Below, one piece after another: positions 1 through 42,437 of a stretch of 42,437 nucleotides of DNA. Under the pieces are notes generated by a model. That model was given only the letters and a program-made list of their open reading frames with translations. It was not told where the DNA came from and did no database searches. The stretch comes from Thermoleophilia bacterium (GTDB taxonomy: Bacteria > Actinomycetota > Thermoleophilia > Solirubrobacterales > 70-9): positions 1 through 42,437 of the forward strand of contig JAENWT010000020.1 of NCBI GenBank assembly GCA_016650125.1. The letters run 5' to 3'. How positions within the stretch are numbered: the first letter of the stretch is position 1; each line of letters opens with the position of its first letter. The position numbers and the translations under genes are program-made.

Positions 1-65
1 AACCGACCCAGTTCCGGATTTGGCTTCCTGCCTGGGTCTCGGGTACTTCGGGCCTCTCGATTCAC

Positions 66-114
66 GAAGTGACCGGATTAAGGGCCGCTATGTGGCCTCG
101 ATTCAGGTCACTTC
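66..114. repeat. Inverted repeat hairpin
   Basis: GAAGTGACC (66-74) pairs perfectly with GGTCACTTC (106-114). The 31-base interior itself holds a GGCC/GGCC pairing around a TATG loop. It could be part of a dispersed palindromic element. Function unknown. Confidence 0.55.
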
Positions 115-158
115 CATCTCTGCGGGCTTTCGGTGCTCGGCGTTCCCAACGTACGTAA

Positions 159-301
159 GCGGGTGGTGCTCAGGGACGTCCTAGGTGCTCCTGCCGAGGA
201 GTAAGCGAAGGTGCCGTAGGGGGCGTACCTCAGTACGTTCCCGAGGCTCCGAGCGTCGACGAAGGTCAGGAGTGCATAGGACGTCCCTGAGGGCTGCCCG
301 C
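159..301 (+). ncRNA. Family-1 structured RNA element, copy A
   Basis: Bases 159-193 pair with 267-301 in a 35-position stem with two mismatches. The stem includes 15 consecutive Watson-Crick pairs (CTCAGGGACGTCCTA) and several G-U pairs that are valid only on the plus strand. Above it is an asymmetric internal loop, CGAGGAGTAAG on one side and GTCGACGAAGGT on the other. A distal 10-bp hairpin (GGGGGCGTAC / GTACGTTCCC, loop CTCA) follows. Copies at 1149-1283 and 36537-36679 share the loop sequences but have different stem sequences. An intrinsic terminator follows at 320-347, so an independent small RNA of roughly 190-200 nt ending there is plausible. It lies just past the 3' end of the minus-strand DUF4389 gene. 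I do not recognise a known family. Confidence 0.6.
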
Positions 302-319
302 CACCTCAGGTCTTAACGA

Positions 320-347
320 GAAAGGGCGGCCCTGAGGCCGCCCTTTC
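320..347. terminator. Bidirectional intrinsic terminator
   Basis: GAAAGGGCGGCC pairs with GGCCGCCCTTTC around a CTGA loop (12-bp stem). It is followed on the plus strand by a T-rich tract at 351-357. It could end both the family-1 RNA on the plus strand and the DUF4389 gene on the minus strand. A near-identical hairpin follows family-1 copy B at 36698-36725. Confidence 0.75.
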
Positions 348-374
348 GACGTTCTTTCAACCGAGAGGCTGGTG

Positions 375-1028
375 CTACTCCTCGTCCCACTCGAACGGGG
401 GGTACTCGGTGCTCATCCAGGAGTTGTAGAAGCCGGCTCGAATCTGCCAGACGAAGCTGATCCTGATCACGTCGAAGAGCCCGTCAGGAATCTTCTTGGT
501 GAAGATGATCGTGAAGAAAGCGATGAAGGAACAGATCGATGCGACCATGCCGATCAACGAGGCTACGAACATGTACGGAATGACCAGCAGCCAGGCGACG
601 AACGGACGCCAGCGCTCGACGGTTTCGGGATAAGCAGCATGAAGGCGGACCGTGTCCCCCGGCTGCTCGTCCATCGAATACGGCGGATATTTGTCCGAGA
701 CCAGCAGGTGGTAAGCCATCACCCGAAGTGCCCAGCGGTGTACGCCGACCAGGTAGTCCCACATCCCCTTCGGGAACGTGCCGGTGAACAGGATCGCGAA
801 GAACGCGATCATGATCACGAACAAAGCACCGATGCCGAGGAAGACAAGGACGATGTACTGCGGGATCAGCAGGAACCACTTGATCAGTGGCATGAAACGC
901 GAGTACTCAGGCAGCAGGTCCGCTTCGACCTGGACCGGATATCCGCCGGCGGGACTGGTCGCCACGGCGGCTGAGCCGGAAGCGGCGAGAACATCCTCGT
1001 CGGGCGGTGGACTGGGAACTTCTGTCAT
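375..1028 (-). CDS. DUF4389 domain membrane protein
   Basis: A 217-aa integral membrane protein of unknown function. Two similar halves each carry a pair of hydrophobic segments followed by a conserved stretch (for example FTGTFPKGMWDYLVGVHRW and FTKKIPDGLFDVIRISFVW) and a YPP motif (KYPPY, EYPPF). This is the tandem DUF4389 pattern with about four membrane spans. The start at 1028 (MTEVPSPP) is chosen over upstream in-frame codons because AAGGAG lies 7 nt before it. The N-terminus is proline- and alanine-rich and probably cytoplasmic. The gene stands alone, with structured repeats on both sides and a bidirectional terminator just after its stop. The family assignment is by pattern and no substrate can be named. 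Confidence 0.8.
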   Translation of the reverse strand: MTEVPSPPPDEDVLAASGSAAVATSPAGGYPVQVEADLLPEYSRFMPLIKWFLLIPQYIVLVFLGIGALFVIMIAFFAILFTGTFPKGMWDYLVGVHRWALRVMAYHLLVSDKYPPYSMDEQPGDTVRLHAAYPETVERWRPFVAWLLVIPYMFVASLIGMVASICSFIAFFTIIFTKKIPDGLFDVIRISFVWQIRAGFYNSWMSTEYPPFEWDEE

Positions 1029-1148
1029 CGGAAGGCTCCTTATGACTAACTCCCAGGCCATTCCCGGGATTACCACCTGAAACTTACTCCGCCAGCAAGC
1101 GGAATCCTGTCAAAGAGACGAGAATTTCACTGAGAGATTCATCCAAGT

Positions 1149-1283
1149 GGTGCACGGGGGCTGCCTGAAAGCGGCTGGCGAGGAGTAAAGGCAGGGAATG
1201 ACCGCGATCGTACCCGCGTACTTGAGCTGTCATTCCCTGCCGTCGACGAAGTCCAGGCGCTGCTCAGGCAGTTCCCGGGCGCC
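1149..1283 (+). ncRNA. Family-1 structured RNA element, copy C
   Basis: GGTGCACGGGGGCTGCCTGA (1149-1168) pairs with 1264-1283 over 20 positions with one mismatch and three G-U pairs valid only on the plus strand. The stem continues with GCG/CGC and CTGG/CCAG pairs. The conserved loop sides GAGGAGTAAA and GTCGACGAAG come next. A distal stem of 13 perfect pairs (GGCAGGGAATGAC / GTCATTCCCTGCC) carries a large loop. The stem sequences are unrelated to copies A and B, yet the loop is retained. This copy ends 9 bp from the ilvC stop codon and has no terminator of its own, so a plus-strand transcript would run antisense into ilvC. The element may equally serve as the 3' structure of the ilvC mRNA. 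Confidence 0.6.
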
Positions 1284-1292
1284 GCTTGTTAC

Positions 1293-2318
<1,026 letters not shown>

Positions 2319-3644
2319 TCAGCGAAGAGCCGACCGGTGGAGCTTTCCCGAGGCGGTGCGCGGCAACTCGGCGACCACCTCCACCCTCTTGGGAACTTTG
2401 TAGGCTGCCAATGACGAAGCACAGTGCTCGCGCACGTCTTCCGGCGAAATAGACGATCCGCTGCTCAGCACGACCACCGCGGTCACCGCCTGCTGCCACT
2501 CCGGATCGGGCCGGCCGATTACCGCGGCCTCAACGATCTCCGGATGACGGACCAGCACGTCTTCGACCTCACCCGGGGAGACGTTCTCCCCGCCGGTGAT
2601 GATCATCTCGTCGGTCCGGCCCTCGACGAACAGGAACCCGTCTTCGTCGATCCGGCCGACGTCACCGGTGTGAAGCCAGCCGTCACCGTCGAGTGCCTCG
2701 GAAGAGACGGTCGGCCCCTGGACGAGGATCTCGCCGTCCTGGATCCGCAGGTGGGAGGTCAGCAGCGGCCGGCCGACCGAGCCGACCTTGCGGCGGGCTT
2801 CCTTGACCTCGAGCGTCGTGACCTGTGAACAGGTCTCGGTCAGGCCGTAGGTCTGGATCACCGATGCGCCCCGGGAGAGCGCTTCCTCGAGTGCACCCTG
2901 GGGTACCGGGCCGCCGCCGACCAGGATCGCCCGCGGGACCGTGAGGTCGACGCCCTCCTCGAGCAGCCGCAGCAGCATGGTCGAGACCATCGAGATCACG
3001 GTGACCCCCTGCTCCTCGATTGCGTGCCGCACACCCTCGGTCTCGAAGCGGTCCTGGACCACCATCGTGGTCCCGTAGATGACCGAGCGCATGACGATCG
3101 ACAATCCGGAGATGTGGCTGATCGGTAGGGCGCAGAGCCAGCGATCCTCCGGGTTGACTCCGATGTTGAAGGCGGAGCCCATCGCACTGAAGAGGTGGTT
3201 GCCGTAGGTCAGCCCGACGGTGTGGGCCGAGCCGGTGGAACCGCTGGTCAGGATCCGGCAGTGGACGTCCTCCATGTCGTGCTCTCCGAGCAGCGGCATG
3301 TCGGCTTCGGTCTGGGTGAGCCGGTTCGGATCGTCGAGGTCGACCGAAACCCGGTTGTTGTCGATCGCCGCCTGGCGCTCTTTGACCGAGAGTCTTGGAC
3401 TGAGCGGCAGCAGCACCGCGCCGGTCTTCATCAAGGCGTGGATCAGTACCACCTGGCCGAGGCCCCCGCCCATGGTCACGGCGACGTTGGCCCCGCGGCG
3501 GACTCCATAGGCGACCAGTCGCCGGGCGGCGTGCTCGGCTTCCTGCTCGAGCTCGGCGAAGGTCATTCGCTCGTCACCCATGATCAGGGCGATTCGGTCG
3601 GGACAACTCTGTGATCTCTGTGCAAGCCAGTTATCGAGTTTCAA
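2319..3644 (-). CDS. menE: o-Succinylbenzoate-CoA ligase
   Basis: Adenylate-forming enzyme of the ANL superfamily that activates o-succinylbenzoate to its CoA thioester for menaquinone synthesis. It has 441 aa. Visible: the phosphate-binding loop at 131-143 ([13 protein letters not shown]); the YGLTETCS motif; the [17 protein letters not shown] hinge; and the catalytic C-terminal lysine in [10 protein letters not shown]. The phosphate loop has His where most relatives have Lys. The start is TTG at 3644, preceded by AGAAGG four bases upstream; no in-frame ATG is near. It is divergent from menB, and ilvC follows 21 bp downstream. The sequence alone cannot exclude another acyl-CoA ligase, but the flanking menB, menA, menC and menD make MenE nearly certain. 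Confidence 0.93.
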
Positions 3645-3735
3645 TCAGCCTTCTCATGCTTCCCCGGTTATCGTTCCCGACATTCTTGCGATCCGCGCCC
3701 CAAAGGGTCGCCACCAAAGAAACGGACTACCGCTC

Positions 3736-4614
3736 TTGCCCGAACGCCACCGCAACGCCCCGCCCGAGGAATCGCTCTATGAACCGATTGCGTGGCAGCC
3801 GGCCCATGAGTACAACGACGTGCTCTACGAGAAGGCCGAGAGCATCGCGAAGATTTCGATCAACCGCCCGGAGGTCCGCAACGCCTTCCGGCCGCAGACC
3901 CTGGCCGAACTGAAGGACGCTTTCAACCGCGCGCGGGACGACCTCGGCGTCGGCTCGATCATCTTCACCGGGACCGGGACCGAAGCCTTCTGCTCCGGTG
4001 GCGACCAGCGGATTCGCGGTGACGACGGGTACATCGGCGACGACGACGTCGCCGATCAGGGAGTCGGACGGCTCGACGTCGGCGACCTCCACGTCCAGAT
4101 CCGGCGCCTGCCGAAACCGGTGATCGCGATGGTCGCCGGGTACGCGGTCGGCGGTGGCCACATCCTCCACCTCGTCTGCGACATGACCGTCGCCGGCGAC
4201 AACGCGCGCTTCGGCCAGACCGGACCGCGGGTCGGCAGCTTCGACGGCGGCTTCGGCGCGAGCCTGCTCGCCCGGAACATCGGCGTGAAGAAGGCCAAGG
4301 AAGTCTGGTTCCTGTGCCGTCACTACACCGCTGAAGAAGCGCTGGATATGGGTCTGGTCAACGCGGTGGTCCCGATCGATGACCTCGAAAAAGAGACCGT
4401 CGCCTGGTGCCGCGAGATGTCCCACCTGTCACCGCTTTCCCTGCGCCTGCTCAAGTCGAGCTTCAACGCGGAAGAAGACGGCCTCACCGGCCTCCAGCAG
4501 CTCTCACACGACGCGACCCTGCTCTTCTACATGTCGGAAGAGGGTCAGGAAGGCCGCAACGCCTTCCAGGAAGGCCGCGCCCCCGACTTCTCCAAGTACC
4601 CGAAGCGGCCGTGA
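3736..4614 (+). CDS. menB: 1,4-Dihydroxy-2-naphthoyl-CoA synthase
   Basis: Crotonase-fold enzyme that cyclises o-succinylbenzoyl-CoA (Dieckmann-type ring closure) in menaquinone synthesis. The match to known MenB is close along its length: [14 protein letters not shown] near the N-terminus, [10 protein letters not shown], the oxyanion segment [26 protein letters not shown], and the C-terminal [14 protein letters not shown]. The frame is open up to an ATG at 3580, but that would overlap menE and add an unrelated 52-residue extension. TTG at 3736 gives 292 aa, the normal family size, so I prefer it; its ribosome site is weak. menA begins 10 bp after the stop. It is first of four plus-strand men genes. 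Confidence 0.93.
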
Positions 4615-4624
4615 GACAGCGGCC

Positions 4625-5506
4625 GTGAGAATCTGGCTGAACGCGGCGCGGCCGCGCACCCTGCCCGCCGCGATAGCCCCCGTATTCGTGGGTACCGCGG
4701 CGGCTTACGCGAAGGCCGATGGAATGCCACGCTGGGGCGCTTTCTTCGCAGCCCTGATCGCGAGCGTGCTGATCCAGATCGGGACCAACCTCGCCAACGA
4801 CTACTCCGACGCCCGCCGCGGGGCGGATTCGGCGGACCGGCTGGGACCGGTCCGGGTCACCTCGGCCGGACTGGTTACTCCCCGCCGGGTCCTGGTCGCA
4901 ACCTGGATCGCCTTCGGAATCGCCGCGCTGCTCGGGGTCTATCTCGCCTTCGTGGCCGGCTGGATCATCCTCGTGGTCGGCGCTCTTTCGATCGCCGCCG
5001 GCGTGCTCTACACCGGCGGGCCGCGTCCTTACGGCTACGCCGGCCTCGGCGAAGTCTTCGTCTTCCTCTTCTTCGGCCTCGTCTCAGTCAACGGCTCCTA
5101 TTACGTCCAGCTGGAAGAGCTCGCCTGGCTGCCGTTTGGGCTGTCGGTGGCGATCGGGTTTCTGTCGACCGCAATCCTGGTGGTCAACAACACCCGGGAC
5201 ATGGACACTGACCGCCGGGCAAACAAGGTGACCCTTGCGGTGCGTATCGGCCGGGCGAAGGCACGTGACCTCTACGTCTTCCTGGTGCTGGGCGCATTCG
5301 TGGTCCTGACGCTGACGATCGTTCTCAGTGGCGGTCCCTGGCTGGCCCTGCTCGGCCTGCTGGCGCTGCCGATGACGATCAAACCGATCAAATCGATGCG
5401 AACCCGGACCGACGGACCTTCGCTCAATGCGGCGTTGGCCGAAACCGGTGCCGCCCTCGGCGTGTTCTCCCTGCTGACCGCCATCGGGCTGGTGATCGGC
5501 GCCTGA
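4625..5506 (+). CDS. menA: 1,4-Dihydroxy-2-naphthoate polyprenyltransferase
   Basis: UbiA-superfamily integral membrane prenyltransferase that attaches the polyprenyl tail to dihydroxynaphthoate, giving demethylmenaquinone. It has 293 aa from GTG at 4625. The open frame extends upstream to 4379, but that part is the shadow of menB. Visible: the first Asp-rich motif NDYSDARRGAD (residues 58-68), the second motif NNTRDMDTD (188-196) followed by RRANKVTLAVRIG, and about eight or nine hydrophobic segments. The start lies 10 bp after menB and menC follows within about 20 bp, so the four genes are likely one operon. Confidence 0.95.
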   Translation: MRIWLNAARPRTLPAAIAPVFVGTAAAYAKADGMPRWGAFFAALIASVLIQIGTNLANDYSDARRGADSADRLGPVRVTSAGLVTPRRVLVATWIAFGIAALLGVYLAFVAGWIILVVGALSIAAGVLYTGGPRPYGYAGLGEVFVFLFFGLVSVNGSYYVQLEELAWLPFGLSVAIGFLSTAILVVNNTRDMDTDRRANKVTLAVRIGRAKARDLYVFLVLGAFVVLTLTIVLSGGPWLALLGLLALPMTIKPIKSMRTRTDGPSLNAALAETGAALGVFSLLTAIGLVIGA

Positions 5507-5526
5507 GCTGGCTCGCCTCATACGAG

Positions 5527-6555
5527 GTGATCCCCTACGCGCTGCCATTCCGGCGGCCGTATGTGACTGCGAGGGGCAGCCTCGACCGTCGCGAGTTGGT
5601 CCTGCTGCGGATACAGACTGAGGACGGAGTCACCGGCCTCGGGGAAGGCGTGCCGATGACACTCCGCGGCGGTGTAAGTCTTGCCGAAGTTGTGCGGGAA
5701 ATCGAGTTCTGGGGGGACCGGGCCGTCTCGACGGGTCAGGCCACCATCCCCGATTCGACCAGCGCTCCGGCCCGGATGGCCGTCCTGATGGCGCTCCTCG
5801 ACATCGATGCCCGGGTGAACGAAGTCCCGGCCCACCAGTTTTGGATCAAAGACGTGACCCCCCTCCCCGTGGCCTGCAACGCCACCCTGACCACCGACAC
5901 GCCGGCCGGAGTGTTCGCACAAGCGGAAGAATGGGCGGCTGACGGCTTCACCGTTTTCAAACTCAAGCTCGGGTCGGCCGATGACATCGGCCAGGCCCGC
6001 GCGGTGCGGGAGGGTCTCGGCGAAGACGTGGCGATCCGGCTCGACGCCAACGGAACCTGGAGCCTGGACGAAGCGACCCGGATCCTCGGGGAGCTCGAAC
6101 CGCTGGGCATCGAACTGGCCGAGCAACCGGTCGCGACCCTGAAGGAGATGGCCGAACTGCGGACCCGCACCTCCATTCCGCTGGTCGCCGACGAGTCGGT
6201 TTCGACCGTGGAAGAAGCCGCCCTGGCAGCGGAGCTCTCCGCCTGCGACGCGATCACCGTCAAGCTCAGCAAGACCGGCAAGCTCGACGTTCGCCTGGGC
6301 GACTCATTGCCCACCTACCTCTCGAGTGCTCTTGACGGCCCGGTCGGGATCGCGGCAGCCGCCCATGCCGCACAGGCCCTGCCGCGCTACGGACCCTGGT
6401 CGACCGTGTCCCACGGCCTGGCCACCGAACGCCTGTTCTCGGCGACGATCTGCGAACAGGGTCCCCTCCTCGACGGCCCTTTGCTACCGGTTCCGTCCGG
6501 CAATGGACTTGGCATCACGATCGACGAAGGTGCCCTCGAGGCCCACCGGCTCTAA
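5527..6555 (+). CDS. menC: o-Succinylbenzoate synthase
   Basis: Enolase-superfamily enzyme that dehydrates SHCHC to o-succinylbenzoate. It has 342 aa from GTG at 5527. The acid-base and metal residues are visible: the KLK pair (K145, K147), D173 in RLDANGTW, E199 in ELAEQP, D222 in VADESV and K246 in TVKLSK. The muconate-lactonising branch also contains dipeptide epimerases and acylamino-acid racemases with the same residues. The position between menA and menD, 9 bp before menD, decides the call. No better start codon lies between the menA stop and this GTG. Confidence 0.93.
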   Translation: MIPYALPFRRPYVTARGSLDRRELVLLRIQTEDGVTGLGEGVPMTLRGGVSLAEVVREIEFWGDRAVSTGQATIPDSTSAPARMAVLMALLDIDARVNEVPAHQFWIKDVTPLPVACNATLTTDTPAGVFAQAEEWAADGFTVFKLKLGSADDIGQARAVREGLGEDVAIRLDANGTWSLDEATRILGELEPLGIELAEQPVATLKEMAELRTRTSIPLVADESVSTVEEAALAAELSACDAITVKLSKTGKLDVRLGDSLPTYLSSALDGPVGIAAAAHAAQALPRYGPWSTVSHGLATERLFSATICEQGPLLDGPLLPVPSGNGLGITIDEGALEAHRL

Positions 6556-6564
6556 CCTCTGCCG

Positions 6565-8250
6565 ATGGTGGACTCGACCAACGCAAATACCGCCCTCGCC
6601 TCGGCGTTCACCGAGGAGCTCGAGCGATCCGGTGTGACTCGCGCCGTGATCTCACCGGGTTCCCGTTCGACGCCGCTCGCGCTCGCCCTCTGGCGGCAGG
6701 CCGGGATCGAGGTGACAATCGCCCTCGACGAACGGTCGGGCAGCTTCTTCGCGCTCGGCGCCGCCCAGGCCACGGGGTCCCCCGTGGCGATCCTCTGCAC
6801 CTCCGGCACCGCCGCCGCCAACTTCCACCCCGCCGTCGCCGAGGCCGACCTCTCCTCGGTGCCGCTGATCGTCCTCACCGCCGACCGCCCGCCGGAGCTG
6901 CGTGACATCGGGGCCGGCCAGACGATCGACCAGATCAAGCTCTACGGCTCGGCCGTGCGCTGGTTCGCGGAGGTCGGCAACCACAACGCCGACGACGCCG
7001 GACTGCTTCACCTGCGCTCGCTCGCCTGCCGGGCCACGGCCACAGCCGCCGGTGACCCGCGGCCCGGCCCGGTACACCTGAACTTCCCCTGGCGCGAGCC
7101 GCTGGCGCCCTCACCGGACCCCGGTGCGGTGACCGCCGAATCGGCGCTGGCTCGCGAAGGCAGGATCGATCGGCCACTGACCGAGGTGCCGGCATCGACG
7201 CCGGCGCCTTCAATCGAGACCCTGGACCGGATCGTGGCGGCCCTCGATGACAGCGAACGCACGCTGATCGTCGCCGGCCGGATGCGCGGTACGGGACACC
7301 GTCTGCCACTTGTGCGGATCGCCGAGCGGTTGAACGCGCCGGTCCTCGCCGAGCCCACCTCGCAGCTCCGCTACGGCCCCCATGACCGCAGCAACCTGAT
7401 CGACGCCTACGACCGGGTCGCATCCGCACGCGATTCCGGACTGGCACCGGACGTGGTGCTCAGGTTCGGCGAGATGCCGACGTCCAAGTCGCTGCGCCTC
7501 TGGCTCAGCGACATCGAAGATCTCTGCCAGATCGTGATCGACCCGCTCATCAGCTGGTACGAGCCGACCAGGACCGCCGACCTGATCGTGCGGGCCGAAC
7601 CGGAAGAGCTGCTCCGCCTGCTCGAGGAACGGATCGAACCGTCGGGCACCGACCAGTCCTTCCTCGACAACTGGCAGACGGCCGGTCGTAGCGAAGGCGC
7701 GAAATTGCGGTCAGAAAATTCAGCCAATGGTGTCACCGCCGGCCAGGTCCACCTCGCCCTGGCGAGTTCAGCTGCAGACGGCGAGCTGGTCTACACCGCT
7801 TCCAGCATGGCGATTCGCGACCAGGAGGCTTACCTGGACGGCGGCGACACCGACCTCGACTTTCTCGCCAACCGCGGAGCCAACGGCATCGACGGACTGA
7901 TCGCCTCCGGCCTGGGTGCCGCCCTGGCCACCGGGCGCCCGACCACGATCATCACCGGCGACCTCGGCTTCCAGCACGACGTCGGCAGCCTCGCGCTGGC
8001 CGCCTCGGTGTCCACCCCCGTCCGCATCGTTGTCCTCGACAATGGCGGCGGCGCGATCTTCTCCCGGCTCGCCCAGAAGGATCACATGGAAGAAGAGGAG
8101 TTCGAGGCACTGATGACGACCCCCGGCGGCATGAACATCGCCGCGGCGGCCGGCCTGTTCGGCATCGACCACCAGCGCGTCACCGTTCCCGGTCAGATCC
8201 CTCCGGTCGGCGACGGGATTTCGATCATCGAAGTCCCGGTCCTGTCCTGA
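6565..8250 (+). CDS. menD: SEPHCHC synthase
   Basis: Thiamine-diphosphate enzyme that adds decarboxylated 2-oxoglutarate to isochorismate, the first committed menaquinone step. It has 561 aa, the usual length. Visible: the ThDP-activating Glu56 in LDERSGSF; SPGSRSTPLA at 30-39; TSGTAAANFHPAV; TADRPPELRDIGAGQTIDQ; and the C-terminal cofactor segment GDLGFQHDVGSLA followed by VVLDNGGGAIF. ATG at 6565 follows menC by 9 bp. It converges with menF, with only 15 bp between the stops, so the substrate-producing enzyme is encoded on the opposite strand right beside it. Confidence 0.96.
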   Translation: MVDSTNANTALASAFTEELERSGVTRAVISPGSRSTPLALALWRQAGIEVTIALDERSGSFFALGAAQATGSPVAILCTSGTAAANFHPAVAEADLSSVPLIVLTADRPPELRDIGAGQTIDQIKLYGSAVRWFAEVGNHNADDAGLLHLRSLACRATATAAGDPRPGPVHLNFPWREPLAPSPDPGAVTAESALAREGRIDRPLTEVPASTPAPSIETLDRIVAALDDSERTLIVAGRMRGTGHRLPLVRIAERLNAPVLAEPTSQLRYGPHDRSNLIDAYDRVASARDSGLAPDVVLRFGEMPTSKSLRLWLSDIEDLCQIVIDPLISWYEPTRTADLIVRAEPEELLRLLEERIEPSGTDQSFLDNWQTAGRSEGAKLRSENSANGVTAGQVHLALASSAADGELVYTASSMAIRDQEAYLDGGDTDLDFLANRGANGIDGLIASGLGAALATGRPTTIITGDLGFQHDVGSLALAASVSTPVRIVVLDNGGGAIFSRLAQKDHMEEEEFEALMTTPGGMNIAAAAGLFGIDHQRVTVPGQIPPVGDGISIIEVPVLS

Positions 8251-8265
8251 GCCGGGCTCGGACCC

Positions 8266-9672
8266 TCAGCCACCGAGCAGCGGCAGCATCGCGCCGAGCT
8301 TGATCTCGGTCTCGGCCAGCTCGGAGGCCGGGTCGGAGTCCGCGACAACGCCGACCCCCGCGTAGAGGTGAGCCTCACGGTCACGCAGTAGGGCCGACCG
8401 CAGGGCGACGCAGAACTCACCGTCGCCGGAACCGTCCATCCAGCCGACCGGGGCCGCGTACCAGCCCCTCTCCATCTGCTCGACCTCTTCCATGACCCGT
8501 TCGGCTTTCTTCCAGGGCTCCCCGCCGACCGCCGGAGTCGGGTGAAGCAGCCCGGCCAGCTCGATCGCCGTGCGCGGCTCGAGCAAGTGGGCGATCACCG
8601 GTGTGCCGAGGTGCTGGATGTTCGCGACCTTGATGATCTCCGGCTCTTCGCCGGCCTCGACCCACACACTGAGCCGGCTCAGGGCCTTCACGATGCGCTG
8701 GACGACCAGGTCCTGCTCGCTGCGGTCCTTTGGGCTGTTCAGCAGCTTCTGGGCAAGGTGGTCGTCGACCGCGGGATCTGAGCTTCGCCTGGTCGAGCCG
8801 GCCAGGCCGACCGTCGATACTCCCCGGCCGACGCAACGCACCAGGAGCTCGGGACTGGCGCCGATGAACGCCGCCTCCGGGGTGCCGACGCAGAAGTTGA
8901 AACAGGACGGGAAACCTTCCCGGAGCGCCGCGAATATCGCAGCCGGATCGTGTGCCGCCGAAGAACGGACCAGGACCTCGCGGGCAAGCACGACCTTCTC
9001 GATCTCACCCGAGCGGATCCGCTCGACCGCGGCCGCCACAGAGTCTTCAAAGGCCTCCGGTGAACGGATGCTCTCGATCGACGACTTCTGGGCCGGATGC
9101 GGATCGATCATGCCGAGGTCGGCGGAGACCAGCCCGTTGACCCGGCGGACCAGCCGCCCGACCAGCCCGGCCTCATCGGCACCGGACTGGACGAGAGCGT
9201 TGACCGTCATCAGCGTCCGGCCGTGGTCGGCTTCGAACGACACCTCCGGCAGGGTCATAGCCGCCGGGGCGAACGGCGACCAGGCCGAGCCGGCCGGGCC
9301 CGATTCGGAGAACGAGAAGCCGCCGGACCAGGTCGGACCGGTGCGGTCGCCCGAGCCGCCCGGACCGCGAAGGACGGCCTCGCCCGACAGGTGCGCGCAT
9401 TCCGCAGCTACATCCCGGAACCGGTCCCGGCCGTGGGAGACGACGCTGTGCGCCGTTCCGAGCGCCGCCAGCGCGAATTCCCGGTCCGGCTGCTGCCAGC
9501 AGAACCACGGTTCACTCGCACGCCGCGAGGCGAAGACGACGGCCACCGGGTCGGCGCAGTCGATCTGCTGGGAGACGCTGACGACCCGCTTGTGACGGGC
9601 CGAAGCGGCTTCGTTTACGGCCTCACCCAGCAGGCTCTCGAGTTCGGCGGAGTCGAGGAGTGGTGCGGTCAA
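8266..9672 (-). CDS. menF: Isochorismate synthase
   Basis: Chorismate-utilising enzyme that converts chorismate to isochorismate, the entry to menaquinone synthesis. It has 468 aa with a variable N-terminal half. The C-terminal chorismate-binding domain shows EIEKVVLAREV, FIGASPELLV, GSTRRSSD, NSPKDRSEQDLVV, HPTPAVGGEP, ERGWYAAPVGW and the final AGVGVVADSDP. A siderophore-type isochorismate synthase would look alike, but menD on the adjacent opposite strand supports MenF. The start is TTG at 9672, which overlaps the ilvN stop in TTGA; this suggests translational coupling to an amino-acid biosynthesis gene. The start codon is the least certain part. Confidence 0.92.
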   Translation of the reverse strand: MTAPLLDSAELESLLGEAVNEAASARHKRVVSVSQQIDCADPVAVVFASRRASEPWFCWQQPDREFALAALGTAHSVVSHGRDRFRDVAAECAHLSGEAVLRGPGGSGDRTGPTWSGGFSFSESGPAGSAWSPFAPAAMTLPEVSFEADHGRTLMTVNALVQSGADEAGLVGRLVRRVNGLVSADLGMIDPHPAQKSSIESIRSPEAFEDSVAAAVERIRSGEIEKVVLAREVLVRSSAAHDPAAIFAALREGFPSCFNFCVGTPEAAFIGASPELLVRCVGRGVSTVGLAGSTRRSSDPAVDDHLAQKLLNSPKDRSEQDLVVQRIVKALSRLSVWVEAGEEPEIIKVANIQHLGTPVIAHLLEPRTAIELAGLLHPTPAVGGEPWKKAERVMEEVEQMERGWYAAPVGWMDGSGDGEFCVALRSALLRDREAHLYAGVGVVADSDPASELAETEIKLGAMLPLLGG

Positions 9673-10208
9673 TCGCCGCCGCGAGCGAGCGCCACTTCAC
9701 CGGTGCGCACCATCTCGAGCAGGCCGTGCGGTCGGAGCATGCTCTCGAAGGCCTCGATCTTGTCGTGTGAGCCGGTTACTTCGACGATCAGCGCGCGGCG
9801 CGAGACGTCGACGATCTTCGCGCGGAAGATCTCGGCGAACTGGACGATCTCGGCCCGGTTCTCGACCGCGGCGGAAACCTTGAAAAGCGCCATCTCGCGG
9901 GCGACCGAATCGTCCGGCTCCATGTCGCGGATCTTCAGGACGTTGATCAGCTTGTGCAGCTGCTTGGTCACCTGGTCGATCGGGTGGACGGCACCGTCAA
10001 GGGTCAGCGTGATCCTCGAGATCGCCGGATCCTCGGTCGGTCCGACCGCCAGCGTGTCGATGTTGAAGCCACGCCGGGAAAAGAGTCCCGAAACCCGCGC
10101 CAGGACTCCCGGCCGGTTCTCGACCAGGATCGAAAGCACGTGCTTGCGGCCAGAAAGGGTCCGGCTCACCTGAAGGTCTTCGAGTCTGACCATGTCGGCG
10201 GCACCCAT
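9669..10208 (-). CDS. ilvN: Acetolactate synthase small regulatory subunit
   Basis: ACT-domain regulatory subunit that binds valine and controls IlvB. It has 179 aa, the standard size. The ACT domain is near residues 22-95 (ILVENRPGVLARVSGLF, RRGFNIDTLAVG), followed by the C-terminal ALS_ss domain (KIVDVSRRALIVEVTG). ATG at 10208 shares one base with the ilvB stop (TGATG), indicating coupled translation. Its own stop overlaps the start of menF. Confidence 0.96.
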   Translation of the reverse strand: MGAADMVRLEDLQVSRTLSGRKHVLSILVENRPGVLARVSGLFSRRGFNIDTLAVGPTEDPAISRITLTLDGAVHPIDQVTKQLHKLINVLKIRDMEPDDSVAREMALFKVSAAVENRAEIVQFAEIFRAKIVDVSRRALIVEVTGSHDKIEAFESMLRPHGLLEMVRTGEVALARGGD

Positions 10209-11887
10209 CAGCCGACCATGTCCCTGGCGGCGTTACCGGCTGGAATCATCGGGTAACAGTTTTCCCGCGGGCTGGTCCTCACATCGAGCAGTGCCGGGCC
10301 GTCGTGCGCGAGCGTGGCCTGCATCATCTCTTCGAGGTCGCCGCTTTCTTCGCAGCGCATGCCCTTGGCGCCGAAAGCCTCGGCCAGCTTCACCCAGTCC
10401 GGGCTCGGGCCGTTCTCGACACCGCTGTAGCGCTCGGACCAGAACAGTTCCTGCCACTGGCGGACCATGCCCATGAAGCCGTTGTTCTGGAGGAAGATCT
10501 TGACCGGCACGTTCTGGTTGACCGCCGTGGCGAGTTCCTGGACGTTCATGATCAGGCTGCCGTCGCCGGCCAGGCAGACGACTTCTTCGTCGGGGCAGGC
10601 GACCTTGGCACCGATCGCGGACGGCAGGCCGAAGCCCATCGTGCCGAGCCCGCCGGAGTTGATCCAGCGGCGCGGCTCCTTGAACCCGTAGTACTGCGCG
10701 GCCCACATCTGGTGCTGGCCGACATCGGAAGTGATGATCGCGTCACCGCCGGTGACCTTGTGCATCATCTCGACCATGAACTGGGGCTTGATCTCGCCAT
10801 CGGAACCAGGTTCGTAACCCAGCGGGTACTCGCCCTGCCAGGCCTTGATCCGGCTCCACCATCCGTCGAGGCGGGAAGAATCGGTCTGCAGCGACTGGTA
10901 CTCACGGGTCAGCTTCGGCAGGACCAGCTTGGCGTCACCGACGATCGGGATGTGCGCGGGCACGTTTTTCGAAATCTCGGCCGGGTCGACGTCGATGTGG
11001 ATGAACTTCGCGTTCGGCGCAAACTCGGAGAGCTTGCCGGTGATCCGGTCGTCGAACCGGGCTCCGACCGCGATGATCAGGTCGGCTTCGTCCATCGTGT
11101 AGTTGGCCGTGCGGGTGCCGTGCATGCCGAGCATGCCGAGCCACTGCTCGTGGTCGGCCGGGAAAGCGCCGAGACCCATCAGGGTCGAGGTCAGCGGGAA
11201 CTTGTCTGCGGTGGCGAACTCGCGCAGCTCTTCCGAAGCGTTGGCGTTGATCACGCCGCCGCCGGAGTAGATCACCGGGCGCCGGGCATTCGCGATCGCC
11301 TTGGCGGCGATCCGGATCTGCTTCGAGTTGCCTTCGAGGTTCGGCCGGTAGCCGGGGAGCTCGACCGGGCCGGTGGGCGGCTGGTACTCGATCTCTTCCT
11401 TGGAAAGGTCTGTCGGCACGTCGACCAGGACCGGGCCGGGACGGCCGGTCGAAGCGATGTGGAAAGCCTCGTGGATGTACTGCGGGATGTGCGCGGCCTC
11501 GGTGCAGAGCAGCGAGTGCTTGACGATCGGCAGGGTCACGCCGACGATGTCGGCCTCCTGGAAGCCATCGGTGCCGATCAGCTCTGTGCGGACCTGGCCG
11601 GTGATGAAGACGGTCGGGACCGAGTCCATCATGGCGTCGGCGATCGCGGTGACCAGGTTGGTCGCGCCCGGGCCCGAGGTGCCGAAGGCGACCCCGACCT
11701 TGCCCGAGGCGTGGGCGTAGCCCTCGGCGGCGTGGCCGCCGGCCTGTTCGTGCATTACCTGGACGTGCCTCAGATCGGCGTCGACCAGGGCGTCATAGGT
11801 GGGCAGGTTGGCTCCACCGGGTATCCCGAAGATGTCTTCGACGCCCTCTGCTTTGAGGGACTCCATCAATGCGTCTGCGGCTCTCAT
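10208..11887 (-). CDS. ilvB: Acetolactate synthase large catalytic subunit
   Basis: Thiamine-diphosphate enzyme that condenses pyruvate to 2-acetolactate, or with 2-oxobutyrate, at the start of branched-chain amino-acid synthesis. It has 559 aa from ATG at 11887; the 34 further upstream in-frame residues look non-coding and run into the preceding gene. Visible: GIPGGANLPTYDAL and HEQAGGHAAEGYAHASG with the catalytic Glu; the FAD/ThDP middle region (DEADLIIAVGARFDDRITGK); and GDGSLIMNVQELATA followed by QNNGFMGMVRQWQ, the ThDP-Mg motif. It starts 25 bp after the SQD1-like gene and is coupled to ilvN. Confidence 0.96.
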   Translation of the reverse strand: MRAADALMESLKAEGVEDIFGIPGGANLPTYDALVDADLRHVQVMHEQAGGHAAEGYAHASGKVGVAFGTSGPGATNLVTAIADAMMDSVPTVFITGQVRTELIGTDGFQEADIVGVTLPIVKHSLLCTEAAHIPQYIHEAFHIASTGRPGPVLVDVPTDLSKEEIEYQPPTGPVELPGYRPNLEGNSKQIRIAAKAIANARRPVIYSGGGVINANASEELREFATADKFPLTSTLMGLGAFPADHEQWLGMLGMHGTRTANYTMDEADLIIAVGARFDDRITGKLSEFAPNAKFIHIDVDPAEISKNVPAHIPIVGDAKLVLPKLTREYQSLQTDSSRLDGWWSRIKAWQGEYPLGYEPGSDGEIKPQFMVEMMHKVTGGDAIITSDVGQHQMWAAQYYGFKEPRRWINSGGLGTMGFGLPSAIGAKVACPDEEVVCLAGDGSLIMNVQELATAVNQNVPVKIFLQNNGFMGMVRQWQELFWSERYSGVENGPSPDWVKLAEAFGAKGMRCEESGDLEEMMQATLAHDGPALLDVRTSPRENCYPMIPAGNAARDMVG

Positions 11888-11912
11888 AAGACGAGCGATC
11901 CTACCAGTGGAT

Positions 11913-13106
11913 TCAAGTGTGCTGGGCGGTCGACAGCGCGCCGCCCTCGAGCTCACCGGGATTCCACTTGGTCTTCGGGGTGATCGCACGCCCGATGACC
12001 CGATCGCGGTGACGCTTGATGATTCCGAGCATGGACTGAACCAGCTCGTCCCCGAGGGGGTGCGGTTCGAGGCCGAGGTCGAGCAGCTTCTGGTTGGAAG
12101 CGTTGTAGTAGTGCTGTTCCAGCTCGACCCGGGGATTCGGATAGCTCTCGATCGCCACCTCGAAGCCGACCTCCGCCGCGCACTTCTGGACCAGCGTCGC
12201 CAGCTCCGAGACCGAGAACTGCTCGGTGAACTGGTTGAAGACGCGGAACTCGCCGCGGTCCGCAGGATTCATTGCAGCCAGCTCGACGCAGCGCAGCGTG
12301 TCCTTGATGTTGAGGTAGCCGCGGGTCTGGCCGCCTGCCCCGTAGACGGTCAGGGGATGGCCGACGACTGCCTGGACGCAGAAGCGGTTGAGCACTGTGC
12401 CAAAGGTCTCGTCGTAGTCGAAGCGGGTGACCAGCCGGTCGTCGAGCACCGACTCGTCGGTCTCGATCCCGTAGACGACCCCCTGGTTGAGATCGGTCGC
12501 CCGCAGGCCCCAGATCCTGGTCGCGAAGTGGATGTTGGTCGAATCGTGGACCTTCGAGCAGTGGTAGAGCGAACCGGGCAGCTTGGGAAAAGGCAAGGTG
12601 TCCTTGCGGCCGTTGTGCTCGATCTCGATGAAGCCCTCTTCGATGTCGATGTTCGGAGTTCCGTACTCGCCCATCGTGCCGAGCTTGATCAGATGGGCGT
12701 CGGGAATGTGGCTCTGCATCGAGAACAGCAGGTTGAGCGTGCCGATCACGTTGGTCTGCTGGGTCTCGACCGCGGTCTGCCGCGAACGCATCGAATACGG
12801 GGCCGAAGGCTGCTCGCCGTAGTGGATGACCACTTCCGGAAGGATGTCGGCGACCACCGAGTCGAGGAACTCGCCGTCTTCGATGCAGCCGACACGGGAC
12901 TCGATCGTCTTGCCGGAAACGGAATGCCAGGCTTCGATCCGGTCCTCGAGGGAGCCGATCGGCGTGAGCGAGTCGGTCGACTGCTCCAGGTGCCAGCGGC
13001 GGCGCGCGAAGTTGTCGACCACCGTCACCTCGTGACCACGATCGGAAAAACGCATTGCCGTGGGCCAGCCGAGATAGCCGTCACCGCCTAGAACAAGAAT
13101 TCGCAT
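11913..13106 (-). CDS. UDP-sulfoquinovose synthase (SQD1-like)
   Basis: Short-chain dehydrogenase/epimerase-type enzyme expected to make UDP-sulfoquinovose from UDP-glucose and sulfite, the head-group donor for sulfolipid or sulfoquinovose-bearing glycans. It has 397 aa. The N-terminus GGDGYLGWPTA is the NAD-binding loop. Residues LGTMGEYGTPNIDIEEG (142-158) with Thr144, plus the YHCSK motif (Tyr181, Lys185), match the plant SQD1 active site. Long stretches such as GIRATDLNQGVVYG-like and HPLTVYGAGGQTRGYL, and VFNQFTEQFSV, are SQD1 signatures rather than generic epimerase. It precedes ilvB by 25 bp and is divergent from two membrane glycosyltransferases. No SQD2/SqdX sugar transferase is in the window. 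The family call is strong; the biological product is inferred. Confidence 0.9.
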   Translation of the reverse strand: MRILVLGGDGYLGWPTAMRFSDRGHEVTVVDNFARRRWHLEQSTDSLTPIGSLEDRIEAWHSVSGKTIESRVGCIEDGEFLDSVVADILPEVVIHYGEQPSAPYSMRSRQTAVETQQTNVIGTLNLLFSMQSHIPDAHLIKLGTMGEYGTPNIDIEEGFIEIEHNGRKDTLPFPKLPGSLYHCSKVHDSTNIHFATRIWGLRATDLNQGVVYGIETDESVLDDRLVTRFDYDETFGTVLNRFCVQAVVGHPLTVYGAGGQTRGYLNIKDTLRCVELAAMNPADRGEFRVFNQFTEQFSVSELATLVQKCAAEVGFEVAIESYPNPRVELEQHYYNASNQKLLDLGLEPHPLGDELVQSMLGIIKRHRDRVIGRAITPKTKWNPGELEGGALSTAQHT

Positions 13107-13153
13107 AAGGCGGCAGATTACCGCAAGCGCAGTGGCAATCTAGGATCGCCTGG

Positions 13154-14482
13154 TTGCGTGTGATCACCCTCATATTGATCTGCCTGGCCGGTCTCGCGCT
13201 GCGTGTGGACTACGCCTGGCAGGGTTCGACTGAGAATCTCCCCGACTCGGCCGCCTACGAGAGAATCGCCCGCGGCCTCCACGAAGACGGCATATTCGAG
13301 CAGGCTGGACCCGGAACCCCGGTCCACCCGCAACCCGCCTCCAACTACAGCCCCGGTTTGCCCCTGTTCGCCGGCGGTGTGTTCGAGCTGGCCAGCGATG
13401 ACGACGTCCGGCTGGTCCGGCTCCTGCTGGCCCTGATCAGCGCGGCCGCGATCCCGATCGCCTTTTCCATCGGCCGCCGGCTGGCCGGATCGACAGCCGG
13501 GCTGATCGGTGCGGCGGCGATCGCCTTCTACCCGACCCTGATCAGCAACGCGGGCATGCTTCTGACCGAACCGCTGGCCGGGACCATGCTCGCCGGAGGC
13601 GTGCTCGCCATCCTCAGCGCCCGCGACCAGAACGGCCTTCTGACCTGGGCCCTGGCCGGCTTGCTGCTCGGGCTGGCGACCATGGTCCGCCCGGAATACC
13701 TGATCATCACGCTCTTCGTTGCCGTGACCCTGGTGCTGATCGAGCTCCGCGGCGGCTTCGGCCACGCCGTGCGACCGGTCGCGGTCCTGCTGCTCACCCT
13801 TCTGGTCGTGATCGCGCCCTGGACCGTGAGGAACGTGGTCGAGTACGAGCGGGTCGTGCCGCTCTCCACCGGCGGCGGCCAGACCCTCTTCGCCGGAAGC
13901 TACGTGCCGTCGAACGGAAACCCGACCAGGGTGATGCCCGACCTGCTCAACCAGAACCCGGTGCTCAAGGCCGAGATCGAACGCCAGAACCGTGTCAGCG
14001 GCGAAGGCCCGGAGTCGGCGACACCGGAGCGGGTCTTCAACCTGCTGGCCAGCCAGAAGCTGCCACACATGGAAAGCGACGCCGCACTCTCCCGGCTCGG
14101 GCGGGAGCGATATCGCGACGAGCTGAGGCAGGACCCGCTCGGCCTGGTGGGCTATCTCTCGCGGAAAACCCTGCGCATCTGGTGGCGCGGGCAATCCGGT
14201 CTGATCGAAACGCCGATCGGCCGGGTCGCCCACTGGATCATCGTCACCTCCTCGCTGATCGGGCTGCTCCTGCTGCTGACCCGCCGCCGGCCGGAGTTCT
14301 GGATCTTCGCGGTGATCCTGCTCGCCGCAACCGCGATCGGGACGCTGCTGGTGGCTTCCCCGCGCCGGGCGCTCGTTCTCTGGCCACTGGTTTCAGTGCT
14401 GGCCGGCATCGGCATTACCGGCGGCCTCGCGCTTGCACGCGAGGCTCTCGAGCGCCGGCGTCGGCCGGTTGCCATAGCCTGA
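13154..14482 (+). CDS. GT-C membrane glycosyltransferase (GT39/ArnT-like), first paralogue
   Basis: A 442-aa polytopic membrane protein with about nine or ten hydrophobic segments. It has the layout of polyprenyl-phosphate-sugar-dependent transferases: an early acidic loop (LPDSAAYERIARGL), then LLTEPLAGTM, MVRPEYL and an extended extracytoplasmic loop in the second half. It is expected to move a sugar from a lipid carrier to a protein, lipid or polymer outside the membrane; acceptor and sugar are unknown. The start is TTG at 13154 (GTG at 13160 is an alternative). A -10-like TAGGAT ends 7 nt before it, compatible with a leaderless message. A paralogue follows 9 bp downstream. Confidence 0.78.
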   Translation: MRVITLILICLAGLALRVDYAWQGSTENLPDSAAYERIARGLHEDGIFEQAGPGTPVHPQPASNYSPGLPLFAGGVFELASDDDVRLVRLLLALISAAAIPIAFSIGRRLAGSTAGLIGAAAIAFYPTLISNAGMLLTEPLAGTMLAGGVLAILSARDQNGLLTWALAGLLLGLATMVRPEYLIITLFVAVTLVLIELRGGFGHAVRPVAVLLLTLLVVIAPWTVRNVVEYERVVPLSTGGGQTLFAGSYVPSNGNPTRVMPDLLNQNPVLKAEIERQNRVSGEGPESATPERVFNLLASQKLPHMESDAALSRLGRERYRDELRQDPLGLVGYLSRKTLRIWWRGQSGLIETPIGRVAHWIIVTSSLIGLLLLLTRRRPEFWIFAVILLAATAIGTLLVASPRRALVLWPLVSVLAGIGITGGLALAREALERRRRPVAIA

Positions 14483-14491
14483 TCCGCCCCC

Positions 14492-15886
14492 ATGCCCGCG
14501 ATCGCCAGCCCAGACAGCACTACCGAAGGCAGCCGCCTTTCCGGCTTCATCGAGAGTCATGGCAAGAAGGCGCTGGTCGCCCTGATGATCATCGTCGCGG
14601 TCGGATTCGGGCTGCGCATGGACAAGGTGATCAACCCCCTCGGTGATCCCGGCGACGACGCTTTCGCCTACCGGGCCCTGGCCGAATCGCTCTACGAAGA
14701 AGGAAGCTACGGCGGCAAGGACTTCAACACGCCGAGCGACTGGTCCCCCGGCGCGCCGCTGATCTACTCGGCCGCCTACTACGCGACCGGCGGGGTCCGG
14801 GACGGTGTCGGCCGTGGCGTCGAAGCGCTGCTCGGCACGGCGGCGATCCTCGTGGTGTACCTGCTGAGCCTGAGGTTGAGCCGACGGCGCAGCGCTGCCC
14901 TGATCGCGGCGGCCATGGTCGCGGTCTACCCCCCGTTCACCCACTCGACCGGAGCTCTGATGAGTGAGCCACCGGCGATCCTGACCCTGCCGGCGGCGGT
15001 CCTGGCTTTTTTATGGGCGGATTCCCGTGGTTCCCCCTGGGCCTGGCTCGTGCCCGGCCTGCTCTTCGGATTGACCACCCTGATCCGGCCCGAGTACCTG
15101 GCCGTCGCCTTCCTCTTCGGCGTGTTGCTGATCTTCCGGGTCTGGCGGGATTCCTCAGAGTCAAGTCGCGCACGCGCCGGACGTGTGGCCACCCGCGCCC
15201 TGGTCTTCGCTCTGGCCGTCTTCCTGCCGATCATCCCCTGGACCGTCCACAACTACGTGTCTCTCGATCGGTTCGTGCCGATTACGACCGGCAGCGGCAA
15301 AGCGACCTTCGTCGGCACCTACCTGCCGGCCGACGGCGAGTACCAGCAGGTCAAGGCCGATCTCTACGAGAAGTACACCGGCAAGTCCCTTGATCCCGAC
15401 TCGGAAGAACTGGGCGACGTCGATCCGGTACCGCTCTTCGACCGGGCGGCCGAGAAGTACACCCCCGAACTCACCCGTGATGCCGCACTCGGCAAGATCG
15501 GCAAGGAGAACTTCCGGAAGTACGCCGCCGACGACCCGCTCGGTTACGCCGGCATGACGATCCGGAAGACCGGGCGCATGTGGGGCACCGGAATCGGCGA
15601 GGCGATGTCGAGCCCGGTCGGCTCGCTGATCCAGAAGGGACTCGTCCTGGCCGGCCTCGCCGGACTCCTCCTGCTTGCCTGGCGCAGGCGCTGGGAGGCG
15701 ATCGCAATGGGGATCCCCGTTCTGACGGTCACCGCGGTGGGCGCGCTCACCCTCGCCCCTCCACGCCGCAACGAGATTCTGATGACGCTTATGCTGCCGC
15801 TCGCAGCAATCGCCCTCGTCGAGGCAGCCGCCTGGATCTCCGGGCGAGTCAATCCGGACCGCCCCGAGACAGAAAAGACAGCGTGA
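14492..15886 (+). CDS. GT-C membrane glycosyltransferase (GT39/ArnT-like), second paralogue
   Basis: A 464-aa membrane protein, clearly related to the gene before it. Shared marks are an acidic first loop (GDPGDDAFAYRALAESL), a proline-rich SPGAPL segment, LMSEPPAILTLP, LIRPEYLAVAF, and a matched extracytoplasmic part (TGSGKATFVGTYLPADGEY against TGGGQTLFAGSYVPSNG). The pair looks like a tandem duplication that has diverged. Its stop overlaps the GTG start of the GT2 gene (GTGA), so the three genes form a coupled operon. That GT2 enzyme could supply the lipid-linked sugar these transferases use. Confidence 0.78.
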   Translation: MPAIASPDSTTEGSRLSGFIESHGKKALVALMIIVAVGFGLRMDKVINPLGDPGDDAFAYRALAESLYEEGSYGGKDFNTPSDWSPGAPLIYSAAYYATGGVRDGVGRGVEALLGTAAILVVYLLSLRLSRRRSAALIAAAMVAVYPPFTHSTGALMSEPPAILTLPAAVLAFLWADSRGSPWAWLVPGLLFGLTTLIRPEYLAVAFLFGVLLIFRVWRDSSESSRARAGRVATRALVFALAVFLPIIPWTVHNYVSLDRFVPITTGSGKATFVGTYLPADGEYQQVKADLYEKYTGKSLDPDSEELGDVDPVPLFDRAAEKYTPELTRDAALGKIGKENFRKYAADDPLGYAGMTIRKTGRMWGTGIGEAMSSPVGSLIQKGLVLAGLAGLLLLAWRRRWEAIAMGIPVLTVTAVGALTLAPPRRNEILMTLMLPLAAIALVEAAAWISGRVNPDRPETEKTA

Positions 15887-16947
15887 CCTACGCCTCGATC
15901 CTTCCCGCCCAGCTGACCGCCCTCCGGGCCACCGGACTGGTGATCGCGATCCTGATGATCGGTTTCGCCGTGTTCCGTCGGCGCGAAATGCGGAACGCGG
16001 ACGTCCTGCTGCTGCTCGCGGCCGGCTTCGGTCTGGCGATCGTCTCGGGGACCGAACTGACCGACCGCCTGCTCTCGGCACTTTCGTTCGAGCGCGGCAA
16101 CGGCGGCCGCATCCTCGGCCTCGCCGTCTTCGCGATCATCATCCTCTTCCTGATCTCGACGCGGGCCCTTTCAGTGAGCGCCCGCAACACCCGCCAGATT
16201 TCGGCCGTGCTCGAGGGCATCGCCTCGGAACAGTTCCGGACTGAAGGCCACCGCAAGATTTTCCGCAACAAGATCGCGATCGTCATCCCGGCCTACAACG
16301 AAGCCGACAACCTCGGCTACGTGCTCGACCAGATCCCGGACGAAGTCTGCGGCCTGCCGACGGCCGTCCTGGTCGTCGACGACGGGTCCCGCGACGGCAC
16401 CGAAGTGGTGGCCGAGGGTCACGGGGCGACGGTCGCCCGGCACGTCGTGAACCGCGGCGGCGGTGCGGCCCTGCGCACGGGTTACCGCCTGATGGTCGAC
16501 GCCGAAGCGGTGATCGTGGTCACGCTCGACGCCGACGGCCAGCACCTGCCCTCGGAGATGCCCAACCTGGTCCAGCCGGTCCTCGACGGCGAGGTCGACA
16601 TGGCCCACGGTTCCCGTGTCCTCGGCCACGCCGAGGCCAACCACTACGCCCGTGAGCTCGGCATCGTCTTCTTCAACCGCTTCGTCTCCTTCATCACCCG
16701 GACCCACGTCACCGACTGCTCGAACGGTTATCGGGCGGTGCGGACCAGCGTCCTGCCCCAGCTGGTGCTGAAGCAGGAGCAGTTCCACACATCAGAGTTC
16801 ATGATCGAAGCAATCAAGCGGGGAATCCCGGCCAAGGAAGTGCCGGTGACCGTCGAAGCGCGGCTGCACGGACATTCGAAGAAGCCGGCCGTATTCCGTT
16901 ACGGAGTCGGATTCGCGAACGCGATCGTCCGCACCTGGATGCGGTAG
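15883..16947 (+). CDS. DUF2304 domain fused to GT2 glycosyltransferase
   Basis: A 354-aa protein from GTG at 15883, overlapping the preceding stop. Residues 1-110 hold three hydrophobic segments of the DUF2304 type. From about 130 a family-2 glycosyltransferase of dolichol-phosphate-mannose-synthase type begins: IAIVIPAYNEADNLG, VVDDGSRDGT, and the metal-binding LDADGQH (Asp216, Asp218), ending in a conserved EVPVTVEARLHGHSKK segment. It probably charges polyprenyl phosphate with a sugar at the inner membrane face for the two upstream GT-C transferases. The longer open frame upstream of 15883 is a shadow of the previous gene. It is followed by a repeat-rich intergenic stretch. Confidence 0.85.
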   Translation: MTYASILPAQLTALRATGLVIAILMIGFAVFRRREMRNADVLLLLAAGFGLAIVSGTELTDRLLSALSFERGNGGRILGLAVFAIIILFLISTRALSVSARNTRQISAVLEGIASEQFRTEGHRKIFRNKIAIVIPAYNEADNLGYVLDQIPDEVCGLPTAVLVVDDGSRDGTEVVAEGHGATVARHVVNRGGGAALRTGYRLMVDAEAVIVVTLDADGQHLPSEMPNLVQPVLDGEVDMAHGSRVLGHAEANHYARELGIVFFNRFVSFITRTHVTDCSNGYRAVRTSVLPQLVLKQEQFHTSEFMIEAIKRGIPAKEVPVTVEARLHGHSKKPAVFRYGVGFANAIVRTWMR

Positions 16948-16954
16948 ACGAACT

Positions 16955-17083
16955 CTCCGTGGGGCGCGGCGCGGGCATTCCTGTCCAGGATGCGATTTAA
17001 CCGCACGGGACCTTTCCTTTGAAGCGCTACGCCCAGGTTGATTGACAACTATGCACCTGGACAGGAACACCCGCACCACACCA
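16955..17083 (-). ncRNA. Family-2 long-stem structured element, copy 1
   Basis: Read on the minus strand, the 5' arm from GGTGTGGTGCGGG to TCCTGTCCAGG pairs with the 3' arm CCTGGACAGGAATGCCCGC and onward over 27 positions without a mismatch if G-U pairs are allowed. Read on the plus strand the same positions are A-C mismatches, so the minus strand is the likely RNA strand. Inside the stem, AGTTGTCAAT and GTTAAATCGCATCC are identical or nearly so in the copy at 36310-36438. The apical part has diverged in sequence but still folds. No coding function is credible. I do not recognise a known RNA family. Confidence 0.6.
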
Positions 17084-17158
17084 ACGGCCCGCAAAGATGG
17101 GAGTGACTGAAATTCACGCCACCCGTTCCAGGTGACCCCGGTTGGGCCGAAAGACGTC

Positions 17159-17206
17159 GTTCTTTGCCGCGTTGTGGTCCCATATGCACTAAACGCGGCA
17201 AAGAAC
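17159..17206. repeat. Perfect 15-bp inverted repeat with 18-nt loop
   Basis: GTTCTTTGCCGCGTT (17159-17173) and AACGCGGCAAAGAAC (17192-17206) are exact reverse complements. No T-run follows on either side, so it is not a standard terminator. It lies downstream of both convergent genes. Confidence 0.7.
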
Positions 17207-17219
17207 CCGCCCCTGCGGC

Positions 17220-17256
17220 AAGTCGGGGATTATCCCTGACTTTCGGGATCTCGACG
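17220..17256. repeat. Palindromic repeat with conserved flank, copy 1
   Basis: A 23-base palindrome centred on GGGATTATCCC, with outer arms AAGTC and GACTT. It runs directly into the 19-base block GACTTTCGGGATCTCGACG, which recurs exactly at 36478-36496. The copy there has changed arm bases but kept most of the symmetry. It could be a protein-binding site or a hairpin. Confidence 0.6.
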
Positions 17257-17267
17257 GCCCGGAGACA

Positions 17268-17564
17268 TCAGCGGGGCGGCATCCGGGTGTCGGACGGGTC
17301 GGGCAGATAGAGGTCCGTGCCGCACCTCGGGCAGACCTGGACGTAGAGCTTCAGGATCTTGTGGCAATTCGGGCACTGGCGTTCCGGCTCTTCGATTTCG
17401 TTGCGGTAGAGGATGACCGCGACCAGGCCGAGCACGGGGATCACTGAGCCAACCAGGAACCAGATGAAGAAGGATCCGCCCTTGGCGCGGCCGATTATTC
17501 CGGTCGCGATGCCGAAGAGTATTGCCAGGAAGACCCATTCGAAACCCATGGGTTCATTGTCCAT
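17268..17564 (-). CDS. Small membrane protein with C-terminal zinc ribbon
   Basis: A 98-aa protein with two hydrophobic segments (WVFLAILFGIATGIIG and FFIWFLVGSVIPVLGLVAVIL), then a four-cysteine zinc ribbon (CPNCHKILKLYVQVCPRCG) and a short proline-rich tail. The ribbon would face the cytoplasm if the N-terminus does. Function unknown; such proteins are common in actinobacteria. ATG at 17564 is taken as the start, with TTG at 17570 and ATG at 17549 as alternatives. It is divergent from the DUF1800 gene across about 75 bp. Confidence 0.7.
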   Translation of the reverse strand: MDNEPMGFEWVFLAILFGIATGIIGRAKGGSFFIWFLVGSVIPVLGLVAVILYRNEIEEPERQCPNCHKILKLYVQVCPRCGTDLYLPDPSDTRMPPR

Positions 17565-17640
17565 GATCAAGCCATTTACCGGCCTTCATGGCAGGTGACT
17601 TGACTGATCGTGGAGAATATGGCTCGGGGAATATTCGAAT

Positions 17641-19206
17641 TTGGTTGGGGTGGGTTTGAAGGCAGGTCAGAAAACCGGCAGACGAGGGGTCAGGGTCTAT
17701 TGCCGTAAGCGGTGGGTCGACTCCGGCGAAGGTGTCGTGCGCAAGCGCACCAAGGTCATCCGGATCAAGGGCGGGCGCCGCAAGCCGCCGCGTAAGGATC
17801 CCGGTCCCCGGCCCCTGCCGCGCCCGCAGCATCCGCACAAGCCGGCCCCGCCGCAGCCCTTCGGCGTCTACAAGGGCGAGTTTGGCCGACTCCAGGCGAC
17901 CCGCCTGCTGAACCGTGCCGGCTTCGGCCCGGCGCCCGGCCAGGCCGAGAAGCTGGCCCGCATGAGCATGAAGGACGCCGTACTCTCGCTGACCCGCCCC
18001 AAGGGCAAAGCGAAGCTGATCGGCGCCGAACCGGTCGACGGCGACGGCCTGCCGCTGGCCCCCGCCGACAACTGGGGACACGACCACCTCTGGTGGCTCG
18101 ACCGCATGGTCCGCACCAACCAGCCTTTCGCCGAGCGCATGGCCCTGGTCTTCCATGACTGGTTCGCCACCTCGAACGAAGCCGTCTCCCAGCAACAGCA
18201 GATGATGGACCAGTACCAGACGATCAAGTCGCACGTGAACGGGTCCTTCGACGACCTGCTGCTCGCATTGACGAAGGATCCGGCGATGCTCCAGTGGCTG
18301 GACGGCGCCAGTAACAACAAGTGGTCGCCGAACGAGAACTACGCCCGGGAAATGATGGAGCTCTTCACCCTCGGCGCCGACCGCGGGGCCTACTCCGAGG
18401 ATGACATTCGCGAACAGGCCCGCGCCCTGACCGGCTGGACCTACGACTGGAATGACGATCAGGGTGCGATCAACTTCCGCTTCGACCCCGAAGCCTTCGA
18501 CGACGAACCGAAGACGGTCTTCGGCAAGCGAGGGAACTGGGACTGGCAGGACGCCTGTCGCTTCGCCTACGAACACGAGCTCCACGCCAGCTTCTTCGTC
18601 GAGAAGCTCTGGAGCTACTTCGTCCCCGCCGCCCCGAGCAAGAGCACCAAACGGGCGCTGGTCCAGAAGTACCTGAAGAACGGCCGGAAGATCCGCCCCG
18701 TGGTCGAGGCGATCCTGATGCACCCCGATTTCTACCGGGGCCCGGCGATGGTCAAGCCGCCGGTCGTCTTCGCCGCCGGCCTCATGCGGGCGCTGAAGCT
18801 GACGATCACGACCGAGGACTGGACCTGGCTGAGCTCCTCGGCCGGCCAGCAGCTCTTCCTGCCGCCCAACGTCTCCGGCTGGGACGACGACCGCTGGCTC
18901 GACACCTCGACCACCCGGGCCCGCTGGCTGATGGTCACCGTCGCCCTCGAAGACAGGGCCGCTGACGCCTGGGACGAGGACAACCCCTACAAGACCACCG
19001 AAAACACGCGAGAGGCCCTCAATCGAGCCCTCGCGACCTACGGCTGGCCCGCTCTGAGGGCCGAGCACCAGCGCGAGCTGGTCTCGCTCTCGAACCGGGT
19101 CCACGGGCAGATCACCGAGGAATGGCAGGAAGGGCCTTACCGGGCCCTCCGCCAGAACGCCCTGCTCCAGCTGATCGCCGTCTCCCCCGACGTGCAACTC
19201 TCATGA
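17641..19206 (+). CDS. DUF1800 family protein
   Basis: A 521-aa protein of the DUF1800 family. Visible marks are RLLNRAGFGPAPGQ, MALVFHDWFATS, the signature NENYAREMMELFTLG, ALTGWTYDW, MHPDFYRG and PPNVSGWDDDRW. Residues 1-75 are rich in Arg, Lys and Pro with no clear signal peptide. The start is uncertain (TTG 17641, GTG 17650 or TTG 17656). The ATGA overlap with the DUF1501 gene shows tight coupling, the usual arrangement of this pair. The proteins are thought to act outside or at the membrane, but the biochemical role is not established. Confidence 0.85.
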   Translation: MVGVGLKAGQKTGRRGVRVYCRKRWVDSGEGVVRKRTKVIRIKGGRRKPPRKDPGPRPLPRPQHPHKPAPPQPFGVYKGEFGRLQATRLLNRAGFGPAPGQAEKLARMSMKDAVLSLTRPKGKAKLIGAEPVDGDGLPLAPADNWGHDHLWWLDRMVRTNQPFAERMALVFHDWFATSNEAVSQQQQMMDQYQTIKSHVNGSFDDLLLALTKDPAMLQWLDGASNNKWSPNENYAREMMELFTLGADRGAYSEDDIREQARALTGWTYDWNDDQGAINFRFDPEAFDDEPKTVFGKRGNWDWQDACRFAYEHELHASFFVEKLWSYFVPAAPSKSTKRALVQKYLKNGRKIRPVVEAILMHPDFYRGPAMVKPPVVFAAGLMRALKLTITTEDWTWLSSSAGQQLFLPPNVSGWDDDRWLDTSTTRARWLMVTVALEDRAADAWDEDNPYKTTENTREALNRALATYGWPALRAEHQRELVSLSNRVHGQITEEWQEGPYRALRQNALLQLIAVSPDVQLS

Positions 19207-20555
19207 GCCACGACTGCTGCAATAACTACACGCGCTCCCAGCTCCTGCGGGACGCCGCCGCCCAGGCCGGCCAGGGCCTGCCGGTCATCGAGACAGGCAT
19301 GCCGCTGCCGGCCGGCACCGGCCTCACCCGGCGCCGCTTCCTTGCCGGCGCGACCGGACTCGCACTATCGGTCTACGGCGCCTCGAAGCTGCCGTTCTCG
19401 ATCTTCGACGAAGGCATCGCCCAGGCGGCGCAGTCCGACCGGGTGATCGTCTCGATCTTCCTCGATGGTGGTGCCGACGCGCTCAGCATCCTCGCGCCGA
19501 CCGGCCATCCGCGCTACTACGACCTGCGGCCGAACCTGGCCCTGAGCCCGGAGAGCGGCACCGCCTTCAGCGAGGACCCGAGCCTTCGCTGGCATCCGGC
19601 CGCCGCCGGCCTCAGCCAGCTCCACGGCGAAGGCAAGGTCACGGTGCTGCCGGCGATCGGCTACGACAGCCCGAACCAGTCCCACTTCACCTCCCGCCAT
19701 TTCTGGGAAGTCGGCGAGCTCGATACGAACGGCATGACCGGCTGGCTCGGCCGCTACCTCGACCACGTCGGCAGCGACGTCAATCCCCTCCAGGGCCTCT
19801 CCCTGAGCGGCACCCTCTCCCCCGCGCTGGCCACGGCCGAGAAACCCGTCGCGGCAGTCGACGGGGTCACCGACTACGACCTCTGGTCACACGTCGACGA
19901 TCCGGTCAGCCGGGAACTCTTCCGCAGCTTCAAACGCATGGGCTCCTTCCGGTCGGACTCGCCGGCGCTCGAGCAGAGCCGCCGCGCGATCGGTAGCACC
20001 AACATCGTGCGGGAGTCGCTCGAAGGATTCGACGAATTCAAGTCGCCGGTGGTCTACCCCGAAGACAGCTATCTCGCCCGGCAGCTCTCCGGCCTCGGCG
20101 CCCTGCTCGGCGCCGGCATGCCGCTTCATATCGTTTCGGTGAATGCCGACGGCGGCTACGACACCCACTCCGACCAGGCCACAGAGCTCGAAGGAAACCT
20201 CAAGTCGACCTGCGACTCGATCCTCGCCTTCCAGCGCGACCTCGAGAAGCGCGGCCTCCAGGACCGGGTGCTGATCGAGATGTGGAGCGAGTTCGGCCGG
20301 CGTCCGGAAGAGAACTCGTCCGGCACCGATCACGGCGCCGCCGGAGCCGCCTTCATCATCGGAAGCTTGGCCAACGGGCACATGGTCGGCGAGTTCCCCG
20401 GGCTGACCAAGCTCGACGAGGACGACAACCTCCGCCACACCAGCGACTTCCGGTCCATGTACTGCTCACTGCTCGAGCAGTGGCTGGGCCAGGATGCGAC
20501 CCCGATCATCCCCGGCGCCTCCAAGCTGGTGCGGCCAAAGCTGGTGCGGGCTTGA
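19203..20555 (+). CDS. DUF1501 family protein with Tat signal
   Basis: A 450-aa protein with a twin-arginine signal: LTRRRFLAGATGLALSVYGA at residues 41-60. It is thus likely exported folded. DUF1501 proteins are related to the alkaline phosphatase/sulfatase fold. Visible marks are SIFLDGGADALSIL, the YDSPNQSHFTSRHFWE block, NADGGYDTHSDQ and WSEFGRRPEENSSGTDHG, the last three holding His and Asp residues that could bind metal. ATG at 19203 overlaps the DUF1800 stop; the upstream open frame is a shadow. Its own stop overlaps the start of a cupredoxin gene. Substrate unknown. Confidence 0.87.
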   Translation: MSHDCCNNYTRSQLLRDAAAQAGQGLPVIETGMPLPAGTGLTRRRFLAGATGLALSVYGASKLPFSIFDEGIAQAAQSDRVIVSIFLDGGADALSILAPTGHPRYYDLRPNLALSPESGTAFSEDPSLRWHPAAAGLSQLHGEGKVTVLPAIGYDSPNQSHFTSRHFWEVGELDTNGMTGWLGRYLDHVGSDVNPLQGLSLSGTLSPALATAEKPVAAVDGVTDYDLWSHVDDPVSRELFRSFKRMGSFRSDSPALEQSRRAIGSTNIVRESLEGFDEFKSPVVYPEDSYLARQLSGLGALLGAGMPLHIVSVNADGGYDTHSDQATELEGNLKSTCDSILAFQRDLEKRGLQDRVLIEMWSEFGRRPEENSSGTDHGAAGAAFIIGSLANGHMVGEFPGLTKLDEDDNLRHTSDFRSMYCSLLEQWLGQDATPIIPGASKLVRPKLVRA

Positions 20556-21061
20556 TCCGGAGGGCCGCATTGCCCCTCGGCCTCCTGCTGCTGGCCGCCT
20601 GCCTCCTCACGCCGACCGCCGGCGCGACCGATGTCGCCGCGACCAGCGCCGCGAAGTGCACCTACAAGTGGAAGAAGAAACGCATCGTCAAGTACGTGAA
20701 GCGCCACGGCAAGAAGAAGCGCATTGTCAGGATCAGGAAGTACCGGGTCTGTGTCCCGGTCGAGCCGGCGCCTCCGGCCAGGCTCGGGGTCAAGGCCTAT
20801 GAATACGGATTCACTCTCAGCCGCACCAGCCTGGCCGCCGGGGACACCGTGGTCGAACTCAGCAACCGTGGCGAAGACGAGCACAACCTCCACATCCAGA
20901 AGGTCTCTGGTGGAACGGAAACCGTCATCCCGGACACGGCGCCATCAACCTATGACCGCGCCAGGTTCACCACGCAGCCCGGCACCTACCGTCTCTGGTG
21001 CTCGCTGCCGACCCACGCCGAACTCGGCATGGACACGACTTTCGTCGCCACCGGCGACTGA
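20552..21061 (+). CDS. Secreted cupredoxin-like copper protein
   Basis: A 169-aa exported protein. The N-terminus has a hydrophobic segment ending in LLLLAAC, a possible lipobox at Cys17. A lysine/arginine-rich stretch (KWKKKRIVKYVKRHGKKKR) follows at residues 39-57. The C-terminal half is a plastocyanin/azurin-type domain. EDEHNLHI gives one copper His, and Cys150, His155 and Met160 (WCSLPTHAELGM) complete a type 1 copper site. It probably carries electrons or binds copper at the cell surface. The TTG start at 20552 overlaps the DUF1501 stop (TTGA), so it is the third gene of that operon. It converges with the NADH dehydrogenase gene. Confidence 0.8.
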   Translation: MIRRAALPLGLLLLAACLLTPTAGATDVAATSAAKCTYKWKKKRIVKYVKRHGKKKRIVRIRKYRVCVPVEPAPPARLGVKAYEYGFTLSRTSLAAGDTVVELSNRGEDEHNLHIQKVSGGTETVIPDTAPSTYDRARFTTQPGTYRLWCSLPTHAELGMDTTFVATGD

Positions 21062-21075
21062 CTCACCGGTAGCCG

Positions 21076-22389
21076 CTATTCGATCGGGCGGTGGGACCCG
21101 CCGTGCTCGTACTGCTCGGGGCCGAGGCGCGCGGGGCGGCCGATCGATCCGACCTCCGCCAGGTCGCGGGAGAACGGCAGGCTCGCGGTCCAGTCGATGA
21201 CCGCCCTGACCTTCCGGGACAGTCCCGGGATCTGGCTCATGTGGTACGAACGGGCCATCCACCAGGCGGGGAAACCGCGGAACTTGAAGTTGCCGATTTT
21301 GCCGACGGCCTTGTAGCGGCCGAGGTTGACGAAGGCCGCTCCGCCGCGATAGTCGAAAGTCTTTGCGGCACCGATCCCGACCGAGGCGGCGATGTTGGCC
21401 GCGACGACCGGGGCCTGGCGAACCGCATGCTGTGCTGTCGGTGGGCAGAGTCCGCCGGTCGGGTCGGGCACCGCCGCCGCGTCACCGAGTGCCCAGACTC
21501 CGGGCATGCCTTCAACCGCAAGGCTGGAGTCGACGATGACCTTGCCGCTTTCATCGAGCGGCACGGCCAGATTCTTGAGGCTCGGATGCGGCACGACGCC
21601 GGCGGTCCAGACCAGGGTGCGGGTGGGAATGACCTCTCCCGTGGAGATCGTCGCCGTCGTAGCGGTGACTTCACTCAGGGTGGTGCTCATCCGGATGTCG
21701 ATGCCCCGGCCCCGGAGTTCACGGACCGCGTAGTCGGCAAGGCTCTGGTCGACTTCCGGCAGGACGCGGTCTTTTGCTTCGACCAGCACCCAGCGCATGC
21801 CGTGGAGACGCGCCCTCGGATAGTGCTGCATCGCGTCGGCCGCGAAATCCTGCAGCTCGGCCAGCGCTTCGAGTCCGGAATAGCCGCCCCCGACGAAGAC
21901 GTAAGTCAGGAGCTGGTCGCGCAAAGCCGCGTCTTCGGTCGAGTTGGCCTGCTCGAGCGTGTCGATCACGTGGTTTCGCAAATAGATCGCGTCGGCCAGG
22001 CCCTTGAACCCGACTGCGTGCTCACTCAGGCCGGGGATCGGGAGAAAGCGGGAGATCGAACCGGGCGCCAGGACGAGGTGGTCGTACGGCACCGTCTCGT
22101 TCTCCCCGGCATGGTCGTGCAGGCGGACCGTCTTGTTCCCGGGATCGTGGGCATCGATCACGCCGAGGCGCAGATTGGCCCTGTGAATGATGTCGCGCAG
22201 CGGCGTGACCACGTGCCGCGGCTCCAGTGTCCCCGCGGCAGCTTCGGGCAGAAATGGCGTGTACAGGGCGAAGTTGACGTCGTTGACCAGGCTGAGCCGG
22301 GCCGACTGCCGCGGCAGAACCTTCTCCAGATGGCGAGCCACATTGGCCCCCGCAAACCCACCACCGGCAATGACGATATTCCAAGCCAT
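21076..22389 (-). CDS. Type II NADH dehydrogenase (NDH-2)
   Basis: A 437-aa single-subunit flavoprotein that passes electrons from NADH to membrane quinone without proton pumping. Two dinucleotide-binding motifs are visible: FAD near the N-terminus (IVIAGGGFAGANVARHL) and NADH in the middle (VFVGGGYSGLEALAEL). TLVWTAGVVPHP, GVWALGDAAAVPD and CPPTAQHAVRQA follow, and the C-terminus contains the amphipathic region that attaches such enzymes to the membrane. The quinone would be menaquinone, given the men cluster. ATG at 22389 lies six bases after a near-perfect -10 box, so the message is predicted leaderless. A more general pyridine nucleotide-disulfide oxidoreductase is possible but less likely. 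Confidence 0.87.
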   Translation of the reverse strand: MAWNIVIAGGGFAGANVARHLEKVLPRQSARLSLVNDVNFALYTPFLPEAAAGTLEPRHVVTPLRDIIHRANLRLGVIDAHDPGNKTVRLHDHAGENETVPYDHLVLAPGSISRFLPIPGLSEHAVGFKGLADAIYLRNHVIDTLEQANSTEDAALRDQLLTYVFVGGGYSGLEALAELQDFAADAMQHYPRARLHGMRWVLVEAKDRVLPEVDQSLADYAVRELRGRGIDIRMSTTLSEVTATTATISTGEVIPTRTLVWTAGVVPHPSLKNLAVPLDESGKVIVDSSLAVEGMPGVWALGDAAAVPDPTGGLCPPTAQHAVRQAPVVAANIAASVGIGAAKTFDYRGGAAFVNLGRYKAVGKIGNFKFRGFPAWWMARSYHMSQIPGLSRKVRAVIDWTASLPFSRDLAEVGSIGRPARLGPEQYEHGGSHRPIE

Positions 22390-22395
22390 GAACCG

Positions 22396-22424
22396 ATTAT
22401 AGGGCTAGTAACAAAGTGTCACAA
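22396..22424 (-). promoter_or_regulatory. Predicted leaderless promoter of the NDH-2 gene
   Basis: On the minus strand TTGTGA (22424-22419), a 17-base spacer and TATAAT (22401-22396) form a strong sigma-70-type promoter. Only six bases separate TATAAT from the ATG, so transcription should begin at or next to the start codon. Confidence 0.7.
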
Positions 22425-22449
22425 TCTCATGTCCGCCACACGCTTGCAC

Positions 22450-22455
22450 TACGAT
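22450..22455 (+). promoter_or_regulatory. Predicted -10 box of the protease gene
   Basis: TACGAT ends six bases before the ATG at 22462, the same spacing as for the divergent NDH-2 gene, which suggests another leaderless message. No clear -35 box is visible. Confidence 0.45.
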
Positions 22456-22461
22456 TGACCG

Positions 22462-23709
22462 ATGCCTACGAATCGCAGGGACGGCTTCGGCCGATCGGGT
22501 GTCATCTGGCCCTGCGCCGGGGCACTGATTGCCGCCTTCGTACTTTTCATGGGTCTCTGGCAGGCCCAGCCCGCCGGCGCCGCACCAGCGGTCTCCGAGC
22601 ATTCAGTGACTGCTGATCCCGACGTCGTTGCCGACAGCTGGAGCCGCCAGGACCTGCTCTCCGCCAAGCCGGCCCCGATGCCGACGCCACCCGAAGCCTC
22701 CTTCGACGTGCCCGACTTCGACGCGGGTGTCTCGGCGAGCACGGGCCCCTTCTACCCCCCGGATCCGACCACGCTGCCCGAGCGGTTCCAGGGCAAGGTG
22801 TTCTTCGACCTCGGTGACAACCGATACCAGTGCTCCGGCACGCTGGTCAGCTCCCGGAACGGCAACGTCGTCTACACCGCGGGCCACTGCGTCTGGGACG
22901 TCGAGACCCAGCAGTGGGTCCGGAACTTCGTCTTCATCCCGGGATACAGCAACGGAACGTCCCCGTTCGAGGCCTATGTCGCGACCACGCTGTCGGCGCC
23001 GAACGGCTACACCAGCGCCGGCAACTTCAGTTACGACATCGGCATGGCCACGGTCGACGGCGACCCGCAGGCTGACCTCGGTGGCTCCCGCCAGATCGCG
23101 TTCAACCTCGATCCCTACCGCCGCAAGTACACGCTGTACGGCTACCCGGCCGAGCCCGATCCGCCCTATGACGGCCAGACCCTGGTCGGCTGCGACTCAC
23201 AGGTGGCACTCCGTGACGCCGGCATCCCCCAGACGATGGGCGTGACGCCCTGCGACATGCGGCAGGGAACCAGCGGCGGCGGCTGGATCACCGACGGCAA
23301 CTACCTCAACTCGGTGACGAGCTACACCTACTGCGAGACCAACTCCAGTCTCTGCGAACTTCTGTGGGGTCCGTACTTCTCGAACGCGGCCAAGTCCCTC
23401 TACACGAGCGAGGCCGCGGGCGGCTCGGTCGCTCCGACCCTCAAAGTGAAGTTCTCGCCGCCGAAGGTCGTCCGGAAGCGCCGGGTCCTGTTCAAGTTCG
23501 CCGGCGCGGGATCCACACCAGTCCACTTCCAGTGCCGCCTCGACAGCCGGTCATTCAGCAAGTGCGCCGCACGCACTCTTGTCGTGAATCTGACCGCGGG
23601 CCGTCACGTGTTCCGGGTGCGCTCGGCCGACCAGACCGGTCACAAGAGTGACAAGACGATCAAGAAGTCATTCCGGGTCATCCTCAAGAAGAAGAAACAG
23701 CGGCGCTGA
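22462..23709 (+). CDS. Secreted trypsin-like serine protease
   Basis: A 415-aa exported protein. The signal peptide covers about residues 1-41 (hydrophobic core GALIAAFVLFMGLW, cleavage near AGA-AP). The chymotrypsin-fold triad is visible: His142 in YTAGHCV, Asp192 in SYDIGMATV and Ser271 in QGTSGGGW. From about residue 325 a separate beta domain follows (FKFAGAGSTPVHFQCRLD, HVFRVRSADQTGHKS), a Cys-containing module common at the end of secreted actinobacterial proteins, then a lysine-rich tail. It probably acts outside the cell or on the wall; the substrate is unknown. Its stop converges with gatB 15 bp away. Confidence 0.88.
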   Translation: MPTNRRDGFGRSGVIWPCAGALIAAFVLFMGLWQAQPAGAAPAVSEHSVTADPDVVADSWSRQDLLSAKPAPMPTPPEASFDVPDFDAGVSASTGPFYPPDPTTLPERFQGKVFFDLGDNRYQCSGTLVSSRNGNVVYTAGHCVWDVETQQWVRNFVFIPGYSNGTSPFEAYVATTLSAPNGYTSAGNFSYDIGMATVDGDPQADLGGSRQIAFNLDPYRRKYTLYGYPAEPDPPYDGQTLVGCDSQVALRDAGIPQTMGVTPCDMRQGTSGGGWITDGNYLNSVTSYTYCETNSSLCELLWGPYFSNAAKSLYTSEAAGGSVAPTLKVKFSPPKVVRKRRVLFKFAGAGSTPVHFQCRLDSRSFSKCAARTLVVNLTAGRHVFRVRSADQTGHKSDKTIKKSFRVILKKKKQRR

Positions 23710-23724
23710 CCGGGCGCAAGGGCC

Positions 23725-25164
23725 TCAGAGCCCGAGGTGCCGGCGCAACAGGCGGGTGACTTCGCCGCCGTCGGCCCGACCCTTCGTTTCTTTCATCACG
23801 GCGCCGACCAGGGCACCGATCGCCTTCTCGTTGCCCGAGCGGACCTGCTCGGCCGGCTTCGGGTTGTTCTCGATCGCCGCCTCCACGATCGTTTCGAGCT
23901 CCCCCGAATCCGAGATCTGCTCGAGCCCCTGTTCCTCGACCACCGTGACCGGATCGGCACCATCGGCGACCATTGCTTCGAGCACCGATTTGCCGGACGA
24001 ATGGGAGATGCGTTTGCCGGCGACCATCAGCACCAGGCTGCCGAGCTGATCCGGGCTGACCTTCGATTCCGCTAGCGGCTGGTCCCCCTGCTTGCGCAAT
24101 TCGGCGGCGAATTCACCGGTGACCCAGTTGGCCGCGACCCGCGGCTCTATCCCCGGATCATGTCCGATTACGCCCTCAAAGAACTCCGCCCACTCGGTCT
24201 CGAAGGAGAGCAGCAGGGCGGCGCTGTCCTGGACGCCGAGCTCGTCGCGGTAACGGGCGGCCCGGGCGGCGGGAAGCTCGGGCAGCGCGTCCTGCGCCGC
24301 CTTGAGCATCGCTTCGGTCGGGACGATCGCGACCAGGTCGGGCTCCGGCATATACCGGTAGTCGTGCGACTCCTCTTTCGAGCGAAGGGAGTGGAGCTCA
24401 CCGGTCGAGGGGTCGAAGTGGAGTGTCTCCTGGACCACCCGGCCGCCAGAACCGATCAGTTCCTTCTGCCGCGCGATCTCCGCCTCGATCCCGCGTTCGA
24501 TGAACCGGAAGGAGTTCATGTTCTTCATTTCGGTCTTGGTGCCGAGCTCTGAGGTGCCGACCGGGCGGACCGACACGTTGGCGTCGCAGCGCAGGCTGCC
24601 CTCTTCCATGTTGACGTCGGAGACGCCGAGTTCCTTGACCGTGGCTCGAAGCAGCTGCCCCCACTCACGCACCTGCGCGCCACTCTTCAGGTCGGGTTCG
24701 GTGACGATCTCGACCAGGGGCGTTCCGCCGCGGTTGAAGTCCACCATCGACGAGTCGGAGCCCTGGATGCGCCCGCTCTCACCGACGTGGACCATCTTCG
24801 CCGCATCCTCTTCGAGATGGGCGCGATTGATGCGGACGTCGCCGAGGCGACCGCTGCCACAGATCGGGATTTCGAACTGGGTGATCTGGTACGCCTTGGG
24901 ATTGTCCGGATAGAAGTAGTTCTTGCGGTGGAAGATCGAACTCGGGGCGATCTCGCAATCGAGCGCGGCGCCGATCAGCAGGGCGTATTCGATCGCCTTG
25001 CGGTTCGGGACCGGCAGCACTCCGGGATGGGCCAGGCAGATCGGGCAGGTGTGGATGTTCGGATCGTCACCGAAAGAAAGCGGGCAACCGCAGAACATCT
25101 TGGTCTCGGTGGCGAGCTGCACGTGGATCTCGAGTCCGATCACCGCTTCGAGTTCTTCGGCCAT
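23725..25164 (-). CDS. gatB: Asp/Glu-tRNA(Asn/Gln) amidotransferase subunit B
   Basis: Kinase/tRNA-binding subunit of GatCAB, which activates the Glu or Asp carried on misacylated tRNA and uses ammonia from GatA to make Gln-tRNA or Asn-tRNA. It has 479 aa. Visible: IGLEIHVQL at the N-terminus; zinc ligands Cys25, Cys27, Cys40 and Cys43; KNYFYPDNPKAYQITQ; DFNRGGTPLVEIVTEPD; and EMKNMNSFRFIERGIE; then the C-terminal tRNA-binding helical and YqeY-like tail (GALVGAVMKETKGRADG). ATG at 25164 shares one base with the gatA stop. It is the last gene of the gatCAB operon. Confidence 0.97.
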   Translation of the reverse strand: MAEELEAVIGLEIHVQLATETKMFCGCPLSFGDDPNIHTCPICLAHPGVLPVPNRKAIEYALLIGAALDCEIAPSSIFHRKNYFYPDNPKAYQITQFEIPICGSGRLGDVRINRAHLEEDAAKMVHVGESGRIQGSDSSMVDFNRGGTPLVEIVTEPDLKSGAQVREWGQLLRATVKELGVSDVNMEEGSLRCDANVSVRPVGTSELGTKTEMKNMNSFRFIERGIEAEIARQKELIGSGGRVVQETLHFDPSTGELHSLRSKEESHDYRYMPEPDLVAIVPTEAMLKAAQDALPELPAARAARYRDELGVQDSAALLLSFETEWAEFFEGVIGHDPGIEPRVAANWVTGEFAAELRKQGDQPLAESKVSPDQLGSLVLMVAGKRISHSSGKSVLEAMVADGADPVTVVEEQGLEQISDSGELETIVEAAIENNPKPAEQVRSGNEKAIGALVGAVMKETKGRADGGEVTRLLRRHLGL

Positions 25165-26615
25165 CAGATCCTTCCCCCGCCGTTGTCGAAGGCGATCGCC
25201 TTTTCCAGCGCAAACGAGGCTTCAAGCAGCTTCTGCTCGCCGAAGGCCGGCGCCGCGATCTGGAAGCCGACCGGCATTGCGGTGCCACCTTCCTCGGGAG
25301 TGGCCATTCCGGCCGGGATCGAGATCGCCGGGATCCCGGCGAGGGACATCGGCACCGTGAACAGGTCGGTCATGTACATCGTCAGCGGGTCGGCGGTCTT
25401 TTCCCCGAGCCCGAACGCGACTGACGGCGAGGTCGGAGTGATCACGAAATCAACCTTGGCGAAGGCCGAGTTGAAGTCATCGACGATCTTCGTCCGGACC
25501 CGCTGCGCCCGGCCGTAGTAGGCGTCGTAGTAGCCGGATGAGAGCGCGTAGGTGCCGAGCATGATCCGCCGCTTGACCTCCGGCCCGAAGAAGTCGCCGC
25601 GGGTGTCCTCGTACATCGAGGCCAGGTCCCGGTCGCTGGCTCGTTGCCCGTACCGCACCCCGTCGTAACGCGAGAGATTGGTCGAAGCTTCTGCCGGCGC
25701 CAGCACGTAGTAGGCGGAGATGCCGTGTTTGGCGTGTGGCAGCGCGATCGTCTCGACCGTGCCGCCCAGGCCCTCGATCCGCTCGACTGTGCGGTCGAAC
25801 ACGGCCTTGACCCCCGGGTCGACGCCCTCGCCGACCAGGTCCGCCGGAACGCCGAACTTCAGTCCATTGAGGTTCGCGGCCGACGGCAGCGCGATGCCGC
25901 CTTCGATACCGGTCGACGTCGAGTCCATCTCATCGCGCCCCTCGAGCCGAGCCAGGAGCAGCGCGGCGTCGGTCACGTCCTGGGTGATCGGGCCACACTG
26001 GTCGAGCGAAGAAGCGAAGGCGATCATCCCGTAGCGGGAGATCGAGCCGTAGGTGGGCTTCAACCCGACCACACCGCAGAAAGCGGCCGGCTGGCGGACC
26101 GAGCCGCCGGTGTCGGTTCCAAGCGCCCAGGGGGCCAGACCGCCGGCCACCACGGCCGCCGAGCCACCGGACGAACCGCCTGGCACCCGCGAGCGGTCCC
26201 AGGGATTGAGCGCCGGGCCGTAAGCGGAGTTCTCGTTGGACGAGCCCATCGCGAATTCGTCCATGTTGGTCTTGCCGAGCATCGGCACTCCGGCAGAAGC
26301 CAGGCGGGCCACGGCGGTCGCGTCGTAAGGCGGGCGGTATCCCTCGAGGATCTTCGAGGCCGCCGTGGTCGGGACGCCGGTCGTGCAGAAGATGTCCTTG
26401 ATCGCGAGCGGGACCCCAGCAACCGGGTCCTGGGCCTCCTGGTCGACAGAGCCAACCGCACTTTCTGCGTCGGCTCGCCAGAGGTAGCCGTTCAAGTCGT
26501 CGGCCGCGGTGCGCTCGAGCCAGATATCGAGGCACTCCTGGCGCGACACCTCATTGCCCTCGATGAGCGCCGCGGTTTCGGCCGCGGTTGCGGCAAGCAG
26601 GTCGGATTCGGCCAC
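25164..26615 (-). CDS. gatA: Asp/Glu-tRNA(Asn/Gln) amidotransferase subunit A
   Basis: Glutaminase subunit of the amidase-signature family that supplies ammonia to GatB. It has 483 aa. The Ser-cisSer-Lys triad is visible: Lys73 in GVPLAIKD, cis-Ser148 in PGGSSGGSA and nucleophile Ser172 in GTDTGGSVRQ. The 24-residue gap between the two serines matches characterised GatA. The start is GTG at 26615, two bases after the gatC stop. The gatC-gatA-gatB order is a common operon arrangement. Confidence 0.97.
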   Translation of the reverse strand: MAESDLLAATAAETAALIEGNEVSRQECLDIWLERTAADDLNGYLWRADAESAVGSVDQEAQDPVAGVPLAIKDIFCTTGVPTTAASKILEGYRPPYDATAVARLASAGVPMLGKTNMDEFAMGSSNENSAYGPALNPWDRSRVPGGSSGGSAAVVAGGLAPWALGTDTGGSVRQPAAFCGVVGLKPTYGSISRYGMIAFASSLDQCGPITQDVTDAALLLARLEGRDEMDSTSTGIEGGIALPSAANLNGLKFGVPADLVGEGVDPGVKAVFDRTVERIEGLGGTVETIALPHAKHGISAYYVLAPAEASTNLSRYDGVRYGQRASDRDLASMYEDTRGDFFGPEVKRRIMLGTYALSSGYYDAYYGRAQRVRTKIVDDFNSAFAKVDFVITPTSPSVAFGLGEKTADPLTMYMTDLFTVPMSLAGIPAISIPAGMATPEEGGTAMPVGFQIAAPAFGEQKLLEASFALEKAIAFDNGGGRI

Positions 26616-26617
26616 GT

Positions 26618-26908
26618 TCAGCCTTCGGCCTGGGGAGACGGAACGCGGAAAGCGCCGTCGACCGGGTCCGGCGCCTGCCCCAGGGCTACATCACGATCCA
26701 GGCTCGGCCGGGCCACGTCATCACGCAGGACGTTCTCGAGCGGCACGACGTGGGAAGTGGGTTCGACTCCCTCGATGTCGATCTCGGCCAGACGGTCGAC
26801 GTGGTCGAGGATCGAAGAGAGTTCAGTCTCCAGCCGCGACACTTCGTCGTCGTCCAGCTTCAGCCTCGAAAGACGGGCCACGTGCAGAACCTGTTCGCGC
26901 TCGATCAC
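26618..26908 (-). CDS. gatC: Asp/Glu-tRNA(Asn/Gln) amidotransferase subunit C
   Basis: A 96-aa stabilising subunit that wraps around the GatA-GatB interface. Typical features are the N-terminal helix (VLHVARLSRLKLDDDEV), the ILDHVDRLAEID segment, PTSHVVPLENVLRDD, and a C-terminal FRVPSPQ-like end. The start is GTG at 26908. It follows a small membrane gene by 18 bp and may be cotranscribed with it. Confidence 0.94.
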   Translation of the reverse strand: MIEREQVLHVARLSRLKLDDDEVSRLETELSSILDHVDRLAEIDIEGVEPTSHVVPLENVLRDDVARPSLDRDVALGQAPDPVDGAFRVPSPQAEG

Positions 26909-26926
26909 GGCGCGGAGTCTACCGGC

Positions 26927-27301
26927 CTAGTTTTCGCGAGAGGTGCTTCGCCAGCCGGCCACTGAAAGCAGCACCGCGCCGATGAAACCGAGGAAGAATC
27001 CGGTTTTGAGACCGCCGTCGGGTGACCAGATCAGCTTGAGCACGAGCACCAAGGCCGCAATCAGGGCGAGGGTCGAAAGGAAGGTCTCGAACACGATCGG
27101 CACGTTGGTCGTATGGGTCACGGCCAGCACGACCGGCAGGATCAGGCCCGAGATGGCGGCCACGCCGAGGATCACGTCGAGCAGGCTGATCGCCTCCAGC
27201 CCGGTCTGCTCCCCGTACCAGGGAAGCGACAGTCCGATCAGAATCAGCAGCCCGCAGGCCGACGCGACCCATTCGCCGGGGTGAACCCGTCCGAAATTCA
27301 C
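26927..27301 (-). CDS. Small four-helix membrane protein, unknown function
   Basis: A 124-aa protein with four hydrophobic segments: about residues 10-28, 38-62, 72-92 and 99-118. It has no catalytic motif. Near the N-terminus HPGEWVASACG precedes the first helix, and a polar loop (WYGEQTGLEAIS) the second. I do not recognise the family. The start is GTG at 27301. It lies between folD (59 bp) and gatC (18 bp) on the same strand, so it may ride in a longer operon. Confidence 0.65.
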   Translation of the reverse strand: MNFGRVHPGEWVASACGLLILIGLSLPWYGEQTGLEAISLLDVILGVAAISGLILPVVLAVTHTTNVPIVFETFLSTLALIAALVLVLKLIWSPDGGLKTGFFLGFIGAVLLSVAGWRSTSREN

Positions 27302-27360
27302 GCCTGGATGCCCCTGGTCGAAACCATTCTGGCCGGGCAGGCTATCGGAGACACGTGATC

Positions 27361-28209
27361 TCAGCCTCGGGCTTTAGCCGCGGAAAGCGTGTTGGCCATC
27401 AGCATCGCGATCGTCATCGGCCCGACTCCGCCGGGAACCGGGGTCAGGGCGCCGGCGACTTCGGAGACTTCGGGGAAGTTCACGTCGCCGCGCAGGCCGT
27501 CTTCGGTCCGGTTCATGCCGACGTCGATCACGGTCGCGCCGGGCTTGACATGCTCGGCCGATATCAGCTCGGGCACGCCGACGGCGGCGATCAGGACATC
27601 GGCCCGCCGGCAGACCCCGGCCAGGTCACGGGTCCGCGAATGGCAGACCGTCACCGTGGCGTTGCGCGACAGCAGTAGGCTGAACAACGGCCGGCCGACC
27701 AGGTTCGAGCGGCCGACGATCACCGCCTCCGCCCCGTTCAGGTCGAATCCTTCGTGGTCGAGCAGCTCGACCACGCCGGCGGGTGTGCAGGGCACCAGTC
27801 CCGGCCGGCCCGAAGCGAGCATGCCGGCGCTGGCCGGAGTCAGCCCGTCGACATCCTTGGCCGGGTTGATCGCGCTGACCACCGCGTCGGGATCGATGTG
27901 ATCCGGGACCGGCAGCTGGACCAGGATGCCGTCGACCGATTCATCGGTGCCGAGTTCTTCGACCAGGGCGACCAGATCCGCCTCCGGGGTGTCGGCGGCG
28001 AGCCCGTGGTGGACAGACTTCATTCCCGCGGCTTCGCAGGCCTTGTGCTTGTTGGCCACGTAGATCTCCGAAGCGGGATCGGCGCCGACCAGAACGGTCG
28101 CCAGGGTTGGGATCCGGCCCGAGTCCTCGACGAACGCGGCGACTTCTTTTCCCACCCTGTCGCGCACTTCCTGCGAGACCTGCTTGCCGTCGATCGTCCG
28201 CGCGCCCAT
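27361..28209 (-). CDS. folD: Methylenetetrahydrofolate dehydrogenase/cyclohydrolase
   Basis: Bifunctional enzyme that interconverts methylene-, methenyl- and formyl-tetrahydrofolate using NADP, supplying one-carbon units. It has 282 aa. Visible: YVANKHKACEAAGM (residues 50-63) with Tyr50, Lys54 and Lys56; DGILVQLPVPDHID; the Rossmann segment VIVGRSNLVGRPL; and the C-terminal TPVPGGVGPMTIAMLM. ATG at 28209 lies four bases after the pcrA stop, and AGAGG inside the end of pcrA serves as its ribosome site, so the two are coupled. Confidence 0.97.
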   Translation of the reverse strand: MGARTIDGKQVSQEVRDRVGKEVAAFVEDSGRIPTLATVLVGADPASEIYVANKHKACEAAGMKSVHHGLAADTPEADLVALVEELGTDESVDGILVQLPVPDHIDPDAVVSAINPAKDVDGLTPASAGMLASGRPGLVPCTPAGVVELLDHEGFDLNGAEAVIVGRSNLVGRPLFSLLLSRNATVTVCHSRTRDLAGVCRRADVLIAAVGVPELISAEHVKPGATVIDVGMNRTEDGLRGDVNFPEVSEVAGALTPVPGGVGPMTIAMLMANTLSAAKARG

Positions 28210-28213
28210 CTGG

Positions 28214-30442
28214 TCACCTCTTCTTGATCGGGGCGTATTCGGCCATCAGTTTGCGTTCGGTCCCATCGGCGGAGAAGCGCACGATCACGACGCCGCCGGG
28301 CTCGGTGCCGATTACCACGCCCTCGCCGAAGGAAGCGTGAACGACATCGTCGCCCAGTGATACTTCGACCGCGGTCGACGGCTGAATCGGATCGGATCCG
28401 CTGCCCAGACCGCCCGACAGGGAACTGAAACCGCCGGACGAAGGTGAACCCCAGCTGGTCGAGGTGCCGATCCCGCCACCAACCGCCGAGCCCTGCTGGT
28501 GGACAAGCGAAGCCGGAAATTCGTCGAGGAAGCGTGACGGCATCGTCGCTTCCGACCGGCCTCCGTAGAGCCGCCGGGTTCGAGCGCTGGTGAGGTAAAG
28601 CCGCTGCCGGGCCCGGGTGATGCCGACGTAACAAAGGCGCCGCTCTTCCTCTTCCTCACCTTCGTCGAGTGCCCTGGAGTGCGGGAAGACGCCGTCCTCG
28701 CAGCCGATGATGAAGACCGTGTCGTACTCGAGGCCCTTGGCGTTGTGCAGGGTCATCAGGGTCAGCAAGGACTCGCTTTTCTCAAGTTTGTCCTGATCGG
28801 TGTAGAGCGAGATCTGCTGGAGGAACTCGTCGAGCGGAGCGATCTCGCTCTCGCCTTCGAGCGCGCGGTTGGTGTCGAACTCGGCGGCGACGCCGACCAG
28901 CTCCCGGAGGTTCTCCGTCCGGCCCTCGGCCTCGACGGTGCGTTCGGCCTCGAGGGCATCGAAGTAGCCCGATTCGGTGAGCACCGCCTCGAGGGTTTCC
29001 GAGACCGGCGAGCGTTCCGACTTGGCCCGCAGTCCCATCATCGTGCTCTGGAACTCGGTGACGCAGCGCACCGCGGCGCCGCTCAGGCCCGGCACCGTCT
29101 CGGCCGCCGAGGCGACGTCCCAGATGTCCTCGCCGGTGGTGTTGGCGTGGGCCAGGATTCGGGCCTGGCTGGTGTCGCCGATACCGCGCCGCGGCGTGTT
29201 GACGACCCGGCTGAAGGAGACCGAGTCACGGGGGTTGGAGATGTACTGGAGATAGGCGATCGCGTCCTTGATCTCGGCCCGCTCGTAGAACTTGGTGCCG
29301 CCGATCACCTGGTAGGGCGTGCCGAAACGGACCAGGGTGTCTTCGACCACGCGGCTCATCGCGTTGGTCCGGTAGAAGATCGCGATGTCCTCGGTGGTCA
29401 GGCCCTCTTCGTCGATCAGCCGGTCGACTTCGCCGGCGACCCAGCGGGCTTCTTCGTGCTCGTCGCCCAGGCGCACGACCTCGATCTCATCACCCTGGCC
29501 GGCTTCGGTCCAGAGCTTCTTCGGGCGGCGGTCCCGGTTGTTCTCCACCACCGCATTCGCCGCGGTGAGGATGGTCTGGGTCGAGCGGTAGTTCTGCTCG
29601 AGCTTGACCACCTTCGCGTTCGGGAAATCCTTCTCGAAGTCGAGGATGTTGCGGACGTCGGCGTGGCGGAACCCGTAGACGGACTGGTCCTCGTCCCCGA
29701 CCACGGTCAGGTTGCCGTGCTCGGCCGCGAGAAGCTGGAGCAGGCGGTACTGCGCGTGGTTCGTGTCCTGGTATTCGTCGACCAGGATGTAACGGAAGGT
29801 TCGGCGCCAGCGGTCACGCGCCGACTCGAAGAGCTCGAGCACGTTGACCGTGCGGACCAGCAGGTCGTCGAAGTCCATCGCGTTGTTCTCGACCATGCGT
29901 TTCTCGTAGAGCTCGTACACCCCGGCGACGGTGTCCTCGAAATACGAGCCGCCGTGCTGTGCGTAGGCCTCGGAGTCGAGCAGTTCGTTCTTGGCCCCGG
30001 AGATGCCGTTCTGGATCGCCCGCGCGGGAAAGCGCTTCGGATCGACGTCGAGTTCCACCATGACGCGCTTGATCATCCGCAGCGAATCGGCCTGGTCGTA
30101 GATCGTGAAGGACTTCGAATAACCCAGCTTCTCGGCGTCGGCCCGGAGCATCCGGGCGCAGGCCGAATGGAAGGTGGTGACCCACATCGCGCGGGCGCGG
30201 GCGCCGACCAGCTGCTCGACCCGCTCCTGCATCTCTTTGGCGGCGCGGTTGGTGAAGGTGATCGCGAGGATCTCCCCCGGGCGGGCGCGCCTGGTCGAGA
30301 GCAGATGCGCGATCCGGTGGGTCAGGACCCTCGTTTTACCGGATCCGGCCCCGGCGATCACCAGCAGCGGACCGTCCCCGTACTCGACGGCTTCCTGCTG
30401 CGGGGGATTCAGATCCGGGGTCGTGTTGGTGAGGGCCTCCAC
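28214..30442 (-). CDS. pcrA: ATP-dependent DNA helicase PcrA/UvrD
   Basis: Superfamily 1A 3'-5' helicase for DNA repair and replication-fork maintenance. It has 742 aa. Motifs in order: the Q-motif LNPPQQEAVE; Walker A GAGSGKT (31-37); LVDEYQDTN (motif II); VGDEDQSVYGFRHAD (III); EQNYRST (IV); TLMTLHNAKGLEYDTVFI (V); and VGITRARQRLYL (VI). A Gly/Ser-rich linker leads to a C-terminal Tudor-like domain (DDVVHASFGEGVVIG), typical of PcrA and linked to RNA polymerase binding in relatives. The start is GTG at 30442. Confidence 0.95.
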   Translation of the reverse strand: MEALTNTTPDLNPPQQEAVEYGDGPLLVIAGAGSGKTRVLTHRIAHLLSTRRARPGEILAITFTNRAAKEMQERVEQLVGARARAMWVTTFHSACARMLRADAEKLGYSKSFTIYDQADSLRMIKRVMVELDVDPKRFPARAIQNGISGAKNELLDSEAYAQHGGSYFEDTVAGVYELYEKRMVENNAMDFDDLLVRTVNVLELFESARDRWRRTFRYILVDEYQDTNHAQYRLLQLLAAEHGNLTVVGDEDQSVYGFRHADVRNILDFEKDFPNAKVVKLEQNYRSTQTILTAANAVVENNRDRRPKKLWTEAGQGDEIEVVRLGDEHEEARWVAGEVDRLIDEEGLTTEDIAIFYRTNAMSRVVEDTLVRFGTPYQVIGGTKFYERAEIKDAIAYLQYISNPRDSVSFSRVVNTPRRGIGDTSQARILAHANTTGEDIWDVASAAETVPGLSGAAVRCVTEFQSTMMGLRAKSERSPVSETLEAVLTESGYFDALEAERTVEAEGRTENLRELVGVAAEFDTNRALEGESEIAPLDEFLQQISLYTDQDKLEKSESLLTLMTLHNAKGLEYDTVFIIGCEDGVFPHSRALDEGEEEEERRLCYVGITRARQRLYLTSARTRRLYGGRSEATMPSRFLDEFPASLVHQQGSAVGGGIGTSTSWGSPSSGGFSSLSGGLGSGSDPIQPSTAVEVSLGDDVVHASFGEGVVIGTEPGGVVIVRFSADGTERKLMAEYAPIKKR

Positions 30443-30493
30443 CAGTCGAGGATATACATCTGCGCGGCGGCGCCCGACAGCTTTTACGCGGGA

Positions 30494-31231
30494 TCAGCCG
30501 CCGGCCGAGGACCGGCCTTTGCGCGGCTTGGTCACCGGATGCTCGGCCTTGGGATCTTCGCCCCCGGACAGGTCCGCAACCTGCTTTTCCAGTTCCTTGA
30601 TCCTCGCCGAAAGTGACTTGACCGCATCCTGAAGCGGGTCCGGCAGGTGGATCCAGTCAGCGTCCGGACCCTCGACCTTGCGGCCTTCGATACGCACCGG
30701 GTGGCCGGGGTTGCCGACCACCGTCGACCGGGAGGGAACGTCCTCGACCACGACGGTGTTCGCCCCGATCTTCGCGCCGTGGCCGACCGTGATCGGGCCG
30801 AGCAGCTTGGCCCCGGAACCGATCGTCACGTTGTCCTCGATCGTCGGGTGCCGTTTGCCGGCCTGGAAACCGGTGCCGCCCAGGGTCACGCCCTGGTAGA
30901 GCGTCACGTTGTCGCCGATCTCGGCGGTCTCCCCGATCACCACGCCGGCCCCATGGTCGATGAAGAACCCTTCGCCGATCCGGGCCCCGGGATGGATCTC
31001 GATGCCGGTGATGACCCGGCTGATGAACGAGATGGCCAGCGGCACGAGCGGCAGCTTCCGGCAGTAGAGCCGGTGCGCCAGGCGGTAGGCGAGCACGGCC
31101 TGCACGCCGGGCCAGGTCGCCAGGATCTCGATTGTGGAAGCGGTAGCCGTCGCGGGATCGCGGCCCCGGGCCGCGGCCACTTGCGACTTGATGCCGCTCA
31201 CCGCATTGGTGATGTGGTCAGGTCGGGCCAT
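30494..31231 (-). CDS. cysE: Serine O-acetyltransferase
   Basis: Acetyl-CoA-dependent enzyme that makes O-acetylserine, the carbon acceptor for cysteine. It has 245 aa. An N-terminal helical part contains RDPA; a left-handed beta helix of hexapeptide repeats follows ([20 protein letters not shown]) with the catalytic His93 and its neighbour Asp92, then [20 protein letters not shown]. The C-terminal tail after residue 200 is longer than usual, with a helical charged segment and a Lys/Arg-rich end. It follows cysK by 32 bp, so the substrate-making and substrate-using enzymes are encoded together. Confidence 0.94.
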
Positions 31232-31263
31232 CGACTGAGGAGAGTACTCGTGCCTCGTCCCGC

Positions 31264-32184
31264 TCAGGGCGCGAAGAACGGAAGTGACATGTAACGGTCA
31301 CCGGAATCGCAGACGATCGTGACGACCCGGCCACCCTTCATGTCCGGGCGTTTCGCCACCTCCAGCGCGGCGAAGACGTTCGCGCCGGCGGAGATTCCCC
31401 CGAGTATTCCTTCGCGGCCGGCGAGCTGCCGGGCTGTTTTCAGGGCTTCGTCGTCGGAGACCGGAAGGATCTCGTCGAGCAGGTCCTGGTCGAGGACCTC
31501 CGGCACGAATCCCGGCCCGATCCCCTGGATCCGGTGGGGGCCGGTGCTGCCGCCGGAGAGAACCGGCGACGATGCGGGCTCGACCGCGATGATCTTCGCG
31601 TCCGATCCCTGCTCCTTCAGGTACCGCGCGACCCCGGTGATCGTGCCGCCGGTACCGACGCCACAGACGAAAGCCGCGATCTCTCCTTCCGTGTCATCCC
31701 AGATCTCGGGTCCGGTGGTCCGGAAATGGGCTTCCGGGTTGGCCGGGTTGGAGAACTGCTGCGGCATATAGCCCTTGCGCTGCTCGCAGATGCGCGCGGC
31801 GAGCTCTACCGCCTCGTCCATTCCGCCCATCGAGGGCGTTTCCTGGACCTCGGCTCCGTAGGCCCGCAGCAACTTGGCCCGTTCGCGGCTCATGCCTTCC
31901 GGCATGGTCAGGATCAGCTCGTATCCGCGTGCGGCGCAGATCATGGCCAGGGCGATGCCGGTGTTGCCGCTGGTCGGCTCGACGATCACCGACTCGCCAC
32001 GGACCAGCTTGCCTTGGGCCTCCGCCGCGCCGATCATGGCCGCGCCGATCCGGTCCTTGACCGAACCGCCGGGATTGAAGTATTCGAGCTTGGCGCAGAC
32101 TTCCGCGCCGACCCCTTCGCCGATCCGGGCCAGGGAGACGAGCGGGGTCCCGCCGACGGTTGCCGATGCCTGAGGGGCGATCAA
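31264..32184 (-). CDS. cysK: Cysteine synthase (O-acetylserine sulfhydrylase)
   Basis: PLP enzyme that replaces the acetate of O-acetylserine with sulfide. It has 306 aa. Visible: the PLP lysine Lys43 in [12 protein letters not shown]; the substrate loop PTSGNTG (70-76); [18 protein letters not shown], the phosphate-binding glycine loop; and [14 protein letters not shown]. The TTG start at 32184 overlaps the stop of the Rrf2-type regulator in TTGA. CysM-like forms are possible, but pairing with cysE supports CysK. Confidence 0.94.
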
Positions 32185-32579
32185 ATGAAGTACATCCTCG
32201 CCGCGGCCTCTTCGGCTTCGCGGCGTTCGATCTCGGCGATGGTCGTCTCACCGAAGACCTTGCGCAGGGCGGTAATGCCGTCGAGCCAGATTCCCCCGGC
32301 CTCATCGGCTTCCTGGCCGACCTTTCCGTCCAGCGCCTGCACCACTTCGAGCACAGTGATCTCATCTGCCGGCCGGGACAACGTGTAGCCGCCCTTGCTG
32401 CCGCGGTGACTGGTCAGGAGTCCCGAGCGGCGCAGCGTCGAGAAGAGCTGCTCGAGGAACTGGTCCGGGATATCCCGGCGCTCGGCGAGCTCCTTGACCG
32501 GCATCGGGCGGTCACCCGAGCGGGCCAGCTCGGCCATGGCCACCACGGCGTAGCGGGATTTGGAGGTGATCGAAATCAC
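32181..32579 (-). CDS. Rrf2-family transcriptional regulator (CymR-like)
   Basis: A 132-aa winged-helix regulator. The N-terminus ITSKSRYAVVAMAELAR and the recognition region IPDQFLEQLFSTLRRSGLL, then SHRGSKGGYTLSRP, are typical of Rrf2 proteins. There is no cysteine at all, so it cannot carry the Fe-S cluster of IscR or NsrR. That fits the CymR branch, which responds to cysteine status through binding CysK. It is coupled to cysK, and cysE follows. The start is GTG at 32579 after a run of G that can act as ribosome site. A short inverted repeat at 32612-32628 is a candidate operator. The CymR role is inferred from family and context. Confidence 0.85.
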   Translation of the reverse strand: MISITSKSRYAVVAMAELARSGDRPMPVKELAERRDIPDQFLEQLFSTLRRSGLLTSHRGSKGGYTLSRPADEITVLEVVQALDGKVGQEADEAGGIWLDGITALRKVFGETTIAEIERREAEEAAARMYFI

Positions 32580-32611
32580 CCCCCCTTTTTACAGCAATTC
32601 GCCGACGAAAG

Positions 32612-32628
32612 CTGACTAAATGAGTCAG
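32612..32628. promoter_or_regulatory. Inverted repeat upstream of the rrf2-cysK-cysE unit
   Basis: CTGACT, five bases, AGTCAG: a perfect 6-bp inverted repeat 33 bp before the rrf2 start, overlapping the gltX stop codon. It could be an autoregulatory operator of the Rrf2 protein. Speculative. Confidence 0.35.
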
Positions 32629-34019
32629 GAATCGGGAGTTTGCGGCGGTGCAGCTTCGATCCGGGCAAGCGCTACGTCGATCCGGGTGAGGCTTCGTTCC
32701 TTGCCCAGCACCGCCAGCGACTCGAAGATCCCCGGAGAAACCGTGGTACCGGTGATCGCGACCCGGATTGGCTGATAGACCTTGCCCGGCTTGAGATCGA
32801 GGCGCTCGGGGATCGGCTCGACCGCCGCCTCGACCACCTCGGTCGTAAAGACGCCAAGGCCGGAAAGCGCCTCGCGAACCGCCGCCAGAGCGGTCCCGGC
32901 GTCGTTCTTCATGATCTTCCGCCACGCCTTCTCGTCTTCGACCGGCTCCTCGAAGACGAAGCGGATCAACGGCCAGACCTCGTCCAGGGTCGAAGCCTTC
33001 TCCTGGCTGATACGGCAGGCCTCGGTGAGCTCAGGGCTGATTTCGCGCGCAAGAAAACGGGCGACGGTCGCCGTGTAGGTCTCGAGATCGAGCTCCCGCA
33101 TGTACCGGCCGTTCATCCAGCGCAGCTTCTTCTCGTCGAACACGGCCGAGGAACGGCCGACGTCCTCAGGCCGGAACCGCTTGACCAGCTCGTCGGTTTC
33201 GAGCAGGGTCTCATCGTCCCCGGGACCCCAGCCGAGCAGGGCGACGTAGTTCCTGATCGCGGCCGGCAGGTACCCCGCATCCCGCAGCTCCTGGACCGAG
33301 GCGGCACCATGCCGCTTCGAGAGCTTCTTTCCGTCCGGCCCGTGAAGCAGCGGCACATGCGCGTAACGCGGCGGCTCGTGGCCGAGCGCTTCGAGCACCA
33401 GCAGTTGCTTCGGCGTGTTCGAGAGGTGGTCGTCGCCGCGGATCACCTCGGTTATTTCCATGTCGGCGTCGTCGACAGCAACCGCGAAGTTGTAGAGCAC
33501 CGAGCCATCGCCGCGGGCGATCACGAAGTCGTCGTAGCTGCGGTTGGGGAAACGCACCTCACCGTGGATCAGGTCCTGGAGCACGGTGTCGCCATCATCC
33601 GGAACGCGCAGCCGGACGGCTCCGCTGCCGTCGGCGCTCGGCTCACCGCGATAACCGCGGTCGGCGCCGTGCTCGGCCTTGAAGGCCTTGACGTCATCGG
33701 CGGTAGCCGCATCGCGGTAGGCAGCGCCGCTCTCCAGCAGTTTCTCGAGAGCGAGTGCGTGCTCGGGGGCCCGGGCGAGCTGCGAGAGCGGGCCCTCGTC
33801 CCAGTCGAGCTCGAGCCATTCGAGCGCATCGATGATCTGCGAGACGTTCTCTTCGGTCGAGCGATCGAGGTCTGTGTCTTCGATCCGGAGAACGAGCTTG
33901 CCGCCGGAATGACGGGCGGCCAGCCAGTTGTAGAGTGCGGTTCTGGCCCCACCGATGTGCAGAGCACCGGTGGGCGAAGGGGCGAATCTAACTCGGAGGT
34001 CTTTTTCACTGATGCTCAT
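32625..34019 (-). CDS. gltX: Glutamyl-tRNA synthetase
   Basis: Class I aminoacyl-tRNA synthetase that charges tRNA(Glu). With GatCAB present in the window it is likely non-discriminating and also charges tRNA(Gln). It has 464 aa from ATG at 34019; upstream in-frame codons to 34205 are the antisense of nfo. Visible: RFAPSPTGALHIGGARTAL, with the HIGH-type motif at residues 21-24; RIEDTDLDRS; VIRGDDHLSNTP; and the KLSKRHG motif. The C-terminal anticodon-binding helical domain is normal. Its first eight bases overlap the first eight of the divergent nfo gene. Confidence 0.96.
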   Translation of the reverse strand: MSISEKDLRVRFAPSPTGALHIGGARTALYNWLAARHSGGKLVLRIEDTDLDRSTEENVSQIIDALEWLELDWDEGPLSQLARAPEHALALEKLLESGAAYRDAATADDVKAFKAEHGADRGYRGEPSADGSGAVRLRVPDDGDTVLQDLIHGEVRFPNRSYDDFVIARGDGSVLYNFAVAVDDADMEITEVIRGDDHLSNTPKQLLVLEALGHEPPRYAHVPLLHGPDGKKLSKRHGAASVQELRDAGYLPAAIRNYVALLGWGPGDDETLLETDELVKRFRPEDVGRSSAVFDEKKLRWMNGRYMRELDLETYTATVARFLAREISPELTEACRISQEKASTLDEVWPLIRFVFEEPVEDEKAWRKIMKNDAGTALAAVREALSGLGVFTTEVVEAAVEPIPERLDLKPGKVYQPIRVAITGTTVSPGIFESLAVLGKERSLTRIDVALARIEAAPPQTPDS

Positions 34020-34872
34020 CGGTGCCCATGTTTCCACAGCGGGAGGTCTGGTGAAGGCGGTGGGTCGCGGTGACGAAATTGGCGCCTCCTCGATCCAGAT
34101 TTTCAACCAGAGCCCGCGGGCCTGGCGGCCGACGAAGTACACCGATGACGATTTCGCCGAGTTCAAAGAGGCAATCGATGAATCCAGTGTCGAATCGGTG
34201 ATCATCCACGCCGTCTACCTGATCAATCCGGCTACTCCGGACCGGGAACTGCGGCGAAAGTCGCTCGAGTCGCTCACGCACGCCCTGAGCATCGGAGACG
34301 GCATCGGAGCGACCGGCGTCGTCCTCCACCCCGGTTCACGCAAGGACGCCGAGCTGATCCCGGCGATGATCCGCTCCGGCGAGGTGATCGAACAGGCGAT
34401 CAACCAAACCGACTCCTGTCCGGTCCTGATCGAACAGATGGCGGGGCACAAGGGCATCCTCGGCCACACCTTCGAGGAGATCGCCGCGATCACCGAGGCG
34501 GCCGGCGGTGGCGAGCGGATCGGCGCCTGCCTCGATTCATGCCATCTGTTCGCCGCCGGCTACGACATCCGGACCCCCGAGTCAATCGGCATGGTCATCG
34601 ACGATCTCGAGACCCAGCTCGGCAAGAAGCGCCTGCAGGCGCTCCACCTGAACGACTCGAAGGACCCGTTCGGATCGAAGAAGGACCGGCACGAGGACAT
34701 CGGCAAGGGTGAGATCGGCGACGAGGCGATGTCCTGGTTCCTGTCCGAGCCCCGGTTCGAGGGCCTCACGGCCCCCATGGAGACGCCGGGAAAACACAAG
34801 GAAGGAGTCAGCAAGGCGGACGTCGACCACGTGCGCAAGCTGTACAAGCGGGGCCTCAAGAATCGCAAGTGA
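34012..34872 (+). CDS. nfo: Endonuclease IV (AP endonuclease)
   Basis: Zinc-dependent endonuclease that cuts abasic sites in base-excision repair. It has 286 aa. The TIM-barrel metal ligands are visible: His66 (VIIHAVYLINPA), His106 (VVLHPGS), Glu141 (IEQMAGH), Asp175 and His178 (LDSCHLFAAGYD), His211 and Asp214 (LHLNDSKD), then DRHEDIGKGEIG. Start ATG at 34012 gives the canonical MLIGAHVSTAGG. GGAGGT ends 11 bases upstream, a little far but usable. The 5' end overlaps gltX on the other strand. Confidence 0.95.
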   Translation: MLIGAHVSTAGGLVKAVGRGDEIGASSIQIFNQSPRAWRPTKYTDDDFAEFKEAIDESSVESVIIHAVYLINPATPDRELRRKSLESLTHALSIGDGIGATGVVLHPGSRKDAELIPAMIRSGEVIEQAINQTDSCPVLIEQMAGHKGILGHTFEEIAAITEAAGGGERIGACLDSCHLFAAGYDIRTPESIGMVIDDLETQLGKKRLQALHLNDSKDPFGSKKDRHEDIGKGEIGDEAMSWFLSEPRFEGLTAPMETPGKHKEGVSKADVDHVRKLYKRGLKNRK

Positions 34873-34905
34873 TCGGACCATGCCGCTAAGGGATAGTTTG
34901 TCGGC

Positions 34906-36303
34906 ATGACCAAGCCCAAGCACCCCACGCCGCAGCAGAAGTTTAATCCCGAGAGGGAACAGTTGCTGGTGGAGAGTTACTTCACCGAGCCTGCCGCAAG
35001 TCACACCATGCCGGAGGTCGGAGTCACTCCTCGCGCCGCCTACAACGTCATCGCCACGGAGATGGAGCTTGACGGCGATCCGAACAAGAACCTGGCCACC
35101 TTCGTGACCACCTGGATGGAGCCTGAGGCGAAGCAGCTGATCAGCGACAGCCTCCACAAGAACTACATCGATCACGCCGAGTACCCACGTACCGCCGAGA
35201 TCTCAAAACGCTGCGTCCGCATGATCCACGGCCTCTTCAACGGTCCCGAAGGCCAGGACTCCCCCGGTACCGCCTGCGCCGGCTCATCCGAAGCGGTGAT
35301 GCTCGGCGCTCTCTCGATGAAGTGGAACTGGAAGAACCGCCAGGAAAAGGCCGGCAAGCCTACGACCAAGCCAAACCTCGTCTACGGATCCGACGTCCAC
35401 GTTGTCTGGGACAAGTTCTGCCGCTACTTCGACGTCGAGCCCCGCAACATTCCGATTCCCAAGGGCAAGACGGTCATGGGCCCGGACGACTTCCGCGAGC
35501 ACATAGACGAAAACACGATCGGTGTGATCGGTGTGGTCGGCACCACCTTCACGGGCCAGTGCGACGACGTCGTCGGCATCGACCAGATGCTGACCGAGCT
35601 GAAGGGCAAGGGCCTCGAGGTGCCGATGCACATCGACGGTGCCTCCGGAGGATTCGTCTTCCCGTTCTCCGAACCGGACTTCACCTGGGACTTCCGCCTC
35701 GATTCGGTCGTGTCGATCAACGCCTCCGGCCACAAGTTCGGCCTGGTCTACCCCGGCATCGGCTGGCTGATCACCCGGACCGACGCCCAGGTGCCGGAAG
35801 ACCTCATCTTCTACGAGGACTACCTCGGCGAGAAGGACGCGACCTTCACCCTGAACTTCTCGGGCAGCTCGTCCTTCGTTCTGGCCCAGTACTACCAGTT
35901 CATCCGCCTGGGTCACAGCGGCTACAGCTCGGTCGTGCGAGCCATGACCAAGAACCGTCACGCCCTGGCCGACCGCCTGCGCGACATGGATGCGCTCACG
36001 GTCTACGACGACGACAACCCCACCCTGCCGCTGCTGATCGCCAAGACGAACGACAACGAGTCATTCGACAGCAACGACCTGGTCGGCGAGCTGGCCCGGC
36101 GCCGCGGCTGGATGGTCCCGGCCTATCAGATGCCCCCCGACAACGAGAACGACCGGATCATGCGAATGCTGGTCAAGTTCAACCAGACCCGCGAACTGGT
36201 CGACGCCCTCTGCGACGACTTCGAAGCCTCGATCACCTATCTGCGCAAGCGGGGCGAGGGCAAGGACCCAACACCCCCGGTCCATACGGGTCACGGTTAC
36301 TAG
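34906..36303 (+). CDS. Glutamate decarboxylase
   Basis: PLP-dependent group II decarboxylase that turns glutamate into GABA and CO2, used in acid resistance or the GABA shunt. It has 465 aa, the GadB length. Visible: the N-terminal block EYPRTAEISKRCVRMI, TACAGSSEAVMLGAL, VHVVWDKFCRYFDVEPR, HIDGASGGFVFPF, the PLP lysine Lys277 in INASGHKFGLVYPG, and a C-terminal part ending PPVHTGHGY. No glutamate/GABA antiporter is nearby, so an acid-resistance role is not established here. ATG at 34906 is the clear start. Confidence 0.93.
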   Translation: MTKPKHPTPQQKFNPEREQLLVESYFTEPAASHTMPEVGVTPRAAYNVIATEMELDGDPNKNLATFVTTWMEPEAKQLISDSLHKNYIDHAEYPRTAEISKRCVRMIHGLFNGPEGQDSPGTACAGSSEAVMLGALSMKWNWKNRQEKAGKPTTKPNLVYGSDVHVVWDKFCRYFDVEPRNIPIPKGKTVMGPDDFREHIDENTIGVIGVVGTTFTGQCDDVVGIDQMLTELKGKGLEVPMHIDGASGGFVFPFSEPDFTWDFRLDSVVSINASGHKFGLVYPGIGWLITRTDAQVPEDLIFYEDYLGEKDATFTLNFSGSSSFVLAQYYQFIRLGHSGYSSVVRAMTKNRHALADRLRDMDALTVYDDDNPTLPLLIAKTNDNESFDSNDLVGELARRRGWMVPAYQMPPDNENDRIMRMLVKFNQTRELVDALCDDFEASITYLRKRGEGKDPTPPVHTGHGY

Positions 36304-36309
36304 GGCGGA

Positions 36310-36438
36310 CTCCGTGGGGCGCGGCGCGGGCATTCCTGCCCAGGATGCGATTTAACGGATGGGACGCTCCCTTTGATCGCGCTGCGCCGCGATCCATTGA
36401 CAACTAAGCACCTGGACAGGAATACCCGCACCACGCCC
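36310..36438 (-). ncRNA. Family-2 long-stem structured element, copy 2
   Basis: About 80% identical to copy 1 at 16955-17083. The stem and inner segments (AGTTGTCAAT and GTTAAATCGCATCC on the minus strand) are conserved, and the apical region is changed to a different hairpin (GATCGCG / CGCGATC). Changes in the long stem keep pairing when read as minus-strand RNA with G-U allowed, for example in the CCTGTCC/GGGCAGG segment. Confidence 0.6.
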
Positions 36439-36458
36439 AAGCCCCCAGCGAGACCACG

Positions 36459-36496
36459 AAAGTCCCCGATAATCCCGGACTTTCGGGATCTCGACG
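36459..36496. repeat. Palindromic repeat with conserved flank, copy 2
   Basis: AAAGTCC and GGACTTT arms surround GATAATC-type centre bases. The block GACTTTCGGGATCTCGACG (36478-36496) is identical to that in copy 1. The arms differ from copy 1 but stay largely complementary. Confidence 0.6.
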
Positions 36497-36536
36497 AAAG
36501 GAGGCTCCCGAGACTCGGCTTTTCCACGGAACGTAA

Positions 36537-36679
36537 GTGGGTGGTTCCCGGTGGTCTCCTGGGTGCGCCTGCCGAGGAGTAAGCGAAGGTGGTGACGGGG
36601 GCGCACTTTCGTGCGTTCCCAAGGCTCCGAGCGTCGACGAAGGTCAGGCGTGCGTAGGTGGCCAGCGGGGGCCGCCCGC
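36537..36679 (+). ncRNA. Family-1 structured RNA element, copy B
   Basis: Bases 36537-36571 pair with 36645-36679 over 35 positions, exactly the stem length of copy A, with three mismatches and eight G-U pairs that hold only on the plus strand. The internal loop GCCGAGGAGTAAGCGAAGGT / GAGCGTCGACGAAGGTCAGG is identical to copy A. The distal hairpin reads GGGGGCGCAC / GTGCGTTCCC, where copy A has T-A in place of one C-G pair: a compensatory change. The basal CGCC/GGCG pairs likewise replace CTCC/GGAG. An intrinsic terminator follows 18 bp later. Confidence 0.65.
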
Positions 36680-36697
36680 CACCTCATGTCTGCAATA

Positions 36698-36725
36698 GAA
36701 AGGGCGGCCTGCTGGCCGCCCTTTC
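36698..36725. terminator. Bidirectional intrinsic terminator
   Basis: GAAAGGGCGGCC, loop TGCT, GGCCGCCCTTTC. The stem is the same as at 320-347 and the loop differs. It ends family-1 copy B on the plus strand and probably the acyl-CoA dehydrogenase gene on the minus strand. Confidence 0.75.
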
Positions 36726-36753
36726 GACGTAACACTCAGCTGCTAGCCAGCTT

Positions 36754-38028
36754 CTACTTGATGTGGTGTCCCGAAATCGCTCGGGAAATCACGAGGCGTT
36801 GGATCTCGCTGGTTCCTTCGAAGATGTCGTAGATCTTCGCGTCGCGGTGCATTCTCTCCACCGGAAACTCGCGGGTGTATCCGTTGCCGCCCAGGATCTG
36901 GATGGCCCGTTCGGTGACCCAGGTGGCGACTTCGCCGGACTTGAGCTTCGACATCGAACCTTCGGCGTTATTGAACGGGACCTGGTTTCGGCCCATCCAG
37001 GACGCACGCCAGACCAGCAGCCTCGCGGCGTCGATCTCCATCTTCATGTCGGCGAGGGTGAAGGCGATCGCCTGGTTCTCGACGATCGGCTTGCCGAACT
37101 GGACCCGCTCCTTGGCGTAATCGAGGGCGAATTCGTAGGCGGCACGGGCGATACCGATCGCCTGGGCACCGACCACGGGACGGCTGGCCTCGAAAGTCGC
37201 CATGGCGGCCTGAGACTTGCCCTTCTTGCCCTCACGGACCCGGGCGAGGCGCTCGTCGAGCTTCTCCTTGCCGCCCAGCAGGCACTTGCCGGGCACCCGG
37301 CAGTCGTCGAGGTGCACGTCGGCGGTGTGGGAAGCACGGATGCCGTGCTTCTTGACCTTGGCGCCCTGCTCGCAGCCGGGGGTGTTCGGCGGAATGATGA
37401 AGGCGGCGTGGCCGCGTGAGCCGAGCTCACGGTCGACCGAGGCGATGATCACGTGGACGTTGGCGATGCCACCGTTGGTGGCCCAGGCCTTCTGGCCGTT
37501 GATCACCCATTCGTCGCTGGCCTCGTCGTACTTGGCCATCGTGCGAACGGCGGATACGTCGGAACCTGCATCCGGCTCAGACGAGCAGAACGCGGCGACC
37601 TTGACGTCGTCAGCGGTGCCGAAGCACTGCGGGATCCATTCGCCCATCTGCTCGGGCGTACCTTGACCGAAGATCGACGCTACGGCCAGCGTGGTACCGG
37701 AAATCGCCATGCCGATGCCGGCGTCTCCCCAGAACATCTCTTCGTTGACGAGCGGCAGGCTGAGTCCACTTTCGTCGGCGAAGAACTGGGCAATGCCATC
37801 AAAGCCATAGAGCCCGATCTTGGCGGCCTCCTGGACTATTTCCCAAGGGAATTCCTCCCGCTCGTCCCATTCGTGGGCGGCCGGGCGCATGACGCCTTCG
37901 GCGAACCCGTGCACCCATTCCTGGATGTCCTTCTGGTCCTGGTTCAGTTCGAGGCTGAACGGCGGCTTCTCGTCCACGGTTCCGGCCTGCTCCTGGGGGA
38001 TTTCTTCGGAAGTCTCAATCACAGTCAT
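36754..38028 (-). CDS. Acyl-CoA dehydrogenase
   Basis: FAD enzyme that inserts the alpha-beta double bond in acyl-CoA, passing electrons to ETF. It has 424 aa. Visible: the N-terminal helical domain; CSSEPDAGSDVSAVRT, the flavin/substrate loop of the beta domain; INGQKAWATNGG; RVQFGKPIVENQAIAFTLAD; AIQILGGNGYTREFPVERM; and catalytic Glu404 in DIFEGTSEIQRL. The first 25 residues are acidic and variable. Chain-length preference cannot be read. ATG at 38028 is preceded six bases upstream by a -10-like TAACAT. A perfect palindrome at 38070-38085 is a candidate repressor site. It lies downstream of dnaE but likely has its own promoter. Confidence 0.9.
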   Translation of the reverse strand: MTVIETSEEIPQEQAGTVDEKPPFSLELNQDQKDIQEWVHGFAEGVMRPAAHEWDEREEFPWEIVQEAAKIGLYGFDGIAQFFADESGLSLPLVNEEMFWGDAGIGMAISGTTLAVASIFGQGTPEQMGEWIPQCFGTADDVKVAAFCSSEPDAGSDVSAVRTMAKYDEASDEWVINGQKAWATNGGIANVHVIIASVDRELGSRGHAAFIIPPNTPGCEQGAKVKKHGIRASHTADVHLDDCRVPGKCLLGGKEKLDERLARVREGKKGKSQAAMATFEASRPVVGAQAIGIARAAYEFALDYAKERVQFGKPIVENQAIAFTLADMKMEIDAARLLVWRASWMGRNQVPFNNAEGSMSKLKSGEVATWVTERAIQILGGNGYTREFPVERMHRDAKIYDIFEGTSEIQRLVISRAISGHHIK

Positions 38029-38069
38029 AAATGTATGTTACATGGATCGATGACATGGTTGCGTGATAC

Positions 38070-38085
38070 TTGACCGATAGGTCAA
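38070..38085. promoter_or_regulatory. Perfect palindrome, candidate TetR-type operator
   Basis: TTGACCGATAGGTCAA: 6-bp arms around GATA, 42 bp before the acyl-CoA dehydrogenase start and 21 bp past the dnaE stop. The form resembles operators of TetR-family fatty-acid regulators. No such regulator is in the window. Confidence 0.55.
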
Positions 38086-38105
38086 TCAGCCAGGTATCCG
38101 GCCTG

Positions 38106-41100
38106 TCACGCGGCCTGTGCCTCCCCGCCGCTGAACATCTCGTCGAGTTCGCTCCTGAGACCGGCCGATTGCCGCACCTTGTAGTCCGGTCCGAGTTTCA
38201 GCTTGCGCTCGCGATCTCCATCGACCACAACCAGGTGGACTTCGTTCTCGCCGCGGTGGTGCTTGAAGATGACTTTCATCTCCTCGAGGGCGTCGAGGGA
38301 GAGGCGCTCCGAGTCGACCTTGACCGTGAAGGGCTCGTTGCGGCGGGCCTGGTGCTCCTTGGCCTTCTCGATTTCGGCCGGCTTGGGGTCAAAGATCTGA
38401 GCGTCCTGGACGACCAGTTTCGTGCCCTTTTCGGTCTGGTCGACGCGACCCTTGACCAGCACCACCGAATCGAGCTGTACGGCCTGGGTCTTGTCCGACT
38501 CACCGGCCTTGAAAACGATCAGTTCGATCTCGGTCTCGATGTCACTCAGGGTCGCGAACGCCATCTGTGACCCGCTTTTGGTCCGCAGCTTCTTGTACTC
38601 GGTGATGATTCCGCCGACCGTCACCCACGACCCGTCCTCCCGGCCACCGAGCTCGGCCAGCGTGCAATCGGACTTGAACTCGAGGGCCTCGCGCAGCCCG
38701 TCGAGCGGATGGGACGAGAGGAAGATGCCGAGAGTTTCTTTTTCGAGGGTCAGGATATCCTTCTGCTCGAACTCGACCTCGGTGATCGGCGGGTGCTGCC
38801 CGCTCATGGCCCCACCCTGCGACGCGCCACCTTCGCCGCCCATGTCAAAAATCGAACCCTGACCCAGGTGAGCGTCGGACTGGGCCTGGTTGCCGGCGGA
38901 CTGGGCCTCCGGGAGCATCTCGAGCATTCCCTTGCGGGATCCAGGCAAGGAATCGAAGGCACCACACTTGATCAGGCATTCGATCGCCCGCTTGTTGACC
39001 GACCTTGAATCCGCCCGTTCGCAGAAGTCCCAGAGCGAATCGAAGGGGCGCTCCTCCTTTGCGTGGAGGATCGCCTCGACCGCCGAAAAGCCGACGTTCT
39101 TGACCGCGTCGAGCCCGAAGCGAATGTCGGTGCCGTCAACCACGAAGCTGTGGTCGGAAACGTTGATGTCCGGCGGCATCACCTTGATACCCATCTCCGA
39201 GCAGCGGGAGATGTACCCCGGAACCTTGTCCTTGGTGTTCATGACCGAAGAGATCACGGCAGCCATGTACTCGGCCGGGTAGTTCGCCTTGAGGTATGCC
39301 GTGCGGTACGCGATCAGCCCGTAACAGGCTGCGTGCGACTTGTTGAACGAGTAGTCCGCCGCCGCGGTCATCGATCTCCAGAGGCTGGTCGAGACGGATC
39401 GGTCGGTCCCGGAGGTCGCCGTACCCTCCATGAACATCGACTCCATTTCGGCCATCGCCTTGCGATCCTTCTTGCCAATCGCCTTGCGCAGGTCATCCGA
39501 CTCGGCGGGAGAGAACCCGGCCAACGCCTTCGAGATCTCCATCAGCTGCTCCTGGTAGACCAGGCAACCGTAGGTCCCTTCGGTGATCTCCTTCAGGCGG
39601 GGATCGGCGTATTCGACGGTTGAAGGATCGGCCTTACCCCGCGCATAGGCGGGAATCTCGGCCATGGCACCGGGCCGGTAGAGCGAGACCAGGGCGATGA
39701 TGTCGTCGAATTCGGTCGGGTTCACCTGCTTCATGGCCGCGCGCATGCCTTCGGATTCGAGCTGGAAGACACCGGTCGAGTCACCTCCGGCGAGCATCAG
39801 ATAGGTCTTCTCATCATCAAGCGGGATCTCGCCGATGTCGATCTCGTCGCCGCGCGACCGCTGGATGATGTCGATCGCATCATCGATCACATCGAGGTTT
39901 CGCAGGCCGAGGAAGTCCATCTTGAGCAGACCCATTGCCTCGACCGGCTTCATCGAATACTGGGTCACCGTCTTGTACGACTTGATCGGCTTGCCGTTCT
40001 CGTCGCTGGCCGGCGCGGCCGATTTGTCCTCGACCAGCTGAAGCGGCACGATCTCCTTCAACGGCCGTCCGGAGATGACCACGGCCGCGGCGTGGATCGA
40101 GGTGTTGCGGATCTTGCCTTCGAGTCCCTTGGCCGTGTCGATGATCTTCTTCGCGTCGGCGTCGGTCTCGTAGGTCTTCATGAGTTCCTGCCCCGGCTTC
40201 AGGCAGTCTTCAAACGACGGCGAGCGGCCCATGATCGGGGCCGGGATCTGCTTGGCCAGGGTGTCGGCCGTCTTGTAGTCGTATCCGTGGACGCGGGCCG
40301 AGTCACGAATCGCGGCGCGCGGCGCCATCGTGCCGAAGGTGATGATCTGGGCGACCGAGTCCGAGCCGTACTTCTCGGTCACGTACTGGATCATGCGGTC
40401 CCGCCCACGGACCGAGAAGTCGATGTCGATATCCGGCATCGACTTGCGCCCGGGGTTGAGGAAACGTTCGAAGAAGAGGTCGTACTCGACCGGGTCGATG
40501 TCGGTGATGCCCAGCGAGTAGGAGACGATCGAGCCCGCCGCGGAACCTCGACCCGGGCCGACCGAGATTCCATTCTCCCGCGCGTACTTGATGAAGTCCC
40601 AGACGATCAGGAAGTAGTCAGGGAAACCCATCTCCTCGATCACGCCGAGCTCGAACTCGAGCCGTTCCATCGCGATCGACGGCACCGGGTCGCCGTAGCG
40701 CCCCTTGAGGCCTTCGAGGGCGATCCGGCGGAGCATCAGCTTCGAGTCCTCGTTGTTCTCGGTCGGGAACTTCGGCAGCAGGATCTCGCCGAGCGGGATC
40801 TCGACGTTGCAGCGCTCGGCGACCTCGAGGGTCATCGGCACCGCCTCGGGCCACTCGGCGAACGCGGCGGTCATCTCGCCGGCGTCCTTGAGGTAGAACT
40901 CGTTCGTGTCGAAGGTCATCTTCGGCGCGTCGAGCGTCGACTTGGTCTGAACGCAGAGCAGGGCCGTGTGGTTGACGTAGTCCTCGCGCCGCAGGTAATG
41001 GACGTCGGCGGTCGCGACCAGCGGGCGGCCGACTTCCCGGGCGATGCGCGCGATCTGCTCGTTGGCGCGGTTCTGATCGTCGATCCCGTTCTTCTGGACC

Positions 41101-41717
41101 TCCATGTAAACCTGCTCGGGACCGAACACCTGCATCAGCTCGTCGAGGTGCTCCCGGGCATCGTCGGGCCGGTCTTCAACCAGCCGCTTGACGAATCGTG
41201 CCTGGAGGCAGCCGGTGAGGACGATCACTCCTTCGGCGTGGCGGGCGAGCAGCTCCATGTCGATGTTGGCCTTGCCGCGGTGATAGCCCTCGAGGAAGCC
41301 TTCGGAACTGAGTTCGACCAGGTTGCGGAAGCCGACGTCGTTCTCGGCCAGCAGCGTCAAGTGGTTGCGCTCGTACTTCGGCATCTCCCGCACCGTGTGG
41401 CGGTCGTCCACGTAATACGCCTCGATGCCGAGGATCGGCTTGACGTCGTTGGCCTTACAGGCCTTGTACATGTCGAGCGCGCCGTTCATGACGCCGTGGT
41501 CGGTCAGGCTGAGGGCGGGCATGTCGAGCTCCGCCGCGCGGGCCGCCATCTCCTTGATGTTGCACGCTCCGTCGAGCACCGAATGCTCACTGTGTACATG
41601 CAGATGAGCGACCTGAGGGCTGGATGAAGAAGTGTTTTCCACGGACGGCCATGATGGCATCTGGCCCGGATATGAAAATGCATCGAAGTTGGTATTTCCG
41701 GGATCAATCTTTGCCAT
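38106..41717 (-). CDS. dnaE: DNA polymerase III alpha subunit
   Basis: Replicative polymerase. It has 1203 aa from ATG at 41717 (MAKIDPGNTN); ATG at 41660 is an alternative. The open frame continues to 42029, but that part is antisense to sixA. The PHP domain comes first: HLHVHSEHSVLDG near residue 38, LTDHGVMNG, GIEAYYV, RNHLTLL, VLTGC and TADVHY. All metal ligands appear intact, so it may proofread. The polymerase core has GPGRGSAAGSIVSYSLG and MPDIDIDFSVRGRD with the catalytic aspartates. The tandem HhH region precedes a C-terminal OB domain (WVTVGGIITEYKKL). It is divergent from sixA with 15 bp between starts. Confidence 0.96.
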   Translation of the reverse strand: MAKIDPGNTNFDAFSYPGQMPSWPSVENTSSSSPQVAHLHVHSEHSVLDGACNIKEMAARAAELDMPALSLTDHGVMNGALDMYKACKANDVKPILGIEAYYVDDRHTVREMPKYERNHLTLLAENDVGFRNLVELSSEGFLEGYHRGKANIDMELLARHAEGVIVLTGCLQARFVKRLVEDRPDDAREHLDELMQVFGPEQVYMEVQKNGIDDQNRANEQIARIAREVGRPLVATADVHYLRREDYVNHTALLCVQTKSTLDAPKMTFDTNEFYLKDAGEMTAAFAEWPEAVPMTLEVAERCNVEIPLGEILLPKFPTENNEDSKLMLRRIALEGLKGRYGDPVPSIAMERLEFELGVIEEMGFPDYFLIVWDFIKYARENGISVGPGRGSAAGSIVSYSLGITDIDPVEYDLFFERFLNPGRKSMPDIDIDFSVRGRDRMIQYVTEKYGSDSVAQIITFGTMAPRAAIRDSARVHGYDYKTADTLAKQIPAPIMGRSPSFEDCLKPGQELMKTYETDADAKKIIDTAKGLEGKIRNTSIHAAAVVISGRPLKEIVPLQLVEDKSAAPASDENGKPIKSYKTVTQYSMKPVEAMGLLKMDFLGLRNLDVIDDAIDIIQRSRGDEIDIGEIPLDDEKTYLMLAGGDSTGVFQLESEGMRAAMKQVNPTEFDDIIALVSLYRPGAMAEIPAYARGKADPSTVEYADPRLKEITEGTYGCLVYQEQLMEISKALAGFSPAESDDLRKAIGKKDRKAMAEMESMFMEGTATSGTDRSVSTSLWRSMTAAADYSFNKSHAACYGLIAYRTAYLKANYPAEYMAAVISSVMNTKDKVPGYISRCSEMGIKVMPPDINVSDHSFVVDGTDIRFGLDAVKNVGFSAVEAILHAKEERPFDSLWDFCERADSRSVNKRAIECLIKCGAFDSLPGSRKGMLEMLPEAQSAGNQAQSDAHLGQGSIFDMGGEGGASQGGAMSGQHPPITEVEFEQKDILTLEKETLGIFLSSHPLDGLREALEFKSDCTLAELGGREDGSWVTVGGIITEYKKLRTKSGSQMAFATLSDIETEIELIVFKAGESDKTQAVQLDSVVLVKGRVDQTEKGTKLVVQDAQIFDPKPAEIEKAKEHQARRNEPFTVKVDSERLSLDALEEMKVIFKHHRGENEVHLVVVDGDRERKLKLGPDYKVRQSAGLRSELDEMFSGGEAQAA

Positions 41718-41732
41718 ATCGTTGGAGCCACG

Positions 41733-42167
41733 ATGATTTACCTGCTCCGACATGGCGATGCTGAAAACGAAGGTGAAGGAGGCGACGCCGCGCGTCGGCT
41801 CACTGCCAAGGGCGAGGCTCAGGCGGCCGCCGCCGGACGAGCCATCGCCGCCCTCGGGCTGAACATCGACTCCTGCCTGACAAGCCCCCGGGTCCGGGCC
41901 CGGGACACGGCCGAGATCGCCTGCAACGCATTGTCGGTGAAGCCGGAAATCGTCGAGTCGATCGGCGACGGCGGTTACGACACGCTCGAGCTCGCAGCCG
42001 GGCGCGGCGACGTGATGATCGTCGGCCACGAACCGGTCCTGTCAATGGAAGTGACCCGACTGACCGGGGCCAGCATCAAACTGAAAAAGGGCGGCTTGGC
42101 GATCCTTGAGCCGGGAACTTTGCGGGCGCTACTGCGCCCCGTCGAGCTTGAAGCTATCGCGGGCTGA
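41733..42167 (+). CDS. SixA-type histidine phosphatase
   Basis: A 144-aa histidine-phosphatase-superfamily protein with the catalytic motif LLRHGDAE (residues 4-11) and the second conserved His in IVGHEPVLS. SixA-type enzymes remove phosphate from phosphohistidine in phosphotransfer proteins. Short length and the absence of an extra domain fit SixA. Target unknown. ATG at 41733 has GGAG six bases upstream. It is followed by a 270-bp hairpin-rich non-coding stretch. Confidence 0.85.
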   Translation: MIYLLRHGDAENEGEGGDAARRLTAKGEAQAAAAGRAIAALGLNIDSCLTSPRVRARDTAEIACNALSVKPEIVESIGDGGYDTLELAAGRGDVMIVGHEPVLSMEVTRLTGASIKLKKGGLAILEPGTLRALLRPVELEAIAG

Positions 42168-42198
42168 GTATCGGTCTGCCGACGGGGCGCGGGCAAAG

Positions 42199-42239
42199 AA
42201 TCGTTCTTTTTCATCGACTATGGATGAAAAAGGACGATT
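42199..42239. repeat. 17-bp hairpin
   Basis: AATCGTTCTTTTTCATC pairs with GATGAAAAAGGACGATT with one T-G wobble, loop GACTATG. It sits 31 bp after the sixA stop and could end that transcript, although no T-run follows. Confidence 0.65.
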
Positions 42240-42272
42240 GTGTTGGTTCGGGGTCGGTCTGCCGAGAATGGC

Positions 42273-42314
42273 GGGCAAAACTCGATTAGGAGAACAAGCT
42301 CCTGGTTTTTGCCC
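42273..42314 (+). terminator. Nested hairpin with T-run
   Basis: AGGAG (42288-42292) pairs with CTCCT (42299-42303), followed by GGTTTTT, an intrinsic-terminator form on the plus strand. An outer GGGCAAAA/TTTTGCCC stem encloses it. Confidence 0.5.
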
Positions 42315-42341
42315 TCTCTCTCCGCTATCACAGCTTTGCAT

Positions 42342-42379
42342 CAAGCACATATTTTGTCTTCGGACAAAATCTGTGTTTG
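42342..42379. repeat. 17-position hairpin with TTCG tetraloop
   Basis: ATTTTGTC-TTCG-GACAAAAT, extended past a single T/C mismatch by CAAGCACA / TGTGTTTG. The C(TTCG)G tetraloop is the extra-stable RNA type. Function unknown. Confidence 0.65.
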
Positions 42380-42437
42380 CCGCAGTGATCGGTTAAAGCG
42401 ACATCGCAGGGGTCAGCTTCGGCGAACTGGGTCGGTT

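What the first reader, a model, noticed from the sequence alone, without database searches (positions are those of the whole stretch)
159..301. Family-1: a candidate undescribed structured RNA with conserved internal loop and covarying stems (copies 159-301, 1149-1283, 36537-36679)
Three intergenic copies share an asymmetric internal loop (GAGGAGTAA on one side, GTCGACGAAG on the other) flanked by long stems whose sequences differ between copies yet still pair. Copies A and B both have exactly 35-position basal stems. Several stem differences are compensatory: CTCC/GGAG becomes CGCC/GGCG, and GTAC/GTAC becomes GCAC/GTGC in the distal hairpin. The G-U pairs in all three copies are valid only on the plus strand. 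Two copies end in near-identical intrinsic terminators. Conserved loop with drifting stems is what a selected RNA looks like. I do not recognise it as a named family.
Basis: partly seen in the sequence, partly recalled or inferred. Interest (0 to 1): 0.85.

Follow-up and report, generated by a model that had tools for sequence, protein, structure and literature searches.

The report
Dispersed RNA-like hairpins behind stop codons
The window holds three copies of an apparently undescribed, spreading, roughly 155-base hairpin that recurs across a whole class of actinobacteria, keeps its fold while its sequence drifts, and usually lands, in one orientation, directly behind the stop codon of a neighbouring gene by an unknown mechanism.

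Summary
The three copies are real, and the fold is confirmed. They belong to a dispersed family with about 24 strong copies in this Solirubrobacterales genome. It occurs in 14 of 18 genomes of the genus, in about half of sampled genomes of the class and thinly elsewhere in the phylum. Rfam 15 has no match. Covariation is overwhelming: 93.7% of cells paired, 38 of 42 pairs with double changes, 0 of 500 shuffles. The fold is strand-specific: G-U outnumbers A-C 455 to 54, and the plus strand is more stable in 94 of 94 copies. It is more than 'an RNA'. Copies lie antisense to an abutting gene: in 73 of 116 the hairpin ends within about 10 nt of that gene's stop codon. Orthologous sites in sister species often carry different sublineages, and half-copies lie beside whole ones, so the family spreads. 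No RAYT, reverse transcriptase or integron integrase was found in this genome. Best reading: a REP/MITE-like non-autonomous hairpin element of a new sort. RNA or single-stranded DNA as the acting form, and the mobiliser, remain open.

The parts
155..308 (+). Element copy A (strand given is the foldable strand); apical subtype a. Sits about 66 nt beyond the end of the DUF4389 gene (375-1028, minus), behind that gene's terminator-like hairpin.
   Evidence: cmsearch with R1, 146 bits; fold; context
1139..1296 (+). Element copy B; apical subtype c. Its 3' end overlaps the stop codon (TAG, complement at 1293-1295) of the ketol-acid reductoisomerase gene (1293-2297, minus).
   Evidence: cmsearch with R1, 131 bits; Pfam KARI_N/KARI_C; context
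36533..36686 (+). Element copy C; apical subtype a, in a convergent gap between a pyridoxal-dependent decarboxylase (34906-36303, plus) and an acyl-CoA dehydrogenase (36754-38028, minus).
   Evidence: cmsearch with R1, 145 bits; Pfam; context
196..204 (+). 5' side of the conserved internal loop, copy A (GAGGAGTAA)
255..264 (+). 3' side of the conserved internal loop, copy A (GTCGACGAAG)
1180..1188 (+). 5' side of the conserved internal loop, copy B
1242..1251 (+). 3' side of the conserved internal loop, copy B
36574..36582 (+). 5' side of the conserved internal loop, copy C
36633..36642 (+). 3' side of the conserved internal loop, copy C
321..346 (.). Terminator-like hairpin of the host gene beside copy A; not part of the repeated unit
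   Evidence: two 98% identical copies (L033/L034) end before differing terminators
36699..36724 (.). Terminator-like hairpin of the host gene beside copy C; not part of the repeated unit

Best explanation
This is a family of non-autonomous, dispersed hairpin elements of about 155 bp (REP/MITE-like in behaviour, new in architecture). The conserved unit is a strand-specific rod: a long drifting basal stem, a conserved internal loop of G-A mismatches broken by single covarying pairs, and a variable apical hairpin. Something in the cell, most likely a protein, reads the folded single strand through the loop and not through the stem sequence. New copies arise in one orientation, so that the 3' end of the foldable strand abuts the stop codon of an opposing gene or the far side of its terminator. 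A copy seated at the stop codon stands where the gene's ordinary terminator otherwise is. Shown: the fold, covariation, strand bias, copy number, distribution, placement, orientation, and the exchange and remnants of copies at orthologous sites. Inferred: that a dedicated activity copies or seats the element, that folded single-stranded DNA (or the RNA) is what it recognises, and that seated copies take over 3'-end duty.
For: Copies: 24 strong ones in the own genome, 14 of 18 genus genomes, 171 of 349 class genomes with the sister-genus model. Fold: 38 of 42 pairs with double changes over 96 copies, sliding partners by one column destroys it; same for 21 distinct copies from other genera and families. 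Loop covariation: G-C to A-U inside the loop (70 and 20 copies); across families A/G to C/A. Strand: G-U 455 against A-C 54; plus strand more stable in 94 of 94. Placement: of 96 copies with an opposing downstream gene, 73 end within about 10 nt of its stop codon, against 4 copies this close behind a same-strand upstream gene; the exact join GCCGCCCGGG|stop recurs in over ten loci of several genomes. Stop codons at 55 distinct joins are TAG 39, TAA 11, TGA 5, against 54/20/85 in other nearby genes. Spread: L033/L034 98% identical at different loci; orthologous sites with different sublineages, the ortholog being nearest relative in only 10 of 52; opposite orientations in the same convergent gap; half-copies and right-end remnants beside whole copies; tandem copies. 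Two site-B orthologs without the element have a terminator-like hairpin there instead.
Against: No mobiliser is known: Y1 transposase, reverse transcriptase, and integron integrase above cut-off are absent from the own genome; no target-site duplication exceeds control. Some orthologous copies are inherited and far better conserved than the adjoining upstream sequence (for example 94% against 52%, 91% against 37%), which suggests selection in place. The TAG/TAA preference seen in this genus is not seen in the sample from other genera and families (6 TAG, 7 TGA behind opposing genes), so a simple TA target does not explain the placement throughout.
Confidence: 0.52

Rival explanations
1. A host-function RNA element. 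Transcribed towards an opposing gene, the foldable strand forms a rod that, with a bound protein, stops or processes antisense or convergent transcripts at the last position before the coding region. Copies spread by conversion and are kept by selection at gene ends.
For: The orientation and placement are what a barrier to antisense transcription would need. Some orthologous copies keep the fold by compensatory changes while the adjoining upstream sequence is much more diverged. G-U pairs are tolerated only on the strand read towards the gene. Many sites lie in convergent gaps (49 of 116).
Against: In 40 of 116 cases the upstream gene does not transcribe the foldable strand. In other families orientation is mixed. 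Sites are empty in some sister species. Copies at orthologous sites usually belong to other sublineages. No transcript data.
Confidence: 0.27
2. Independent small RNA genes: each copy has its own promoter and yields a stand-alone structured sRNA.
For: A fold this strong and strand-specific is typical of ncRNAs. Many copies in the own genome share an upstream CTCGGC-TTTTC box and palindrome.
Against: Several copies, including copy B, lack that box. The unit ends before any terminator. Two dozen near-equivalent sRNA genes placed at stop codons would be odd.
Confidence: 0.08
3. An attC-like folded recombination site of an integron-type system: it sits behind the stop codon, and the antisense strand is the folding one.
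For: Same polarity and placement as attC sites, drifting stems with conserved unpaired features.
Against: GTTRRRY/RYYYAAC boxes near the ends in only 8 of 94 copies. No integron integrase above cut-off in the genus genomes searched. Flanking genes on both sides are syntenic at several sites, so these are not gene cassettes.
Confidence: 0.05
4. REP repeats mobilised by RAYT (Y1 HUH) transposases.
For: Dispersed hairpins downstream of genes, as REPs are (PMC3733652).
Against: 155 bp and not 20-40 bp, no GTAG/CGTC tag, no Y1_Tnp in the own genome or nearly all of its family.
Confidence: 0.04

Closest known systems
REP / BIME repeats (GTAG and CGTC super-families; Di Nocera et al. 2013, PMC3733652)
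   Same: Dispersed hairpins in intergenic space, mostly downstream of genes, drifting stems with G-T pairs. In E. coli many lie 1-20 nt behind stop codons (PMC12306157).
   Different: Much longer (about 155 nt against 20-40), a conserved complex internal loop, no GTAG/CGTC tag, no RAYT in the genome, fixed orientation to the stop codon.
Bacterial MITEs (ERIC, NEMIS, Bcr1, RUP as listed in PMC3733652)
   Same: 70-300 bp, non-coding, folding over nearly the full length, intergenic, spread without their own gene.
   Different: No target-site duplication detected, no parent transposase found; stem sequence drifts while an internal loop is held, the opposite of end-sequence recognition.
Integron attC sites
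   Same: Behind a stop codon, antisense strand folds best, stems free to drift (attC features recalled from general knowledge).
   Different: No R/L boxes, no integron integrase above cut-off, single syntenic sites and not cassette arrays.
Structured ncRNA families of Rfam
   Same: Covariation support of the same kind.
   Different: No Rfam 15 family matches; multi-copy and spreading.

Membership tests
Any Rfam 15 family | Score at or above a family's gathering cut-off | tested here: not met
   No match in the window; only chance-level matches in sensitive scans of copies A and B and of sister-genus copies
REP (GTAG/CGTC) | 20-40 bp palindrome | tested here: not met
   Units of about 150-160 nt
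REP (GTAG/CGTC) | GTAG or CGTC tag at the foot of the hairpin | tested here: not met
   Present near either end in only 5-12 of 94 copies
REP (GTAG/CGTC) | RAYT / Y1 transposase in the genome (GTAG type) | tested here: not met
   PF01797 absent from the own genome; in family f1 reported only in G003 and G041
MITE | Inverted terminal arms, no coding capacity, dispersed copies | tested here: met
   Near full-length inverted arms, 24 copies in the own genome
MITE | Target-site duplication | tested here: not met
   Words shared by left and right flanks are no longer than in shuffled pairings; element ends not mapped to the base
MITE | Parent transposase with matching ends | not tested
   Only Y1, Y2, reverse transcriptase and integron integrase families were searched
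Integron attC | RYYYAAC / GTTRRRY boxes | tested here: not met
   8 of 94 copies near either end on either strand
Integron attC | Integron integrase in the genome | tested here: not met
   TIGR02249 over cut-off in 0 of 16 genus genomes searched; 1 of 26 genomes in all
Structured RNA | Conserved fold with compensatory changes on one strand | tested here: met
Structured RNA | Transcribed | not testable with these tools
   No expression data held

The most novel reading that the evidence does not exclude
A class-wide family of hairpin elements recognised only in folded single-stranded form (RNA or single-stranded DNA) through a G-A-rich internal loop, and seated, in one orientation, directly behind stop codons by an enzyme of an unrecognised kind.
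Probability: 0.33. Interest if true: 0.88.

Novelty: new variant of a known kind. Interest (0 to 1): 0.72.

Why it matters
Dispersed hairpins of bacteria are known, but few keep a complex internal loop across a whole class while their stems drift, and I know of none locked in orientation to stop codons without a recognisable mobiliser. If the reading holds, there is an unidentified RNA- or single-strand-DNA-binding activity in actinobacteria, and a natural experiment on what a strong hairpin at a stop codon does to gene 3' ends. Two covariance models and more than a hundred placed copies make both questions directly testable.

Tried and rejected
Chance or simple palindrome: rejected by shuffles, slides and the other-strand control. 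Known Rfam family: none. Phage or viral origin: no exact-motif match in IMG/VR. A literature search for the loop sequences returned only unrelated papers; GUCGACGAAG also occurs in two viroid papers, taken as coincidence. RAYT, reverse-transcriptase and integron-integrase mobilisers: not found in the own genome; Y2 also gave nothing, but that search rang in no control genome and shows little. Terminator as part of the unit: rejected. Quasi-palindrome correction during replication could produce paired stem changes without selection, but it predicts neither the 455:54 G-U to A-C bias nor the conserved uncorrected loop. An exact-pattern match in an alphaproteobacterial MAG (L099) scores 21.5 bits and does not fold as the family does: chance. 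A TA-dinucleotide target, attractive in this genus, is not supported outside it.

Full report
What was checked. The three copies lie at 159-301, 1149-1283 and 36537-36679 as stated and share the two loop strands exactly. Each plus strand folds far more stably than shuffled sequence (RNA z = -9.8, -7.8, -7.8); the minus strands fold less well, and that of the third copy no better than shuffles. One stated detail fails: copy B does not have a 35-position basal stem over the quoted span (28 pairs).

How many, and where. BLAST found 20 matches in the window's own 2.83 Mb genome. A covariance model (R1) from 15 copies finds 24 strong copies there, three of them in the window, and matches in 14 of 18 genomes of the genus. 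A pattern scan of named genomes places the genus in Solirubrobacterales MAGs (HKST-UBA63, HKST-UBA64, SSF62, a WHONDRS bin) and finds nothing in IMG/VR. Sister genera carry a variant with loop AAGGACGCAGGGA / CGACYGAGGAC. A second model (R2) built on it matches 171 of 349 genomes of the class and 27 of 396 across the phylum, including other families with the loop variant AAGGCCGCAGGGAG / CGACYGAGAAC. The 369 phylum genomes without a match serve as a specificity control. Rfam has nothing.

The fold. Over 96 genus copies 93.7% of cells pair, 38 of 42 pairs show changes on both sides, covariation score 0.495 against 0.170 in shuffles, and slid partners fall to 32-44% paired. The alignment is fitted to the model, which favours the structure, but the score gap is large and an independent sample from other genera and families behaves alike. 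The structure comprises a drifting basal stem, then a loop of G-A mismatches separated by single pairs, one of which covaries G-C/A-U, then an apical hairpin of at least three subtypes. G-U pairs number 455 and A-C 54; the plus strand is the more stable in 94 of 94 copies. Selection therefore sees one strand in single-stranded form. Whether RNA or DNA cannot be told from sequence.

Placement. Genes were called with a codon-usage finder of my own, so single coordinates carry some error. Of 116 genus copies, 96 have the next downstream gene on the opposite strand; 73 of these end within about 10 nt of its stop codon and 12 end 51-110 nt away, in several cases with a terminator-like hairpin between. 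Only 4 copies sit this close behind a same-strand upstream gene. The same join (GCCGCCCGGG followed by the stop codon) recurs in over ten loci. Distinct joins use TAG 39, TAA 11, TGA 5, other genes nearby 54, 20, 85 (p = 1.5e-9 for TGA). In sister genera the placement largely holds but TGA is not avoided; in other families orientation is mixed. In the window copy B ends at the ketol-acid reductoisomerase stop codon; copies A and C lie beyond terminators of a DUF4389 gene and an acyl-CoA dehydrogenase gene.

Evidence of spread. Two copies 98% identical lie at different loci and diverge from the first base after CCACCTCA. About twenty sites are occupied in two or more species, yet the ortholog is the closest relative in only 10 of 52 copies; orthologous sites hold different apical subtypes, and convergent gaps hold copies of opposite orientation. 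Left halves and right-end remnants of older copies adjoin whole ones; one genome has adjacent tandem copies. Two sister species without the element at site B have a terminator-like hairpin behind the same stop codon.

Evidence of constraint in place. A few orthologous pairs of the same sublineage keep the rod at 91-94% identity with compensatory changes while 120 nt just upstream align at 37-52%. This can mean selection in place, conversion, or recent replacement.

Mobiliser. Y1_Tnp is absent from the own genome and nearly all of its family; reverse transcriptase is found only in G003 in the genus; no integron integrase reaches cut-off in the genus genomes searched; Y2 gave nothing, but that search had no positive control. 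No target-site duplication, REP tag or attC box is found.

Conclusion. I rank a mobile, REP/MITE-like hairpin family of new architecture first, a host 3'-end or antisense-barrier RNA second. These overlap: a mobile hairpin seated at a stop codon may well be kept for what it does there. REPs within 15 nt of stop codons in E. coli are reported to lower translation (PMC12306157), a precedent for function without a claim of kinship.

Noticed in passing
window 66-114 and 36450-36492; similar in L034, L036, L039, L044, L048: Arrays of other palindromes (about 45 nt, several families such as GAAGTGACCGG.../...CCGGTCACTTC and GAGACCACGAAAGT.../...ACTTTCGGGATCTC) lie upstream of the element, with a recurring CTCGGC-TTTTC box between; these intergenic regions look like mosaics of several hairpin repeat families.
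   Followed up: partly
L034, L036, L044, L048 upstream regions: A further hairpin family, TCGGTCTACCGYGGNGGCGGGCAAAA...AACCAGGAGAACAAGCTCCTGGTTTTTGCCC, recurs in the same intergenic mosaics.
   Followed up: no
L290 (G033:C12:36631-37569): A full integron integrase (378 bits against a 265-bit cut-off) in a genome of another family of the same order.
   Followed up: no
L231, L233, L218, L071 upstream; L213, L239 downstream: Half-elements broken at or near the conserved loop lie beside whole ones, as if older copies lose one arm after a new copy arrives.
   Followed up: partly
window 255-264 (loop strand GTCGACGAAG): The same ten letters occur in two papers on plant viroids; taken as coincidence.
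   Followed up: no

Follow-up and report, generated by a model that had tools for sequence, protein, structure and literature searches.

The 42,437-nt stretch of DNA analysed here (the window) carries two copies of a repeat, Family-2, that is dispersed over its genome. Its strand of folding can be read from the evolution of its stem, it sits at gene ends, and it has sister families in other species, where the same gene ends carry species-specific stems. Elements of the class to which it belongs fold into a near-perfect hairpin that is long (about 21-33 bp), followed by a bulge or a small internal loop and by an apical region of 45-65 nt. We read Family-2 as the version found in this genome of a class of non-coding, non-autonomous, ERIC-like repeats whose folding is under strand-specific selection, most likely as RNA in the 3' region of convergent genes; this is the explanation we favour, if only tentatively. 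The class is apparently undescribed, and literature searches returned no report of such an element.

Copies 1 (16955-17083) and 2 (36310-36438) are 80% identical over 136 nt. Both form their hairpin on the minus strand, so that the left arm of copy 1 (16963-16989) is the 3' arm and its right arm (17056-17082) the 5' arm; the middle (16990-17055) holds a bulged base, inner TGC/GCA pairs and an apical region of ~60 nt. Copy 2 is built in the same way, with its left arm at 36318-36344, the bulged base, inner pairs and apical region at 36345-36410, and its right arm at 36411-36437. The left arm of copy 1 lies 15 nt past the stop codon (16945-16947) of a glycosyltransferase family 2 gene (15580-16947, plus strand), and that of copy 2 lies 14 nt past the stop of a PLP-decarboxylase-like gene (pyridoxal-dependent decarboxylase family; 34906-36303, plus strand). 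A convergent gene follows each copy, as an earlier note on this DNA had proposed; behind copy 2 it encodes an acyl-CoA dehydrogenase (36754-38028, minus strand). Minus-strand folding energies were -77.8 and -89.9 kcal/mol for copies 1 and 2 (z -7.5 and -7.7), and plus-strand energies were -59.5 and -67.5 kcal/mol (z about -4.6). The clean minus-strand stem, claimed in that note for copy 1, extends to copy 2: all non-Watson-Crick pairs of the 27-bp stem are G-U on the minus strand in both. The inner strings described as preserved, AGTTGTCAAT and GTTAAATCGCA, are present in both window copies, but they mark one loop subtype only (subtype A; L001-L006, L008), and the other subtypes share the stem and not the strings.

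Further palindromes accompany the two copies. A near-perfect hairpin at 17153-17211 (TTCTTTGCCGCGTT..AACGCGGCAAAGAA) recurs next to other elements of the genome (L009, L010, L025), and a palindromic 37-nt module, AAGTCCCCGATAATCCCGGACTTTCGGGATCTCGACG, lies near both copies (17220-17256 and 36460-36496), with similar modules near L003 and L005. A 228-nt repeat (125-352 and 36503-36730; 79% identical) has a GAAAGGGCGGCC hairpin at one end, and similar stretches occur at the orthologous locus in G006. A palindrome of the GTGACC..GGTCAC type with a GGCC..ATGTGGCC loop was seen in the right flanks of L004, L009, L012 and L013 and follows many elements on that side. Gene-end spacers in this genome are mosaics of several hairpin families.

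A blast search of the assembly (G000; 2.83 Mb, 41 contigs, 95% complete) gave 32 pieces of the repeat, and the arm pattern with at most two mismatches matched 62 times (54 with at most one), compared with three matches for the reversed control pattern. These resolve into ~21 element sites, namely 16 complete elements, three split by IS-like sequence at contig ends (C22, C32, C35) and two truncated where their contigs end (C9, C37); there are also several left halves, either solitary or in tandem. On the minus strand, the 27-bp stem of a complete element is followed by one bulged base, three further pairs and the apical region, and the distance between the 27-bp arms is 65-70 nt (65, 66, 68, 70). 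The 16 complete copies fall into several loop subtypes with a common stem. In seven copies of one subtype the full element is preceded by a left half of constant length (the 34-nt arm plus 17 nt). These left halves are 82% alike, compared with 97% for the adjoining full elements, and left-half tandems of a similar kind occur in genus g11 (L243, L246), which suggests that new copies arrive beside, or get copied over, older elements.

Three copies (L006, 1607-1734, on C35; L008, 1-128, on C22; L020, at the end of C32) are interrupted at an identical loop site, ACAACTAG. Two of them carry an identical IS-like end (GATGACTAGTTCCACG...); in the third the matching end is inverted, and CTAG may be a target duplication. 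The IS-like sequence, for which no match was found among plasmids, seems to target this repeat.

Blast detected no close sequence relatives in 17 genomes of the same genus, and a search of ~85,000 other species genomes with the 22-nt arm pattern matched only two stretches, both in unrelated organisms. A covariance model of the own family (R1) matched a sister family with different stems in G015. This family occupies orthologous gene ends in G001, G006 and G015, and blast with its sequences found copies in G001, G006, G012 and G015. Its stem core is CCCTCCCAAAG, compared with CCTGTCCAGG in Family-2, and its spacer is 50-53 nt; the bulge position and the preferred orientation are unchanged. A second model combining both families (R2) reached other genera of the same taxonomic family. 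In one of these, g11, the elements carry the apical core CCGTCGCGCAGCTG (plus strand) within stems of mostly 21-33 aligned pairs, and their outer stems, though nearly perfect, vary by locus. In 31 sequences from g11 and the sister family the minus-strand octamer CGCGACGG forms an invariant apical core; by eye only, its counterpart in many copies of the own genome seems to be GCAGCGCGA. A third model (R3) gave one strong match in 100 kb of G070 and none in 200 kb each of G020 (another genus of the same family), G040 and G038 (other families of the order), a sample too small to claim absence.

Two candidates were set aside during these searches. The R1 match L067 in G012 lacks a clear stem and was judged a false positive, and the blast match L031 in G043 covered 31 nt near the start of an apparent coding region. 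A phage or plasmid origin was rejected, as blastn against phage and plasmid records returned nothing. In Rfam 15, no family reached its gathering score in the window, and only weak matches below the cutoff were obtained, nearly all to microRNA precursors.

The position of the elements was examined using gene flanks called with a simple codon-usage gene caller. The nearest upstream gene points toward the element at 19 of 22 sites in the own genome and at 16 of 19 in the sister family, and the left arm usually lies ~5-60 nt from the stop codon. Where both flanks were called, convergent pairs account for 11 of the 15 sites in the own genome (two solitary halves included) and for 11 of the 19 in the sister family, and no site has a divergent pair; among the 34 gene pairs of the window, five are convergent and six divergent. 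The distal gene often lies 100-500 nt off, beyond other palindromic modules. About a fifth of the sites lie between co-directional genes read away from the element.

Comparison of orthologous gene ends showed that the occupying sequence changes from species to species. Behind the orthologue of the copy 1 glycosyltransferase gene, eight genomes of the same genus (G002, G003, G004, G005, G007, G008, G013, G016) have a short spacer that, by eye, lacks a long hairpin, and G001 and G010 have hairpins with other stems. Behind the orthologue of the copy 2 decarboxylase gene, G001 (91% protein identity) shows nothing but a GGGCGGCC hairpin; the element of the sister family is present in G006 and G015. 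Flanking-protein comparison revealed upstream genes common to other species at the own sites L001, L002, L016 and L024, each with the stem of the respective species, and the solitary half-element site L038 likewise shares its upstream gene with L155, again with species-specific stems. We estimate (a judgement rather than a computed value) that this site sharing is well above the level expected if insertions were scattered over a few dozen of some thousands of gene ends, so the common gene ends are either ancestral sites whose sequence was replaced in each species or strong insertion hotspots. No target site duplication was identified: occupied and empty sites have flanks too diverged for a junction to be placed.

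Other species of the genus have unrelated palindromes at the same gene end, at L104 (G014), L106 (G015), L096 (G011), L097 (G009) and L099 (G006); one of them, GTTCTGGAGCCG..CGGCTCCAGAAC, occurs twice in G014. Hairpin turnover at gene ends looks general in this genus.

The strand on which the element folds is indicated by its wobble pairs. The earlier note had held that random mismatches in further copies would speak against the fold. The 16 own copies instead gave wobbles of one kind: at stem pairs 0-26, 54 cells are A-C when read on the plus strand, which makes them G-U on the minus, and plus-strand G-U does not occur. Several stem positions run through TA, CA and CG, which on the minus strand corresponds to A-U, G-U and G-C. 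The same strand was favoured in the sister family (26:3) and in g11 (18:2, with eight of the 18 at one common position). Since related copies are not independent, we also tallied wobbles by stem position over the three lineages together, which by hand count gave 31:4 (binomial p about 3e-6). Loop sequences have no A+C excess on the plus strand [(A+C)/(G+T)=0.91], so that mutational drift to A and C does not explain the asymmetry, and we rejected a strand mutation bias as its source.

Pairing is also maintained by compensatory change. Within the own family alone, five pairs have changed on both sides. In an alignment of the own and sister families this holds for 17 of 25 pairs, with a covariation of 0.50 (0.17 when shuffled, about 0.10 or less when slid), and in an alignment of g11 with the sister family 18 of 21 pairs show double changes (covariation 0.585, compared with 0.189 shuffled). 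The element combines the two features looked for in a structured RNA, compensatory changes and wobble confined to one strand.

One known repeat that the element resembles is ERIC, an intergenic repeat of about 125 bp with one long stem-loop and tens to hundreds of copies, some of them at gene 3' ends, where it alters transcript decay; Correia elements, too, act at the RNA level (PMC10969869, PMC2267715). Like ERIC, our element is a single long stem-loop, intergenic and multi-copy. It occurs in different bacteria and has no detectable similarity to the 127-bp enterobacterial ERIC consensus (judged indirectly, from arm-pattern and blastn searches), and it differs in its stem turnover between species and loci, its constant apical core, its one-strand wobble and its orientation relative to the gene. 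Correia/NEMIS and other MITEs are likewise short and non-autonomous and have inverted repeats of some tens of bp, and their hairpins can be cut by RNase III (PMC10969869). MITEs, however, need terminal inverted repeats recognised by a transposase, whereas the outer arms of the g11 elements vary by locus; arms in the own genome are common to its copies, and our transposase survey covered PF01797.

REP/REPIN and BIME sequences, tagged GTAG or CGTC, are extragenic palindromes past coding regions, often between convergent genes, and are targets of IS elements (PMC3733652, PMC3116915), all of which recalls the present element. A dedicated transposase is lacking for CGTC REPs, and RAYT is defining for GTAG REPs only (PMC3733652). 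The RAYT/Y1 transposase (PF01797) is absent from the 95% complete own genome, with positive controls. Instead of the 20-40 nt REP hairpin with an end tag and a stem of 5-13 bp, we found stems of 21-33 bp in elements of about 90-130 nt, and the CGTC of our elements lies within the apical core of the plus strand rather than terminally. Integron attC sites, such as the Vibrio VCR, lie past stop codons in a fixed orientation and fold as the bottom strand, keeping structure and bulges with a free stem sequence. The present element resembles them in each of these respects. In contrast to attC sites, it occurs as dispersed copies rather than in apparent cassette arrays, its conservation lies at the apex rather than in core boxes at the stem base, and no conserved GTTRRRY/RYYYAAC boxes were seen there in the alignments inspected. 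We file it as a variant of the intergenic structured-repeat kind, with which ERIC, Correia/NEMIS, REP/REPIN and attC each share part of their features while each fails to match it in at least one that we compared.

If the minus strand acts as RNA, a transcript arriving from the convergent side would fold into a long helix just before antisense entry into the adjacent gene. By analogy with Correia and ERIC, the helix may mark a 3' end, as an RNase III-type cleavage site or a decay boundary. Copies might spread by conversion of, or insertion beside, existing elements, which would account for the tandem left halves and for stems that differ by species at orthologous gene ends. We favour RNA for two reasons: RNA stems usually evolve by way of wobble intermediates, and the elements stand where transcript 3' ends meet. 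The co-directional sites count against it, since a neighbouring gene would not be expected to yield the minus-strand transcript, which would be antisense there. Also against it, a simple consensus scan gave no promoter-like and no U-tract terminator-like site at either window copy, and the searches for a Y1 transposase and a reverse transcriptase identified no mobilising enzyme.

Alternatively, the folded minus strand could be single-stranded DNA serving as the substrate of a recombinase or HUH-type transposase, comparable to the attC bottom strand or REP/REPIN, with the orientation behind stop codons reflecting the mode of insertion. We consider this possible although rather unlikely. It would account for one-strand folding, species-specific amplification, the preferred orientation past stop codons, and a stem structure kept without its sequence alongside a conserved bulge. 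The wobble bias fits a DNA hairpin as well, because G-T is better tolerated than A-C in DNA too; this, and the poor fit of the co-directional sites to a 3'-end role, is why our preference for RNA stays tentative and the DNA alternative keeps some weight. Against DNA as the substrate stand the absence of a Y1 transposase (PF01797) from this genome and the dispersal of the elements outside gene-cassette arrays, and in g11 the outer ends are least and the apex most conserved, the opposite of sites cut at the base.

A neutral palindromic repeat, whose arms stay complementary through template switching (quasipalindrome correction) with no selection on RNA or DNA folding, appears improbable. Near-perfect, locus-specific stems as in g11 are what arm-to-arm copying would produce, but three features do not follow from such copying: the wobble bias tied in three lineages to the strand of the element, the invariance of the apical core, and the place past stop codons. 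The loop composition also shows no matching mutational skew. The location between convergent genes would also suit a bidirectional intrinsic terminator. This is very unlikely, since the short GC stem, small loop and U-tract of such terminators are missing (the apical region spans 45-70 nt, and the consensus scan found no U-tract terminator-like site at either window copy). In addition, locus 2 has a GGGCGGCC hairpin separate from the element in G000, and G001 has such a hairpin there without the element.

Even less probable is a retro-mobile, SINE-like element whose left halves are 5'-truncated copies made by reverse transcription of a minus-strand RNA. The tandem and solitary copies at own loci and in g11 do correspond to the 3' part of such an RNA (left arm and start of the loop), but no RVT_1 protein was found in the own genome, the sister genomes (G001, G006, G012, G015) or the g11 genomes (G027, G034, G070), and only six of 50 genomes of the family encode one. 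That the element is a conserved small protein gene can practically be dismissed, and we rejected a coding origin: a minus-strand open frame does span both copies with the peptide string VKSHPGQECPRRAPR in common, but conservation tracks base pairing, and spacers of 65, 66, 68 and 70 nt in the own genome and 50-53 nt in relatives break any common frame. The frame is spurious, as the earlier note had suspected, and its view of a minus-strand hairpin or RNA element rather than a gene agrees with the many intergenic copies, the covarying stem and the one-strand wobble repeated in two other lineages. For annotators, a frame across the element should not be taken as a protein.

A broader proposal, which we regard as possible though doubtful, is that these repeats form a family-wide gene-end class in which the apical core is constant and the stems vary without restraint but always remain complementary. 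New copies would overwrite elements already in place, by homing or conversion on one folded strand of RNA or single-stranded DNA, and would need none of the enzymes known to mobilise REP, MITE or integron sites. Family-2 is a clean natural example of a dispersed repeat whose folding strand can be recognised from the strand-specific evolution of its wobble pairs. It also prompts the question by what means a bacterial repeat maintains complementarity in many different stems and comes to occupy the same gene ends in each species.
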